Positions 1-64,000 of a stretch of 64,000 nt of DNA are shown piece after piece. Source of the stretch: Rikenellaceae bacterium (GTDB taxonomy: Bacteria > Bacteroidota > Bacteroidia > Bacteroidales > Rikenellaceae). The notes beneath the pieces were generated by a model. That model had not been told where the DNA came from, did not search any database, and saw nothing but the letters and a program-made list of their open reading frames with translations. Both the position numbers and the translations under genes were made by a program. The first letter of the stretch is position 1; each line of letters starts with the position of its first letter. The DNA lies in contig JAGBHC010000051.1 in assembly GCA_017935625.1 (NCBI GenBank), positions 1 through 64,000 of the forward strand. Direction: 5' to 3'.

Positions 1-749
1 CAGAACCGAGAGAGATTGGGGCCTTGCATAAAGGCAGAAAAAGAATGGAGGCCCGCTCCAAGACCGCCAAAGAATGAAAGCCTTGCCCGGAACCGAAAGT
101 AACCGGATAACCCCGTCCGAACTTCCACGACAAAAGAGTGCTCCACCCGACCGAGCGCAGCTGGCAGCAGTTTCCCGCGAGGCATCCGTTTCAGCCCGAG
201 GAGCGGCCGAGCCCCTGATTTTCTGCTGGCGGCAGCTTTTGGTTCTTTTCGCTGTCGAAAAGAACATGTAAGAGAAAATCAAAGGTTCTATCGGACGGGG
301 GATTGTATATTTTAACAGTTCCCAATGTAAAAAATAGTAAATCACGCTCTGTGTGCGCTGCCGAAAAGAACATATAAAAATCACACTCTGCGTGCGCAGA
401 CGTTCTTCGGGGGGCCGGGGGGGGGCAAAAGAACCGCAAACCACCGTCAGGCGGGAATCGGGGAGCCAAGCGGGAAGGAGACGCCCGCCGGCCATTCTTG
501 TGAGGCATTTTCAATAAAGCACGCACTGCGTGTCGCCGCCGAAAAGGGCAATCAGGCAACCGATTCATCGAGCATCTGGCAGACGGCGGCCATACCCAGC
601 AGCGCGGCAGGCGGACTCCATTCCCGCCGCCCGTATCCGCAGGACCGCGGCCGCGGCAACCCGGCCGGCATTCCCCCTGCGGCACCTCTCTTTCTTCGGC
701 CAAAAAAAGAAGAATCGAAAAATCATGCGAAAAAATGATGCGATTGTGT
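1..749. other. gene-free region with short repeats
   Basis: I find no convincing gene here; open frames on both strands have arginine/proline-rich, low-complexity translations. The region holds a perfect inverted repeat (GTTCTTTTCG, 4-nt loop, CGAAAAGAAC; 242-265), a second looser one (361-371 with 402-410), repeated copies of a CCGAAAAG core (about 361 and 538) and CACnCnCTGnGTG-like palindromes near 341, 382 and 517. A run of nine G lies at 417-425. It looks like repeat-rich intergenic DNA before ECF module A. Confidence 0.6.
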
Positions 750-757
750 TACATTTG
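750..757 (+). promoter_or_regulatory. housekeeping promoter -7 box for sigma factor A
   Basis: TACATTTG matches the Bacteroidetes -7 consensus TAnnTTTG. No clear -33 TTTG is visible. A start site near 764 lies downstream of the in-frame ATG at 725 and so favours the GTG at 824 as the translation start. Confidence 0.55.
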
Positions 758-823
758 TTCCACCTCATCCGTCATTACAGAAACACGACAGGAAGAGAAC
801 AAGCGCTAACGACTTCCCGAAAA

Positions 824-1330
824 GTGAACGGTCAGGAATTCAACATACGCATAGTGGCATTCAAGGACAGGATGTTCCGTTTCGCCAAGAGCATTCTGCG
901 CGACACGTCGGAGGCGGAGGATGCCACGCAGGACACCCTCGAGAAGCTGTGGCGGCGCAGAGAGAGCCTCGACCGATGCGACAACATAGACGCTTTCGTC
1001 ATCGCATCGGTCAAGAACGTCTGCTACGACCGGCTGCGCTCCCGCAGGGCCGCCGACCGGCGCAACGAGGTCATCCGCCGGACCGCACCCGCGACCGTTT
1101 CGCCCCAGCGTCTCGACGACTGCGACCTCAGGGAGCTACTCGAACGGACGATAGCCGCCCTGCCCGACCGGCAGCGCGAGGCGATGCACCTGCGCGACAT
1201 CGAGGGATGCGACATGGAGGAGATAGCGCAAATCATGGGCTGCGACCAGGACACGGTGCGGGTCACCCTCTCCCGGGCCCGGAAACGGATAAAAGAGGAG
1301 ATGCTGAAAATCATGAACTATGGAATATAA
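824..1330 (+). CDS. ECF-type RNA polymerase sigma factor (module A)
   Basis: Encodes about 168 residues with sigma region 2 (FKDRMFRFAKSILRDTSEAEDATQD, split here as FKDRMFRFAKSIL then SEAEDATQDTLEKLWRR) and region 4 (LPDRQREAMHLRD and a helix-turn-helix ending TVRVTLSRARKRI). It should direct RNA polymerase to a dedicated promoter set. The frame is open upstream to 530, but the predicted transcript begins near 764, so I chose the GTG at 824, which puts region 2 close to the N-terminus as usual for the family. The 3' end overlaps the next gene by 11 bp, which implies translational coupling with a likely anti-sigma factor. The target promoters are not identifiable here; the ECF motif described for module B is absent upstream. 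Confidence 0.9.
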   Translation: MNGQEFNIRIVAFKDRMFRFAKSILRDTSEAEDATQDTLEKLWRRRESLDRCDNIDAFVIASVKNVCYDRLRSRRAADRRNEVIRRTAPATVSPQRLDDCDLRELLERTIAALPDRQREAMHLRDIEGCDMEEIAQIMGCDQDTVRVTLSRARKRIKEEMLKIMNYGI

Positions 1331-1796
1331 CGAAGCACATATCGAGAGCCTGCTGGAACGCTACTTCGAGGGGGACACCGACCTGCGGCAGGAGGCCGAG
1401 CTCCGGGAGTTCTTCCGCTCGGCAGACCCCGCAAAGCTCCCGCAGAGGTGGGCCTGCGCCCGCACGCTGTTCGCCTACCTGGACGACCGCCGGGCCGAGT
1501 GCGCCCCCCGCGGCATCGGACTGCGCATCCCCCGCCGGGAGAGCCTGCTGCGCCGCGTCGCACGCTATTCGGCGGCGGCAGCCGCGGCGGCGGTACTCGC
1601 CGCAGGGCTGCTGACCCTCTCCCGCCGCAACAGCGAACCCGTCTACTGCTACATCGACGGGCAGCCCGTCACCGACCTCGAAACCGCGTTCCGCGCCACC
1701 GGATATCTCCAGCCGCTCAACGCTTTCGGGCAGTCCGTCGGTCCGCTGGACGAACTGTTCGGAGGGGGGGGGAACGAGACCGACGACCGCGATTGA
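1320..1796 (+). CDS. small single-pass membrane protein, probable anti-sigma factor (module A)
   Basis: 158 residues. The N-terminal 75 are charged and contain HIESLLERYFEG, a pattern typical of Bacteroidetes anti-sigma-like proteins (inference; there is no zinc-binding HxxxCxxC motif). One membrane segment (about residues 79-100, Ala-rich then AGLLTL) is followed by a short periplasmic part. It overlaps the sigma gene by 11 bp, the usual arrangement for sigma/anti-sigma pairs. Oddity: a run of nine G (1764-1772) lies eight codons before the stop. A slip there would only swap the last residues for a slightly longer tail. I infer that it holds sigma A at the inner membrane. Confidence 0.75.
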   Translation: MEYNEAHIESLLERYFEGDTDLRQEAELREFFRSADPAKLPQRWACARTLFAYLDDRRAECAPRGIGLRIPRRESLLRRVARYSAAAAAAAVLAAGLLTLSRRNSEPVYCYIDGQPVTDLETAFRATGYLQPLNAFGQSVGPLDELFGGGGNETDDRD

Positions 1797-1830
1797 AAAT
1801 TTGACAAACAGAGGATAAACAAGAAACGCC

Positions 1831-2703
1831 ATGAAAAGATTCCCGCTGCTCATTCCGGCCCTGCTCTGCGCGACCCTCGCCGCAGCACAGCAGACCCGCA
1901 CCACGACCACCCTCTCCGCCAACGGCGACAAAATCGAAATCGCCGACTCCACGGGCACCCATCTCGTCACCCTTTCGCCCGGCTCCGACCGCGGCCAGGT
2001 GGTGCTCGGCGTGGGGTCGTTCGCCATCACCCTCGAAGGCCGCAGACAGACCGAAAACCATCAGCCCCGCATCGTGGTCACCGACGACGACGAGCAGACC
2101 TTCATCCGCATAGACACCCGTCGCCGCAAGAAAATCTACCTCGGCACCTTCGGCCATCCCGAATTCGGCTTCAACTTCTTCGCCCGGCAGTCCTATTCGC
2201 ACTACGCCCCCGAACTGGACGGGTTCATGGACCTGAAGCCCGGCAAGTCGATACACTTCGGATTCACGCTGCTCGACTTCCGCATCAACAACTTCTCGAC
2301 GGGCCTTCACTTCATGTTCAACGACTACGCCTTCAGCGAGAACATCACCGTGCGGCGCGAAAACGGCACCATCGTCCCCGTGACCCTCGACCGCGACTAC
2401 AAGAAATCGAAGATGAACACCGCCGCCATCGGCATTCCCGTCAAATACAAAATCAACCTCGGCAAGGGCTTCAGCCTCACGCCCGGCCTCTACGGCGACC
2501 TGACGCTGGGGGCCCACACCAAATACAAACGCCCCAAGCACAAGGAGCGTCTCTCGGGCGTCAATCCGTGGCAGAGCGGCGCGAGCCTCTACTTCGCCTA
2601 CCGCCACATCGGCATCTACGCCCGCTACGGCTTCAGCCAGACCTTCCGCGACGGCCAGGGACCCCGGCTGCATCCGGTGTCGATAGGCTTCGTGCTGAAC
2701 TGA
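1831..2703 (+). CDS. outer-membrane beta-barrel protein (module A)
   Basis: 290 residues with a signal peptide (MKRFPLLIPALLCATLAAAQ) and a long stretch of alternating amphipathic strands ending in an aromatic-rich, barrel-like C-terminus (IGFVLN). It resembles the PorT/outer-membrane barrel group of Bacteroidetes, without a specific assignment. It lies 34 bp after the anti-sigma candidate in the same operon, which suggests it may be the sensor or the protected target of module A. In module B the equivalent barrel is fused to the anti-sigma-like part. Confidence 0.75.
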   Translation: MKRFPLLIPALLCATLAAAQQTRTTTTLSANGDKIEIADSTGTHLVTLSPGSDRGQVVLGVGSFAITLEGRRQTENHQPRIVVTDDDEQTFIRIDTRRRKKIYLGTFGHPEFGFNFFARQSYSHYAPELDGFMDLKPGKSIHFGFTLLDFRINNFSTGLHFMFNDYAFSENITVRRENGTIVPVTLDRDYKKSKMNTAAIGIPVKYKINLGKGFSLTPGLYGDLTLGAHTKYKRPKHKERLSGVNPWQSGASLYFAYRHIGIYARYGFSQTFRDGQGPRLHPVSIGFVLN

Positions 2704-2750
2704 CCGGCGCCGCGCCTGCACAAACAATCGAAAACAAGGAGTTACACGAT

Positions 2751-3419
2751 ATGAAACGATTCATCGCCCTATGGATTATCCCGTTGCTGATGCTGCCCGC
2801 CGCAGCTTCGGCCCAACAGCGGGACTTCAACGACTTCTACAGGAAATATTCCGGCCGGGAGGGATACACGAGCATCGAAATCACCGCCGAAATGGCGCGC
2901 ATGCTCGGCAACGCCGTCACCTCCCGCACCGACAACACCCGGCTCGGCGAACTGCTCGGCGACATCCGGTCGATACGCATCGTGGTGTCGAAATGGCTGC
3001 ACGACGACTACCGCAGCGACATGGAGCGCCTGACCTCCGGCGGCGCCTACCGCCTGATGTCGGTGGTCACCCGCGACGGACAGACCACCCGCTTCTACTA
3101 CACCGGCAACCAGCGTTCGGGCGACGCGGAGTTTCTCATGCTCTCGACGGGAGCCGCGGAGAACGTGGTGGTGAACATCTTCGGGGCGTTCGACATCAAG
3201 GACATCTCCCAGCTCTCGACACTCAAGATTTCGGGGCTCAACCGCATCGACTACCCCGAAACCCCGGCCGAAGGCACCTCCTCCGTCACCTCTTCCGGCT
3301 CGTCGGCCACCATCAACGTCTCCGAATCGGCCACCGTGGAGGTATTCGGCTCGGACGTGGGCGACAATCCCCGGGTGACCAAAAGCCGCACCTCGCAGCT
3401 ATCCATCAAAGACCGCTGA
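2751..3419 (+). CDS. DUF4252 family secreted protein (module A)
   Basis: 222 residues starting MKRFIALWII with a signal peptide cleaved after ASA-QQ. The segment around SIEITAEMARMLGN and the following IRSIRIVVSKW, then YRLMSVVTRDGQTTRFYY, match what I know of DUF4252, a family of unknown function often found next to ECF sigma/anti-sigma genes in Bacteroidetes. The C-terminus is Ser/Thr-rich (SSVTSSGSSATINVSES). It is the last gene of module A, 47 bp after the barrel gene. The frame is open upstream, but the ATG at 2751 gives the signal peptide directly. Confidence 0.75.
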   Translation: MKRFIALWIIPLLMLPAAASAQQRDFNDFYRKYSGREGYTSIEITAEMARMLGNAVTSRTDNTRLGELLGDIRSIRIVVSKWLHDDYRSDMERLTSGGAYRLMSVVTRDGQTTRFYYTGNQRSGDAEFLMLSTGAAENVVVNIFGAFDIKDISQLSTLKISGLNRIDYPETPAEGTSSVTSSGSSATINVSESATVEVFGSDVGDNPRVTKSRTSQLSIKDR

Positions 3420-3454
3420 CGCAACTCATACGACACACAACCTGAATAAACGCC

Positions 3455-3496
3455 CGGAGCCGCCCGATTCGTTCGGACGGCTCCCTCTTATTTTCC
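3455..3496 (+). terminator. terminator after module A
   Basis: An inverted repeat of GGAGCCG type around a TTCG-containing loop, closed by CGGCTCC and followed by CTCTTATTTT, lies 36 bp after the DUF4252 stop. Confidence 0.65.
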
Positions 3497-3548
3497 GATG
3501 CGGCAGGCCCGCCGCCGCTCCGGCCCGTGCCCCGCGCTCCTCGGCCCG

Positions 3549-5891
3549 CTACTCCGTCTTCAGCGTGAAGGCATACTGCGGAATCACCCGCACCCCGTCG
3601 ATGCGGCACACCGGGGCGTCGGGCAGTCCGGCCACCGCCGAGGCGGGCAAATCCCGCAGGAACGGCGCACCGGGACGCAGCGGCCGGAAATAGAAGTTCA
3701 TCCCCTCGTCGCCCAGCCGGTCGCGGAACCTTCTCAGTCCGATTATCCACGGCTCGCCGCTCCAGAAGCGGTCGAGCACCAGCTCCCCGTCGAGGAAAGC
3801 CATCGCCACGTCGGCCGTATAGTCCAGCCGCAGGAAGAGGTCGTTCACCTGCTCGGGGAGCTCGAGCTCTCCGAAGCGGACAATCATGCGGCGCGACCCC
3901 ACCCGTTCGACCTCGGGCCGCAACGCCACGGGAGCCACCTCGGCCGTCTGCACCTGCCAGCCGCGGGACGAGGGATAGAGCACGTAATCGACCCGGTTCT
4001 CCCCGAGGCTCAGCAACCGCACGCCGTCCTCCTCCTCGAGCACGGTCGCTCCGGTCACCAGCAGCCGGCCGCCCACCTTGCAGGCATCGAGCGCCTGCCG
4101 GCGGGTAAGCGTGGTCACCCGCACCCGGCTGCCGTCGGCGCAGCGCACGGCGAAGGTGCTGCCCAGCCCGGGCTCGGGAGCGTAGAAGGCACGTCCGCGC
4201 ACCGTGGACGAATCGAACCGATACTCCGGAGTCATGCCCTCCGGCGCGAAGAAGATGAAGTGTTCGCCGCCCGCCTCCTCGAGCCGCATCAACGGCTGGG
4301 CGGTGGCATAGACGAGCCGGGCCGCGCCCAACCGCATGTTCACGGGCAGAATGGCGCTCGCATCCTTGCCCAGCGTGAAACCGCCCGAGGCGGGAATCCG
4401 CACCGTGCCGCCCGGCAGGTCCAGCTTCACCTGCAGGTCGCACAGGGCCCGGCGCGCCGTATCGTGGTCCTGGGCATTGGTCATGAAAAGGAATCCCGCC
4501 TCGCCGTCCGTCCTCAACGCATAGCGCAGCGTCTCCCGATTGGCCGGCGAAAGGGTGTCATACCCCTCGGGCAGCACCGTCCGCATGGGGGCGAGCCGCT
4601 CGCCGAAGTCGCCCACGAACGCATGCAGCAGCCGCAACCGGCGGTAGGAGTCGCGTTCGAGTCCGAACTCGCCCAGCGGGGCCTGGAAATCGTATGAAAT
4701 TTTCGGACACGCGGGCTCCTCGCTCAGGAATCCGCCGTCGGGGCTCACGGGGGTCGAACCGCCGTGATACATGTAGTATCCGATGCCGTTGGCACCGCTG
4801 CCCAGCGAACGGACCATCATCGCCTCGGCCGCCTCGCCCGTCACCACGCAGCGGCGCGAATAGGTCATCTGAATGCCCACGCCCATCTCGGCGCACAGCG
4901 AGGGGAAGAGGTCGGTGTCGTAGCGGACGGGCGAATAGTCGGGCTCATGCTGAATGTCCTTGAACAGACAGAAGGGCGACATCTGCCCCCGGGGCGTCCA
5001 GGTGGGATAGGTGTAGGCCGCCGTCACGGGCAGCGCCTGGTTGCCAATCACCGCCGCCATACCCCATCCGGTGGCCGTGTAGAGCGGGGTAATCATACCG
5101 GCCTTTTCGGCCATCCGCTTGAGGGTGAGCATGTGGCGTTCGCCCATCTCCGCCGCGGTGATGCGCCGTGTCTGCACGCCCACCCCCTCCATGGTGGTGG
5201 CGGCATCGTAGACGGCCGTGGTGCGGTCCTTGGGTTCGCCCTCGTAGAAGAGGGCCCACGGAGCCGACGAGTGCTGGAGTTCGTTCTCAATCTGAATGCC
5301 GATGACCGGACCGCCGTCCTTGTAGTAGAGGCCTTCGAGCCGGGCGGCAATCTCTCCGTAGAGCCGCTCCACGTAGCGCAGATAGCGCGGGTCGTCGGTG
5401 CGCACCTCCAGCGGACGGGCGAACAGCCAGTCGGGCAGGCCGCCGTTGCGCATCTCGCCGTGGCAGAACGGTCCGACCCGGACCACCACCTGCAGCCCGA
5501 GCTCGCCGCACAACCGCACGAAACGCCTCAGGTCGCGGTTGCCGCTCCAGTCGAACACCCCCTCCCGCGGCTCGTGCACGTTCCAGAAGACATAGGTGGG
5601 CACCACGGTCACGCCGCCGGCCTTGATTTTCCGAAGCGCCTGCTCCCACTCCGCAAGCGGGTAGCGGCAATAGTGGAATTCGCCCATGACCGGAATCGTC
5701 GGGCGGCCATCCACGCTCAGGTAGAAGCTGTTCACCTCGATGGAGCCTCCCGAGGGATTCGTGCCTCCGAGGGCGAGATGTCCGGTGCGAACCGGTCTCC
5801 CTTCGGCGGGGACCTTCAGTTCGTAGAGTTTTTGGGCCCCGGCTCCGGCACAGACGAGAAGCAGCAGGGCGGATAGCAGCGATTTTTTCAT
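3549..5891 (-). CDS. secreted glycoside hydrolase family 35 beta-galactosidase
   Basis: 780 residues with a signal peptide (MKKSLLSALLLLVCAGAGAQ). The family 35 catalytic TIM barrel is clear: GEFHYCRYP near 70, FWNVHEPREGVFDW near 102-115, GPFCHGEMRNGGLPDW near 140-155. IQIENE places the acid/base at about E204, and SLCAEMG places the likely nucleophile at about E335. The C-terminal half has beta-sandwich-like segments. It should release terminal beta-galactose from glycans in the periplasm or at the surface. Unusually for a Bacteroidales polysaccharide gene, no SusC/SusD pair is adjacent, so it stands alone. It has its own promoter (5946-5977). Confidence 0.9.
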   Translation of the reverse strand: MKKSLLSALLLLVCAGAGAQKLYELKVPAEGRPVRTGHLALGGTNPSGGSIEVNSFYLSVDGRPTIPVMGEFHYCRYPLAEWEQALRKIKAGGVTVVPTYVFWNVHEPREGVFDWSGNRDLRRFVRLCGELGLQVVVRVGPFCHGEMRNGGLPDWLFARPLEVRTDDPRYLRYVERLYGEIAARLEGLYYKDGGPVIGIQIENELQHSSAPWALFYEGEPKDRTTAVYDAATTMEGVGVQTRRITAAEMGERHMLTLKRMAEKAGMITPLYTATGWGMAAVIGNQALPVTAAYTYPTWTPRGQMSPFCLFKDIQHEPDYSPVRYDTDLFPSLCAEMGVGIQMTYSRRCVVTGEAAEAMMVRSLGSGANGIGYYMYHGGSTPVSPDGGFLSEEPACPKISYDFQAPLGEFGLERDSYRRLRLLHAFVGDFGERLAPMRTVLPEGYDTLSPANRETLRYALRTDGEAGFLFMTNAQDHDTARRALCDLQVKLDLPGGTVRIPASGGFTLGKDASAILPVNMRLGAARLVYATAQPLMRLEEAGGEHFIFFAPEGMTPEYRFDSSTVRGRAFYAPEPGLGSTFAVRCADGSRVRVTTLTRRQALDACKVGGRLLVTGATVLEEEDGVRLLSLGENRVDYVLYPSSRGWQVQTAEVAPVALRPEVERVGSRRMIVRFGELELPEQVNDLFLRLDYTADVAMAFLDGELVLDRFWSGEPWIIGLRRFRDRLGDEGMNFYFRPLRPGAPFLRDLPASAVAGLPDAPVCRIDGVRVIPQYAFTLKTE

Positions 5892-5945
5892 TTCAGGCGA
5901 GATGGATAAGTTAAACGTTCCGGGGCTTCATGCCCCGAATAAGAA

Positions 5946-5977
5946 CAAAGATAGGCATATTCCGCCATATTCGCAAC
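5946..5977 (-). promoter_or_regulatory. promoter of the GH35 gene
   Basis: Read on the minus strand, the -7 box is TATCTTTG (5946-5953) and a GTTG -33 box (5974-5977) lies 20 bp upstream. The leader contains a small hairpin, CGGGGC-TTCAT-GCCCCG (5921-5937). The rest of 5892-6106 shows nothing else. Confidence 0.6.
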
Positions 5978-6106
5978 CAGCCCGCCCCGCAGAGCGCACA
6001 GGAGCGTCGTGCCGCATCCGGGAAACGGTGCCGGCCGCCCCATCCCCGGAATGCAGACCCTCCGCTGCAGTCCGCTGCCGGTGGCGGATACCCATCCCTC
6101 GACACG

Positions 6107-6131
6107 AAAAAGGCCCGGAACTCTCCGGGCC
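6107..6131 (-). terminator. terminator after lemA
   Basis: The stem GGCCCGGA/TCCGGGCC (6112-6131) is followed on the minus strand by CTTTTTCG. Confidence 0.65.
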
Positions 6132-6192
6132 CGACGCCGCCAGGGCGGACGTATCGTAATTCATGAAAAAGACTTCACCTGCGACGTTCCCC

Positions 6193-6774
6193 TCAGAACT
6201 CCACCTTGGGCGCCTGCCGGCTGCCGGGTTCGGCCTCGAAATAGGGCTTGGCGTCGAATCCGAACACCGATGCGAAGACGGAGGTCGGGAAACGGCGGAT
6301 GGAGGTGTTGTAGTCGCGCGCCACCTCGTTGAAGCGGTTGCGCTCCACGGAGATGCGATTCTCCGTACCTTCGATTTGGGCCTGCAGCTCCAGGAAATTC
6401 TGGTTGGCTTTCAGGTCGGGATAGTTCTCGGTTATCATCATCAGACGCCCGATGGCCGAGGTGACCTCGCCCTGAGCCGCCTGAAACTCCTGCAGACGCT
6501 CCGGAGTCAGATTCTCGGCATCCACCGTAATCTGCGTCGCCTTGGCACGGGCCTCCACCACGCCCTCCAGCGTGGAGGTTTCGTGCGCGGCATAGCCCTT
6601 GACGGTGGCCACCAAATTGGGAATCAGGTCACTGCGACGCTGATACTGGTTCTCCACCTGGGACCAGGCGGTCTTCACGTTCTCATCCTTGGCGACCAGC
6701 CCGTTGTAGGCGCTCACCCCCCAGATGACGATTACCGCAACCACGGCAATCAGGATAATCGTACTCTTTTTCAT
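6193..6774 (-). CDS. LemA family membrane protein
   Basis: 193 residues: an N-terminal membrane anchor (IILIAVVAVIVIWGV, residues 6-20), then YNGLVAKDENVKTAWSQVE and the helical domain with RRSDLIPNLVATVKGY, the LemA signature. LemA proteins are of uncertain function; they are helical, face the periplasm and are commonly paired with TPM-domain proteins. Here the partner lies 80 bp upstream on the same strand, so the two probably act together at the envelope. Confidence 0.92.
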   Translation of the reverse strand: MKKSTIILIAVVAVIVIWGVSAYNGLVAKDENVKTAWSQVENQYQRRSDLIPNLVATVKGYAAHETSTLEGVVEARAKATQITVDAENLTPERLQEFQAAQGEVTSAIGRLMMITENYPDLKANQNFLELQAQIEGTENRISVERNRFNEVARDYNTSIRRFPTSVFASVFGFDAKPYFEAEPGSRQAPKVEF

Positions 6775-6854
6775 CGTATATGCTTAATAGTTTATGTGTG
6801 TGTCCTTTTTTCGGTCCGTCCGCCGCACACGCGCCGGCCCGGACCCCGATGCGG

Positions 6855-7778
6855 TCAGAAGCGGCTCGTGGCTCCGCCGCCGCCGAAACTGCCGCCGCCG
6901 AAGCTGCCACCGAACCCTCCGCCGAAACTGCCGCCCCTGAAGCCGCCGAATCCGCCCGAACCTCCCGGAAAGGGTCCGCCGCCTCCCAGGCCGTTGTCAC
7001 GCGGCTCCCGCACCTTGTAGGAGTAGGTGTATCCGCAGTAGCGGCACCGCTTGGTGCGTTCGCGGGTGATGTAGTGCGCATTGCGCGAAACCTCCTTGTC
7101 CGACACCAGGCGCATCGCCCCGTACTTGCGGCAGCGGCGGCACCGGTTGCTCACCGAATGGCCCAGCGCCACGACCCCGATGAAGAGCAGCGGCACGCCC
7201 ACCAGCAGCAGGAGCACCCGTCCCACGGGAATCTCCTCCTCTGCGGCCTGCGGCACGAAGTCGAGCTCCGCTCCGTTCAGGTGGTCGTACACCGCCCGTA
7301 CGCCGGCCGTCATGCCTCCGTCCCAGTCGTTTTCGGCCAGCAGGGGAGTCATCTTCGTGGTCTGAATGCGTTTGCAGAGCGCGTCGGGCAGCACCCCCTC
7401 CAGACCGTATCCCGTCTCGAAGCGCAGCGCACGCTGGTCCACCACCAGCAGTATCACCATGCCGTTGTCCCGCTCGCGGCCGCCGACGCCCCACTCCGTA
7501 CCCAGCCGCAGGGCGAAATCGGCCGGGTCGGCATCGCCTATCGAAGCGAGCGCCGCCACGGCAATCTGCGCCACGCCGCGCTGCTTGAGGTCGTAGAGCA
7601 TCGAATCCATCGTCGCCACGGCACGTTCCGAAAGCACGCCGTCGGGATTGCTCACCAGACGCCGGGCATCGCTCCTCTGCACGTTGGGAATCTCTTCGAC
7701 GGACCGGGAATCCGCTCCGGCGCCACCGCCCGCCAGCAGAAAAACCGCCAGCAGCATTATCGCAACCATACGTCTCAT
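6855..7778 (-). CDS. TPM-domain (YgcG-like) membrane protein with zinc ribbon and glycine-rich tail
   Basis: 307 residues. A signal peptide is followed by a TPM domain (about 38-165; VSNPDGVLSERAVATMDSML, then ERDNGMVILLVVDQRALRFE). A membrane segment (VLLLLVGVPLLFIGVVAL, about 193-210) follows, then a CxxC...CxxC zinc ribbon (NRCRRCRKYG and KRCRYCGYTY) and a Gly/Phe/Ser-rich C-terminus. This architecture is typical of TPM proteins paired with LemA. The biochemical role is unknown; some TPM domains have phosphatase activity. It is the first gene of the pair. Confidence 0.88.
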   Translation of the reverse strand: MRRMVAIMLLAVFLLAGGGAGADSRSVEEIPNVQRSDARRLVSNPDGVLSERAVATMDSMLYDLKQRGVAQIAVAALASIGDADPADFALRLGTEWGVGGRERDNGMVILLVVDQRALRFETGYGLEGVLPDALCKRIQTTKMTPLLAENDWDGGMTAGVRAVYDHLNGAELDFVPQAAEEEIPVGRVLLLLVGVPLLFIGVVALGHSVSNRCRRCRKYGAMRLVSDKEVSRNAHYITRERTKRCRYCGYTYSYKVREPRDNGLGGGGPFPGGSGGFGGFRGGSFGGGFGGSFGGGSFGGGGATSRF

Positions 7779-7803
7779 CGTGGGAAAACAGTAATTTTAT
7801 CGA

Positions 7804-7836
7804 CAAAGATATTCATTTTGTATCAATTTTTTCAAA
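7804..7836 (-). promoter_or_regulatory. promoter of TPM-lemA operon
   Basis: On the minus strand the -7 box is TATCTTTG (7804-7811) and the -33 box is TTTG (7833-7836), 21 bp apart. This is a near-ideal Bacteroidetes promoter and diverges from the manA promoter. Confidence 0.75.
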
Positions 7837-7844
7837 AAACTTCA

Positions 7845-7852
7845 TACATTTG
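7845..7852 (+). promoter_or_regulatory. promoter -7 box for manA
   Basis: TACATTTG matches TAnnTTTG. The nearest TTTG (7817-7820) is 24 bp upstream, slightly long. It overlaps the divergent promoter region, so the two transcripts share about 50 bp of control DNA. Confidence 0.55.
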
Positions 7853-8013
7853 TATTGAATGCGGCGTTTGTCCACAGGCCATTTCCGCCGGAAACCCGAT
7901 GTCAAAAACCGGGCCCGCGACCCGGACCGGCCCCCCGGCGGCGAATGGTATGCTTATTGCACCGGAAAACGCCCGAGACACGAAACAAGAGACTAACAGG
8001 CAAGAAAATAGAC

Positions 8014-9159
8014 ATGTTGTATCCTTTAAAATTCAAACCGAGGCTCAAAGAGAGAATCTGGGGCGGAGACAAATTGTTGTCGTTCGGACGTAAACTTACC
8101 TCCAGACAACGGGCGAGAGGCGTGAAAATCGGGGAAAGCTGGGACATTTCGGGTGTGGACGGCGACCTGTCGGTGGTGAGCAACGGTTTTTTGAAGGGCA
8201 ACAACCTCCAGGAGCTGGTCGAGGTCTACATGGGCGACCTGGTGGGCGACGCCGTCTACGAGAGATACGGGCTCACCTTTCCCGTGCTGGTCAAGCTGCT
8301 CGATGCGCAGGACACGCTCTCCATACAGGTCCATCCCGACGACCGGCTGGCCGAAGAGCGCCACGGCAGCTACGGCAAGAACGAACTGTGGTACATCGTG
8401 GAGTGCCAGCCCGGCGCCGCGGTATACATCGGGTTCAAGCGGAAAGTGACCCGCGAAGAGTTCATCGACGCACTCTCGGACGGCACCCTGCCCCGGCTGC
8501 TCAACCGTTTCGAGGTGAAAGTCGGCGACTGTTACTTCATCCCCGCCGGCACCATCCACGCCATCGACAAGGGGACCCTCATCGCCGAGGTGCAGCAGAC
8601 CTCCGACATCACCTACCGCGTCTTCGACTGGAACCGGGTGGATGCCGACGGCAAACCGCGCCTCCTGCACACCGCACTGGCCGTGGACGCCATCGACTTC
8701 GACGCCGAGACCCGCTACGACATCACCGTGCCCTCCGTCCCCAACCGGAGTACGGAGGTGGTCTCCTGCTCCCAGTTCACCGCCAACCTGCTCGAGGTGG
8801 AGGGCGAGACGACACGCGATTACGCCCCGCTCGACTCCTTCGTCATCTACACCGCCGTGAAGGGCAATCTGGAGGCGGTTTGCGACGACTGCGCCGAAAC
8901 GCTCGTCTGCGGCGAGAGCCTGCTCATTCCCGCCACCCAGGATGCGGTCACCCTGCGCGGCCACGGGAAGGTGCTGGAGATTTACGTGGGACGTCCCGCC
9001 ACGATGACCCCGTCCGACCGGGAGGAGGCCCGCCACGAGGCGTGCGGCTGCGGACACGAACACTATCACTATCACGACCACGAAGCATGCGGCTGCGGAC
9101 ACGACCGCCCGGAACACGAAGAGGCGATGTACCGGTTCCTGCACCGCCACACCTCCTGA
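8014..9159 (+). CDS. manA: mannose-6-phosphate isomerase, class I-type, with His/Cys-rich tail
   Basis: 381 residues. It interconverts mannose-6-phosphate and fructose-6-phosphate in the cytoplasm. The family motifs KERIWGG near the start, LSIQVHPDD (zinc-binding Gln/His) and FIPAGTIHAI are present. The ATG at 8014 gives the family N-terminus MLYPLKFKPRLKERIWGG; the longer upstream frame is not supported because transcription starts near 7859. Oddity: the last 44 residues (338-381) form a metal-binding-looking tail with two HEACGCGH repeats (341-348 and 356-363) separated by a His/Tyr stretch. This part is not in the usual enzyme and could store or deliver zinc (inference). Confidence 0.92.
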   Translation: MLYPLKFKPRLKERIWGGDKLLSFGRKLTSRQRARGVKIGESWDISGVDGDLSVVSNGFLKGNNLQELVEVYMGDLVGDAVYERYGLTFPVLVKLLDAQDTLSIQVHPDDRLAEERHGSYGKNELWYIVECQPGAAVYIGFKRKVTREEFIDALSDGTLPRLLNRFEVKVGDCYFIPAGTIHAIDKGTLIAEVQQTSDITYRVFDWNRVDADGKPRLLHTALAVDAIDFDAETRYDITVPSVPNRSTEVVSCSQFTANLLEVEGETTRDYAPLDSFVIYTAVKGNLEAVCDDCAETLVCGESLLIPATQDAVTLRGHGKVLEIYVGRPATMTPSDREEARHEACGCGHEHYHYHDHEACGCGHDRPEHEEAMYRFLHRHTS

Positions 9160-9194
9160 AACCGCATACCGGAACCGCGCACACCGAACACGAA

Positions 9195-9225
9195 GGGCCC
9201 GCCTCTCTATCGGAGGCGGGCCCTT
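9195..9225. terminator. bidirectional terminator between manA and gltD
   Basis: A strong stem, GGGCCCGCCTC/GAGGCGGGCCC (9195-9223), lies between convergent manA and gltD. The flanking T/A runs are short (CCCTTG on the plus strand). Confidence 0.6.
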
Positions 9226-9264
9226 GCCGTATGGGTTCTGCGGCCGAAGTACTTCTCGGCCGGG

Positions 9265-10683
9265 TTACTTCGCTTTCAGGAAACGGTCTATCCCCTCGGC
9301 GGCACGCCGGCCCGAGGCGATGGCCCGCACCACCAGCGAGGCGCCCGAGGCGGCGTCCCCCGCCACGAACAGCCGCTCCACCGAGGTGGCCTGGTTCGCA
9401 TCGGAGAGGATATTGCCGCGGGCGTCGAGCGCCGGAGCCGCATCCTGCGTCACGCTCGTGTCGGGATGGACGAAGCCCATCGCCAGCAGCACCAGGTCGG
9501 CCTCTATCACTTCGGTCCGGCCCGTGCCGCGCATCGTCATGCGGCCGCTCTCGTCCCGGCTCCACTCCACCTCTTCGACCTCCACGCCGCTCACCCGGCC
9601 GTTCTCGCCCAGAAAACGGCGCGTGCTGAGCAGCCAGCGGCGTTCGCACCCCTCCTCGTGCGACGAGGAGGTCTTGAGCACCATCGGATAGTGAGGCCAG
9701 GGCGTGTCGGGATTGTAATCCACCGGCGGCTTGGGCATAATCTCAATCTGGATGATTCGCTCGGCACCCTGGCGCACCGCCGTTCCCACGCAGTCGCTGC
9801 CCGTGTCGCCGCCGCCGATGACCAGCACCCGTTTTCCCTTGGCCGATATCCGCTCCGCGGGCTTCACGCCCGCCCCGGCATTGACCCGGTTCTGCTGACG
9901 CAGCAGCTCCAGCGCGAAATGAATCCCCTTCAGCTCGCGCCCCTCGACCGCGATGTCGCGCGGCACGCCCGAACCGATGGCCAGACAGACGGCATCGTAC
10001 TCCGCCAGCAGACCGCCCACCGTCACATCGCGGCCGAGCGCCGTTCCGGTACGGAATTCCACGCCCTGCCCCCGCATGACGGCCAGCCGGCGGTCGATAA
10101 TCTGCTTGTTGAGCTTGAAATCCGGAATACCCAGACGCAGCAGACCGCCCGCCCACTCGTCGCGTTCGAACACCACCACCCGGTGTCCCCGCCGGCTGAG
10201 CCGGTTGGCGCAGGCCAGTCCCGCGGGACCGCTGCCCACCACGGCCACGCTCCGCCCCGAAGAGCGGCGCGCGGGACGGGCCGTTACATAGCCGCCCTCG
10301 AATGCCCGTTCGGCGATGGCGGCCTCGTTTTCGCGAATGGTCACCGGCTCGTCGGAAAGTTTCAACACGCACGCCTTCTCGCACAGCGCCGGACAGACGC
10401 GGCCCGTGAATTCGGGAAAGTCGTTGGTCTCGGTCAATACGGCATAGGCCTCTTTCCATCGGCCGTGCCAGGCCAGGTCCTGCCACTCGGGCTGTTTGTT
10501 GCCCAGCGGACAGGCCCAGTGGCAGAACGGGACGCCGCAATCCATGCAGCGCGAAGCCTGCAGCTTGCGGTCCTCCACGTTCAGCGTCTGCTCCACCTCG
10601 GCGTAATCGTAGATGCGGTCGTGCAGCGGCCGATAGCCGGCCTCCTTGCGACGAAGCGTCAAAAATGCTTTCGGATTTCCCAT
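9265..10683 (-). CDS. gltD: glutamate synthase small subunit
   Basis: 472 residues. It is the electron-transfer subunit of NAD(P)H-dependent glutamate synthase, passing electrons to GltB. The N-terminal cysteine cluster (CMDCGVPFCHWACPLGN) should bind 4Fe-4S. The first dinucleotide fold carries VVGSGPAGLACANRL with VVVFERDEWAGG, and the second carries VLVIGGGDTGSDCVG. It starts 20 bp after gltB stops on the same strand, forming a gltBD operon. The length fits the family. Confidence 0.96.
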   Translation of the reverse strand: MGNPKAFLTLRRKEAGYRPLHDRIYDYAEVEQTLNVEDRKLQASRCMDCGVPFCHWACPLGNKQPEWQDLAWHGRWKEAYAVLTETNDFPEFTGRVCPALCEKACVLKLSDEPVTIRENEAAIAERAFEGGYVTARPARRSSGRSVAVVGSGPAGLACANRLSRRGHRVVVFERDEWAGGLLRLGIPDFKLNKQIIDRRLAVMRGQGVEFRTGTALGRDVTVGGLLAEYDAVCLAIGSGVPRDIAVEGRELKGIHFALELLRQQNRVNAGAGVKPAERISAKGKRVLVIGGGDTGSDCVGTAVRQGAERIIQIEIMPKPPVDYNPDTPWPHYPMVLKTSSSHEEGCERRWLLSTRRFLGENGRVSGVEVEEVEWSRDESGRMTMRGTGRTEVIEADLVLLAMGFVHPDTSVTQDAAPALDARGNILSDANQATSVERLFVAGDAASGASLVVRAIASGRRAAEGIDRFLKAK

Positions 10684-10703
10684 GATTCCTCTCCTATTCC
10701 GTT

Positions 10704-15233
<4,530 letters not shown>

Positions 15234-15400
15234 TATCCAACTTTTTAGGTAATTATATCTCTTTGCCTTCGCCGACCGGGGCCGTGAGCTCGCCGCTCCC
15301 TCCTCCGGTCCCCGTTTTCGCCGCCGGCCGGGATTCCGGGACCGGCCTCCCGCTCCGCAGACAGGCTGTTTTTCCGCCCTTTTTCACTGCGGGAACCGGA

Positions 15401-15408
15401 CAAAGTTA
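15401..15408 (-). promoter_or_regulatory. promoter -7 box for gltBD
   Basis: On the minus strand TAACTTTG matches TAnnTTTG. No clear -33 box. It implies a leader of about 160 nt (15234-15394) that is GC-rich with a T-run (CTGTTTTTCC on the plus strand); I see no known riboswitch in it. Confidence 0.5.
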
Positions 15409-15987
15409 CGTATTCCGGGATAAAAAAAAGGAGCATACGACAACTTTTTCGACCATTCTGACGGTTTGCCTCTTTTTCTCCGAATCGCCTTTTTATCCGT
15501 TAGCGCAACCGCCGGGTCCGGTTATGGATTATAACCCCCGTTTCGGGCGGCCGACGGCGCGGAAGGCCCCCGGAAGCCCGTCCGCACCCCGCATGGCCCC
15601 GTGCGCCCCCTCCGGCCGCTCCCCGGAAACGTGCATCTGCGCGGCCGTTTCCCGAAAGCATGGGGCTCCCCGACCCGCCCGGAAACGACCCCTCTCAACC
15701 GCACCGGAAACGGGCCCCTCCGCGACCGTCCCCCGAAAAAGCATCTGCGCGGCGCCGCTCCGCACGCTTCGTCCGGATTCTCGCTCCGGTTCCTCCTCAC
15801 CCGCTCCCCCGAGCCGGCGGCCGGCGGCGCAGCAAAGTCGCCCCGAAAAGTCGCCCCCCAAGAGTCGCGAAGCGGAGAAATCCGCCGCCCGGGAAGCACA
15901 CTTTCCGCCGCCCGACGCCCGTCCGATACCACAAAAAGTCGCAAAAAGCACGATAAAAGACAATATTGCAAAAAAGATGAAATAATA
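15409..15987. other. gene-free GC-rich spacer
   Basis: About 580 bp between the gltB promoter and the candidate RNA gene. Long frames on both strands are Arg/Pro-rich and mirror one another, without domains or signal peptides. I see no supported gene. Confidence 0.5.
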
Positions 15988-16019
15988 CTTGCCTCGTATC
16001 GAGAAATATTCTACCTTTG
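15988..16019 (+). promoter_or_regulatory. promoter of candidate small RNA
   Basis: A CTTG -33 box (15988-15991) and a TACCTTTG -7 box (16012-16019) are separated by 20 bp. No protein gene follows on this strand until 16990, and a terminator intervenes. Confidence 0.65.
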
Positions 16020-16025
16020 CCGTAC

Positions 16026-16214
16026 AAATAGAACCTTCGGAACGGAAAAGCGGACAAAACGGTTCCACTCCGGCCGCTTCCGTCACTCAATAGACTGAGG
16101 GCATATCACTTCGGTGATGATGTTCCGACGATAAAACAGTTGGTAAGGAGGGATCAATTGTTTTCATAATCATTTAGTGGAGGCTACGGCTCTTTCGGGA
16201 GCCGTAGTTTTTTT
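16026..16214 (+). ncRNA. candidate structured small RNA, about 189 nt
   Basis: Bounded by a good promoter (15988-16019) and a strong terminator (stem CTACGGCTC/GAGCCGTAG at 16184-16207 followed by seven T). Between them no frame of useful length begins with a plausible start. Visible helices are GGAAC/GTTCC (16039-16066), ATCAC-TTCG-GTGAT (16105-16118, a C(UUCG)G tetraloop) and AAAACAGTTG/CAATTGTTTT (16133-16164, one G-U pair). The last has a 12-nt loop that displays AAGGAGG, the Shine-Dalgarno sequence. The ends do not pair as in 6S RNA, and I do not recognise tmRNA, SRP RNA or RNase P features. Function unknown. Confidence 0.55.
16184..16214 (+). terminator. intrinsic terminator of the small RNA
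   Basis: A 9-bp perfect stem with a 6-nt loop is followed directly by seven T. Only the plus-strand reading has the U-tract. Confidence 0.85.
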
Positions 16215-16272
16215 ATGCCCCTTCGTTCCGTATTTTATATACGTACCATCCCGCCCGTTCCGGGGTTCCGCC

Positions 16273-16794
16273 CTACTCCAGCGCCAGACTCAGCTGCGGG
16301 TCGGGACACAGATTCACCACCTCGCGCCCCAGACGGCGGGCATAGTGCACGGTGTAGTGCGTTCCGCCTTTCGAACCGTCGTAGAAAGCCACCACCAGTC
16401 CGCTCCGGTCCACCATGTAGCGGTCGCGGGCCAGGTAGCTCGAAGCCCCGTTCTCCTCGCACACAACCACCTGATAGTCGGCACGCTCCACGATGCGCCG
16501 GTAGCGCATCCGCTCCGCGGCCGGGAAACGGTCGGCCTGTCCCGGACAGGGTATCGCCGCCACCAGACGCACGTCGCCGTGCCGCGCCCTGAGACGCAGC
16601 ACGCACTCGGCGGCCGCCAGGTCGAACCCCGCAGCCATGCCGCTGTAAAAGATGCGCATGCCCCGCCGGTAAAGTTCCTCCGCCGTCCGCTCCAGCGCCG
16701 CAGGCTCGGCGAGGGGATGGCGGTCGTAGTTGCGATGACCGGTGAACGCGACGCTGCGCCCGACCTCCGGTTCCCAAAGATGCTGCTCCGTCAT
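16273..16794 (-). CDS. SLOG-superfamily (YpsA/DUF1273-like) protein
   Basis: 173 residues using the start at 16794 (MTEQHLWEPEVGRSVAFTGH). VAFTGHRNYDRHP and the glycine-rich FYSGMAAGFDLAAAE fit the DUF1273/YpsA branch of the SLOG Rossmann-like fold, thought to bind nucleotide-derived ligands. The C-terminus (MVDRSGLVVAFYDGSKGGTHYTVHYA) also fits. The frame is open upstream to 16926, but those residues look non-conserved. It stands alone between the small RNA and the YtxH operon. The precise role is unknown. Confidence 0.8.
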   Translation of the reverse strand: MTEQHLWEPEVGRSVAFTGHRNYDRHPLAEPAALERTAEELYRRGMRIFYSGMAAGFDLAAAECVLRLRARHGDVRLVAAIPCPGQADRFPAAERMRYRRIVERADYQVVVCEENGASSYLARDRYMVDRSGLVVAFYDGSKGGTHYTVHYARRLGREVVNLCPDPQLSLALE

Positions 16795-16912
16795 AGTCGA
16801 AAGGGCCGGAGGAGTGTCCGTCGGAACACCGCCGGGAGTTCCGCTCCGGCCGACGGCAAAAATAGTCAAAAAAGAGAAAAAAGTTTCGCCGAAGGGCACT
16901 ATTGGAATCAGA

Positions 16913-16944
16913 TTTGCAGATGCCACGATATATTTCTAATTTTG
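16913..16944 (+). promoter_or_regulatory. promoter of YtxH/holin-like operon
   Basis: A TTTG -33 box (16913-16916) and a TAATTTTG -7 box (16937-16944) are 20 bp apart, an ideal match to the phylum consensus. Confidence 0.8.
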
Positions 16945-16989
16945 TTTAGACTTTCGTATTTTTAACCTTCATTCAAAAAAATTACGACT

Positions 16990-17181
16990 ATGAAAAGTTC
17001 AGCCAACTGCATTCTGGCCTTCCTCGGCGGCGCAATCGCCGGTGCGGCCGTAGCGCTGCTCATGGCCCCCAAAAGCGGGGAGGAGACCCGGCGCATGATT
17101 AAGGACTTCGCACGCAAGGAGTTCGACGACCTGAAATGCCACTGCCACGACAAGGTGGAAGAGGTGAAAAAGGAGTTCTAG
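16990..17181 (+). CDS. YtxH-domain small membrane protein
   Basis: 63 residues: a glycine-containing membrane helix (FLGGAIAGAAVALLMAPKSG) followed by EETRRMIKDFARKEF and a charged helix, the YtxH pattern. The family is linked to general stress in Firmicutes; its molecular role is unknown. It is the first gene of a three-gene envelope operon. Confidence 0.85.
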   Translation: MKSSANCILAFLGGAIAGAAVALLMAPKSGEETRRMIKDFARKEFDDLKCHCHDKVEEVKKEF

Positions 17182-17208
17182 CCATTCAACCTTTAACCGA
17201 CAACGGAG

Positions 17209-17556
17209 ATGGAAACAGAGATGAAGACCGACCAGATAACCCAACAGATAAGCGAATACGTCAATCTGAGAGCGGACGCTTTCAAATTGAAAATGGCCGA
17301 AGACCTGTCCACCACGCTCAGCAGCATGTTCGGCGTACTGCTGTTCGTACTGCTCGTCACCGTAGCGGGCCTGTTCTTCACCACGGCGCTCACCCTGTGG
17401 CTCGCCATGCTGATAGGCTCCCTGACCTGGGCGCTGGTGATTATGGGAGCGCTGCTGCTGATTGCTTCGGCCGTGGTGTTCGTTCGCAGAGACCGGTTGA
17501 TAACCGATGCCCTGGTGGCCATGTTCTGCCGTAAGTTTTTTTCACCCAAAGAGTGA
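17209..17556 (+). CDS. phage-holin-superfamily-like (YqjE-type) membrane protein
   Basis: 115 residues. An amphipathic N-terminal helix is followed by two hydrophobic segments (FGVLLFVLLVTVAGLFFTTA, then WALVIMGALLLIASAVVFV) and a short basic tail. The pattern fits the holin III/YqjE group found in bacterial chromosomes next to YtxH-like genes; no lysis role is implied. The start could be 17209 or the Met at 17221. It lies 27 bp after the YtxH gene. Confidence 0.75.
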   Translation: METEMKTDQITQQISEYVNLRADAFKLKMAEDLSTTLSSMFGVLLFVLLVTVAGLFFTTALTLWLAMLIGSLTWALVIMGALLLIASAVVFVRRDRLITDALVAMFCRKFFSPKE

Positions 17557-17562
17557 CCGGCC

Positions 17563-17910
17563 ATGAAAAGAACGGATTACACCCGCGAGCAACTCGCGCA
17601 GATAGGCAGCCTCGAAGAGCTCAGGCGCATGAGGCGGCTCATCGACTGGAAGCTCGACTCGAAAGAGAGCCAGCTCCTCTCGCAAGCCAACCGGGCCATG
17701 GAAATCTTCTCCTGGAGTTACTGGTCGAACCTGCTTCTCAACAAAGCGGAACTCTTTTCGTCTCTGATTCGCACCGTGTGGACGGGCTACCACTTCGCCG
17801 CCTCGCACCTGAGGCGCAACGACGACCTGCGCGAATCCGCTCCTTCCGACCGGGAAAAGAGCGGAACGGAGCCGGGCTCCGCACCGACGAACCCGGCACA
17901 AACGGAATGA
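17563..17910 (+). CDS. hypothetical protein of the YtxH operon
   Basis: 115 residues, starting 6 bp after the holin-like gene. I do not recognise the family. The N-terminus is a charged helix (EQLAQIGSLEELRRMRRLID). The middle (WSYWSNLLLNKAELFSSLI) could be amphipathic or membrane-associated. The tail is polar and low in complexity. Its position suggests it works with the two membrane proteins before it. Confidence 0.65.
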   Translation: MKRTDYTREQLAQIGSLEELRRMRRLIDWKLDSKESQLLSQANRAMEIFSWSYWSNLLLNKAELFSSLIRTVWTGYHFAASHLRRNDDLRESAPSDREKSGTEPGSAPTNPAQTE

Positions 17911-17989
17911 CCCGCCGCGCAGCACCCACAAAGACGGAGGCTCCGCTCGGCCGCGGCCGCAGACCGGAGAACTCCGCGCCTGAAAACGA

Positions 17990-18030
17990 AATCGGGAGCC
18001 GGACCCCATGGTCCGGCTCCCGATTTTATT
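17990..18030. terminator. bidirectional terminator
   Basis: A long perfect stem, AATCGGGAGCCGGACC with its complement around a CCAT loop, has A-rich left and T-rich right flanks. It serves the YtxH operon and the convergent rubrerythrin gene. Confidence 0.9.
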
Positions 18031-18045
18031 GCGGTTTCTGTCCGA

Positions 18046-18594
18046 CTATTTGAAATAGCGGTTGTAGAGACCCTCGAAACCCTTGCCGTGGCGGGCCTCG
18101 TCCTTGGCCATCTCATGAACGGTGTCGTGAATGGCATCGAGGTTGGCGGCCTTAGCCAGCGTAGCGATACGCTTCTTGTCGGCGCAGGCTCCGCTCTCGG
18201 CATGCATTCTCTTGTAGAGGTTGGTCTTGGTGTCCCATACGCACTCGCCCAGCAGTTCGGCGAATTTGGCTGCGTGCTCGGCCTCCTCCCATGCGTAGCG
18301 CTTGAAGGCATCGGCTACCTCGGGATAGCCCTCGCGGTCGGCCTGACGGCTCATGGCCAGATACATGCCCACCTCGGTGCACTCGCCCATGAAGTGGTCC
18401 TTGAGACCCTGAAGAATCTCGGCATCCACATCTTTGGCCACGCCGATGACGTGCTCGTCTACGAACGAGATGGCGTCGTCGCTCTCGACCATCTCCTCGA
18501 ATTTCGAAGCGGGAACGCCGCACATGGGGCATTTTTCGGGAGCAGCGTCTCCCTCGTGGATATAACCACATACAGTACATCTGAACTTTTTCAT
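18046..18594 (-). CDS. reverse rubrerythrin (peroxide-reducing diiron protein)
   Basis: 182 residues with the rubredoxin-like domain first (C6, C9, C22, C25: CTVCGY and CPMCGV), then the ferritin-like diiron domain with [15 protein letters not shown] and [10 protein letters not shown]. This order defines reverse rubrerythrin, which reduces hydrogen peroxide in anaerobes using NAD(P)H-derived electrons. It lies 20 bp after a Fur/PerR-family regulator on the same strand, so peroxide control is likely. Confidence 0.93.
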
Positions 18595-18614
18595 TTCTCT
18601 AAGCTTTTTAATAG

Positions 18615-19052
18615 TTAAACGTTCGGTTTCTTATCCGTTTTATCCAATCCTTTTCCACAACAGTCGGAACATACGCCCGTGAAATTGACCTGCAACGACT
18701 CCACCCGGCAACCGGCAGGCAGGCAGGCTCCCAGGCCGGTGTCCGCCGCCGGCAGGTCGGTCACCCGCCCGCAGCAACGGCAGTAGAAGTGGGAGTGGGG
18801 CACCGTTTCCGCGTCGAAACGGCTCGTTCCGCTCTCGATATCCAGCCTCGATATCGCGCCCGACGCCGCCAGCAGATAGACCGTATTGTAGACCGTGGTC
18901 TTCGACAGCGTGGGCATCGACGGCGAGAGGGCCGAATAGATATCCTCGACGGTGGGGTGCGTCCGATGCGAATGCAAATACTCCATGATGGCGAGCCGCT
19001 GAACGGACGGCTTCACCCCGTGTTCCGTAAGATATCTTTGAATATCGACCAT
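18615..19052 (-). CDS. Fur/PerR-family transcriptional repressor
   Basis: 145 residues. The winged helix ([20 protein letters not shown], then [14 protein letters not shown]) is followed by the metal-binding domain with [12 protein letters not shown] and CSDCCGKG structural zinc cysteines. Its position before reverse rubrerythrin indicates a PerR-type peroxide sensor rather than an iron regulator (inference). The start at 19052 is chosen because the promoter lies at 19084-19115, downstream of any longer start. An inverted repeat overlaps the transcription start and suggests autoregulation. Confidence 0.9.
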
Positions 19053-19058
19053 TATTGA

Positions 19059-19076
19059 AATAAATACAATTTTATT
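19059..19076 (-). promoter_or_regulatory. candidate PerR operator
   Basis: AATAAA-6 nt-TTTATT is a perfect inverted repeat between the -7 box and the perR start codon. AT-rich dyads of this kind are typical for Fur/PerR proteins, although it differs from the canonical TTATAATnATTATAA. Confidence 0.5.
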
Positions 19077-19083
19077 ATCGACA

Positions 19084-19115
19084 CAAAAATAACACGCTTT
19101 TTCGAAATCTCCAAA
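19084..19115 (-). promoter_or_regulatory. promoter of perR-rubrerythrin operon
   Basis: On the minus strand TATTTTTG (19084-19091) and TTTG (19112-19115) are 20 bp apart. Confidence 0.75.
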
Positions 19116-19321
19116 TTCCGGCCCCTTTTTTTGCACGATTTCCGCAAAAACGACCTGTTCCGGCGGCTGGGCACTCCGGAAACCGCCGCCCGCCGAGGCG
19201 TCCGGTTCCCTTTCCGGGAATACGCGCCCGGCGGAGTGCCGTGCCTCTTCCGGGAGCGGGTAACGATTCGCACACCGGGGAACAGGTGTCATCTTTGGCT
19301 GCGCCTTAGATACTCCCGCTC

Positions 19322-19370
19322 GGCAAAACGCAAGCAAGCTTGCTTTTGCCCTCGCTTATCCGTATCTTTG
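19322..19370 (+). promoter_or_regulatory. palindrome-containing promoter of glutaminase gene
   Basis: A hairpin-forming dyad (19322-19350: GGCAAAA and GCAAG arms closing on CTTGC and TTTTGCC) overlaps a CTTG -33 box (19339-19342). The -7 box TATCTTTG (19363-19370) follows at 20 bp. From memory, similar GCAAGCAAGCTTGC blocks ending in TATCTTTG recur in Bacteroidales intergenic DNA; I see one copy here. Confidence 0.6.
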
Positions 19371-19427
19371 TTCGGCGGCATCGCTCTCCGGAAACCGCCG
19401 CCGCAAACAGTCCAAAGACCGACGCCC

Positions 19428-20396
19428 ATGACACACCCCACGCTGACGCTGTCGCAAATCACCGAAGTGGTGAACGACGCCTACGAGATATTCCGCCACG
19501 ACCGCAGCGGACACAACGCCTCCTACATCCCCTATCTGGCCGACGTCCCCTCCGAACTGTTCGGCATCGCGGTCTGCCTGTGCAGCGGGGAGAGCGTCGC
19601 GGTCGGCGACACCGACTACCTGTTCGGCATCGAATCGGTGTCGAAAGTGCCCACGGCCATCCTGGCCATGGAGCAGCAGGGGGCCGAATACGTGCTGGAA
19701 CACATCGGGGCCAACGCCACGGGACTGCCCTTCAACTCCATCCTGGCCCTGCTGCTGGAGAAGGAACACCCCTCCACCCCGCTCGTCAATGCCGGCGCCA
19801 TCGCGGCCTGCAGCATGATTGAGCCGCGGGGCGACCGGGCCGGCAAGAGCGAGGCCATCGCCTCGTTCGCCGGCAGACTCTGCGGCAGCCGGCTGCCGCT
19901 CATCGGGGAGCTCTACCGCTCGGAATCGGAGACCAACTTCAACAACCGCTCCATCCTCTGGCTGCTCCGTCAGGAGAATAGGCTCTTCGACGACCCCCAG
20001 ACCGCACTCGACCTCTACACCGAGCAATGCTCGCTCGGAGTCACCGCACGCCAGCTGGCCGTGGCCGGAGCCACCATCTCCAACGACGGATTCAACCCCG
20101 TGTCCCGCGAACAGGTGTTCGACCGCCGGCTCGCTCCGCAAATCATCTCGCTCATCGCCACCGTCGGATTCTACGAACGCACGGGCGAATGGCTCTTCCG
20201 TTCGGGCATTCCCGCCAAAACGGGCGTGGGCGGCGGCATCATGGCCACGGTTCCGGGGCTGATGGGCATCGCCACCTTCTCCCCGCCGCTCGACGAGTCG
20301 GGCAACTCGGTGCGCGGACAGAAGGCCATCACCTACATCGCCCGCAAACTGGGCCTCAACGTCTACGGCAGCAGCCGGCCCGTCATCGCGCGATGA
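19428..20396 (+). CDS. glsA: glutaminase A
   Basis: 322 residues. It hydrolyses glutamine to glutamate and ammonia in the cytoplasm. The serine-dependent fold is shown by ESVSKVPTAILAM (catalytic S70-x-x-K73), NAGAIAAC, NFNNRSI, TAGATISN-like VAGATISNDGFNP and PAKTGVGGGIMA. The length is near the family norm (about 305-310). The longer upstream frame crosses the promoter, so the ATG at 19428 is the start. It is a single gene; in gut anaerobes glutaminases can contribute to acid tolerance (known for other species, inference here). Confidence 0.95.
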   Translation: MTHPTLTLSQITEVVNDAYEIFRHDRSGHNASYIPYLADVPSELFGIAVCLCSGESVAVGDTDYLFGIESVSKVPTAILAMEQQGAEYVLEHIGANATGLPFNSILALLLEKEHPSTPLVNAGAIAACSMIEPRGDRAGKSEAIASFAGRLCGSRLPLIGELYRSESETNFNNRSILWLLRQENRLFDDPQTALDLYTEQCSLGVTARQLAVAGATISNDGFNPVSREQVFDRRLAPQIISLIATVGFYERTGEWLFRSGIPAKTGVGGGIMATVPGLMGIATFSPPLDESGNSVRGQKAITYIARKLGLNVYGSSRPVIAR

Positions 20397-20480
20397 AGAG
20401 AGCGGCACGCTCCGCACCGCCGAACTCCGCCCGCCGCCGCGGCTCCCGCGCCGGCACCCCCGCCCCGGGAGCGGCCCCCC

Positions 20481-20521
20481 CAAAAAAAAGAAGCGCCCGC
20501 AGCTGCAGCTGCGGGCGCTTC
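20481..20521 (-). terminator. terminator after folD
   Basis: A perfect stem (AAGCGCCCGCAGCTG and its complement) is followed on the minus strand by a run of T (the A-run at 20481-20489 on the plus strand). Confidence 0.88.
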
Positions 20522-20545
20522 GCATCTTCGTCCGAAACGGAAAGC

Positions 20546-21421
20546 CTATCCGTAAATCTCGCGGCGGGCGGCCTTGAGGGTGTTCTTCATCAGCGAAATG
20601 ATGGTCATGGGTCCCACTCCGCCCGGAACGGGCGTGATGAACGAGCACTTGGGGGCCACCTCGTCGAACTTCACGTCGCCCAGCAGCTTCCAACCGCTTT
20701 TGGTCTTGTCGCTCGGCACGCGGGTGATGCCCACGTCGATGACCACCGCACCCGGCTTCACCATGTCGGCCGTGACGAACTCCGCCTTGCCCAGCGCCGC
20801 AATCACGATGTCGGCCGAAGCCACCACCTCTTTCAGGTTCCGCGTGCGGCTGTGGGTGATGGTCACCGTACAGTCCCAGCCCTTCTGCGAGAGCAGGTTG
20901 GCCATCGGGCGTCCCACGATGTTGCTGCGGCCGATGACCACGCAGTGCTTGCCCGCGGTCTCGATTCGGTAGTAACGCAACAACGAGAGAATGCCGTCGG
21001 GCGTAGCGGGCAGGTAGGAGGGCAGCGACGAAATCATGCGCCCCGTATTGACCGGATGGAACCCGTCCACGTCCTTGCGCGGGTCGATGGCCTCGATGAC
21101 CCGCTGCTCCGAGATGTGGCGCGGCAAGGGCAGCTGCACGATGAATCCGTCCACCAGGTCATCGGCATTCAGCCGCGCGATTTCGGCCAGCAGCTCCTCC
21201 TCGGTGGTCTGCTCCGGCAGGCGCAGCACGGTGGAGCGGAAGCCCACCTCGCCGCAGCATTTCTCCTTGTGTCCCACATAGGTCTGGCTGGCGCCGTCGT
21301 TGCCGACCAGTATCGCCACCAGATGCGGCGCACGGCCGCCGTCGGCCACCATCTTTTCGACTTCGGCCGCAATCTCCCTGCGCAGGGCCGCGGCAACCTC
21401 TTTTCCGTCTATCAACTGCAT
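20546..21421 (-). CDS. folD: bifunctional methylenetetrahydrofolate dehydrogenase/cyclohydrolase
   Basis: 291 residues. It interconverts 5,10-methylene-, methenyl- and 10-formyl-tetrahydrofolate, supplying one-carbon units for purines. QTYVGHKEK contains the catalytic Tyr48/Lys52 pair. [32 protein letters not shown] and the final [11 protein letters not shown] are all family signatures. It starts 16 bp after a lipoprotein gene on the same strand and ends at a strong terminator. Confidence 0.97.
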
Positions 21422-21437
21422 ATCGAATCCGTTTTAT

Positions 21438-22391
21438 CTATTGTTTGTAATCGAAAATCATATCCTCCAGCGCCGAAACCGAGACCACGTCCTTCAGCAG
21501 CACCGTCTTCCCGCGGTCGAGCAGATAGAGCGAAGGAATCGCCCGTACGTCGTAAACGCCCTCGTTATTGACCGCCTGGCGGGTGTCGTAGCCGTTAATC
21601 CAGCTGGCCGGAATCTCGGAGGCATAGTCGCGCCACTCGTCCAGCTCGGCATCGGGATAGAAAGCCAGCACCTTCATCGTCCCGCGGTTTATCATCTCGG
21701 AGAGCAGCGGCGAATCGCCGATTTCCTCCCGCAGCTCCTTGCACATGGGGCACCCCGGATTGTTGAAAAAGAGCAGCGTGAAATCGGCCCGGATGCCGTA
21801 GAGCGTACCCTGCGAGCCGTCGGCCGTCGTATAGCCGAGGTCCGCCGCCCGGGTTCCCACCCGGTTCCTGCGGGCCATCGAAAGCTGGTAGGCGGGGCGC
21901 ACCCGCTCGTACTCGTCCAGCTTGTCGTCCGCCAGCACCGCCTCCAGCACCACGAGGTAGAGCTCCTCGTTGCGCATCGGGGAGTTGGGGTCGTAGAGGT
22001 ATTTGTCGTAGAGCTCCAGCATGTGCAGATACATGGGCTTGTAGACCGCCGCCTTGCCGAGCATCGTCTCCACCGACACGCGGGCCATGTCGCGGGGTGC
22101 CAGCTGCAGCAAATCGACATAATCGGCGAAAGCCTGTTCGGTCACCTCTTCCAGGCCGATGTAGAGGCTGTCGCTGAAATCGAACTTGTCCCAATAGTGT
22201 TCCGTCATGAAGCGCATCCGCTCCTCCGTATCGGTCATCACCGCAGGCGGAACGACCATTTCGAAACTGCGTGTCTCCGCCGCGGGGGCCGGCTGCTGCC
22301 CTCCGCTCTCCGCGCCGCTCCTGCGATTGCCGCAGGCGCACAGCGATGCCACCAGCACCGCCGACAATACATACGAATAGATTCTGTTCAT
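21438..22391 (-). CDS. DUF5106/thioredoxin-like lipoprotein
   Basis: 317 residues with a lipoprotein signal (VLSAVLVASLCACGN; lipidated Cys near 18-20). The middle (about 45-180) resembles DUF5106. The C-terminal thioredoxin-like fold contains FFNNPGCPMCKEL (C214/C217), SWINGYD and VRAIPSLYLLD. It is probably a periplasmic or outer-membrane thiol-disulfide protein. The start at 22391 is chosen for the signal peptide; the longer frame runs past the promoter. It precedes folD in an operon without an obvious functional link. Confidence 0.82.
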   Translation of the reverse strand: MNRIYSYVLSAVLVASLCACGNRRSGAESGGQQPAPAAETRSFEMVVPPAVMTDTEERMRFMTEHYWDKFDFSDSLYIGLEEVTEQAFADYVDLLQLAPRDMARVSVETMLGKAAVYKPMYLHMLELYDKYLYDPNSPMRNEELYLVVLEAVLADDKLDEYERVRPAYQLSMARRNRVGTRAADLGYTTADGSQGTLYGIRADFTLLFFNNPGCPMCKELREEIGDSPLLSEMINRGTMKVLAFYPDAELDEWRDYASEIPASWINGYDTRQAVNNEGVYDVRAIPSLYLLDRGKTVLLKDVVSVSALEDMIFDYKQ

Positions 22392-22415
22392 AAGAACCGG
22401 CTTTATCAGAAAGTG

Positions 22416-22423
22416 CAAAGATA
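22416..22423 (-). promoter_or_regulatory. promoter -7 box of lipoprotein-folD operon
   Basis: TATCTTTG on the minus strand; the -33 element is not clear. The remaining spacer to 22713 is GC-rich with CCGG dyads and no supported gene. Confidence 0.5.
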
Positions 22424-22713
22424 AATATATTCGGCGAAAAACGAAAGCCCGGCCGGCGGGAACCCGGCCGCGGAACGGCGCGCCCCCGCGGAAGCGGCCT
22501 TTCCGGTCAATCGTGCGGGAAATCCGGCAGACGAGGAACAGTATTTGCATGATTCGCCCCCATGGGCGGAACCCGCTGCCGCCGGCCCCGGTCCGGCCCC
22601 CGCCGGCAGCCCCCGGAAACGGAGTGGCCGAGGGGGATATTTCCCCGACGGATTTTTTATGTTCCGCAACTCGGAAAAAGCGAAGGAAAATTCCGAATTA
22701 GAAATATAATACA

Positions 22714-22721
22714 TATTTTTG
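22714..22721 (+). promoter_or_regulatory. promoter -7 box of small barrel gene
   Basis: TATTTTTG matches TAnnTTTG, about 29 bp before the start codon. Confidence 0.5.
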
Positions 22722-22749
22722 CATCAATAACTTTTAAAATAATTTGCGT

Positions 22750-23322
22750 ATGAAAAAGTTAATCCTACTCGCAGCCTGCGCGCTCTTCGCGGCGTCCGCG
22801 TCTGCACAAGTCTCCGTAAACGACTTCGAGTTCGGTATCAAAGGCGGTTTCAACCTCTCGACCATCACCAAATCGGACGCCAGCACGAAAGCCAGTTTCT
22901 ATGTCGGCGGTCTGGCTGAATATCGGTTCAATTCATTCGTCGGTCTGCAGGCCGAGGTAGTCTACTCGCGTCAGGGCGCCTACGACAAAACCGACGGCAC
23001 CAAGACCTGGATACGCCGCAACTACCTGAACGTGCCCATCCTGGCCAAGCTCTATCTGCTCGACCGCCTCAACTTCGTCACCGGTCCGCAGGTGGGATTC
23101 GGCCTGAACGGACGCGTCAAGGTGAAAGAGGGCAGCAACAGCGTCAAAAGCGATTTGGCCGGCACCAAGGGCGTAGACTTCTCGTGGGCTCTGGGTCTCT
23201 CCTACACCGTGTGGGGCAACCTCGACGTGGAGGCCCGCTACAACGTCGGCCTCTCCAAGATGTTCAAGGAGGGCAAAAACAAGAACGGCGTATTCCAGCT
23301 GGGCGTAGCCTACCGATTCTAA
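22750..23322 (+). CDS. small outer-membrane beta-barrel protein (PorT-like)
   Basis: 190 residues with a signal peptide (MKKLILLAACALFAASASAQ). FEFGIKGGFNLSTI, LQAEVVYSRQGA, RRNYLNVPILAKLYL and a final VFQLGVAYRF show the repeating strands and C-terminal Phe of an outer-membrane barrel of the PorT-like group. The exact function is unknown. It is a single gene with a hairpin after it. A TTG six bases upstream is in frame, but the ATG at 22750 gives the normal signal peptide. Confidence 0.85.
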   Translation: MKKLILLAACALFAASASAQVSVNDFEFGIKGGFNLSTITKSDASTKASFYVGGLAEYRFNSFVGLQAEVVYSRQGAYDKTDGTKTWIRRNYLNVPILAKLYLLDRLNFVTGPQVGFGLNGRVKVKEGSNSVKSDLAGTKGVDFSWALGLSYTVWGNLDVEARYNVGLSKMFKEGKNKNGVFQLGVAYRF

Positions 23323-23388
23323 TATCCGTAATAACACAGGCGCCGACCGGCAGACGACCGGACGGCACCCCGAAGACCGCGGGCCGGG

Positions 23389-23423
23389 AAGCGATTCCCG
23401 GCCCGCATCGTTTCATGCCGGCA
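23389..23423 (+). terminator. terminator-like hairpin after barrel gene
   Basis: The stem GCGGGCCGGGAA/TTCCCGGCCCGC with a 4-nt loop is followed by ATCGTTTC. The U-tract is weak. Confidence 0.55.
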
Positions 23424-23486
23424 TGCGCCCCGCGCACGCATCGGCAACCTCCGCACCCCTTTTCCCCGCGGAGGAGGAGTTTTCCG

Positions 23487-25724
23487 CTAATCCTTCGCTC
23501 TCACGATACGGATGCGTCTGTCTTTCGCCGTCTCGAGCAGCCGGCCCTTCACCCTTATCCGCTCCGGCACCTCGGCTCCCCGGGTGCGTATGGTCAGCGA
23601 GGTGAGTTCGCCTTCCTCCCACCCGATATCCAGCACCAGCCCGCCGCGGGCGCATAATCCGCTGACACGGCCCGACTTCCACTTCGAAGGCAGAGCCGGA
23701 AGCACGTCGATGTACTCCGCATGGCTTTGCAGAATCATCTCGGCGAAGCCTCCGAACGGAGTGTCGTAGAGTTTCGGGAAAACGGGGTCGAGCACCTCCA
23801 GGCATTTGTCGCCCTCGCCGAGCCGGGCGAGCATTCCGGCCTTGTCCGGATGGTATCCGCCGCCCTCACGGAGCTCCAGGCTGCGCCTCACGGCCGGCAG
23901 CAGATGCGGATTCCTGTCGCGGCTTATCTGCCCCAGCGGCCACACGGCGATGCAGTGCGACGCATGGCGGTGGTGCGGTTCGAACTCCTCCGCATCGTGC
24001 GAATACTCGGCCAACTCCCCGCGCGGACCGATGCGGTAAGGCAGCAGTCTGCCGTAAGCCCGCTCCAGCGAATCGCGCAAAGCCCCGTCCGTTCCCAGCG
24101 TGTCGCATGCGGCCATGCACGCCTCGAACAGCTCGCGCACGAGCGCCATATCGGCGGTCGTACCCGCATCCACGCTGAGGCGCTCTCCCCCGCTGCCGAG
24201 AAACGAGTTCTCCGGCGAGGTCGATGGGGCCGTCACCAGAAAGCCGTCGCGATTCTCCATGAGCAGGTCGAGACAGAAACGGGCCGCCCCTTTCATCAAC
24301 GGATAGGCCCGCTCCGCCAGATAGCCTTTGTCCGTCCCGAAGCGGTAACGCTCCCAGGCGTGCATGACCAGCCAGACTCCGCCCATGGGCCAGAGCGCCC
24401 AACAGGGCCTGCCGGTGGCCAGGGTCGTTTTGGCCCACACATCCGAATTGTGATGGGCCACCCAGCCGTCGAAGCCATACTCCGTGCGGGCCGTAACGGC
24501 GCCGTTGGCCGCCAGCTCGGAGGTGAACCTCACAAGAGGCTCCACGCACTCCGCCAGGTTCGCAGCCTCCGCCAGCACATAATATTTCTGCGGATTCTCG
24601 TTGAGCGTGTAGTTGGAGGCGTACCTCGGGAGCAGGTCGCGGTTCCATATTCCCTGCTCGTTGCGCGGCACCCGGCTGTCCTCGCGCGAACAGGCGAGCA
24701 GGCAGTAGCGCGCCCACTGATACGCCAAAGCGTAGGGGTCGTCGCTCCGTCCGCCGATTTCCACGGAGACCCGGGAGAACAGCGGTTCGTAATCCTGCGC
24801 ATGCCGTCGTCTGAGCACGGCGTACTCCTTTCCGAGCACGTCCCTCATGCGGCTCTCCGCGAGATGCCGGCTCCGCTCGCCCGTGAGACGGGGGTCCGCC
24901 GCCGCTCCGTCGTACTGCGTGGCCGCAGTGAACAGCACGCACACCTCATCGGCCCCGGTGACGACCAACGAATCGCCCGACCGGCCGGTCCGTCCGCCCC
25001 GCTGCCGGATGCCGGCAACCGCATCGAATCCCATTCCGCCGCCCGCTTCCCACTCGACGATGCCTTTGTTGTCGTAATTATCGACATGCGAAGGCGCCCG
25101 TCCGCTCATGCGCACCGTGGCGCCATCGACCTCGCACGTGTGCGGAAGCGCCGACCGCAACCCCAGCACCATATCCACCGCCCGCCGCCGGTCGGCCGTG
25201 ATGCGCATCACGATGGCATTGTCGGCATGGCTGGCGAAAATCTCGCGCGTATAGACGACTCCGTCCACCGAATAGCGCACGGTGACCGTCGCCCGGCTCA
25301 TGCTGAGCGTCTGGACGTAGTCCTTCACATCCGTGCCGTGCAGCATGCGCAGGACCACATCGCCCAGCGGCTGGTAGGCCTCGTTGTCATGGGCGGAGAG
25401 CCCCTCCGCCAAGCGCTGGGCCAGCGCATAGTCCCCGTCGTAGAGCGCCGAGCGGATGCCGGCGATGCGCGGCGCCTGCGAAGGGTCGTTATAATCGCGC
25501 GGAACGCCCGACCACAGCGTGGCCTCATTGACAGGAATGATTTCGAGGCAGGGGTGTCCGAAAATCTTTCCGCCGAGGTGTCCGTTGCCTATCGGGAAAG
25601 CCTTTCCGAAATCGGACAGGTCGGTAGGGGCCGTGCGAGAGACGTCAGGACACTTCGCGGTCCGGGAGCACACGATGCCCGGCATCAGGGCCACCATCGC
25701 GAGAATCAACAGGTTTCGTATCAT
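23487..25724 (-). CDS. secreted glycoside hydrolase family 95 (alpha-L-fucosidase/galactosidase type)
   Basis: 745 residues from MIRNLLILAM with a signal peptide ending near CSRTA. The N-terminal beta domain has FPIGNGHLGGKIFG and NEATLWSG. The alpha/alpha toroid has YTLNENPQ (N375 and N377, matching the catalytic Asn pair of family 95), HHNSDVW, APSTSPEN (E505) and HHRHASH near 584-590. It should cleave terminal alpha-fucose or alpha-galactose from host or plant glycans. No SusC/D genes are adjacent. The longer frame starts beyond the promoter region, so the ATG at 25724 is preferred. Confidence 0.88.
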   Translation of the reverse strand: MIRNLLILAMVALMPGIVCSRTAKCPDVSRTAPTDLSDFGKAFPIGNGHLGGKIFGHPCLEIIPVNEATLWSGVPRDYNDPSQAPRIAGIRSALYDGDYALAQRLAEGLSAHDNEAYQPLGDVVLRMLHGTDVKDYVQTLSMSRATVTVRYSVDGVVYTREIFASHADNAIVMRITADRRRAVDMVLGLRSALPHTCEVDGATVRMSGRAPSHVDNYDNKGIVEWEAGGGMGFDAVAGIRQRGGRTGRSGDSLVVTGADEVCVLFTAATQYDGAAADPRLTGERSRHLAESRMRDVLGKEYAVLRRRHAQDYEPLFSRVSVEIGGRSDDPYALAYQWARYCLLACSREDSRVPRNEQGIWNRDLLPRYASNYTLNENPQKYYVLAEAANLAECVEPLVRFTSELAANGAVTARTEYGFDGWVAHHNSDVWAKTTLATGRPCWALWPMGGVWLVMHAWERYRFGTDKGYLAERAYPLMKGAARFCLDLLMENRDGFLVTAPSTSPENSFLGSGGERLSVDAGTTADMALVRELFEACMAACDTLGTDGALRDSLERAYGRLLPYRIGPRGELAEYSHDAEEFEPHHRHASHCIAVWPLGQISRDRNPHLLPAVRRSLELREGGGYHPDKAGMLARLGEGDKCLEVLDPVFPKLYDTPFGGFAEMILQSHAEYIDVLPALPSKWKSGRVSGLCARGGLVLDIGWEEGELTSLTIRTRGAEVPERIRVKGRLLETAKDRRIRIVRAKD

Positions 25725-25856
25725 ATCTTCTTCGTTTTCGTTCGTCGCAGTCGGGAAGCGTAGCAAGCGGGTCGGCAGCGCGATTCGCCGCCGTGCTCCG
25801 CCGGGAATCCGCCCGTCGTTTTCCGGGCCGGAGCAGGGGCCCGACTTCCGCGAGCG

Positions 25857-25864
25857 CAAAGTTA
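25857..25864 (-). promoter_or_regulatory. promoter -7 box of GH95 gene
   Basis: TAACTTTG on the minus strand, leaving a leader of about 125 nt. No clear -33 box. The rest of 25865-26014 shows GGAAGCAGG(A)AA-like short repeats but no gene. Confidence 0.45.
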
Positions 25865-26014
25865 CGGAATTTCCCCGCATTTTCGCTGCGGCGCTCCGTC
25901 CGAAACATGCCGGACGGCCTGCCGGCGGGGCGCGGACGGCAGGGAAGCAGGAAACCCGGAAAACAGGGAAGCAGAAAAGCCGGGAACCCGGAGCGGCCGC
26001 GCTCCGGTCCGGAC

Positions 26015-26054
26015 AAAAAAAACGGGCGGAACTTCCGTCATGGAAATTCCGCCC
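26015..26054 (-). terminator. terminator after sigma factor C transcript
   Basis: The imperfect stem GGGCGGAA..TTCC/GGAA..TTCCGCCC (26024-26054) is followed on the minus strand by G and eight T. It defines the end of a transcript containing sigma factor C and the small ORF. Confidence 0.85.
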
Positions 26055-26073
26055 TAAAAATTAACCCGTTCAA

Positions 26074-26211
26074 TCAGCGTCCGAACAATTCCGAAAGATA
26101 GGCATCCAGGAAAAACAGCTCGCTGTCGCCCTGTATCACCTCTGCGAGGAATAGCGCCTCTTCGTCGTTCGCATCGCCCAGGGTTGCACAATCCTTGTCC
26201 ATCTGTTTCAT
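26074..26211 (-). CDS. small acidic protein, 45 residues, downstream of sigma factor C
   Basis: An ORF reading MKQMDKDCATLGDAND then EEALFLAEVIQGDSELFFLD and ending AYLSELFGR. It is strongly acidic with an amphipathic helical pattern. It lies 149 nt after sigma factor C on the same strand and ends 20 nt before a strong terminator, so it is transcribed. Non-random composition in a GC-rich region supports coding. I do not recognise the family. It could be a sigma-interacting small protein, but this is only inference from position. Confidence 0.55.
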   Translation of the reverse strand: MKQMDKDCATLGDANDEEALFLAEVIQGDSELFFLDAYLSELFGR

Positions 26212-26360
26212 AGGCTCATTCCGTTTTCTTACAGAACGCATTCCCCGATGACTTATTGTGCCGCCTCCCCATCTTTTTTCGTCGGGAAATCACGCCCCTC
26301 GCATGCCGTCGGGCTCCCTTCCGGACTTGAAAGTCCGGCGAGGGTCATCCGCCCGAAAAA

Positions 26361-26945
26361 TCAGCATAGCACCAGGTCGTTCTCCTTTATCTTCTTGCGG
26401 AGGTTTATCAAAGCGTAACGCATACGCCCGAGCGCGGTGTTGATACTCACGTTGGTAAGGTCTGCTATCTCCTTGAAACTGAGTCCGGAGTAGTAACGCA
26501 TCATCACAACTTCGCGTTGTTCGTCCGGCAGGGTCTCCACCAGGCGCCGCACGTCGTCCTCAATCTGGCCCGCCACGAGGTTGTCCTCGACGGTGCGCTC
26601 GGAGAACTTCATGGTTCCCAGTATGTCGTAACCTGCGTCCGATTCGGTTATCTTGTTCTGCTGCTTGGTCTGGCGGAAGTAATCGATAACCTGATTATGC
26701 GCGATTCTCAATACCCACGATAAGAACTTGCCATTATCGGTGTAACGTTTCTCGTCTATGAAACGAATCACTTTGATGAAGGTCTCCTGGAAGATGTCGT
26801 CGGCAACATCGGCATCCTTGACCAACATGCGAATGTAGTCGAGCACGCGCTTGCGATGTTTGTCGATAAGTTGGGAAATAGCACTCTGGTCACCTGAAAG
26901 ATAGGTATTAAGCAATACTTGGTCGCTTAAAACTACTCGATTCAT
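26361..26945 (-). CDS. ECF-type RNA polymerase sigma factor C
   Basis: 194 residues. Region 2 contains IDKHRKRVLDYIRMLVKD, DDIFQETFIKVIRFIDE and FLSWVLRIAHNQVIDYFR. Region 4 contains LPDEQREVVMMRYYSGLSFKEIADL and SINTALGRMRYALINLRK. This is a well-conserved Bacteroidales ECF sigma factor. Its ATG is preceded by AAAGGAGAG, an unusually good ribosome-binding site for this phylum. No anti-sigma gene is adjacent. A copy of the module B ECF promoter motif lies 490 bp upstream and points towards it, suggesting cross-control. Confidence 0.93.
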   Translation of the reverse strand: MNRVVLSDQVLLNTYLSGDQSAISQLIDKHRKRVLDYIRMLVKDADVADDIFQETFIKVIRFIDEKRYTDNGKFLSWVLRIAHNQVIDYFRQTKQQNKITESDAGYDILGTMKFSERTVEDNLVAGQIEDDVRRLVETLPDEQREVVMMRYYSGLSFKEIADLTNVSINTALGRMRYALINLRKKIKENDLVLC

Positions 26946-27437
26946 ACTCTCTCCTTTACAATTGGTTTAGAGTAGATTTTTACGATAGGCAATCCGTTTT
27001 TGAAAGGTTAATGTTCAACTTAATCCGAGCGCAAGATAATCAAAAAAATCGGAACTCCCAAATTTCGTCGGGGCCGGCTTTCCGCTTATCGCCGCGCTCG
27101 ATGGTCAAAAGAGCAAAATCCGTGCCGCAATCGGTCCCGCCGCTCCTCTTCCGGGACCGCTCCGCCCTTTTCCGCATGCGGGCCGCCGCGGGGCTGCTGC
27201 CGGACCGTCCAGCAGAGGAGGGCCCCAGACAGGTTTTCCCCAACCGGACACCCGGCAGAGCCACCCGAACGAGGATTCCGAGCCGGAGGGCACCCCAACG
27301 AGAGCTCCGGAACCGGACCGTCCAATAGAGGACCTCGGCCGGATTTCCCCGGCTGGCCCCAGACTGGGCCGCCCGGGCAGGCAGGTTTTCCCGGGACAGG
27401 CGAACCCTCCCCGGACAAGCGGGTCTTCCGATAATAT
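26946..27437. repeat. gene-free region with degenerate repeats upstream of sigma factor C
   Basis: Two imperfect copies of a CCGGACCGTCCA..AGAGGA block (27200-27242 and 27313-27352; offset 113 bp), with related CAGGTTTTCCC segments at about 27230 and 27382, lie between the ECF promoter at 27438 and sigma factor C. No convincing frame exists. If the upstream ECF promoter is used, this would be a long leader or a separate untranslated RNA. Confidence 0.5.
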
Positions 27438-27465
27438 AGATGTAAAACCGGCGAAAAACGTTGCA
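27438..27465 (-). promoter_or_regulatory. predicted ECF promoter, copy 3
   Basis: On the minus strand TGCAACGTT (27457-27465), 13 bp, then ACATCT (27438-27443, continuing ATATTA). Sequence and spacing are identical to the copies before sigma factor B and the NigD-like gene. It would start a leftward transcript near 27431 running into sigma factor C. Confidence 0.65.
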
Positions 27466-27556
27466 TCCCCCGAGCCGGCAAATCCCGCTGGCCTCTTTTT
27501 TTGGAATAAAAATCCATAAAATTGTCCGTTTTTACCCCTCGTTCGTAAAAAAAGCG

Positions 27557-27564
27557 TATCTTTG
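27557..27564 (+). promoter_or_regulatory. promoter -7 box of fadL-like gene
   Basis: TATCTTTG, about 95 bp before the start codon; the -33 element is not clear. Confidence 0.5.
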
Positions 27565-27658
27565 CCGCCGATTTTCAAAACAAAACAAGAAAAAACAGGC
27601 CCCGTTTGCCGGCGAACGCCGTCCGAAGGCGTCGCAGCGGGGCGCAACAGAAACGACC

Positions 27659-29026
27659 ATGAAAAAATTCACCATCCTTTTCTTCGTGCTGCTCTTCGCG
27701 ACCCGCGTCTCGCTGGCCGAAGGTTTCCAGGTCAATGTGCAGAGTGCCCGCCAGTCGGGAATGGGACACACGGGCGCCGGACAGAAACTGGGTGCCGAAA
27801 GCATGCACTTCAACCCCGCCGGTCTGGCATTCCTGAAGAGCGACATCGAGACCTCGGCGGGCATGGGGGCCATCCTCTCCTCCGCCGACTTCCGCAGCGG
27901 CTCGCTCCGCGCCGGGACCGACAACAGCATCAGCACCCCCGTCTTCCTCTACGCCGGATATCGCGTCTACGACAACTTCTCGGTAGGCCTCAGCCTCACC
28001 ACCCCCTACGGCAGCGGCATGAACTGGGGCAAGCACTGGGCCGGGGCGCACCTCATACAGAACATCTCGCTCAAGGCCTTCTCCATACAGCCGACCGCAG
28101 CCTACAAGATAACCGACCGGCTGAGCATCGGCGCCGGCCTGCAGATAGCGCTGGGCAACGTGGACCTCTCGCGCTCGATGATGCCCGTCTCCTACTGGTC
28201 GCAGGGCGTGCTGCCCACGGTGGACCGCTACATGGCCTCGCTCGGACAGACCACCGACTACACCTCCTCGCTGGGCGGCGTGGCCCCCGTGAGCGCCCGC
28301 CTGAAGGGCACCTCCAAGGTCCGCGTCGGATACAACATCGGCCTCATGTACGACCTGTGCGACAAGGTGACGCTGGGCGTGAGCTACCGTTCGCGCATCA
28401 ACATGAAGGTGACCTCCGGCACGGCCGGCCTCACCTATGCCAACGAACAGGTGAAGGCCCTGCTCGGCCAGCTCCAGGCGCTGGGGATGATAACCATCCC
28501 CGCCCTCGACCAGGGCACTTTCAACGCCGAACTGCCCCTGCCCTCGAACACCACCTTCGGCATAAGCTACCGCCCCGCCGAGCGCTGGGAGCTGGCTTTC
28601 GACCTGCAGCTGGTGGGCTGGCACGCCTACAAGGAGCTCAATATCTCCTTCAACGAGAAGCAGCTGGCCATCGACGACATCCGTTCCGAGAAGAACTACC
28701 ACAATTCGTTCACCTACCGTCTCGGTGCGGCGTTCCGCGCCACCGACCGCCTCACCCTGCGTCTGGGCGGCTATCTCGACGGCAGCCCCGTCCCCTCGGA
28801 CCGGCTCAACCCCGAGACTCCCAGCATGAACCGCCTGAGCGCCACCGCGGGTTTCACCTTCTCGCCGAGCAGGCATCTTGACATCGACTTCGGCTACAAC
28901 TACATACACGGTCCCGAACGCGAGGGCTCCTACCCCTACGAGCTCAACGGACAGAACCTGCCTTTCGCCGGCAGCTACGAAATCGACGCCCACATTCTCT
29001 CGCTGGGCTTCCACCTCAAGTTCTAA
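27659..29026 (+). CDS. FadL/OmpP1-family outer-membrane transporter
   Basis: 455 residues with a signal peptide (MKKFTILFFVLLFATRVSLA). The mature start EGFQVNVQSARQSGMGHTGAG and HFNPAGLAFL, followed by a long barrel with LTTPYGSGMNWG and a C-terminal ILSLGFHLKF, are typical of the FadL hatch-and-barrel family, which takes up hydrophobic compounds such as long-chain fatty acids. Length fits. The frame is open upstream past the promoter; the ATG at 27659 gives the signal peptide. Single gene with its own terminator. Confidence 0.92.
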   Translation: MKKFTILFFVLLFATRVSLAEGFQVNVQSARQSGMGHTGAGQKLGAESMHFNPAGLAFLKSDIETSAGMGAILSSADFRSGSLRAGTDNSISTPVFLYAGYRVYDNFSVGLSLTTPYGSGMNWGKHWAGAHLIQNISLKAFSIQPTAAYKITDRLSIGAGLQIALGNVDLSRSMMPVSYWSQGVLPTVDRYMASLGQTTDYTSSLGGVAPVSARLKGTSKVRVGYNIGLMYDLCDKVTLGVSYRSRINMKVTSGTAGLTYANEQVKALLGQLQALGMITIPALDQGTFNAELPLPSNTTFGISYRPAERWELAFDLQLVGWHAYKELNISFNEKQLAIDDIRSEKNYHNSFTYRLGAAFRATDRLTLRLGGYLDGSPVPSDRLNPETPSMNRLSATAGFTFSPSRHLDIDFGYNYIHGPEREGSYPYELNGQNLPFAGSYEIDAHILSLGFHLKF

Positions 29027-29061
29027 TCCGCTTCGCCCGGACCGGGGAACGACCGGAGGCG

Positions 29062-29102
29062 AAAAAAGAGAGGGTGCCGACTGCCGGCGCCCTCTTTTTT
29101 TA
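29062..29102 (+). terminator. terminator after fadL-like gene
   Basis: The stem AGAGGGTGCCG/CGGCGCCCTCT is followed by seven T, with A-rich DNA on the other side, so it may work in both directions. Confidence 0.88.
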
Positions 29103-29145
29103 CCGCGATTTCTTCCGCCGTACCTTTCCGACGGAAGAAAAAACG

Positions 29146-29153
29146 TATCTTTG
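29146..29153 (+). promoter_or_regulatory. promoter -7 box of rarA
   Basis: TATCTTTG, 27 bp before the rarA start codon. A TTTC at 29125-29128 is the best -33 candidate, 17 bp away. Confidence 0.55.
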
Positions 29154-29180
29154 TCCCGGCAACGAAACCTCGCACGAACC

Positions 29181-30455
29181 ATGCAGACGAATATTCCGCT
29201 CGCAGAGAGATTGCGTCCCAGAACGTTGGACGAATACATCGGACAGAGCCATCTGGTCGGGGAAGGCGGCGTGTTCCGCCGGTTCCTGGAATCGGGCAAC
29301 GTCCCCTCGTTCATTCTCTGGGGACCGCCGGGAGTGGGCAAGACCACCCTCGCGCGGCTGGTGGCCTCGTCGCTCGAACGGCCGTTCTTCACCCTCTCGG
29401 CCGTCAGTTCGGGCGTCAAGGAGGTGCGCGAGGTCATCGAACAGGCCAAGCGGCAGCACTTCTTCAACACCCCCTCGCCCTTCCTGTTCATCGACGAAAT
29501 CCACCGTTTCAACAAAAGCCAGCAGGATTCGCTGCTGGGCGCCGTCGAGCAGGGCACGGTGACCCTCATCGGCGCCACCACCGAGAACCCCTCGTTCGAG
29601 GTGATTTCGCCGCTGCTGTCGCGCTGTCAGGTCTACGTGCTCAAGGCCATGGACGAAAACGACCTCGGCATGCTGCTCGAACGGGCCATCACCGGCGACT
29701 CCATCCTGCGCGAACGCCACGTGAAGGTGGTGCAGACGGCGGCGCTGTTTCGCTTCTCGGGCGGCGACGCCCGCAAGCTGCTCAACATACTGGACATCGT
29801 CGCCGGAGCCGTCGAGGGCGACATCACCCTCGACGACGCCACGGTGACCGGATGCCTGCAGCAGAACATCGCCCTCTACGACAAGAACGGCGAGCAGCAC
29901 TACGACGTGATTTCGGCCTTCATCAAGAGCGTGCGGGGCAGCGACCCCAATGCGGCGGTCTACTATCTGGCACGGATGTTGGCCGGAGGCGAAGACCCCA
30001 AGTTCATCGCACGACGGCTGGTGATAATAGCTTCGGAGGATATCGGCCTGGCCAACCCCAACGCCCTGCTGCTGGCCAACGCCTGTTTCGACACGGTGCA
30101 CAAAATTGGCATGCCCGAAGCCCGCATCACCCTCTCCGAGACAACCATCTATCTGGCCTCCAGCCCCAAGAGCAATTCGGCCTACCTGGCCATAAACTCC
30201 GCGCTGGAGTGGGTCGGCAAAGATACCACCGACCGCCCCGTGCCGCTGCACATCCGCAACGCCCCCACCCGGCTCATGAAGCGGCTCGACTACGGCAAGA
30301 ACTACAAATACGCCCACGACTACCCGGGCAACTTCGTGGAGCAGGAGTTCATGCCCGAAGGCCTGGAGGGCAAGGCCTTCTACCGTCCGGGCGACAATCC
30401 CAAGGAGCGCGACATCGCCGCCCGCATCTCCAGTCAGTGGAAAGGGAAATACTGA
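29181..30455 (+). CDS. rarA: replication-associated recombination ATPase RarA (MgsA)
   Basis: 424 residues. An AAA+ clamp-loader-like ATPase acting at stalled replication forks. The start MQTNIPLAERLRPRTLDEYI is typical. Walker A is GPPGVGKTT (K54), Walker B FLFIDEIHR (D105, E106), sensor 1 IGATTENPSFE and the arginine finger SPLLSRCQ. The C-terminal MgsA tetramerisation domain includes SEDIGLANP. The start is set at 29181, after the promoter. It has the normal length for the family. Confidence 0.95.
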   Translation: MQTNIPLAERLRPRTLDEYIGQSHLVGEGGVFRRFLESGNVPSFILWGPPGVGKTTLARLVASSLERPFFTLSAVSSGVKEVREVIEQAKRQHFFNTPSPFLFIDEIHRFNKSQQDSLLGAVEQGTVTLIGATTENPSFEVISPLLSRCQVYVLKAMDENDLGMLLERAITGDSILRERHVKVVQTAALFRFSGGDARKLLNILDIVAGAVEGDITLDDATVTGCLQQNIALYDKNGEQHYDVISAFIKSVRGSDPNAAVYYLARMLAGGEDPKFIARRLVIIASEDIGLANPNALLLANACFDTVHKIGMPEARITLSETTIYLASSPKSNSAYLAINSALEWVGKDTTDRPVPLHIRNAPTRLMKRLDYGKNYKYAHDYPGNFVEQEFMPEGLEGKAFYRPGDNPKERDIAARISSQWKGKY

Positions 30456-30563
30456 CCCTGACCTTTACCCCCCCCAAAAGGCTCCCTACGCCCGGCTCCG
30501 CCGCACAGACGGGAAACAGAGCACCGCACCGGAGCGGGATGCGGCAATCCGCCGATTAATACA

Positions 30564-30607
30564 TATCTTTGCAGCCCGGTTTCCACCGACGGAGACCGGC
30601 AAGGAGG
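30564..30607 (+). promoter_or_regulatory. promoter -7 box and strong RBS of MATE gene
   Basis: TATCTTTG lies at 30564-30571. AAGGAGG (30601-30607) lies 6 nt before the ATG, a full Shine-Dalgarno sequence that is unusual in this phylum and fixes the start at 30614. Confidence 0.6.
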
Positions 30608-30613
30608 AGATTT

Positions 30614-31960
30614 ATGAGAGAATTCTGGAACAGATACAGCGAGCATTACCGCCGCAACCTGGCCCTGGCCATTCCCGTGGTGCTGTCGCAGGTGGGACAG
30701 GTGGTGGTGCAGCTGGCCGACAACGCCATGGTGGGCCGGTTGGGCGCCCAACCGTTAGCCGCCGCATCCTTCGGCGGCTCGGTCTTCTTCATACTTTTCA
30801 TCTTCGCGGTCGGCATCTCGCTGGGCATCACCCCGCTGGTGGGAGCCATGTACGCCCGGGGCGAGCACAGCTCGTCGGCCTCCTGCCTGCAGAACTCCAT
30901 CGTGCTCTACACGCTGCTGGGCGTGGTTCTGTTCGCCGTGCAGATGGCGATAGTCCCGTTCATGAAACAGATGGGCCAGACCCCCGAAGTGGTGGAGATG
31001 GCCATCCCCTACTACCGCTATCTGGTCTGGTCGGTCATCCCCTTCATGCTCTTCGCCTCGTTCAAACAGTTCCTCGAAGGGGTGGGCAACACCAAGGTGG
31101 CGATGGTCATCATCATCACCGCCAATTTGGCCAACATCTTCCTCAACTGGGTCTTCATCTACGGCAACCTGGGCGCGGAGGCCATGGGAACCGCCGGAGC
31201 CGGACTGGCCACGCTCATCTCGCGCATCATGATGCCGCTGATGATTCTCTTCCACTTCTGGCGCAAGGATTCGCTGCGGCGCTACCTGCGGATGTTCGAC
31301 AGGGCCCGCTTCTCCCGCCAGGGCGTGAAGATGCTGCTCACGGTGGGACTGCCCATCGCCATGCAGATGATGATGGAGGGTACGGCCTTCGCCCTGTCGA
31401 GCATCATGATGGGATGGATAGGCGCCGTGGAGCTGGCCGCCAACCAGATAGCCATGACCCTCTCCAACGTGGCCTTCATGGTGGTGCTCGGCATCAGCTC
31501 GGCCACCACCATCCGCGTCAGCCACGAATACGGCGTGGGCAACTACACCGACCTCAACCGGGCGGGGAACGCCTCCTACCACATCGGCTGGATATGGAAC
31601 AGCTTCACGGCCCTGACATTCATTCTCTTCCGGCACCGGCTCCCGCTCTTCTTCACCTCCGACCCGCAGGTGGTCGATACGGCCGCCATGCTGCTGGTGT
31701 GCGCCGGCATCTTCCAGATTTTCGACGGCATGCAGTCCATCTCGGTGGGCGTGCTGCGCGGCATGCGGGACGTGAACACGGTCATGGGCATCGCGTTCCT
31801 CTCCTACCTGGTCATCAACCTGCCGCTGGGCTATCTGCTCGCATTCACGCTCGGCGTCGGCCCGGTGGGTCTGTGGATAGGATTCATCGGCGGACTGGCC
31901 GTCGCGGCCGCTCTGCTCTACACCCGCTACCGCCGCCTGCTCGCCCGGCACCGTCCCTGA
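30614..31960 (+). CDS. MATE-family multidrug/cation antiporter
   Basis: 448 residues with about 12 membrane segments in two repeated halves. The N-terminal half starts ALAIPVVLSQVGQVVVQLAD and NAMVGRLGAQPLAAASFGGS; the second begins MLLTVGLPIAMQMMMEGTAF with GWIGAVELAANQIAM. These are MATE (NorM-like) signatures. It exports drugs or metabolites in exchange for Na+ or H+; the substrate cannot be predicted. Single gene. Confidence 0.94.
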   Translation: MREFWNRYSEHYRRNLALAIPVVLSQVGQVVVQLADNAMVGRLGAQPLAAASFGGSVFFILFIFAVGISLGITPLVGAMYARGEHSSSASCLQNSIVLYTLLGVVLFAVQMAIVPFMKQMGQTPEVVEMAIPYYRYLVWSVIPFMLFASFKQFLEGVGNTKVAMVIIITANLANIFLNWVFIYGNLGAEAMGTAGAGLATLISRIMMPLMILFHFWRKDSLRRYLRMFDRARFSRQGVKMLLTVGLPIAMQMMMEGTAFALSSIMMGWIGAVELAANQIAMTLSNVAFMVVLGISSATTIRVSHEYGVGNYTDLNRAGNASYHIGWIWNSFTALTFILFRHRLPLFFTSDPQVVDTAAMLLVCAGIFQIFDGMQSISVGVLRGMRDVNTVMGIAFLSYLVINLPLGYLLAFTLGVGPVGLWIGFIGGLAVAAALLYTRYRRLLARHRP

Positions 31961-31965
31961 CCGGG

Positions 31966-32001
31966 AAAAAACTCCCCGCCGGCGGATTCCGACGGGGAGA
32001 A
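31966..32001 (-). terminator. terminator after CoA-transferase operon
   Basis: A CTCCCCG../..CGGGGAG stem with internal mismatches is followed on the minus strand by TTTTTT (31967-31972 on the plus strand is an A-run). Confidence 0.65.
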
Positions 32002-32095
32002 TACCCAATTTTTATATTACCTAAACCAACCGGTTTCCATTGAAACGGCGTCAATAGAGGCAGGCCGCACGCGGACGCCATGCACTCCGCATCCG

Positions 32096-33400
32096 CTATC
32101 TGCCGCCGCGCAGCCGGAGAAAAGCGGGACCGAAGCGCCGGACCGCCTCCCGCTCGAGCTCCTCGCGGGCTTCGGGGGCGGCGATATCTATCAGCGCCCG
32201 CGCCCGTTGCGCGAGGTTCTTTCCCCACAGGCAGGCCGCTCCGTGCTCGGTCACCACGTACTGGGTCTGGAAGCGGGTGGTCACCACGCCTGCCCCGGGA
32301 GCCAGCGTCGCCGTTATCTTCGACCGGCCCCTGCCGGTGAGCGAAGGCAGCGCGATGAAGGTCTTCCCGCCGGGCGAGAGGGCTCCGCCGTACATGAAGT
32401 CGTGCTGGCCGCCCACGCCCGAATAGATGACCGTACCTATCGAGTCGGCGCATATCTGTCCGGTGAGGTCCACCTCGATGGCCGAATTGATGGCCATCAC
32501 CCGCGGGTTCCGGCGGATTATCTGCGGGTCGTTGGTCCACGCCACGTCCTTCATCACCAGACTGCGGTTGCCGTCCATATAGTCGTAGAGCCTGCGGCTG
32601 CCCAGCGCCAGACAGGCCACCGTCTTGCCGGGCATCACCCGTTTCTGCGAGTTGTCTATCACCCCGCTTTCGAGCAGCGGCACCACCCCGTCGGTCATGG
32701 CCTCGGTGTGCAGCCCCAGGTGGCGGTGCCCCTTCAGGGCGTCGAGCACGGCGTTGGGAATGCCGCCCACCCCAATCTGCAACGTGGCGCCGTCGGGCAC
32801 CAGCTCCGCGATGTGGCGGCCGATGGCCCGCTCCACGGTATCGGGCTCCGCCGCGGGAAGCTCCACCGGCGGCTCGTCCGTCTCCACGCAGGCATCCAGC
32901 CGCGAGATGTGAATCACCGCGTCGCCGAAGGTCCGGGGGATGCGGGGATTGATTTGGGCGATAATCACCCGCGCGCACTCGGCGGCCGAGGTGGCCAGGT
33001 CGGCCGATATGCCGAAGCTGCACCAGCCCGCTTCGTCGGGCGGCGAGACATTGAGCAGACAGACATCCAGCGGCACCGTTCCGCTGCGGAAAAGCGAAGG
33101 CACCTCGCCCAGAAAGGCCGGAATGGTCTGGGCACGCCCCTCGGCCACGGCCCGGCGTATGTTGCCGGCCACGAAAAAGCTGTTCACCGTGAAGCTGTCG
33201 GCCAGTCCGGGCGCACAGTAGGGGGCCTCGCGCCGCCCGACGGCGAACGCGGTGTAAATCTCCACGCCGCGCAGCTCGGCGGCCCGCGCCGTAAGGGCCG
33301 AAACCAACGTTTCGGGAATGCTCGTGCTGCCCTGGATGTAGACCCGGTCGCCCGATTTTATCAATGCAGCCGCCTGGGCGGCGGTCATGTAGTTCGCCAT
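32096..33400 (-). CDS. acetyl-CoA hydrolase/4-hydroxybutyrate CoA-transferase family protein
   Basis: 434 residues from MANYMTAAQAAALI. It transfers or hydrolyses CoA of short acyl-CoAs. GDRVYIQGSTSIPETL in the N-terminal domain, LQIGVGGIPNAVL, LGLHTEAMTDGVV (E233, matching the active-site Glu of 4-hydroxybutyrate CoA-transferase), INSAIEVDLTGQICAD and the C-terminal YVVTEHGAA support the family. In a gut anaerobe it could link acetate/butyrate or amino-acid fermentation to CoA recycling. It starts 25 bp after an aminotransferase, so the two are likely co-transcribed. Confidence 0.9.
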   Translation of the reverse strand: MANYMTAAQAAALIKSGDRVYIQGSTSIPETLVSALTARAAELRGVEIYTAFAVGRREAPYCAPGLADSFTVNSFFVAGNIRRAVAEGRAQTIPAFLGEVPSLFRSGTVPLDVCLLNVSPPDEAGWCSFGISADLATSAAECARVIIAQINPRIPRTFGDAVIHISRLDACVETDEPPVELPAAEPDTVERAIGRHIAELVPDGATLQIGVGGIPNAVLDALKGHRHLGLHTEAMTDGVVPLLESGVIDNSQKRVMPGKTVACLALGSRRLYDYMDGNRSLVMKDVAWTNDPQIIRRNPRVMAINSAIEVDLTGQICADSIGTVIYSGVGGQHDFMYGGALSPGGKTFIALPSLTGRGRSKITATLAPGAGVVTTRFQTQYVVTEHGAACLWGKNLAQRARALIDIAAPEAREELEREAVRRFGPAFLRLRGGR

Positions 33401-33425
33401 AGCCGTCGGAAATCGAAAAATAGGG

Positions 33426-34739
33426 TTAATAGTCCTGAGCGAAGCGCCGGAGCCGCCGGTCAAGCAGCTCGTACTGGCTCTCGTCGATGCTCGACGTGCA
33501 GGCTCTCAGTCCGTGGCGGTCGCTGCCCGTTCCCGAGAGCGGGATGGCGCTCACCCCGTAATAAATCAGTTTGTTGATGAGCTGTTCGCTGCTCATCTGC
33601 TTGTAGCCGAAAGTGAAGAAGAAGCCGTCGCCCACCCGCTCGTCCACATCGGTATCGTAGACGACGTGGAATCCGTTGTCGCACAGCACCCGCTTGAGCC
33701 GGGCGGCCCGGCGGCCGTATTCGCTCACCTGGGAGGTGAAGTCCAGCCGGCCGTCGCTGGCGGCACGCAGCATCGCCGCCATCGCATACTGCACCGAATG
33801 GGTCACCCCCGCCGAGAGGGTGTAGAGGATGGAATGGACGAACGTCCGCCCGAAATGCGACTGATTGTAACGCAACCGGAAGTCGGGACAGTCCCGCTCG
33901 AAGATTCGCTCGCCTATCGCCACCAGCGCACCCCGCTGGCCGGCGTAGCTGAAAATCTTGGAGGCGGAGAGCAGCAGGATGTAGTTGTCGGTGTAGCGCG
34001 CCACGCTCGCCTGGAAAGGCGGGGCGAACGGTTTGCCGAGCGGCCGGCGGAAGTCCATGTTGAGATAGGCGAGGTCTTCCACGGCCACGACGTCGTATTC
34101 GGTGGCCAGCGAACCGATGGTCTTCAGCTCCTCTTCCGTCAGACACATCCACGACGGATTGTTGGGATTGGAGTAGACGATGGCGGCGATATCGCCCTCG
34201 CGCAGGCAGCTCTCAATCTTCCCGCGCAGCTTCCCGCCGCGGTAGTCGGCCACGTCGAACGACCGGTAGCCGATGCCGAGCACGCGCAGCTGCTGCTTCT
34301 GCACGGGAAATCCCGGGTCGATGAAGAGCACCTTGTCGCGGCGCCGGTCGGCCTGGCAGCAGGCCAGAAAGGTCACGAAAGCCCCCTGCATGGAGCCCAC
34401 GGTAGGGATGCAGCAGGCGGCCGGCACGTCGATGTCGATGAAAGCCTTGATGAAGCGCGACGCCTCCCGCTTGAGCTCCCCGATGCCCGAAATGTCGGGG
34501 TAGCGGGCCGCGATGCCCGACAACAGCGCCTCGCGCTCGGCCTCGATGCCGATTCGCGAAGGCTCCAGCCCCGGCACCCCCATCTCCATACGCACATAGC
34601 GTATCCCCAGCGTGCGTTCTATCTCGGAGACTATGGCCACCACCTGCCGGATGGTGGCATGGCCCAACTCCCGGGCATTGCACAACCCGTTGGCCTCGCA
34701 GATGGCGTCTATCGTCCGTTTGTCGAAAGGAGCTTCCAT
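33426..34739 (-). CDS. class I/II pyridoxal-phosphate aminotransferase
   Basis: 437 residues. Fold type I transferase: VYSNPNNPSWMCL (conserved Asn near 194), VVAVEDLAYLNMDF (Asp222 for the cofactor ring) and LLLSASKIFSYAGQRGA (Lys261, Schiff base). The N-terminal helix bundle (FDKRTIDAICEANGLC) resembles Bacteroidales enzymes annotated as aspartate/aromatic transferases, but I cannot assign the amino donor. It precedes the CoA-transferase in the same operon, which suggests amino-acid fermentation through a 2-oxo acid and its acyl-CoA (inference). Confidence 0.88.
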   Translation of the reverse strand: MEAPFDKRTIDAICEANGLCNARELGHATIRQVVAIVSEIERTLGIRYVRMEMGVPGLEPSRIGIEAEREALLSGIAARYPDISGIGELKREASRFIKAFIDIDVPAACCIPTVGSMQGAFVTFLACCQADRRRDKVLFIDPGFPVQKQQLRVLGIGYRSFDVADYRGGKLRGKIESCLREGDIAAIVYSNPNNPSWMCLTEEELKTIGSLATEYDVVAVEDLAYLNMDFRRPLGKPFAPPFQASVARYTDNYILLLSASKIFSYAGQRGALVAIGERIFERDCPDFRLRYNQSHFGRTFVHSILYTLSAGVTHSVQYAMAAMLRAASDGRLDFTSQVSEYGRRAARLKRVLCDNGFHVVYDTDVDERVGDGFFFTFGYKQMSSEQLINKLIYYGVSAIPLSGTGSDRHGLRACTSSIDESQYELLDRRLRRFAQDY

Positions 34740-35397
34740 ATCCGTATCATTTTGCGTAAAATTATGACAATATTTTCAAATTATCAAATTTTCGATTACA
34801 TATTTTTAATTTTTACCCCGTATTAATTTAAAATTATAAATTTCGTCAATCGAAAAATCCCGCCCGAAAACGAAACGGAGGAGACAAAAAGATACTTTTT
34901 CATGCTCTCCTCCGGCTCCTCCATTCTCTTCTCCGGTGCCGGCAGCAAGCGAAGAGGGGTCCCTGAACGGGGTGAAGCCCAACATCTGGGGAGGGGCTTC
35001 GAAACCGCCTTTGCACGCAACCGCCCCGCCCCCAACGACCGGCCCGACAAAACCGCACGCATGCAATCCACCCCACAACGACTAACCCGACAGAACCGCA
35101 CGCATGCAATCCGCCCCCAGCGACCGCCCCCGACAGAACTTCCCCTGCCCGCAATCGCCCCGCTCTCAGGACAAGCCGCAGCGACACCGCCGGCGGACAA
35201 CGGCAAAAAACAGCACGAGGAGGGACCCGCGACAAACACGAGCCCGGCCGCCCCGACCGGCACCCATGCCCCGCCGCCGGAGAGAGGAGTCCGCACGGCA
35301 TCGGCCGCCCCGCCCCAAGCGCTCCCGACGAGCGGTCGGCCGAGACAAAAAAAATAAATAAAATCAAAATAAATTTTCATTTATCGAAAACAATATT
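34740..35397. repeat. gene-free spacer with degenerate tandem repeats
   Basis: 34740-34870 is strongly AT-rich with repeated TCAAATT-type words and probably holds the aminotransferase promoter. 35043-35161 holds three units beginning CCCGACAnAAC: 35043-35075, 35087-35119 and 35129-35161. The first two share CCGCACGCATGCAATCC and the third is diverged. The end is AT-rich again with an ATAAAT-TTTC-ATTTAT dyad (about 35368-35383). Frames here are Arg/Pro-rich and unconvincing. Confidence 0.55.
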
Positions 35398-35405
35398 TAC
35401 TTTTG
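35398..35405 (+). promoter_or_regulatory. promoter -7 box of DUF2089 gene
   Basis: TACTTTTG matches TAnnTTTG, with TTTT (35374-35377) 20 bp upstream as a poor -33 box. Confidence 0.55.
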
Positions 35406-35445
35406 CGAACACAAACATAAATAATATCACATTCCGACCCGACAT

Positions 35446-35733
35446 ATGAACAAAGAAAAGAGGCTTCCGAAACTCTGCCCCGCCTGCGGCGGAGAACTCC
35501 GGGTGACCGGCATGCGCTGTCCCGACTGCGACACCGGCATAACGGGCGAATTCCATCTGCCCGCCCTGCTGCAGCTTCCCGGCGACGAACAGCGCTTCGT
35601 ACTCCAGTTCGTACTGAGCAGCGGCTCGCTCAAGGAGATGGCCGCGAAATTGGAGCTGAGCTACCCCACGGTACGCAACAAACTCGACGAAATCATCGCA
35701 CACCTGAAAGCTTATGACCCTCAAGACGAATAA
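35446..35733 (+). CDS. DUF2089 zinc-ribbon/helix-turn-helix protein
   Basis: 95 residues. The N-terminal zinc ribbon (LCPACGGELRVTGMRCPDCD) is followed by FHLPALLQLPGDEQRFVLQF and a C-terminal helix-turn-helix (SLKEMAAKLELSYPTVRNKL). This is the DUF2089 architecture, a probable small DNA-binding regulator. It overlaps the following membrane-protein gene by 20 bp, so the two are translationally coupled. Confidence 0.9.
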   Translation: MNKEKRLPKLCPACGGELRVTGMRCPDCDTGITGEFHLPALLQLPGDEQRFVLQFVLSSGSLKEMAAKLELSYPTVRNKLDEIIAHLKAYDPQDE

Positions 35734-36334
35734 ACTGGCCAATCCGTTCCGCTACATCGCCGGCGGCCGCGCCCTGTGGTGGGGAGTTCCCGCCATCGCC
35801 GCGGGCAGCGTGCTGCTGTGGAGTTCGCACATGGTGCAGGACTCGCTCATCCACTTCACCTTCGCCCGCCTGCCGCTGTGGCAGGTGGCGGCATGGCAAA
35901 GCGCCCTGTGGCTTCTGACAGCCCTGCCGCTGTGGACGGCCGGCACCCTGCTCTCCCGTTCGCGGGTGCGGCTCATCGACCTGCTCGGCACTTCGGCCCT
36001 GTGCCAGTGGCTGATAACGGCGCTCTGCCTGCCCGGCTGTCTGCCGCCCGTGCGCAGCGCCCTGAGCGACGCCGCCCGGCTCTTCGGCAATCTTCCGGCC
36101 ACCGAAGCCCCAATCGCCGCAACCGCGACCGAGCACTTCCGGTCGGCCGCCGGAGCGTGGCTGCTTCTCGACGGCGTGTGGAGCCTGCTGTTCCTGGCAC
36201 TCTACCTGCTCTACCTCTACCGGGCCTACGCCCTCTGCTGCAATCTCTCGGGAGCCAAAGCCGTGACCAGCTATGCCGTCACGATGCTTGCGGCAGGCAT
36301 CGCGAGCCGGTTCCTCTACTCCTGGATATATTGA
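35714..36334 (+). CDS. polytopic membrane protein (Yip1-like)
   Basis: 206 residues with about five hydrophobic segments (WWGVPAIAAGSVLLW, WQSALWLLTALPLW, LGTSALCQWLITALCL, LLLDGVWSLLFLALYLLYLY, SYAVTMLAAGIAS). The N-terminus FRYIAGGRALWWGVPA resembles Yip1-family proteins. Function unknown. It is coupled to the DUF2089 gene, and such regulator/membrane-protein pairs suggest that the membrane protein is the target or sensor of the small regulator (inference). Confidence 0.7.
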   Translation: MTLKTNKLANPFRYIAGGRALWWGVPAIAAGSVLLWSSHMVQDSLIHFTFARLPLWQVAAWQSALWLLTALPLWTAGTLLSRSRVRLIDLLGTSALCQWLITALCLPGCLPPVRSALSDAARLFGNLPATEAPIAATATEHFRSAAGAWLLLDGVWSLLFLALYLLYLYRAYALCCNLSGAKAVTSYAVTMLAAGIASRFLYSWIY

Positions 36335-36408
36335 CCGGAGACCGCGGCCCCGTGCACCGCACGGCCCCGGCCCTCCCCGTACGACCCATAAAAAAACATT
36401 CGAAGAAG

Positions 36409-37374
36409 ATGAAAAAGAGCTTTTTTCTGTCGATTGCCGCGGCGTGCGCCGTTCTGACCGCCGCCGGGCAGCGAAGCCGCGAGGCAGTGCTCGACACGCC
36501 GACCGGAAAGATTTACGGCACGCTCACCCTGCCCGAAACCGAGTGCACCACGGCGGTGCTCCTCATCGCGGGTTCGGGCCCCACCGACCGCAACGGCAAC
36601 AACCCGGCAGGCATCACCGCAAACTCCTATGCCATACTGGCCGATTCGCTGGCCGCCCGGGGCATCGCCTCGCTGCGCTACGACAAGCGCGGCATCGGAG
36701 CCAGCGCCCCGGCCATGACCTCCGAAAGCGACATCCGGATGGAACACTACATCGAGGATGCCGCCGCCTGGGCCTCGCAGCTCGCCTCGCAGGAGGGATT
36801 CGCCCGGGTGGTGCTCGCGGGTCACAGCGAGGGGGCCATCATCGCCCTGTACGCGGCCGGCCGCGAGAAGTGCGTCGCCGGCGTGGCGACCCTCGCGGGA
36901 CCGGGCTACGACATGGCCGACCTGCTGCTCATGCAGCTCGCCTCGACGCCCCTCGACATCCAGCTGCAATGCACGGGCATCATCGCGAGCCTGAGGGCCG
37001 GGCAGACCGTCCCCCACGTTCCGCAGGCCCTCTACGCCCTCTTCCGCCCCGAGGTGCAGCCCTATCTCATCTCCAGCTTCCGATACGACCCCGCGGCGGA
37101 AGCCGCCCGGCTGCAGGTGCCGCTGCTGGTGATTCAGGGTACGGCCGACATCCAAGTGGGCACCGACAGCGCCGACCGGCTGGCATCCGCAGCCCGGCCC
37201 GGAACCGAGAAGGTCATCGTCGAGGGGATGGACCACGTGCTCAAACTCTGTACGGCCGACCCCGGCGACCGGGCCGGTCTGCTGGCCAACTACACCGCCC
37301 CCATGCGGCCCGTGGCGGGCGAACTGGTCGCCGCGCTCGCCCGCTTCTGCGACACGCTGCAACCGGCCCGATAG
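36409..37374 (+). CDS. secreted alpha/beta hydrolase (serine aminopeptidase-like)
   Basis: 321 residues with a signal peptide (MKKSFFLSIAAACAVLTAAG). GSGPTDRNGNN forms the oxyanion region. The nucleophile elbow is VVLAGHSEGAIIA (Ser140), the acid LVIQGTADIQV, and the base VEGMDHVLK. The family includes periplasmic esterases and peptidases; the substrate is unknown. It lies 74 bp after the membrane-protein gene and may share its transcript. Confidence 0.88.
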   Translation: MKKSFFLSIAAACAVLTAAGQRSREAVLDTPTGKIYGTLTLPETECTTAVLLIAGSGPTDRNGNNPAGITANSYAILADSLAARGIASLRYDKRGIGASAPAMTSESDIRMEHYIEDAAAWASQLASQEGFARVVLAGHSEGAIIALYAAGREKCVAGVATLAGPGYDMADLLLMQLASTPLDIQLQCTGIIASLRAGQTVPHVPQALYALFRPEVQPYLISSFRYDPAAEAARLQVPLLVIQGTADIQVGTDSADRLASAARPGTEKVIVEGMDHVLKLCTADPGDRAGLLANYTAPMRPVAGELVAALARFCDTLQPAR

Positions 37375-37481
37375 GCGGCGGACGGCCCCGCGGCGGCGAA
37401 CCGAAGACCGCCGCGGAGCCGGGAAGCGCCGTCCAGAGGGACTTTTACCCCTTTTCACGATGTTTTATCGCAAGAAAAAGC

Positions 37482-37489
37482 TATATTTG
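37482..37489 (+). promoter_or_regulatory. promoter -7 box of OPT operon
   Basis: TATATTTG matches TAnnTTTG, about 70 bp before the OPT start codon. A -33 box is not clear. Confidence 0.55.
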
Positions 37490-37557
37490 CGGATTAGAAT
37501 ACTCCCTCCGCCGGAGCTTTTTCTTCGACAACTTAACGTAAAACCGCGATAAAACAC

Positions 37558-39510
37558 ATGGAGCAGAACAACCAACAGCTGAATTCGCTGCCCGACAACG
37601 CCTATCGGGAACTCGAACCGGGCGAAACCTACCGGCCGATGATGCCGGCCTCGGCCACTCCGCGGGAGGTGACTCCCTATTCGGTGATTTTCGGAATCGT
37701 CATGGCCGTCGTCTTCTCGGCCGCCGCCGCATTCCTCGGTCTGAAGGTGGGACAGGTATTCGAAGCCGCCATCCCCATCGCCATCATCGCCGTGGGCGTG
37801 GGCAACATGACCGGCCGCAAGAACATGCTCGGCCAGAACGTCATCATCCAGTCCATCGGCGCCAGTTCGGGCGTCATCGTGGCGGGCGCCATCTTCACCC
37901 TGCCGGCACTCTACATCCTGGGCCTCGAGGCGCAGTTCTATCAGGTGTTCCTCTCCTCGCTGCTGGGAGGCATTCTGGGCATCGTGCTGCTGATTCCCTT
38001 CCGCAAATATTTCGTCAAACAGATGCACGGCAAGTACCCCTTCCCCGAAGCCACCGCCACCACCGAGGTGCTGGTATCGGGCGAGAAGGGCGGCAACCAG
38101 GCCGCGCTGCTGGCCGTGAGCGGACTCATCGGCGGACTCTACGACTTCGTGGTGGGCACCTTCGGCCTGTGGACCGAAGAGGTATCGACCCGGCTGTGCG
38201 CCTGGGGCGCCGACATCGCCGAAAGGTTCAAGGTGGTCTTCAAGGTCAATACGGGTGCGGCGGTGCTCGGTCTGGGCTACATCATCGGCCTCAAGTACGC
38301 CGCCTTCATCTGCGCCGGTTCGTTCGTGGTGTGGTTCCTGCTGGTGCCCCTCATCGGAGCCGCCGGCGGCGACGCCGCAGCGGCCATGACGGCGGAAGAC
38401 ATCTTCAACTCCTTCGCCAAGCCCATCGGCATCGGCGGCATCGCCATGGCCGGCATCATCGGCATCGTCCGTCAGGCCGGCATCATCCGCCAGGCGCTGG
38501 GGCTGGCCGCCCGCGAGCTGGGCGGAGGCAAGGGCAACCGCGCCGAAACCTCCGAACGCACCCAGCGCGACATCGCCATGCGGACCGTGCTCGGCGTGCT
38601 GATTGCCGCGCTGCTGACCGCTTTCCTCTTCTTCCAGTTCGGCGTGCTCGACAACTGGCTCTACTCGACGGTGGCCATTCTCATCGTCTTCGTCATCTCG
38701 TTCCTCTTCACCACGGTGGCCGCCAACGCGATAGCCATCGTGGGCACCAACCCCGTCTCGGGCATGACCCTGATGACCCTCATCCTCAGCTCGCTGGTTC
38801 TGGTGAGCGTGGGACTCAACGGCACCGGCGGCATGACCGCCGCCATGATTATCGGCGGCGTGGTCTGCACGGCGCTCTCGATGGCGGGCGGCTTCATCAC
38901 CGACCTGAAAATCGGCTATTGGATAGGAACCACCCCCGCCCGTCAGGAGGGATGGAAGTTCCTCGGCACGGCCGTTTCGGCAGCCACCGTGGCCGGCGTG
39001 ATGATGGTGCTCAACAAGACCTACGGCTTCGTGGGCGAAGGTGCGCTGGTCGCACCCCAGGCCAACGCCATGGCCGAGGTGATACGCCCCCTGATGATGG
39101 GAGGCCAGACCCCCTGGATTCTCTACTTCGCCGGAGCGGCGCTCGCGCTGACGCTCACCATGATAGGCGTTCCGGCACTGGCTTTCGCGCTCGGCATGTT
39201 CATTCCCCTGCAGCTCAACACCCCGCTGCTGGTGGGCGGACTCATCAGCTGGTGGGTATCGACCCGCAGCAGGGACGAGGCGCACAACAAGGCTCGCATG
39301 GCCCGCGGTACGCTCATCGCATCGGGCTTCATAGCCGGCGGCGCCCTGATGGGCGTGGTGAGCGCCGTGCTCAAATACGTCGGCGCCGACTGGTTCGCCT
39401 ACCGCTGGAACGAGGGCAAGGGACCCGAATGGGTGGCTCTGGCCATGTATGCGGCCATCATAGCCTACTTCGTCTGGGATGCCATGCGGGCTAAAAAGGA
39501 GGAGGCGTAA
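37558..39510 (+). CDS. OPT-family oligopeptide transporter
   Basis: 650 residues with about 14-16 membrane segments. TPYSVIFGIVMAVVFSAAAA, FLGLKVGQVFEAAIPIAI, GQNVIIQSIGASSG and PFPEATATTEVLVSGEKGG are OPT-superfamily signatures of the prokaryotic branch. It probably imports small peptides with protons. The stop is followed without a gap by the ATG of the next gene, and peptidase T lies one gene further on, which supports a peptide-use operon. Confidence 0.93.
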   Translation: MEQNNQQLNSLPDNAYRELEPGETYRPMMPASATPREVTPYSVIFGIVMAVVFSAAAAFLGLKVGQVFEAAIPIAIIAVGVGNMTGRKNMLGQNVIIQSIGASSGVIVAGAIFTLPALYILGLEAQFYQVFLSSLLGGILGIVLLIPFRKYFVKQMHGKYPFPEATATTEVLVSGEKGGNQAALLAVSGLIGGLYDFVVGTFGLWTEEVSTRLCAWGADIAERFKVVFKVNTGAAVLGLGYIIGLKYAAFICAGSFVVWFLLVPLIGAAGGDAAAAMTAEDIFNSFAKPIGIGGIAMAGIIGIVRQAGIIRQALGLAARELGGGKGNRAETSERTQRDIAMRTVLGVLIAALLTAFLFFQFGVLDNWLYSTVAILIVFVISFLFTTVAANAIAIVGTNPVSGMTLMTLILSSLVLVSVGLNGTGGMTAAMIIGGVVCTALSMAGGFITDLKIGYWIGTTPARQEGWKFLGTAVSAATVAGVMMVLNKTYGFVGEGALVAPQANAMAEVIRPLMMGGQTPWILYFAGAALALTLTMIGVPALAFALGMFIPLQLNTPLLVGGLISWWVSTRSRDEAHNKARMARGTLIASGFIAGGALMGVVSAVLKYVGADWFAYRWNEGKGPEWVALAMYAAIIAYFVWDAMRAKKEEA

Positions 39511-42048
39511 ATGGTCCGCAGGCTCCTCGTGCTGGCGGCATTGCTCGCTTCGGCGCTCGCCAGGGCGCAGCAGGCGCCGTATGTCCCGCTCGACGAGAGC
39601 GACCCCGTGGCCTTCTACGGCGACTCCATCGCCTACGGCGGCCGGACCTTCCCGCTGAGCGAACACGCCCTGTTCGTGGACGGTTCGCTCTCCGACGAGA
39701 CGGCGGCACGCTATCCCTATGTCTACAATTCGCTGCGCGAGGCGCTGGAGCATCTCTCCGACGGCACGCCGCAGTGTCCCATGACGCTCTACATCGCCCC
39801 CTATGTCTACTGGGCGGACGACCCCGACGACCCGCAGACGCGGCTGACCCGGCCCGGCGACCCCCATCCTTTCGGGATGACCGTCCGCTGCGAGTGGCTC
39901 CGCCTGGTGGGGCTGAACCGCGACCCGCGCAACGTGGTGGTCGCCTGCAACCGGGGGCAGACCATCGGCGCGATAGGCAACTTCACCATGTTCCGTTTCT
40001 ACGGCGACGGCCTCACCACCGAGAACATCACCCTGGGCAACTACTGCAACGTGGACCTCGAATTCCCGCTGCGTCCCGCGCTGGGACGCGCCAAGCGCAG
40101 CGCCACGATTACCCAGGCGCAGATTTCGATGGCCTACGGCGACCGGATGGTGTGCCGCAACACGCGGTTCATCAGCCGGCTCAACCTCTGCCCCATGGTG
40201 GGATGCGAGCGAATCTTCTTCGAGAGGTGCCACTTCGAGACCACCGACGACGCCCTCAACCCGCGGGGCGTCTACCTCGACTGCACCTTCGACTTCTACG
40301 GCAGCCGGCCCACGGGCGGCACCGACCGCACGGGCATGGTCTTCCTCGACTGCCGGATGCGTTCCTTCGTGCGGGGAGAGCAATTCCTCATCAAATCGAC
40401 CGGCACGGCCGCAGCGGTGGACACCCGCATGGAGGGGCCGCACACCGACTACTTCGGATGGCGCGACTTCCCCGACGGAAGCACCCCCTACTATTACAGC
40501 GGCATCCGCTTCAACGGCTGCGACGACTATGCGATGGACAGCCTGCACGCCGACGTGTCGATAGACATCACCGAACGCGACCTGCTCGACGCCTTCTGCT
40601 TCGACTACCGGGGCCGGCGCGTCTACAACGTCTACAACCTGCTGTGCGGCGACGACGGCTGGGACCCCGCCGGCATGCGCGGAACGGTGGCCGAGGCCGA
40701 GCGGCTCAGCGGCAAACGCTACTCCGGACTGCCCACCCGCCTGCTGGTGGAACCGGCGGCGGCCCACATCGAAACCGGCGGCCGCAGCATCACCCTGCAA
40801 GCCGCCGCCACGCGGTTCGGCGTATTCCGGCCCGAACACACCGAGGTCGAATGGTCGGTGGACGAAGGCGGCGAAGAGTTCGTGGAGCTCTCCGTGGCGG
40901 ACGACGGCGCCTGCGAAGCGGTGCCCCGCAACCTGTCCGACGACCCGAAGCGGGTGGTCGTCAGGGCCCGCACCGCCTCGGGACTCGAAGCGGCCTGCGT
41001 GCTGGAGGTGGCCCCCGAGAAGTGTGCCGCGCCGCACTTCCGGTCGCTGCCCCGGCTCAAGAGACACAAACGGGGACTATCGGTCGATTACCTGCTCGAC
41101 ACCGAGCGGAGCGACCGCTCGCAGATAACCTGGTACCGCTGCACCTCGCCCGACGGCGCCGACCGCATCGAAACGGCGGTCTCGCGCATGGATTCGCCCG
41201 CCCGCCACTACCGCTTCACCCCGGGCGACGCAGGCTACTACATCCTGGCCGAAGTGGCGCCCCGCGACAAACGCAGCGACGCGGGAGAGGCGGTCGCCGT
41301 CGTTACGCAACGCCCCGTGTCGGCCCGCGAAGCGGGGAAACCCTCCGTCTGGGAGGTCGATTTGCAGAGCCTGCCCACCGGCTACCGGCCGGAGGTGCGC
41401 GAAGGGTTCTGGTCCGCGGACTCCTACGCCCCCTACGACACCGAAGCCTTCGCCTGGGAGGCCGACAACAGCGGCGACGCCTGGTTCTACGGCCACGGCT
41501 TCGACGGGGCCCGCGACTACGTCGGACTGGTGCAGAAGACCAAGGGGGCCCGCCTGCGCTACACGCCCGCAGGCGAAAAGTTCGGCGACATGAAAATCAC
41601 CCTGACCGCCGTGCCGGCCAAACGGGCCGGACAGGGATTCAGCAGCGCCCGGGCACAATATATGGACATATACATCGGCTTCGACCACCGCACCATGAGC
41701 GGCTATGCCCTGCGGCTCGTCCGCACCACCAAGCACCACGACGCCATCGACTTCGTGGCGGTGCGCTACGACAACGGCCGCATCACCCCGATAAGCGACC
41801 CCGTCTCGGCAGCGTGCTACCGCCCCGAGTGCCGCATCGAGGTGGCTCTGCGCGGCCACGAGCTCATCGTGCATGCCGACTCGCCCGCGGACTACTACGT
41901 GGCTCCGGAACGCACCGACGTGGTGCGCACGGTCGATATGCGGGTGCCGGCGGAACCCACCGGATTCGGCGGATTCGGATTCCAGCACACCGGCACGGTG
42001 GGCAGCGGCTCGACCCTGATTAAGGAACTGAAAGTGGAATGGAAATAA
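39511..42048 (+). CDS. large secreted right-handed beta-helix protein of unknown function
   Basis: 845 residues with a signal peptide (MVRRLLVLAALLASALARAQ). About 60-400 looks like a pectin-lyase/pectinesterase-type beta-helix: LREALEHLSDG, MTLYIAPYVYWADDP, FRFYGDGLTTENITLGN, VCRNTRFISR, FFERCHFETTDDALNPRG, VFLDCRMRSF. About 420-610 has Ig-like strands (LEVAPEKCAAPHF). About 620-845 resembles a concanavalin-like sandwich (GFWSADSYAPYDTEAFAWEA and YMDIYIGFDHRTMSGYALRL). It may bind or cleave a glycan, but its place between a peptide transporter and peptidase T is unexplained. The start touches the OPT stop codon (TAA-ATG). I cannot assign catalytic residues with confidence. Confidence 0.8.
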   Translation: MVRRLLVLAALLASALARAQQAPYVPLDESDPVAFYGDSIAYGGRTFPLSEHALFVDGSLSDETAARYPYVYNSLREALEHLSDGTPQCPMTLYIAPYVYWADDPDDPQTRLTRPGDPHPFGMTVRCEWLRLVGLNRDPRNVVVACNRGQTIGAIGNFTMFRFYGDGLTTENITLGNYCNVDLEFPLRPALGRAKRSATITQAQISMAYGDRMVCRNTRFISRLNLCPMVGCERIFFERCHFETTDDALNPRGVYLDCTFDFYGSRPTGGTDRTGMVFLDCRMRSFVRGEQFLIKSTGTAAAVDTRMEGPHTDYFGWRDFPDGSTPYYYSGIRFNGCDDYAMDSLHADVSIDITERDLLDAFCFDYRGRRVYNVYNLLCGDDGWDPAGMRGTVAEAERLSGKRYSGLPTRLLVEPAAAHIETGGRSITLQAAATRFGVFRPEHTEVEWSVDEGGEEFVELSVADDGACEAVPRNLSDDPKRVVVRARTASGLEAACVLEVAPEKCAAPHFRSLPRLKRHKRGLSVDYLLDTERSDRSQITWYRCTSPDGADRIETAVSRMDSPARHYRFTPGDAGYYILAEVAPRDKRSDAGEAVAVVTQRPVSAREAGKPSVWEVDLQSLPTGYRPEVREGFWSADSYAPYDTEAFAWEADNSGDAWFYGHGFDGARDYVGLVQKTKGARLRYTPAGEKFGDMKITLTAVPAKRAGQGFSSARAQYMDIYIGFDHRTMSGYALRLVRTTKHHDAIDFVAVRYDNGRITPISDPVSAACYRPECRIEVALRGHELIVHADSPADYYVAPERTDVVRTVDMRVPAEPTGFGGFGFQHTGTVGSGSTLIKELKVEWK

Positions 42049-42068
42049 TCAAAACACAGAATAAAGCT

Positions 42069-43289
42069 ATGGAACTCAAAGAACGTTTTCTCAAATACGT
42101 CTCCTTCGACACGCAAAGCTGCGAAGCGAGCGAAACCTTCCCCTCCACGGCCAAGCAGCTCGCCCTGCTCAACCACCTGGTCGAGGAGATGACCGGCATG
42201 GGACTGGAAGAGGTGGAGATAGACCCCAACGGCTATGTCATGGGAAGCATCCCCGCCACGCCCGGCTGCGAGCAGGTCCCGACGATAGGCTTCATCGCCC
42301 ACGTCGATACCTCGCCCGACATGAGCGGCGCCGGCGTGCGGCCCCGAATCATCGAGCGCTACGACGGCGGCGACATCCGCCTCAACGACAGCCTCACCAT
42401 GCGCGTGGCCGACTTTCCCGAACTGGCCTTCTTCAAGGGCCACACCCTGATAACCACCGACGGAACCACCCTGCTGGGAGCCGACGACAAGGCCGGCATC
42501 GCGGAAATCATGACCGCCGCCGAGTACCTGCTCGCCCATCCCGAAGTGCGCCACGGCAAAATCCGCATCGGCTTCACCCCCGACGAGGAGATAGGCCGCG
42601 GCGTGGACTTCTTCGACGTGGAGCGCTTCGGCGCCCGTTTCGCCTACACGGTGGACGGCGGCTTCGAGGGCGAACTGGAGTACGAGAACTTCAACGCCGC
42701 CGGAGCCAAAATCTCGATTCAGGGCAAGAACATCCACCCCGGATACGCCAAGGACAAGATGATTAACGCCCTGCAGGTGGCATGCGACATCCACGCCCTG
42801 CTGCCCGCCTGGCAACGTCCCGAGCACACCGAGGGCTACGAAGGCTTCTTCCACCTGGTGGGAATGAGCGGCACGGTGGAGCAGGCCGAGATGAGCTACA
42901 TCATCCGCGACCACGACCGCGCGCGCTTCGAGCAGAAGAAAGAGCTGCTGCAGGCCGCCGTGCGGATGTTGGAGCGCACCGTGGGCGAGGGAGTCATCAC
43001 CCTCCGCCTCAAAGACCAGTACTACAACATGAAGGAGATGGTCGAGCCCCACATGGAGGTGGTGGACATGGCATTCCGGGCGATGAAGGAGGCGGGCGTG
43101 GAGCCCGTCGTGCGCCCCATCCGCGGCGGAACCGACGGCTCGCGGCTCTCCTACATGGGACTCCCCTGCCCCAACCTCTTCACCGGAGGCATGAACTTCC
43201 ACGGCAAATACGAATACTGCTCGCTGGACACCATGCACCGCGCCATGCAAACCATTCTCAACCTCGCACAGCTATGGGCGCGCCGATGA
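42069..43289 (+). CDS. pepT: peptidase T (tripeptidase)
   Basis: 406 residues. A zinc aminotripeptidase releasing the N-terminal residue of tripeptides in the cytoplasm. FIAHVDTSPD has H78 and D80; LLGADDKAGIAEI and FTPDEEIGRG provide further metal and catalytic residues; PIRGGTDGSRLSYMGLPCPN near the C-terminus is typical. The ATG at 42069 gives the usual start MELKERFLKYV; an upstream in-frame ATG at 42039 would overlap the beta-helix gene. It fits logically with the OPT transporter two genes upstream. Confidence 0.96.
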   Translation: MELKERFLKYVSFDTQSCEASETFPSTAKQLALLNHLVEEMTGMGLEEVEIDPNGYVMGSIPATPGCEQVPTIGFIAHVDTSPDMSGAGVRPRIIERYDGGDIRLNDSLTMRVADFPELAFFKGHTLITTDGTTLLGADDKAGIAEIMTAAEYLLAHPEVRHGKIRIGFTPDEEIGRGVDFFDVERFGARFAYTVDGGFEGELEYENFNAAGAKISIQGKNIHPGYAKDKMINALQVACDIHALLPAWQRPEHTEGYEGFFHLVGMSGTVEQAEMSYIIRDHDRARFEQKKELLQAAVRMLERTVGEGVITLRLKDQYYNMKEMVEPHMEVVDMAFRAMKEAGVEPVVRPIRGGTDGSRLSYMGLPCPNLFTGGMNFHGKYEYCSLDTMHRAMQTILNLAQLWARR

Positions 43290-45286
43290 CCCCCGCCCGT
43301 CTGGGCTTCTTCCGGGCGGCCGCGGCCGTTCCCCGCGTGAAGGTGGCCGACTGCCGGGCCAACGCCCGGCGCATCGTGGCCCTGGCCGAGGAGGCCCGCC
43401 GGCGCGGCGCCGCACTGGCGGTCTTTCCCGAACTCTCGGTCACGGGATACACCTGCGGCGACCTCTTCGGACAGCCGCTGCTGTTGCAGCAGGCCGAAGA
43501 GGCCCTCGCCGAAATCCTGCGCCGGACCGCCGGACTCGACCTCATCCTCGTAGCGGGCGTGCCCGTACCCGTGGAGACCCGGCTCTACAACTGCGCCGCC
43601 GTCATGCACCGGGGCACCCTGCTGGGGCTCGTGCCCAAAAGCTATCTGCCCAACTACGGCGAATTCTACGAGGCCCGCTGGTTTTGCAGCGGTGCCCGAG
43701 AGGCCGTGCGGGAGGTCGAATTCTGCGGCCGGAGCGTCCGGTTCGGCAGCGGGCTGCTCTTCGAGGCCGGAGGCATCCGCATCGGCGTGGAGCTCTGCGA
43801 AGACCTCTGGGTGCCCGTCCCCCCCTCGTCGCTGCTGGCAACGGCGGGAGCCGAACTCATCGTCAATCTCTCGGCCAGCGACGAGATGGCGGGCAAGCAC
43901 GCCTACCTGCGTTCGCTCATCGCCCAGCAGTCGGCCCGCACCCTGTCGGCCTACCTCTACTGTTCGGCCGGATTCGGCGAATCCTCCACCGACCTGGTGT
44001 TCGCCGGCAACGGAATCGCCGCCGAAAACGGAACCATTCTCCGCCAGACGGAGCGCTTCTCCCTCGAGGAGCAGCTGCTGACCGTCGATTTCGACATCGA
44101 CCGCCTGCGCACCCTGCGCCGGCGAAGCAACACCTTCGCACCGGCGGAGCCGCAAGCGCAGACGCAAACCGTCCGCGACCCGCACCCCCTCCCCGAGACG
44201 GCCGCCGGCGACGGATACGTGCTCGAACGCCCCATCGACCCCCATCCGTTCGTCCCCTCGGACCGGGCGACCATGGACGAGCGCTGCAACGAGATATTCG
44301 ACATACAGATTGGCGGACTGGCCCAGCGGCTGGTACACACGGCGGCCCGCACGGCGGTCATCGGCATCTCCGGCGGACTCGACTCGACGCTGGCCCTGCT
44401 GGTAACCGTCAAGACATTCGACAAACTCGGCCGCGACCGCCGCGACATCGTGGGCGTGACCATGCCGGGATTCGGCACCACCGACCGCACCTACACCAAC
44501 GCCGTCACCCTCATCCGCGAACTGGGCATCACCCTGCGCGAAATCAGCATCCGCAAAGCCTGCCTGCAGCACTTCGAGGACATCGGGCTCGACCCCTCCG
44601 ACCGCAGCGCCGCCTACGAGAACGGACAGGCCCGCGAACGGACCCAAATCCTGATGGACATCGCCAACCAGACCGGAGGCCTGGTGGTCGGCACGGGCGA
44701 CCTCTCGGAGCTGGCCCTCGGCTGGGCCACCTACAACGGCGACCACATGTCCATGTACGGCGTCAATGGAGGCGTGCCCAAAACGCTGGTCAAACACCTC
44801 GTGCGCTGGACCGCCGACAACCGGTTCGCCGCAGAGCCCGTCATCCGCGCCACCCTCTGCGACATCATCGACACCCCCATCAGCCCCGAGCTGCTACCCG
44901 CCGACGAAAAGGGCGACATCGCCCAGAAGACCGAGGACCTCGTGGGACCCTACGAGCTGCACGACTTCTACCTCTACAACTTCGTGCGGCAGGGATTCGC
45001 CCCCGAAAAAATCTATTTCCTGGCGAAGGCGGCCTTCGCGGGGAAATACGATGCGGCGACCCTGCTCAAATGGCTGAAAACGTTCTTCCGCCGCTTCTTC
45101 TCCCAGCAGTTCAAGCGTTCGGCCCTGCCCGACGGACCCAAGGTGGGCAGCGTGAGTCTCTCTCCGCGGGGCGACTGGCGGATGCCCAGCGACGCCTGCG
45201 CGGCGGGCTGGCTGCGGCAGCTCGACGCACTGGAGCCTCCGCAGGCGCAGCCGGCCGGGGACTCCCCGCAGGCCCCCAAGCAATAG
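43286..45286 (+). CDS. nadE: glutamine-dependent NAD+ synthetase
   Basis: 666 residues. The last step of NAD synthesis: deamido-NAD plus glutamine and ATP to NAD. The N-terminal nitrilase-type glutaminase has the triad E49 (VFPELSVTGY), K118 (LVPKSYLPNY) and C171 (GVELCEDLW). The C-terminal synthetase has VIGISGGLDSTLAL and GTGDLSELALGW. The ATG overlaps the pepT stop by 4 bp (ATGA), the best-supported start; an in-frame ATG lies at 43274. It belongs to the OPT-pepT transcript. Confidence 0.96.
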   Translation: MTPARLGFFRAAAAVPRVKVADCRANARRIVALAEEARRRGAALAVFPELSVTGYTCGDLFGQPLLLQQAEEALAEILRRTAGLDLILVAGVPVPVETRLYNCAAVMHRGTLLGLVPKSYLPNYGEFYEARWFCSGAREAVREVEFCGRSVRFGSGLLFEAGGIRIGVELCEDLWVPVPPSSLLATAGAELIVNLSASDEMAGKHAYLRSLIAQQSARTLSAYLYCSAGFGESSTDLVFAGNGIAAENGTILRQTERFSLEEQLLTVDFDIDRLRTLRRRSNTFAPAEPQAQTQTVRDPHPLPETAAGDGYVLERPIDPHPFVPSDRATMDERCNEIFDIQIGGLAQRLVHTAARTAVIGISGGLDSTLALLVTVKTFDKLGRDRRDIVGVTMPGFGTTDRTYTNAVTLIRELGITLREISIRKACLQHFEDIGLDPSDRSAAYENGQARERTQILMDIANQTGGLVVGTGDLSELALGWATYNGDHMSMYGVNGGVPKTLVKHLVRWTADNRFAAEPVIRATLCDIIDTPISPELLPADEKGDIAQKTEDLVGPYELHDFYLYNFVRQGFAPEKIYFLAKAAFAGKYDAATLLKWLKTFFRRFFSQQFKRSALPDGPKVGSVSLSPRGDWRMPSDACAAGWLRQLDALEPPQAQPAGDSPQAPKQ

Positions 45287-45316
45287 ACACACCCACACCT
45301 TATCAAAGACAAGCAC

Positions 45317-45943
45317 ATGAAGAGAACTATCCATCTGTTTTTCGCCGCAGCGGGCCTCCTGCTCTGCAGCCCGTCGGCAGCCCAGAACAAAACCCCGAAA
45401 AAGTCGTCGGGCTCGCGTGCCGTCAGCGAAATTCTCGACCTGCTGACCCCGGCCGCCGCCACGACCGCCGAGACCCTGCACGGGACCTGGAACTACAAGC
45501 AGCCGGCCGTGGCCTTCGAAAGCGACAACCTGCTGGCCAAGGCCGGCGGTATCGCCGCCGCCGGCTCCATCGAGGAGAAGCTGGGCGGCTACTATGCCAA
45601 AGCGGGCATCAAACCCGATTCTTTTTCGCTCACGTTCAACGAAAACGGCACCTTCACCGGCACGGTGGGGCGCCGCACCCTCAAGGGCAACTACACCTTC
45701 GACGACGAAAAGAAGAGCGTCCGGCTGGAGTTTCTCGCCGCCGGAGTGCGGATAGGTTCGGCCACCGGCGCGGTGCGCATCTCGGCGGAGCGGCGGATGA
45801 CGCTGGTCTTCGACGCCACGCATCTGCTCAACATGGTGAAGACGCTCTCGTCGATAAGCAAATCGGCCACCTTCTCCACCATAAGCAGCATCGCGGAGAG
45901 TTACGACGGAATGAAAGCCGGATTCACCTTCGGCCAACAGTAA
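45317..45943 (+). CDS. DUF4923 family secreted protein
   Basis: 208 residues with a signal peptide (HLFFAAAGLLLCSPSAAQ). LHGTWNYKQPAVAFESDNLL, SFSLTFNENGTFTGTVGRR and LKGNYTFDDEKKSVRLEFL show a lipocalin-like strand pattern as in DUF4923, a Bacteroidales family of unknown function. It lies 30 bp after nadE and is the last gene before a strong terminator. Confidence 0.8.
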   Translation: MKRTIHLFFAAAGLLLCSPSAAQNKTPKKSSGSRAVSEILDLLTPAAATTAETLHGTWNYKQPAVAFESDNLLAKAGGIAAAGSIEEKLGGYYAKAGIKPDSFSLTFNENGTFTGTVGRRTLKGNYTFDDEKKSVRLEFLAAGVRIGSATGAVRISAERRMTLVFDATHLLNMVKTLSSISKSATFSTISSIAESYDGMKAGFTFGQQ

Positions 45944-45965
45944 GCCGTCCCCGGGAGGAGGCTTC

Positions 45966-46012
45966 GAAAAACGGAAGAGGCCGGCGGAATTCCGCCGGCC
46001 TCTTCCGTTTCG
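45966..46012. terminator. bidirectional terminator
   Basis: A near-perfect 38-bp palindrome (CGGAAGAGGCCGGCGGAATT and its complement) flanked by AAAAA and TTT lies between convergent DUF4923 and xylA. Confidence 0.9.
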
Positions 46013-46024
46013 CCGCACGCGAAG

Positions 46025-47341
46025 CTATATGCACATGTTCACCAACGCTTCGTAGAGCTCCTGCTTGCCGCTGCGCCGCGCGGGCTCGCCGTGGGCGCGG
46101 GCATAGTCGCACAAATCCTCCAGCGAGAGCCGCCCCGCCTCGAACTCGGCGCCCGCGCCGCTGTCGAACGAAGCGTAGCGTTCGGCCAGCATCCGCACGT
46201 AGGGAGTCTTTTCGAGCAGTTCGGCCGCACACTCCAGGGCCCGCGCGAAGGCATCCATGCCGGCGATGTGGGCGATGAATATATCCTCCGGGTCGGTGGA
46301 GTTGCGGCGGGTCTTGGCGTCGAAGTTGGTGCCTCCGGTTCCCAGTCCGCCGCCGCGCAGGATGACCGCCATCGCCTGCGTCAGCTCGTAGACGTCGATG
46401 GGGAACTGGTCGGTGTCCCATCCGTTCTGATAGTCGCCGCGGTTGGCGTCGATGCTGCCGAGCATCCCCTCATCGACGGCGCACTGCAGCTCGTGCTCGA
46501 AGGTGTGGCCGGCCAGCGTGGCGTGGTTCACCTCGATATTGACCTTGAAGTCCTTGTCGAGCCCGTGGGCGCGCAGGAAGCCGATGACCGTCTCCGTATC
46601 GGCGTCGTACTGGTGCTTGGTGGGCTCCATGGGTTTGGGTTCGATGAGGAACGTTCCCCCGAATCCGCGGCTGCGGGCGTAGTCGCGAGCCTTGGCGAGC
46701 ATCGTCGCCAGGTGCTCCTTCTCGCGCTTCATGTCGGTGTTGAGCAGCGACATGTAGCCCTCGCGGCCGCCCCAGAAGACGTAGTTCTCGCCGCCCAGGG
46801 CGATGGTGGCGTCGATGGCGTTCTTAATCTGCACCGCCGCCCGGGCCACCACGTCGAAATCGGGATTGGTGGCCGCGCCGTTCATGTAGCGGGCATGGCC
46901 GAAGACATTGGCCGTGCCCCACAGCAGGCGGATGCCCGTCTGCTCCTGCTTGCGGCGCAGGTATTCGACGATGGTCTTCATGTCGGCCTCGTACTCGGCG
47001 ATGTCGTCCGAGGGCTCCACCAGGTCCACGTCGTGGAAACAGTAGAACCCGATGCCGCATTTGGTCATGAACTCGAAACCGGCATCGGCCCGGGCGAAGG
47101 CCCGCTCCATGCGGGTAGCCCCCTCGTTCCATGCGAAGCGCTTGGTGCCGCCGCCGAACTGGTCGCCGCCCTCGGCGCACAGGGTGTGCCACCAGGCCAT
47201 GGAAAACCGGAGCCAATCCTTCATCTTGCGTCCGCAGACGCTCTTTTCGGCATCGTAATAGCGGAATGCCAACGGATTCCGACTCTCCCTGCCCTCGAAG
47301 CGGATGGTTCCGACCGAGGGAAAATACTCTTTCTGTGCCAT
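46025..47341 (-). CDS. xylA: xylose isomerase
   Basis: 438 residues, class II length. It converts D-xylose to D-xylulose. [14 protein letters not shown] (catalytic His and Asp), [30 protein letters not shown] and [20 protein letters not shown] provide the metal ligands. It is the third gene of rpiB-xylB-xylA, 16 bp after xylB. Confidence 0.97.
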
Positions 47342-47357
47342 AATTTTCAGCTATCTG

Positions 47358-48845
47358 TTATTTCTGTGTCTTCAATCTCGATTCGAGTTCCCCGCGCCAG
47401 CGCCGGTAGCACGCCTCCAGCAGGGCGGCCGACCCGGGGTCGGGGTCCACCCGTTCGACGCACTCCAGCGAAGCGAACGCCTCCCGCCGGTCGGCATAGA
47501 GGCCGGCCCCCAGCGCAGCTCCCCGGGCAGCCCCCAGCGAGCCGTCCGTATCGTAGAGTTCGATGCTCGCGCCGCACAACGAGGCCAGCGTCCGCCGGAA
47601 AAGCGGACTGAGGAAAAGATTGGCCCGGCCGGCCCGAATCACCGACAGGTCGAGCCCCACGCCCCGCATGACCTCCATACCATAGCGGAACGCGCACGCC
47701 ACCCCCTCCTGCGCAGCACGCAGCAGGTGGCGCCGGTCGTGGCGGTTGAGGTCCACGCCGGTCAGCGTCACCCCCGTGTAGCGATTGCCCAGCATGCGCT
47801 CGGCTCCGTTGCCGAACGGCAGCAGCGTCACGCCGTCGCTGCCGGCCGGAACCTGCTCGCACAGGGCGTTTATCTCTGCGTAACCGATTTCAGGAGCCCA
47901 CATCCGGCGGGCCCAGGCATTGAGGATGCCCACTCCGTTGATGCAGAGCAACACGCCGTAGCGCGGAGCCGCGGCCGTGTGGTTCACATGCAGGAACGTG
48001 TTCACCCGCATCGCGGGGTCGGCCGCCGCCGAGGAGGTCACTCCGTAGACGACCCCCGACGTTCCGGCCGTAGCCGCCACCTCGCCGCACTCCGTCACAT
48101 GGAGCGAAAAGGCGTTATTGGGCTGGTCACCCGCCCGGTAGCTCACCGGCGTGCCGCGCCGGATGCCCAGCTGCGCCTCGGCGGCGGCCGAAACGCGGGC
48201 CTGCACCCCTATCGAGGGACGCAGGTCGGGAATCATGCCGTGCGGAATACCCAGCGCGTCGGCCACGGGCCAGGCCGTCGTCCCCTCCCTGAAATCCCAG
48301 AGTATCTGTTCGGAAAGGCCGCCCGGAGTGGTCGAGATGTCTCCCGTCAGCCGATAGACCACATAGTCTCCCGGCAGCAGCAGATGCCGCGTCCGGGCGA
48401 ATGTCTCCGGCTCGTGCTCCCGCACCCAGGCCATCTTGGCGGCGGTGAAGTTGCCCGGCTCGTTGAGCGTATGCTCCAGGCAATAGCTTTCGCCCAGCTC
48501 CCGCGCGGCCCGCTCGCCGTAGGGCACCGCCCGGCTGTCGCACCAGATAATGGCCGGACGCAACGCTTCGCCCCGCCCGTCGAGGCAGACCAGTCCGTGC
48601 ATCTGATAGGTGACCCCCACGGCCGCCACTTCGCCCATGTCGAAGCGGCGGGAGAGCTCCCTTATCCCGGCGCATACGTACTCCCACCACATCTGCGGCG
48701 CCTGCTCGGCCCACCCCTCGCGGGGAGCCGCAATGGGCATCTCGCTCGCGGGGAAGACCGCACTGCCGACTTTTCTGCCCGAGGGGACGTCCATCAGCGA
48801 CACCTTCACCGACGAACTCCCCACATCGATTCCCAATGTTTTCAT
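47358..48845 (-). CDS. xylB: xylulokinase
   Basis: 495 residues. An FGGY kinase phosphorylating D-xylulose. The start MKTLGIDVGSSSVKVSLMD forms the phosphate loop; GVTYQMHGLVCLD, AIIWCDSRAVPYGE, LLLPGDYVVYRLTGD and ATAGTSGVVYGV match the family. It lies between rpiB and xylA; all three feed pentoses into the pentose phosphate pathway. Confidence 0.95.
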   Translation of the reverse strand: MKTLGIDVGSSSVKVSLMDVPSGRKVGSAVFPASEMPIAAPREGWAEQAPQMWWEYVCAGIRELSRRFDMGEVAAVGVTYQMHGLVCLDGRGEALRPAIIWCDSRAVPYGERAARELGESYCLEHTLNEPGNFTAAKMAWVREHEPETFARTRHLLLPGDYVVYRLTGDISTTPGGLSEQILWDFREGTTAWPVADALGIPHGMIPDLRPSIGVQARVSAAAEAQLGIRRGTPVSYRAGDQPNNAFSLHVTECGEVAATAGTSGVVYGVTSSAAADPAMRVNTFLHVNHTAAAPRYGVLLCINGVGILNAWARRMWAPEIGYAEINALCEQVPAGSDGVTLLPFGNGAERMLGNRYTGVTLTGVDLNRHDRRHLLRAAQEGVACAFRYGMEVMRGVGLDLSVIRAGRANLFLSPLFRRTLASLCGASIELYDTDGSLGAARGAALGAGLYADRREAFASLECVERVDPDPGSAALLEACYRRWRGELESRLKTQK

Positions 48846-48892
48846 ACGGTTCTGATTTCAGTTCCGGCCCGCAGGCCGGACAGACGGAACGG

Positions 48893-49342
48893 CTACTCGC
48901 ACTTCCCCACGGGAATCTTGTCGATACGGCGCTGGTGGCGTCCGCCCTCGAACGCGGTGTCGAGAAACGCATCGATGATTTGCACGGCGGTTTCCGGCTC
49001 GATGAAACGGGCCGGCATGACGCAGACGTTGGCATCGTTGTGCGAGCGGGCCAGGCCCGAAATCTCGGGCGTCCAGCAGAGCGCCGAACGGATTCCCTGG
49101 TGCTTGTTGAGCGTCATGTTGATGCCGTTGCCGCTGCCGCACATGGCGATGCCGCGGGGCACCTCGCCCCGCTCGACGGCCTCGGCCAGCGGATGGGCGA
49201 AATCGGCGTAGTCGCAGCTCTCCTCGCTGTAACATCCGAAATCCAATACGTCGAAACCCCGGCTGTCGAGATAGCCTACGGTAAACTCCTTGAGCTGATA
49301 GCCCGCATGGTCGCAGGCGACTCCTATTTTCGGTTTGGTCAT
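48893..49342 (-). CDS. rpiB: ribose-5-phosphate isomerase B
   Basis: 149 residues from MTKPKIGVACDHAGYQLKEF. It interconverts ribose-5-phosphate and ribulose-5-phosphate. The active-site motif is AMCGSGNGINMTLNK (Cys68); ARSHNDANVCVMPARF is the second signature. The longer frame begins in the promoter region. First gene of the pentose operon. Confidence 0.95.
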   Translation of the reverse strand: MTKPKIGVACDHAGYQLKEFTVGYLDSRGFDVLDFGCYSEESCDYADFAHPLAEAVERGEVPRGIAMCGSGNGINMTLNKHQGIRSALCWTPEISGLARSHNDANVCVMPARFIEPETAVQIIDAFLDTAFEGGRHQRRIDKIPVGKCE

Positions 49343-49373
49343 GGTCGGTCGATTTTTTTTGGTTAGTCTATGG

Positions 49374-49404
49374 CAAAGGTAAAAATATTTTCGCATCATG
49401 CAAC
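49374..49404 (-). promoter_or_regulatory. promoter of rpiB-xylB-xylA
   Basis: On the minus strand TACCTTTG (49374-49381) has GTTG (49401-49404) 19 bp upstream. The -33 element lies inside the TGCAACGTT box of the divergent ECF promoter, so the two promoters probably exclude each other. Confidence 0.55.
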
Positions 49405-49426
49405 GTTATTGCCTGCGAATACATCT
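49399..49426 (+). promoter_or_regulatory. predicted ECF promoter, copy 1 (before sigma factor B)
   Basis: TGCAACGTT (49399-49407), 13 bp, ACATCT (49421-49426) followed by ACCTATA. The GTG start of sigma B lies 24 bp after the ACATCT. The position before an ECF gene and two further exact copies imply autoregulation by sigma factor B. Confidence 0.72.
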
Positions 49427-49449
49427 ACCTATACAGAAACTATACCCCG

Positions 49450-49983
49450 GTGAAGAGCAGGCTTGATTACATAATCGACGGTTGCCGCAGAGGAGATAAC
49501 GACGCACGCCGCGAATTGTATGAAGAATATGCGGCTCTCATGTACGGCGTTATCTGCCGCTACGTACACGACCGGGCCGCCGCCCAGGACCTGCTGCACG
49601 ACGGCTTCATCACCCTCTACACCAAAATTGGGGAGTTTCGCGGCGAAGGGTCGTTCGAGGGATGGTGCCGGAGAATCTTCGTGAACACCGCACTGGGATA
49701 TCTCCGGCGCAACAATCCGCTCGAAGGGGCCGACACCGAGGAGCGGCTGGCGAAAACCGGTTCGGCCGAGGCTTCGGTGATAGAGAAGATGGGGGCCGAC
49801 GACATTCTGAAGGCCATCGACCGGCTGCCGCCGGGATACCGGACCATCCTCAACCTCTATGCCGTGGACGGATACTCCCACCGGGAGATAGGCCAGATGC
49901 TCGGGGTGAGCGAAAACACCTCGCGCTCGCAGTACTCGCGCGCACGGGGGCGCCTGGCGGAGATACTCACCCGCAACCGCTGA
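49450..49983 (+). CDS. ECF-type RNA polymerase sigma factor B
   Basis: 177 residues starting at a GTG. Region 2 has GDNDARRELYEEYAALMYGV, AQDLLHDGFITLYTKIGEF and WCRRIFVNTALGYLRR. Region 4 has LPPGYRTILNLYAVDGYSHREI and SENTSRSQYSRARGRL. The upstream ECF motif argues that it controls its own gene. It is followed 70 bp later by a membrane/barrel fusion that is probably its anti-sigma factor. Confidence 0.93.
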   Translation: MKSRLDYIIDGCRRGDNDARRELYEEYAALMYGVICRYVHDRAAAQDLLHDGFITLYTKIGEFRGEGSFEGWCRRIFVNTALGYLRRNNPLEGADTEERLAKTGSAEASVIEKMGADDILKAIDRLPPGYRTILNLYAVDGYSHREIGQMLGVSENTSRSQYSRARGRLAEILTRNR

Positions 49984-50053
49984 CCGGCCGCACGCGGCAG
50001 CCGGACCGAACGGACGACAAACGAAACAAGGGAAAAACGAAGAGTCGAAGAAA

Positions 50054-51346
50054 ATGACGGAAAAAGACCACATAGAAGAGCTGCTTCACCGAAAACTCCA
50101 CGACCACGGCCAGGAGCCGCCGCAGGAGGTATGGACGCACATCGCCAGGAGTCTCGAGGCCGGTGCGGTTCCTCCCGCGCCCGCGCCGCGGCGAAAACTG
50201 TGGAGAATCGCAGCGGCAGTGACTTCGGCGGCGGCCATGCTCACGGCCGCCCTGCTGCTCGTCCCCTCCGTCGAGCCGCCCGCAGAGCATCTGGCCTCCG
50301 TCGCGCCCCGGCAGCAGGACGACCGGCAGGCCGTGGAGCGGCTCATCGGCAGCGCCATCACCGTGGACGACCTCTCCCGCAAGCTCCAGGGACGGGAGAC
50401 CCCCTCCGCCCATCGCTCCGCCCCGCAGGTTCCCTACACCGAAACCGCCCGGCTCATCGCAGCCGACGCCCCCGCGGCGGAGGAGTCCGCCGACCCCACT
50501 CCGGCCGAGATAATCCGTGCGGCCACCCGCACCGACGAACGGCCCCCGCACCGCGGCGAATCACAGCCGGTGCCGGAGGCGGTCCCCGGCCGCGACCGCG
50601 CGGGCTACTCCCCCTCGCCGCAGTGGGAGACCCTCGCCGAACTGAAACGCAGACGCACCCGCAGGCCCAAGCCGGGTCTTTCGCTCTATGCCCTCAACAG
50701 CAGCGGCATCCGAACGGGCGGCAACGGCACTCCCCGGCCGATAGTCATGGCGACCGCACCGCAGGCCATTTCGGTGGTGAACGACCACAGCATCCTGATG
50801 AAATCCGGCACACGGACTCCGCGCCAGGCAATCAAAATGCACCACAAGTACCCGGTGACGGTGGGTATCGGCATCGACTATCCGCTCTCCGCACGATTCA
50901 GCCTCGAGAGCGGCGTGACATACAGCTATCTGCAATCCACCTCCGCCACCTTCACCCAGCAGGTGTCGGACTACCGGCTGCGGCAGGAGCTCCACTACAT
51001 CGGCATCCCGCTCAAGCTGAACTACCGTCTGGTCGATACCCCCCGCTTCGGATTCTACGCCGGTGCGGGCGGCATGCTCGAGAAGGGAGTCCGGGGCACG
51101 CGCACCACGACCATCCTGACCCGGGGAACGACCGCCAAAGAGCGCACCTCGTTCAAGGTCGAAGGCGTGCAGCCCTCGGTGGGCGCTTCGCTGGGCGTGG
51201 AATACAAACCGGCCGAGCTCGTGAGCATCTATCTCGAACCGGGCATCTCCTACTACTTCGACAACTCGCAACCCGACAACTACCGGACGGAACATCCGCT
51301 CAACTTCTCGCTCAAAGCGGGCGTGCGGTTCAACCTCTCGAAATAA
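50054..51346 (+). CDS. anti-sigma-like protein fused to an outer-membrane beta-barrel
   Basis: 430 residues in three parts. Residues 1-48 are cytoplasmic-like and charged (HIEELLHRKLHDHGQEPPQ, then VWTHIARSL), a pattern seen in Bacteroidetes proteins next to ECF sigma genes. Residues 49-70 form one membrane helix (WRIAAAVTSAAAMLTAALLL). Residues 75-215 are a Pro/Arg/Glu-rich linker long enough to cross the periplasm. Residues 235-430 form a PorT-like barrel (YPVTVGIGIDYPLSARFSLE, LHYIGIPLKLNYRL, GAGGMLEKG, LNFSLKAGVRFNLSK). There is no signal peptide. I infer a trans-envelope sensor that holds sigma B until an outer-membrane signal releases it. Confidence 0.8.
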   Translation: MTEKDHIEELLHRKLHDHGQEPPQEVWTHIARSLEAGAVPPAPAPRRKLWRIAAAVTSAAAMLTAALLLVPSVEPPAEHLASVAPRQQDDRQAVERLIGSAITVDDLSRKLQGRETPSAHRSAPQVPYTETARLIAADAPAAEESADPTPAEIIRAATRTDERPPHRGESQPVPEAVPGRDRAGYSPSPQWETLAELKRRRTRRPKPGLSLYALNSSGIRTGGNGTPRPIVMATAPQAISVVNDHSILMKSGTRTPRQAIKMHHKYPVTVGIGIDYPLSARFSLESGVTYSYLQSTSATFTQQVSDYRLRQELHYIGIPLKLNYRLVDTPRFGFYAGAGGMLEKGVRGTRTTTILTRGTTAKERTSFKVEGVQPSVGASLGVEYKPAELVSIYLEPGISYYFDNSQPDNYRTEHPLNFSLKAGVRFNLSK

Positions 51347-51369
51347 AAACGAGAAAAAGCGCCCCGCCG

Positions 51370-51397
51370 TGCAACGTTCGCCCGCTGGCGGACATCT
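51370..51397 (+). promoter_or_regulatory. predicted ECF promoter, copy 2 (before NigD-like gene)
   Basis: TGCAACGTT (51370-51378), 13 bp, ACATCT (51392-51397). A transcript from about 51405 would carry the NigD-like gene alone, in addition to read-through from the module B operon. Confidence 0.7.
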
Positions 51398-51478
51398 TAC
51401 ATAGGGTAACCGGAACGGCCGCCGGTCTCAGTAAAATGCAAGACAAACCATTTTCGAACGACAAAAAAAAGCGTATAT

Positions 51479-52288
51479 ATGAAAAACTTCAAATTCCCGA
51501 TTCTCCTATCCGCGATGCTCGCCCTCATCGCATTCGCCTCCTGCTCCGACACCCACAACAGCGAGTGGGGCGACTACCTCATCAGCTACGGTACGGTCGT
51601 CAAGACGGAGCGGACCGCCGACAATTTCGACATCAAGCGCGACGACGGCGTACTGCTGCACATATCCTCCAACCTCATCCCCAACGTGCAGCTCGACGAC
51701 CAGCAGCGCGTGCTGGTCAATTACACGATTATTCCGGACCAGGCCCCGGGGGGGGGTAGCTTCGATTCTTCGACCTCGCCCATAAAGAGTTACAACGTGC
51801 AGCTCAACGGCATCGAGAAGATTCTCACCAAGCGGGCCCTCACCGAAAGTTTCATCCTGGCCGACGAGCAGCATCGCAACGACAGCATCGGCAACGACGC
51901 GATAATCATCACCGACGCATGGTTCACCGGCAAATACATCAACATCCATTTCGCCGTATGGGAATGGGGCGAGGCTTTCGAGAACTCCCACTTCCTGAAC
52001 ATGGTCTACGACGACACCCTGCCCGCCGGCGAAGCGGCCCGGCTCACGCTCCGTCACAAGAGCACCGGCCCCGGAGGCATCTCGGGCGGACAGATACTGC
52101 GCTACGGCGACGTATCGTTCGACATCTCCGCCATCCTTCCCGAGGGCGGCACCGAACGCGAAGTGGAGCTCCGCTGGCAGAATTACAGCGGCACGGTGAG
52201 CACCGACACCGGCACCTTCCGCCTCAACGCCACGTCGGATTCGGCCCCCAAGGGCTCTTTCAACGCCACATCTTTAGTGGAAAAATAA
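51479..52288 (+). CDS. NigD-like lipoprotein with G9 tract
   Basis: 269 residues with a lipoprotein signal (SAMLALIAFASCSD; lipid on C22). The body (ISYGTVVKTERTADNFDIKR, QLDDQQRVLVNYTII, TDAWFTGKYINIHFAVWE, SGGQILRYGDVSFDIS) fits the NigD-like two-domain family of Bacteroidales, function unknown, usually surface or periplasmic lipoproteins. Codons 90-93 contain nine consecutive G (51748-51756). Adding one G gives a stop after residue 93; removing one gives a stop about ten codons later. The gene can therefore be switched by slippage. It has its own ECF promoter. Confidence 0.85.
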   Translation: MKNFKFPILLSAMLALIAFASCSDTHNSEWGDYLISYGTVVKTERTADNFDIKRDDGVLLHISSNLIPNVQLDDQQRVLVNYTIIPDQAPGGGSFDSSTSPIKSYNVQLNGIEKILTKRALTESFILADEQHRNDSIGNDAIIITDAWFTGKYINIHFAVWEWGEAFENSHFLNMVYDDTLPAGEAARLTLRHKSTGPGGISGGQILRYGDVSFDISAILPEGGTEREVELRWQNYSGTVSTDTGTFRLNATSDSAPKGSFNATSLVEK

Positions 52289-52310
52289 CAATAATAAGGG
52301 TTTAAGTGGA

Positions 52311-52345
52311 ATCCCCGCCGGCGGAGCTGCCGGCGGGGATTTTTC
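52311..52345 (+). terminator. terminator after NigD-like gene
   Basis: The stem ATCCCCGCCGGC/GCCGGCGGGGAT with a short loop is followed by TTTTT. Confidence 0.88.
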
Positions 52346-52380
52346 CATTCCGCACCGGCCTCACGCCCCCGGCTTTCCGA

Positions 52381-52818
52381 AAAGGCGCCCGACCGGTTTA
52401 CGACATGAGCGGGAACGTATGGGAATGGTGTCAGGACCTATACGCCCCCTACGGCACGTCCGGCACGACGAATCCGCAAGGCGGAGTCCAGGAGCTTCGC
52501 CGGGTGCGCAGAGGCGGCAGCAGCGAGAAAAGATACGTTCCTCCTGCGGTGGCACTCCGGCACGACGAATCCGCAAGGCGGAGTCCAGGAGCTCCGCCGG
52601 GTGCGCAGAGGCGGCAGCAGCGAGAAAAGATACGTTCCTCCTGCGGTGGCACGTCCGGCATGACGAATCCGCAAGGCGGAGTCCAGGAGCTTCGCCGGGT
52701 GCGCAGAGGCGGCAGCTGGAGAGACGATGCCCCCTGCTGTCTCTCCGCATTCCGGAGCCGCAACCGTCCCTCGGCCAAAGGAGAGTGGCACGGAGTGCGT
52801 CTGGCCGCGGATTGGGAC
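52381..52818 (+). pseudogene. fragment of a formylglycine-generating-enzyme (SUMF1/FGE-sulfatase) domain protein with internal tandem repeats
   Basis: Only the C-terminal end of the FGE fold remains: VYDMSGNVWEWCQDLYAPYG, then RRVRRGGSW, and later AFRSRNRPSAKGEWHGVRLA. The N-terminal 150-200 residues, promoter and start are missing because the NigD terminator lies just upstream, and no stop follows GVRLA. The core is interrupted by tandem repeats (52453-52550, 98 bp; 52551-52647, 97 bp; 52648-52716 partial). Units of 98 and 97 bp sum to 195, so unit 3 returns to the reading frame of unit 1. FGE-like proteins in this phylum are often lipoproteins or diversity-generating retroelement targets; no reverse transcriptase is visible here. 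Confidence 0.7.
52453..52716 (+). repeat. 97/98-bp tandem repeat, 2.7 copies
   Basis: Each full unit starts GGCAC(G)TCCGGCA and ends CCTCCTGCGGT. Copies 1 and 2 differ by one deleted base near the start and one or two substitutions. Copy 3 keeps the first 69 bp and then continues into unique FGE-like sequence. The last 29 bp of the full units (from AGCGAGAAAAG) are not FGE-like. Confidence 0.9.
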
Positions 52819-52854
52819 ACCCCACACGCATGCCCCCACGCTCATGCCCCACGC

Positions 52855-53523
52855 TCAGCGGCGGGAAAAATCGATGATTTCGTAACCGGAATAATCGCCG
52901 GCATCGAAGCGGAAATAGTCCGCATCGAGCTGTTCGGCCCGGAAAGAGACGAGGGTCACGGCCACCTGCTGGCCGCCGAAACGGTAGACGACGCCGGCCG
53001 GGAGCCCGCTCCGCTCGTCGATATAGAGCGTCATGCCCTCGTCGGAGCTCCCTTTCGCCCCCTCTCCGGGCGTGAGCTCCACCACCCGGCACATCCGCCC
53101 GCCGTACTCGCGCCGCCCCGCCGAACGGGCGTCGTATCCGGTATCGAGCAGGTCGAAGGCCCGTGTGGGGTCGCTGAGTATGTTGCCGCGCTCCGAAGCC
53201 TCCGTCCGGTCGATGGTCACCTCCCGGTCGGTTTCGTTCACCTCGTAACGCAACCGGCCGTTGCCGAGCAGCCGGCCCCCGGGGAGCTTCACCTCGAAAT
53301 CGTCGCCACGCACCAGGCAGCTACCCTCGATGCGGTCGTCGCCCTCGCCGACGACGAATTCGATACGATATCCCGCGCCCAGCGCCGCGATACGGCTGCG
53401 AAGCGCAGCCAGCGCCTGCCGCGCCTCTTCGTCGCCGCGGCACGGCAGCACGGCAATCAACGCCAGCAATGCCGGCAACGCGCTCTTCCATGCGCCTCTC
53501 ATAAGCCTGACGTGTCTATCCAT
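52855..53523 (-). CDS. LolA-like outer-membrane lipoprotein carrier
   Basis: 222 residues with a signal segment (SALPALLALIAVLPCRG). YRIEFVVGEGDDRIEGSCLV, DDFEVKLPGGRLLGNG and LRYEVNETDREVTIDRTEA match the LolA/LolB-like unclosed barrel that carries lipoproteins across the periplasm. The ATG overlaps the ftsK stop by a few bases, and ftsK-lolA order is common in bacteria, supporting the call. A shorter start (Met 8) is possible. Confidence 0.85.
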   Translation of the reverse strand: MDRHVRLMRGAWKSALPALLALIAVLPCRGDEEARQALAALRSRIAALGAGYRIEFVVGEGDDRIEGSCLVRGDDFEVKLPGGRLLGNGRLRYEVNETDREVTIDRTEASERGNILSDPTRAFDLLDTGYDARSAGRREYGGRMCRVVELTPGEGAKGSSDEGMTLYIDERSGLPAGVVYRFGGQQVAVTLVSFRAEQLDADYFRFDAGDYSGYEIIDFSRR

Positions 53524-56500
53524 TCTGATTCAGCTCCTTCAATATCCGGTCCAAACTCGAAATATCCGACAGGAGCACCTCCCGCGGCTTGCTGCCCTCG
53601 GCGCGGCCCACGATGCCCGCCGCCTCGAGCTGGTCCATGATACGCCCCGCCCGGTTGTAGCCGATGGAGAAGCGGCGCTGAATCGAGGAGGTGGAACCCT
53701 GCTGGTTGAGCACCACGTATTCGGCCACCTCTGCGAACATGTCGTCGATGCGCCCCATGTCGGTGCGCGAGGGAGCCGCCTCGCTGTCGGGCACGAAGTC
53801 GGGCAGCGGATAGGCTCCGCCATATCCCCGCTGGTTGCCGATGAACTCCACCACGCGCTCGATTTCCGGCGTGTCGATGAAGGCGCACTGCACGCGGGTC
53901 ACCTCGTTGTTGATGGAAATCAGCATGTCACCCCGGCCGATGAGCTGGTTGGCCCCCGGCTGGTCGATGATGGTGCGCGAGTCTATCATCTGGCTCACCT
54001 TAAAGGCGATGCGGGCCGGGAAGTTGGCCTTTATCACGCCCGTGATGACCTTCACGTCAGGACGCTGGGTGGCGATAATCAGGTGGATGCCCACCGCACG
54101 GGCCAGCTGGGCCAGGCGCTGGATGGGAGCCTCCACCTCGCGGCCCGCCGTCATAATCAGGTCGGCGAACTCGTCCACCACCACCACGATGTAGGGCAGG
54201 AACCGGTGTCCCTTATTGGGGTTGAGCCGCCGGTTGGTGAACTTCTCGTTGTACTCGGAAATCTTGCGGGCCCCGGCCATCTGCAACAGTCCGTAACGGG
54301 CGTCCATCTCGTTGCACAGCGAGTTGAGCGTGTAGATGACCTTCTGGTTATCGGTCAGAATCGCCTCTTCCTCGCTCTCCATCTTGGCCAGGAAGTGACG
54401 TTCGAGATTCCGGTACACCGAGAGCTCCACCTTCTTGGGGTCCACCAGCACGAACTTCAATTCGGCGGGGTGTTTCTTGTAGAGCAGCGAAGCGATGATG
54501 GCGTTCAGACCCACCGACTTGCCCTGTCCCGTGGCTCCGGCCACCAGCAGGTGGGGCATCTTGGCCAGGTCCACCACGAAGGTCTCGTTCATGATGGTCT
54601 TGCCCAGCACCACCGGCAGGTCGTATTTGCACTCCTGGAACTTGAGCGACTTGACCACCGAGAACATCGACACCACCTCCTTGTCCTTGTTGGGCACCTC
54701 GATGCCCACCGTTCCCTTGTCGGGAATGGGGATAATGCGGCACAGCGACTTGAGGCTGAGCGAAATATCGTCTTCGAGATTCTTAATCTTGGAAATCTTC
54801 ACACCCGCCGCCGGCACGATTTCGTAGAGGGTCACCGTAGGCCCGATGGAGGCATAGACCTTATCGACCTTGATGCCGAAATTGCCCAGCGTGCGGACAA
54901 TCTGGTTGTTGTTCTCCTCGACCTCCTCCTTGGTGACATTCACCTCCACGCTGTGGTCCTCCAGCAGTTCAATCGGCGGCCGCTGGTATTTGGAGAGTTC
55001 GAGGGTCGGGTCGTAGAGCCGGTTCTCTATCTCCTCCTCGCTGAGCGTCGCATCGCTGCGGGAGGGAATCTCCACGCGCATCGGCTCGTCGCCGTCGCCC
55101 GACAGCACGCCGCCGATACCAATCTCCCCGCCCGACGCAGGTTCCGGATTCCGCGCCGGCTCCTCCGGCCGCGCAACCGCCTCCGGCTCCTCCGGCGCAT
55201 CGGACTCCGGCGACTGCTCCCCGGCATCGAGCACGATGAAGCCATCCTCCCGAAGCTCCCGGCCGGCCTCGCGCCGCGGCTCTTCGGCCTGCCGCCAGGT
55301 CTCCGCCGTCAGGTCCACCACCTCGAACGACTCGCCCGAGCCTGCGGCTTCGGGCGGAACCTCTTCCTGCCCCGGCTCCTCCGCCGGCGATTCGCTTCCG
55401 GCAAAGCCTCTGGCATACATATCATTGACCGTAATCACACGGAACGGGTCGTCGCCCGCGAAGCCCTCCACCGGCCGCACCGCCGGCTCGGGCTGCCAGC
55501 CGCACTGTTCCGCGGGTTCGGAATCCGGCTCCGGACACGGCCCCTCTTCCGGACGCACCGCCGCTTCGGACTCCGGCTCACGGAGATTCCTGCGGTCGGT
55601 TATCTCGAACAGGGGCGACTCGCTGCGGGGGACGGCTTCCGCTTCCGGAGTCGCCTGCCGCACCGCCGGCTCGGTCTGCCATCCGGACTGTTCCGCGGGT
55701 TCGGAATCCGGCTCCGGCATCGGCTCCGAAGCCTCGTCTCCGCCCTCTGCGGATTCCGGCTCCCCGGCCGCCGGCTCTTCAGCCGCCCTGCGCGCCTTGT
55801 CGCCCTCGCGGTGCACCATGTTCATGGCTGCGCCGCCCACCTTCACGCTGCCGTCCACGATGGCCTCGCTCACCCGATTGACCATCCGGATGGTGTTGCG
55901 GTTGATGTAGACCCCCAGCAGCACCCATCCGCAGAGCAGCAGCAGGGCCGTACCCACCGTACCCAGCACGGGCTGCAACCAGTCCCGGACGATGAAGATG
56001 CCGTGCGCACCGCCCAGCCCCGAACCGAACACGCCCCAGCGGTCGGCGAAAAGCAGGCCGAAGGTCAGCGACCCGAGAATCATCACCGAGAGCGACACCC
56101 GCACGGCATGCGGGAAACGCAGTTTCTTGAGGCGCATGAAACGGAACGAGAGCACGACGAGTATCACGGGTATCAACACGCCGAAAACGCCGAACCAGCG
56201 GCCTATCATCCCCTCGGCCAGCCAGGCGCCCAGTCCTCCGCAGGCATTGCTGACCCGCTCGCCCACCTCGGTCCAGCCGAACTTGACGGCACTCTGGTCC
56301 TTCGCCCAGGTAAACAGATAGCACACCGCCGAGAAGAGCATGTACAGCGATATCATCAGCATCACGAAGCCCAGCCCCCACCGCTGATTCTCGGAGAGCG
56401 CACGCATCTTGACGGCCGGCCGGCCCTTCGCGGCCTCCGACGGCCGCTGTTTTCCGGCATTCGTGTTCGTATTCGTCCTCGTTTTTCTCTTTTGCTCCAT
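53516..56500 (-). CDS. ftsK: DNA translocase FtsK
   Basis: 994 residues. Four to five N-terminal membrane helices (about 43-215) anchor it at the division site. A long acidic Pro/Glu linker (about 220-480) contains a duplicated segment (262-280 and 323-341). The motor domain has VAGATGQGKSVGLNAIIASL (Walker A), VVVVDEFADLIMTAG (Walker B) and IATQRPDVKVITGVIKANFP. The C-terminal gamma winged helix (SSIQRRFSIGYNRAGRIMDQ) reads DNA polarity. It moves the terminus region during division. Starts 27 bp after murI. Confidence 0.96.
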   Translation of the reverse strand: MEQKRKTRTNTNTNAGKQRPSEAAKGRPAVKMRALSENQRWGLGFVMLMISLYMLFSAVCYLFTWAKDQSAVKFGWTEVGERVSNACGGLGAWLAEGMIGRWFGVFGVLIPVILVVLSFRFMRLKKLRFPHAVRVSLSVMILGSLTFGLLFADRWGVFGSGLGGAHGIFIVRDWLQPVLGTVGTALLLLCGWVLLGVYINRNTIRMVNRVSEAIVDGSVKVGGAAMNMVHREGDKARRAAEEPAAGEPESAEGGDEASEPMPEPDSEPAEQSGWQTEPAVRQATPEAEAVPRSESPLFEITDRRNLREPESEAAVRPEEGPCPEPDSEPAEQCGWQPEPAVRPVEGFAGDDPFRVITVNDMYARGFAGSESPAEEPGQEEVPPEAAGSGESFEVVDLTAETWRQAEEPRREAGRELREDGFIVLDAGEQSPESDAPEEPEAVARPEEPARNPEPASGGEIGIGGVLSGDGDEPMRVEIPSRSDATLSEEEIENRLYDPTLELSKYQRPPIELLEDHSVEVNVTKEEVEENNNQIVRTLGNFGIKVDKVYASIGPTVTLYEIVPAAGVKISKIKNLEDDISLSLKSLCRIIPIPDKGTVGIEVPNKDKEVVSMFSVVKSLKFQECKYDLPVVLGKTIMNETFVVDLAKMPHLLVAGATGQGKSVGLNAIIASLLYKKHPAELKFVLVDPKKVELSVYRNLERHFLAKMESEEEAILTDNQKVIYTLNSLCNEMDARYGLLQMAGARKISEYNEKFTNRRLNPNKGHRFLPYIVVVVDEFADLIMTAGREVEAPIQRLAQLARAVGIHLIIATQRPDVKVITGVIKANFPARIAFKVSQMIDSRTIIDQPGANQLIGRGDMLISINNEVTRVQCAFIDTPEIERVVEFIGNQRGYGGAYPLPDFVPDSEAAPSRTDMGRIDDMFAEVAEYVVLNQQGSTSSIQRRFSIGYNRAGRIMDQLEAAGIVGRAEGSKPREVLLSDISSLDRILKELNQNG
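55478..55717 (-). repeat. 57-bp direct repeat in the ftsK linker
   Basis: Copies at 55478-55534 and 55661-55717 encode PEPDSEPAEQ(C/S)GWQ(P/T)EPAV twice with few differences. They are in frame and sit in the flexible linker, where length changes are probably tolerated. Confidence 0.85.
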
Positions 56501-56527
56501 TTCCTTAACCCTTTCTTTTCATCTCTT

Positions 56528-57316
56528 TCACTCGCCCTCCGGCGCCTCCAGCGCCTGCCGGCTCTTCCGCTCCAGCGCCTGCCGGTAGGCTTCGTCGGCC
56601 GCCGTGAGGAAACGGTATTCGGGCACGTGTCCCGCCTCCGCCCACAAGTCGAACTCGGTGAGCAGCTGGGCCGCCCGCCGCGCCACGGCCGGCGCGGGAT
56701 TCACGATTTCGATGGGCCGCCCGTCTATCACCCGGCGCAGCATCCCCTCCAGAAACGGATAGTGGGTGCACCCCAGCACGATGCGGTCGGCTCCCGCGGC
56801 TATCATCCCCTCGACGGCCGCCCTCACCGCCCGTTCGGCACGGGGCGTATCCTCTTCGCCCGCCTCGACGATTTCCACGAAATCCTCGCCCACGGCCGTC
56901 ACGATTTTCGCACGGTCGGCATAGCGGGCCGCCGTCGCACGGAACAGCTCGCCCTTGAGCGCCGCCTCCGTCGCCAGAATCCCCACCACGCCGCTGCGCG
57001 TGGAGAGCGCCGCCGGCTTCACCGCCGGCTCCATCCCCACGAAGGGAATCGGATAGCGCTCCCGCAGAAAGCCGATGGCCGCCGCAGTGGCCGCATTGCA
57101 GGCCACCACCACCATCTTGACCCCCTGGGCGACCAGCTCTCCCACGGCCGCATCCACATACCCCGTCACCTCCCGTTTGGGTTTGTGACCGTAGGGGCAG
57201 TTCTTTCCGTCGCCGAAATAGATGAGCGACTCCCCGGGCAGGAGCTTGCGCAGCTCCCGCCAGACGGTCAGCCCTCCCATTCCCGAATCGAATACGCCTA
57301 TGGGACTGTCGTTCAT
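56528..57316 (-). CDS. murI: glutamate racemase
   Basis: 262 residues. It makes D-glutamate for peptidoglycan. FDSGMGGLTVWRE at the start, VVACNAATAAA (Cys73) and VLGCTHYPFLE (Cys183) are the two catalytic cysteines; YFGDGKNCPYG is the substrate loop. It lies between purL (14 bp) and ftsK (27 bp) on one strand. Confidence 0.96.
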   Translation of the reverse strand: MNDSPIGVFDSGMGGLTVWRELRKLLPGESLIYFGDGKNCPYGHKPKREVTGYVDAAVGELVAQGVKMVVVACNAATAAAIGFLRERYPIPFVGMEPAVKPAALSTRSGVVGILATEAALKGELFRATAARYADRAKIVTAVGEDFVEIVEAGEEDTPRAERAVRAAVEGMIAAGADRIVLGCTHYPFLEGMLRRVIDGRPIEIVNPAPAVARRAAQLLTEFDLWAEAGHVPEYRFLTAADEAYRQALERKSRQALEAPEGE

Positions 57317-57330
57317 TTCCTCCCCCTCCG

Positions 57331-60300
57331 TTATTTCCGGTTCTTCTCAATCCATTTGCGGGCATTGACGAACGGCTCAATCCACGGAGTGATTTCGTCG
57401 CAGCGGCGCTCCTCGGGATAATAGGCCCAGTTCCACGGTTTGAGCGCACGCTCCAGGTGAGGCATCATGGCCAGATGACGGCCGTCCGCCGAGCAGATGC
57501 CCGCCACGTTGTAGTCGCTGCCGTTGGGGTTGGCCGGATATTCGGCATAGCCGTATTTGAGCGCCACGTTGTAGTGCGACTCCTGGTAGGGCAGGCGGAA
57601 CTTGCCCTCGCCGTGCGCAATCCAGATGCCGAGCTTCGAACCGGCCAGCGAACCCAGCATCACCGAATTGGTCGGCTGCACCTCCACGCCCACGAAGCCC
57701 GATTCGAACTTGTGGCTGTCGTTGTGCAGCATGCGCGGCTTGCACTCGTCGGCAGGCGTGATGAGTCCCAGCTCTATCATCAGCTGGCAGCCGTTGCAGA
57801 CACCCAGCGAAAGGGTGTCGGGACGCGCATAGAAGCGGTCGAGCGCCTCGCGGGCCTTCTCGTTGTAGAGGAAGGCTCCCGCCCAGCCCTTGGCCGAACC
57901 CAGCACGTCGGAGTTGGAGAATCCGCCCACGAAGACGATGAGGTTCACATCGTCCAGCGTCTCGCGGCCGCTGGCCAGGTCGGTCATGTGCACATCCTTG
58001 ACATCCATGCCCGCCAGATACATGCACCAGGCCATCTCGCGGTCGCACTGGCAGCCCTTTTCGCGGATGATGGCCGCCTTCACGCCGCTCGGAGTGCGAC
58101 GCGAAGGGTCGATGCCGTAACTTGCATAGGTGCCCTCGAAGCCCTTCGGGAAACGATACTCGAGCGGCTGGTTCTTATAGTTCACATAGCGTTCCAGCGC
58201 CTTCTTCTCACCGCTCTGACGCCGGTCGAGCAGATAGGAGCTCTTGAACCACAGGTCGCGCAGATGGTCCTGCAACAGGGCGAACTGCACGCCGCACGCC
58301 TCCACGGTGAACTCGCGCCGGCGGTTCACCTCGCCGACAATCCAGGCATCGACACCCGCGGCGGCCAGCTCGGCGCACACGGCCTCTGCGTCGGCCACCT
58401 GCAACAGCAGCGCGGGTTTCTCACTGAAGAGCAGCCGGATGATATCGGTCTCGCCCAGCACGTCGAGCCGCAGGTCCATGCCGCTGCGGTTGTCGCCGAA
58501 GGTCATCTCCAGCAGCGCCGTAATCAGACCGCCGCCGCTCACGTCGTGACCGGCCAGCACCCGGCCGCTTTTCACCAGCGCCTGCACCGCCTCGAAAGCC
58601 CGGGCGAAATAGCCCACATCGGCAATCGACGGCGCCGTGCGGCCCACCTTGCCCACAATCTGGGCGAAAGCGCTGCCGCCCAGCTCGAAGTCGCAACGGC
58701 TCATATCCACGTAGACAATCTGCGAAGCGGCCTGCCGGAGCACGGGGCTCACGCACCCCTTCACGTCGCTCACCTCGGCGGCCGAAGTGATGATGACGGT
58801 GCCGGGAGCGTAGACCAGCTCGCCGTCCTTGTATTTCTGGGTCATCGAAAGCGAGTCCTTGCCGGTGGGGATGTTGATGCCCAGCGCCACGGCGAAGTCA
58901 CTCGCCGCACGCACCGCCCGGTAGAGGCGGGCATCCTCGCCCTCGTTCTTGCAGGGCCACATCCAGTTGGCACTCAGCGACACGCCCTTCAGGCCGTGGG
59001 TCAGCGGAGCGAACACGATGTTGGTGAGCGACTCGGCGATGGCCAGCTGCGAACCCACCGCCGGGTCGATGAGCGCCGCCATCGGAGCATGTCCCAGCGC
59101 GGTGGCGATACCCTCGCGGCCCTGGTAGTCGAGCGCCACCACGGCGCAGTCGTTCAGAGGCAGCTGCACCTCTCCGGCGCACTGCTGCATGGCGATGCGG
59201 CCCGTCACCGAACGGTCCACCTTGTTGGTGAGCCAGTCCTTGCAGGCCACGCCCTCAATCTGAAGCGTGTCTTCGATGTATTTGATGAGATGGGTGGAGG
59301 AGTAGTCCACCTCGTCGAAGGTGCGCTCCACGCTGCGGTCCTTCATCACCGTGCGGGGCGCCTTGCCGAACATGTACTCCAGCTGCCAGTCGATGGGCTT
59401 CTCGCCGGTACGGTTGTCCACGAAGGTGAACTGCATGTCGCCCGTGGCCTCGCCTATCTCGTACATCGGAGCCCGCTCGCGGTCGGCGATGCGCTTCAGG
59501 CGGTCGATGTGCTCGCCGGCAATCACCAGGCCCATACGCTCCTGCGACTCGTTGCCCACGATTTCGCGGGCCGAGAGCGTGGGGTCGCCCACGGGCAGCT
59601 TGTCCATGTCGATGCGGCCGCCGGTGGCCTCCACCAGCTCGCTCAGGCAGTTGAGATGGCCGCCGGCACCGTGGTCGTGAATCGAAACGATGGGGTTGAT
59701 ATCCTCCTCGCTGATGGCGCGGATGGCATTGTAGGCCCGCTTCTGCATCTCCGGATTGGAGCGCTGCACGGCGTTGAGCTCGATGTCGCTCTGATATTCG
59801 CCCGTAGCCACGCTCGACACGGCGCCGCCGCCCATGCCGATGCGGTAGTTGTCGCCGCCCAGCAGCACCACCTTGTCGCCCTTGCGCGGTTCGTCCTTCA
59901 TGCTGTCGGCCTTCTTGCCGTAACCGACGCCGCCGGCCTGCATGATGACCTTGTCGTAGCCGTACTTGCGGCCCTGCTCCTCGTGCTCGAAGGTGAGCAG
60001 CGAGCCGCAGATGAGCGGCTGGCCGAACTTGTTGCCGAAGTCGCTGGCGCCGTTCGACGCCTTGATGAGGATGTCCTCCGGAGTCTGGTAGAGCCAGGGG
60101 CGCTCCTCCATCCCCTTCTCCCAGTCGCGCCCTCCCTCGGGACGCGGATAGGAGGTCATGTAGACCGCGGTGCCCGCCACGGGGAAAGCGCCCTTGCCGC
60201 CCGCGATGCGGTCGCGGATTTCGCCGCCGGTGCCGGTCGCGGCGCCGTTGAACGGCTCCACGGTAGTGGGGAAGTTGTGGGTCTCGGCCTTGACGGAGAT

Positions 60301-61017
60301 GACGCTCTCGAAATCCTTCACCTCGAAGTAGTCGGGGCCGTCGTGCGTGGCCGGAGAGAACTGCTCGGCCACGGGGCCCTGCAGAAAGGCGCAGTTGTCC
60401 TTGTAGGCCGAAGTCACCATATTGGGGTGGCTCTTGGTGGTCCGTTTGATGAGCTGGAAAAGGGTGTCGGGCATCGCCTGGCCGTCGATGACGAACTCGC
60501 CGTTGAAAATCTTGTGGCGGCAGTGCTCCGAATTGACCTGCGAGAAGCCGAACACCTCGCTGTCGGTGAGCGGACGCCCCATCTTCTCGCTCACGCTCTT
60601 CAGGTAGGCGATTTCATCGGGGCTCAGGGCCAGACCCTGCTCGCGGTTGTACTCCTCCATGTCCTCGATGTAGACAATCGGGTCGGGCTGCTTGTCGATG
60701 GTGAAGATGCGCTGGTCGAGTCCGTGATAACGGCGGTTGAGCATGGCGTCGAAGGGGGTGTTCTCCCCGTCGGCCGTATACTCCTCGATGCGGCGTATTC
60801 CCTTCAGGCCCATGTTCTGGGTAATCTCCACGGCATTGGTGCTCCACGGGGTTATCATCTCGCGCCGCGGGCCCACGTAGTCGCCCTCGATGCACTCTCG
60901 GTCGATGAACCGGGCGCCCGAAAACAGCCATTCAAGTGCAGCCATGCCCTGCGCATCGAAACGTGCGGAGGCCTCCACTGCGAAAACTTTGTCCTCTTTT
61001 CCAAAAAATAGTACCAT
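57331..61017 (-). CDS. purL: phosphoribosylformylglycinamidine synthase, long form
   Basis: 1228 residues. The fourth step of purine synthesis: FGAR to FGAM using glutamine and ATP. The single-chain form contains the PurS-like N-terminus, the tandem synthetase domains (SVKAETHNFPTTVEPFNGAA, TGTGGEIRD, VGYGKKADSMKDEPRKGD) and the C-terminal class I glutaminase with LGVCNGCQLM (catalytic Cys). Start at 61017 gives MVLFFGKEDKVFAVEA; the frame extends 13 codons further, into the aroK gene. It begins 5 bp after aroK ends. Confidence 0.96.
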   Translation of the reverse strand: MVLFFGKEDKVFAVEASARFDAQGMAALEWLFSGARFIDRECIEGDYVGPRREMITPWSTNAVEITQNMGLKGIRRIEEYTADGENTPFDAMLNRRYHGLDQRIFTIDKQPDPIVYIEDMEEYNREQGLALSPDEIAYLKSVSEKMGRPLTDSEVFGFSQVNSEHCRHKIFNGEFVIDGQAMPDTLFQLIKRTTKSHPNMVTSAYKDNCAFLQGPVAEQFSPATHDGPDYFEVKDFESVISVKAETHNFPTTVEPFNGAATGTGGEIRDRIAGGKGAFPVAGTAVYMTSYPRPEGGRDWEKGMEERPWLYQTPEDILIKASNGASDFGNKFGQPLICGSLLTFEHEEQGRKYGYDKVIMQAGGVGYGKKADSMKDEPRKGDKVVLLGGDNYRIGMGGGAVSSVATGEYQSDIELNAVQRSNPEMQKRAYNAIRAISEEDINPIVSIHDHGAGGHLNCLSELVEATGGRIDMDKLPVGDPTLSAREIVGNESQERMGLVIAGEHIDRLKRIADRERAPMYEIGEATGDMQFTFVDNRTGEKPIDWQLEYMFGKAPRTVMKDRSVERTFDEVDYSSTHLIKYIEDTLQIEGVACKDWLTNKVDRSVTGRIAMQQCAGEVQLPLNDCAVVALDYQGREGIATALGHAPMAALIDPAVGSQLAIAESLTNIVFAPLTHGLKGVSLSANWMWPCKNEGEDARLYRAVRAASDFAVALGINIPTGKDSLSMTQKYKDGELVYAPGTVIITSAAEVSDVKGCVSPVLRQAASQIVYVDMSRCDFELGGSAFAQIVGKVGRTAPSIADVGYFARAFEAVQALVKSGRVLAGHDVSGGGLITALLEMTFGDNRSGMDLRLDVLGETDIIRLLFSEKPALLLQVADAEAVCAELAAAGVDAWIVGEVNRRREFTVEACGVQFALLQDHLRDLWFKSSYLLDRRQSGEKKALERYVNYKNQPLEYRFPKGFEGTYASYGIDPSRRTPSGVKAAIIREKGCQCDREMAWCMYLAGMDVKDVHMTDLASGRETLDDVNLIVFVGGFSNSDVLGSAKGWAGAFLYNEKAREALDRFYARPDTLSLGVCNGCQLMIELGLITPADECKPRMLHNDSHKFESGFVGVEVQPTNSVMLGSLAGSKLGIWIAHGEGKFRLPYQESHYNVALKYGYAEYPANPNGSDYNVAGICSADGRHLAMMPHLERALKPWNWAYYPEERRCDEITPWIEPFVNARKWIEKNRK

Positions 61018-61022
61018 ACGAA

Positions 61023-61565
61023 TTATCTGTTTTTTTCTCGATTTATTCTGCTGCATTCAATATACTCCGCCACCCGGCAGCCGATGTAGTAGTCGCTGGC
61101 GCCGTCGCACTCGACAACCATGCCCGCCCGCAGGTAGCAGGGCTCGCGCACCGCGAGATTGCGGCGGATGAACTCCACCAGCTCCGCATCGTCCAGGTCC
61201 TTGATGAGCGGCCGGCGCCACTTGCCGGTCGAAAGCCGCCCCATGAGCTTCTCGGGCGACATGCGCAGGTAGACGGTGCCTCCGGCCCGGTTCAGACGCT
61301 CCATGTTGTCGCCGAAGCAGGGCGCTCCGCCCCCCGTAGCCACCAGCACGTCGTCTTCGCGCTGCGCCAGCCGCTCTATCAGCTCGCGCTCCAGCTCCCG
61401 GAAACGGGCCTCGCCCTCGCAGGCGAAGATTTCGTTCACCGTCTTCCCGCACTCCTGCTCGATGGCCTTGTCCATATCCACGAACTCCAGCCCCAGCCGT
61501 TTGGAGACGCTCCGCCCGATGCTCGTCTTGCCGCAGCCCATGTAACCAATCAGAAAAACTATCAT
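61023..61565 (-). CDS. aroK: shikimate kinase
   Basis: 180 residues. It phosphorylates shikimate on the path to chorismate. LIGYMGCGKTSIGRSV is the P-loop (residues 7-15); FVDMDKAIEQ, EGEARFRELERELI, VATGGGAPC and WRRPLIKDL are the substrate and lid motifs. It lies 29 bp after parC and 5 bp before purL on the same strand. Confidence 0.96.
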   Translation of the reverse strand: MIVFLIGYMGCGKTSIGRSVSKRLGLEFVDMDKAIEQECGKTVNEIFACEGEARFRELERELIERLAQREDDVLVATGGGAPCFGDNMERLNRAGGTVYLRMSPEKLMGRLSTGKWRRPLIKDLDDAELVEFIRRNLAVREPCYLRAGMVVECDGASDYYIGCRVAEYIECSRINREKNR

Positions 61566-61594
61566 GCCTCGCTCTTCATTTATTCGCCCGCCGT

Positions 61595-64000
61595 TCAGAA
61601 CAGGTTGAGCTGCGCGCCGCTCTCCTCCTCCGGCTCCGCGTCGCCCGGGGCCCGTCTTATCTCCAGAGGCACCTCCACAGGCTCCTCCGCGGTCTCGCTC
61701 TCCGGTGTTTCATCCTCCGACAGCCGCTCCATCCGCTCGCCGTCGAATCCCGCGGCGCTCCCCTCCGTTCCGTCGGCCCCGTCCGGCTCCTCCGTCGCGC
61801 CGCCGGCCTCCTCCGCGGGCGGCTCGACCAGCTCCACGCGGCCCACCTCGTAGGTGGTCACCCGCTTGCCCTTGGCCTCGCACCCCTTGACGGCGATGAA
61901 CTCCGCCACGTCAATCTCCTCCGCCGGACGGCTCTCGTGCGCCCCGGCGAAAGTCACCGCCAGCCGCACCGCCGCACAGGTGCTCATGCCCACCAGACGC
62001 GAATCGGCGTCGAGGAAAGCCTGCGGCTTGTCGTCGCTGGTCTTGACCCGGAACCGCTTGAGGTAGTAGTAGCGCAGCTCCTCGTTCCAGTAGACCACGC
62101 TGTAAACCCGCTCGGGGTCGTAGCGCTCCACGCGCACCGTGTTCTCCGGGAAGTGATGCCCCAGGTCGTAGCCCGTGGTGTAGTAGCGGTTGTCGGCGGT
62201 GATGACCACGATGCGGTCGTCGCCGATGAACTCGCCCAGCAGCACGCCGCGGCCGTCGGCATTGAGCCGGCGCACCTCGTCGTCGAACCAGATGTTCTGG
62301 CCGCCGAGCGTCGAGGTGCCCTTCTCCTTGAGAACGATTTTATGGATTCCGTAGCGCGAGTAGAGGTTGCCCTGACTCTGACGCCCCTTGATGGCGACAG
62401 AGGAGAAGTCGAGGTCCACAATCACCTTCTTCAGCCGCGGACGGGGCTTGAAGTAGACCTTCAGCACCTCGGCCTCGCCGTTGGGATTGACGCTCATGTA
62501 GAGTATCTCGCTCTTGGGCGTCCCCTTGGTCATGTCGTACTCCTTGTCGCGCGTCACGCCCTTGATGGCGCAGCGCTTCATCATGATGGCGCCGTTCTTG
62601 CCGTCGCGGTAGAGCACGTTGTAGATGGTGCGTTCGTCGTTGCGCTTGAACACACCTATATAATAGATGTTCCTGGCGAAGAAAGCCTTTTCGCTCACCT
62701 TCGTAATCACATACTTGCCCTCTTTGGTGAAGACTATCACATCGTCGATGTCCGAACACTCGCACACCGGTTCGGCATCCTTCATCGACTTGCCGATGCC
62801 GAAGAAGCCCTCGGCGCGGTCTACGTAGAGCCGGGCATTGGTCACCGCCACCTTCGTCGCCTCGATGGCGTCGAACTCCCGGATTTCGGTCCGGCGGACG
62901 CGGCCCGCCCCGTACTTCTCCTTGATGCGGGTGTAGTAGGCCACCGCATAATCGACCAGATGGGCCAAATCGTGCTTCACCTGCTTTATCTCCTCCTCCA
63001 CGCCGCGGATGTGCTCGTCGGCCTTGGCGCTGTCGAAACGCGAGATGCGGATGAACTGCAGCTGGGTGAGCCTCACCACGTCGTCGCGCGTCACCTCGCG
63101 GCGCAGCAGCTTCTTGAAAGGCTCCAGTCCGCCGTCCACGGCCTCGTAGGCCTCCTCGCGGCTGCGGCACCCCTCGATGAGCTGGTAAATCTTGTTCTCG
63201 ATGAATATCTTTTCGAGCGAGGCCATGTGCCACTCCTCGTCGAGTTCATTCAGACGAATCTGCAGCTCCCGGCCCAGCAGCGACTTGGTGTGCTCGGCGC
63301 TGCGGCGCAGAATTTCGGACACCCCCAGGAAGTGGGGCTTGTCGTCGTAGATGACGCACGAGTTGGGCGAAACGGAGACCTCGCAGTCGGTGAAGGCGTA
63401 CAGCGCGTCGATGGTCTTGTCGCTGCTCTCGTCGTTGCTCACGTGCACGATTATCTCCACCCGTTCGGCGGTGTTGTCATCCACCCTGCGTATCTTTATC
63501 TTGCCCTTTTCGTTGGCCTTGACAATCGACTCCTTGATGCTCTCGGTGGTGGTTCCGTAAGGGATTTCGGTGATGGCGAGCGTCCGCTTGTCCACCTTGG
63601 CGATGCGGGCCCGCACCTTCACCGCCCCGCCCCGCAGGCCGTCGTTATAACGCGAGCAGTCGGCCAGGCCGCCGGTCGGGAAATCGGGCAGCAGGGTGAA
63701 CTCCTCGCCGCGCAGATGGGCCACGCAGGCATCGATGAGCTCATTGAAGTTGTGGGGCAGAATCTTCGAGGCCAGCCCCACGGCGATGCCCTCCACCCCC
63801 TGGGCCAGCAGCAGCGGAAACTTCACGGGCAGGGTCACCGGCTCCTGGTTGCGGCCGTCGTAGGAGAGCATCCACTCGGTGGTCTTGGGATTGAAGACCA
63901 CGTCGAGGGCGAATTTCGACAGACGCGCCTCGATGTAACGCGGGGCCGCGGCGCTGTCGCCGGTGAGGATGTTGCCCCAGTTTCCCTGGCAGTCGATGAG
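61595..64000 (-). CDS. parC: DNA topoisomerase IV subunit A (partial at window edge)
   Basis: 801 residues are visible; the N-terminus lies beyond 64000. The frame is open to the window edge, and an internal Met at 63901 is not the start. LIDCQGNWGNILTGDSAA then PRYIEARLSKFAL contains the catalytic Tyr (codon 63935-63937), as in GyrA/ParC AAxRYTEARL. GIAVGLASKILPHNF, TEIPYGTTTESIKESI and a long beta-pinwheel-like C-terminus follow, with an acidic tail ending SGAQLNLF. I favour ParC over GyrA because the sequence has the Bacteroidales topoisomerase IV layout, with moderate certainty. The resistance region lies mostly outside the window. Confidence 0.88.
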   Translation of the reverse strand, partial: LIDCQGNWGNILTGDSAAAPRYIEARLSKFALDVVFNPKTTEWMLSYDGRNQEPVTLPVKFPLLLAQGVEGIAVGLASKILPHNFNELIDACVAHLRGEEFTLLPDFPTGGLADCSRYNDGLRGGAVKVRARIAKVDKRTLAITEIPYGTTTESIKESIVKANEKGKIKIRRVDDNTAERVEIIVHVSNDESSDKTIDALYAFTDCEVSVSPNSCVIYDDKPHFLGVSEILRRSAEHTKSLLGRELQIRLNELDEEWHMASLEKIFIENKIYQLIEGCRSREEAYEAVDGGLEPFKKLLRREVTRDDVVRLTQLQFIRISRFDSAKADEHIRGVEEEIKQVKHDLAHLVDYAVAYYTRIKEKYGAGRVRRTEIREFDAIEATKVAVTNARLYVDRAEGFFGIGKSMKDAEPVCECSDIDDVIVFTKEGKYVITKVSEKAFFARNIYYIGVFKRNDERTIYNVLYRDGKNGAIMMKRCAIKGVTRDKEYDMTKGTPKSEILYMSVNPNGEAEVLKVYFKPRPRLKKVIVDLDFSSVAIKGRQSQGNLYSRYGIHKIVLKEKGTSTLGGQNIWFDDEVRRLNADGRGVLLGEFIGDDRIVVITADNRYYTTGYDLGHHFPENTVRVERYDPERVYSVVYWNEELRYYYLKRFRVKTSDDKPQAFLDADSRLVGMSTCAAVRLAVTFAGAHESRPAEEIDVAEFIAVKGCEAKGKRVTTYEVGRVELVEPPAEEAGGATEEPDGADGTEGSAAGFDGERMERLSEDETPESETAEEPVEVPLEIRRAPGDAEPEEESGAQLNLF

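Follow-up and report, generated by a model that had tools for sequence, protein, structure and literature searches.

The autoregulated ECF sigma factor sigma-E of Escherichia coli, with its partner RseA, answers envelope stress when porin peptides set off a cascade of proteases, and the AAC core of its -35 element is read by the sigma4.2 helix. In Bacteroides fragilis and Phocaeicola vulgatus, EcfO was found by experiment to drive nigD genes (PMC13114119, PMC9308784), and an EcfO recognition motif reported in 2013 is cited in PMC7366714. In Bacteroides thetaiotaomicron, experiments placed nigD genes under the control of Das1 and loss of Dma1 raised nigD1; das2 was among the genes most induced on loss of dma2, with its neighbours also induced (PMC13088901). 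The locus described here, composed of an ECF sigma factor (sigma B), a 430-aa protein and a NigD lipoprotein, is an envelope-stress system of this known Das/Dma (EcfO/Reo) kind. Its probable promoter element was followed across the genome, the family Rikenellaceae and the order.

The sigma B operon

In the 64-kb stretch of DNA analysed (hereafter the window), the sigma B gene adjoined that of a putative anti-sigma factor, which is the gene order of the Das/Dma system (Table 1). Among the models compared, only the general ECF model passed its cut-off for sigma B; membership of ECF21, the group of the Das/Dma system, is putative. AlphaFold predicted N-terminal helices for the 430-aa protein, a helix at residues 49-69 of sufficient length to span the inner membrane, a disordered stretch to residue ~184 and a confident eight-stranded C-terminal barrel. 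The pLDDT was mostly 80-97 in the barrel and lower in the N-terminal part. The barrel matched OmpA, and model OMP_b-brl_2 was matched by all 20 homologues examined. By analogy with the described systems, sigma B appears to be a sensor of outer-membrane condition. The NigD gene was the sole NigD_C gene of the genome.

Two neighbouring regions were also observed. Divergently from the operon, the minus strand (46025-49399) carried a xylose-isomerase-like gene, an FGGY sugar kinase and a LacAB/RpiB-type isomerase. Directly after an FGE-sulfatase domain-end fragment, a 97-bp unit was repeated 2.7 times with 97% identity (52453-52716); the arrangement resembles a disrupted gene that contains an internal duplication.

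Table 1. Genes and element copies considered in this study (window coordinates unless a locus is named)
Feature	Position	Strand	Description
Element copy 1	49399..49426	+	probable sigma B promoter; TGCAAC (-35), 16-nt gap, ACATCT (-10)
ECF sigma factor B	49450..49983	+	177 aa from GTG start; Das/EcfO kind, carrying sigma regions 2 and 4
Putative anti-sigma factor	50054..51346	+	430 aa; AlphaFold model, OmpA match
Element copy 2	51370..51397	+	between anti-sigma gene and NigD gene; same place in relatives
NigD1/NigD2-family lipoprotein	51479..52288	+	269 aa; family match
Element copy 3	27438..27465	-	exact match; without assignable target
ECF sigma factor A	26361..26945	-	194 aa; next gene in direction of third site
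~320-aa lipoprotein gene	L005:1599-2564		own genome, C4:49146 site
~320-aa lipoprotein gene	L156:1565-2527		another genus

Occurrence of the element

The element TGCAACGTT-N13-ACATCT occurred exactly three times in the window. The initial annotation had described three identically spaced copies with unrelated spacers, and its coordinates and strands were confirmed; the flanks of the copies differed as well. Copy 1 was located 23 nt 5' of the GTG proposed as start codon for sigma B. The element was absent from 100 dinucleotide shuffles of the window, and the genome (2.18 Mb, 54 contigs) held no fourth exact copy. Base composition predicted ~0.001 exact copies per genome and 3e-5 per window, counts that are not formal p-values since the motif was picked after the window had been read.

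Tolerance of up to three mismatches over the whole genome brought matches to background level (45, versus 42 in a reversed control). A one-mismatch site (C4:10328) and a two-mismatch site (C4:49146) were both intergenic and 5' of envelope genes. When TGCAAC and RYRTCW were allowed to be separated by 12 to 20 nt, a gap of 16, the spacing of the initial annotation, was encountered in 9 of 21 genome matches (binomial p = 2e-4). Four gap-16 sites were discarded as targets: C4:138870, C10:32881 and C29:132634 were inside coding sequence, and C43:1843 was intergenic without a clear gene. This genome is the sole member of its genus.

Conservation upstream of sigma B homologues

Homologues of sigma B were present in 54 of 100 genomes of the family Rikenellaceae. 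At the level of the order, where each of the 60 genomes scanned represented a different family, 54 had one. Those from 38 named contigs were closest to sigma B when they came from Rikenellaceae. Related genomes were scanned and sites mapped to start codons, as the initial annotation had proposed, and the spacing was invariant: in 59 of 68 non-redundant upstream regions TGCAAC, with no more than one change, was separated from NNRTCW by precisely 16 nt. A set of 71 loci put to the same test yielded 59 matches at gap 16, zero to five at each of the remaining gaps between 8 and 25, and an average of 0.26 in shuffles. The consensus at sigma promoters was [AG]TGCAAC-N16-[GA][CT]ATC[TA]. The site extended to Segetibacter (L087) and, in the form GGCAAC, to Saprospiraceae (L084, L085). 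The sigma genes of the orthologues were preceded by the same bipartite element at a fixed spacing, as is the mark of an autoregulated ECF promoter. The 9-mer plus 6-mer of the initial annotation held for the exact copies, but the GTT that follows TGCAAC was not conserved upstream of the 68 homologues.

A strict scan of the 100 family genomes with TGCAACGTT-N13-RYATCT uncovered 23 sites in 11 genomes, versus one match in the reversed control. Eleven of the 54 genomes with a sigma B homologue displayed a strict site versus none of the 46 without (Fisher p = 8e-4, uncorrected for kinship, by which this co-occurrence is confounded); the strict form was lacking in the other 43 genomes with a homologue. 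Most of these sites were located 5' of lipoprotein genes. One (L032) was inside a long coding frame and was rejected as a promoter, being probably due to chance. The claim that the motif is the autoregulated promoter of sigma B was supported both by the 59 of 68 homologues and by the restriction of the strict form to family genomes bearing sigma B. Many gut bacteria related to this one carried the same signal 5' of the sigma gene and of its lipoprotein gene. The observation is therefore real, but it concerns a stress system of known type.

NigD and other lipoproteins as candidate targets

In relatives (L069, L071, L072, L074, L075 and L076) in which the NigD-type gene comes after the anti-sigma gene, the TGCAACGTT form was found ~30-50 nt 5' of the NigD-type gene. 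At L067, L070 and L073 the NigD-type gene started at most ~45 nt 3' of the anti-sigma gene and no element of the TGCAACGTT form was listed before it; judging from this arrangement, it may be expressed there by read-through from the anti-sigma gene. Outside the family, a similar element accompanied only ~4 of 22 NigD genes. The earlier proposal of NigD as a target is favoured by the presence of the element 5' of NigD here and 5' of the NigD genes of relatives. NigD and other lipoproteins are likely targets of sigma B, and two more loci outside the window, elsewhere in the genome, probably belong to its regulon.

The element was also found 5' of members of a ~320-aa lipoprotein family, without Pfam or NCBIfam match, in two genera. 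The lipoprotein behind C4:49146 was 28% identical over 292 aa (E = 2e-28) to that of L156, whose gene has the same element; it had no clear match to NigD. At L004:1501-3028, the one-mismatch element of C4:10328 was followed by two genes, one for a small protein of secreted or barrel-like type and one for a lipoprotein. Neither protein had a convincing family match; their genes are possible regulon members in view of the element.

The third site and sigma A

The third site was ~490 nt from the sigma A gene (ATG at 26945), so that only two of the three sites had a close downstream gene. No plausible ORF was found between the site and sigma A, nor was any terminator-like site found on the minus strand over this interval, which was single copy in the genome. 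The region 27030-27437 (minus strand) was GC-rich, without plausible ORF, and displayed short internal repeats by eye; a structured RNA at 27030-27432 was rejected as folding was unremarkable (z -1.5). Homologues of sigma A were present in 58 of 60 family genomes, and none of the 29 upstream regions considered carried the element, for which reason sigma A was rejected as the user of the motif. Possible roles of the site at 27438 are transcription of sigma A by way of a long leader or of a non-coding RNA; it may also be a relic. Of the three sites proposed as a first regulon by the initial annotation, those at sigma B and NigD stood, and the minus-strand site could be assigned no target.

Recognition helix and -35 letters

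Among 147 non-redundant sigma factors of the sigma B family, 100 were preceded by the element; the gap was 16 nt in 84 of these and 15 nt in the other 16. Sigmas with S or A at one recognition-helix position, instead of R or K, lacked it altogether (0 of 20, versus 100 of 127 otherwise). In a subfamily including L280-L289, L291-L296 and similar loci, SSSSQLFRAR or a close variant took the place of TS[RK]SQ in the recognition helix, and the TGCAAC element was absent throughout (0 of 20).

Helix residues and -35 letters were compared over the 100 sigma/promoter pairs. Q together with R went with TG in 67 of 71, and N, D or H together with R went with CG in 13 of 13. The 16 sigmas in which K, H or Y replaced R never displayed TG, and T was accompanied by G at base 5 in five of five. 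We take the helix positions to be residues 171, 173, 175 and 176 in the numbering of E. coli sigma-E, in its -35-reading helix. On a tree built without the recognition helix, the clean cases amounted to only one to four changes, that is, few independent events; the association therefore supports, and does not prove, direct reading. Together these patterns are pointing to sigma B reading the element directly.

We give even odds to a broader rule, according to which the sigma B family follows one promoter plan across Bacteroidales (-35 NRCARC, a gap of 15-16 nt, then NNRTCW) and a few sigma4.2 residues would set the -35: Q with R for TG, N, D or H with R for CG, K for GG, GA or AG, and T for G at base 5. 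If true, protein sequence would suffice to predict promoters and regulons for many envelope-stress sigmas that are as yet uncharacterised, and sigma B would also control the unnamed ~320-aa lipoprotein family and perhaps sigma A.

Proposed mechanism and alternatives

With high confidence we regard the element as a promoter read by sigma B, a sigma factor of the Das/EcfO kind, which the anti-sigma factor of the next gene would hold and release upon disturbance of the outer membrane, and which would then raise its own operon and lipoproteins, NigD first. The putative anti-sigma factor, as modelled, would start in the cytoplasm, cross the inner membrane and end in an outer-membrane barrel, and would keep sigma B inactive until that membrane is disturbed. 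Freed sigma B, with core RNA polymerase, would start transcription at TGCAAC-N16-RYATCT, with positive feedback on its operon. We infer the direct binding of the element by sigma B and the role of the lipoproteins in the response; release on outer-membrane stress would follow by analogy with the EcfO/Reo and Das/Dma papers.

Conserved bipartite elements can also be operator sites, and binding of this one by sigma B is putative, so that a separate activator or repressor might instead control the sigma operon and NigD. The halves of the element are neither palindromic nor repeated, the rigid gap of 16 (or 15) nt suits -35/-10 spacing, and the element is absent where the recognition helix differs, its -35 letters following helix residues; a separate factor is on these grounds very improbable. 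The co-variation of the -35 letters with the helix of the sigma B family also speaks against the notion that the promoter serves another ECF sigma, such as sigma A, with sigma B as one of its targets. Such a role is suggested by the third copy upstream of sigma A and by the several ECF candidates of the genome. Yet the strict element occurred only where a sigma B homologue was present, sigma A being in 58 of 60 genomes, and sigma A homologues lacked the element upstream; we consider control by another sigma just as improbable.

Three exact copies in one 64-kb window, of a motif picked after reading it, might finally be ascribed to chance or to remnants of a mobile repeat. The spacers and flanks differ, the expectation is ~0.001 in the genome, and orthologous positions are conserved in many genera and families. 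Conservation across genera refutes this origin for the sigma B and NigD sites, and for the three copies together its probability is negligible.

Comparison with known systems

The system belongs to a known class. What may be new is the promoter rule across the order, a judgement made apart from the letters of the 2013 EcfO motif, which is cited in PMC7366714. Neither the order-wide conservation nor the correspondence between helix and -35 was found in the accessible literature, and text searches for the motif letters returned nothing relevant. A promoter conserved throughout an order and tied to specific sigma residues would make regulons predictable from genome sequence, including those of uncultured Rikenellaceae. 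Lipoproteins are indicated as a common output of these sigma systems.

Sigma B resembles sigma-E as a probably autoregulated ECF sigma that would answer envelope stress, and the -35 elements of both have an AAC core. Unlike the sigma-E/RseA system, the anti-sigma factor itself appears here to reach the outer membrane, and the -35 and -10 sequences differ. Das1/Dma1 and Das2/Dma2 of B. thetaiotaomicron have anti-sigma factors composed of an anti-sigma domain, a membrane helix, a disordered tether and a C-terminal barrel, and this four-part anatomy matches the model obtained here; that study also describes an effect on vesicles, and gives no promoter motif (PMC13088901). In EcfO/Reo, likewise, the gene behind that of the ECF sigma is large and encodes an anti-sigma factor with an outer-membrane barrel at its end (PMC13114119, PMC9308784). 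Activity of that system induces its own sigma and anti-sigma genes, to which the probable autoregulatory element would correspond here. The EcfO/Reo regulon includes nigD genes, and the element 5' of the NigD gene makes control by sigma B a candidate counterpart. In contrast to EcfO/Reo, one NigD gene is located here directly behind the sigma/anti-sigma pair and is preceded by a separate copy of the element.
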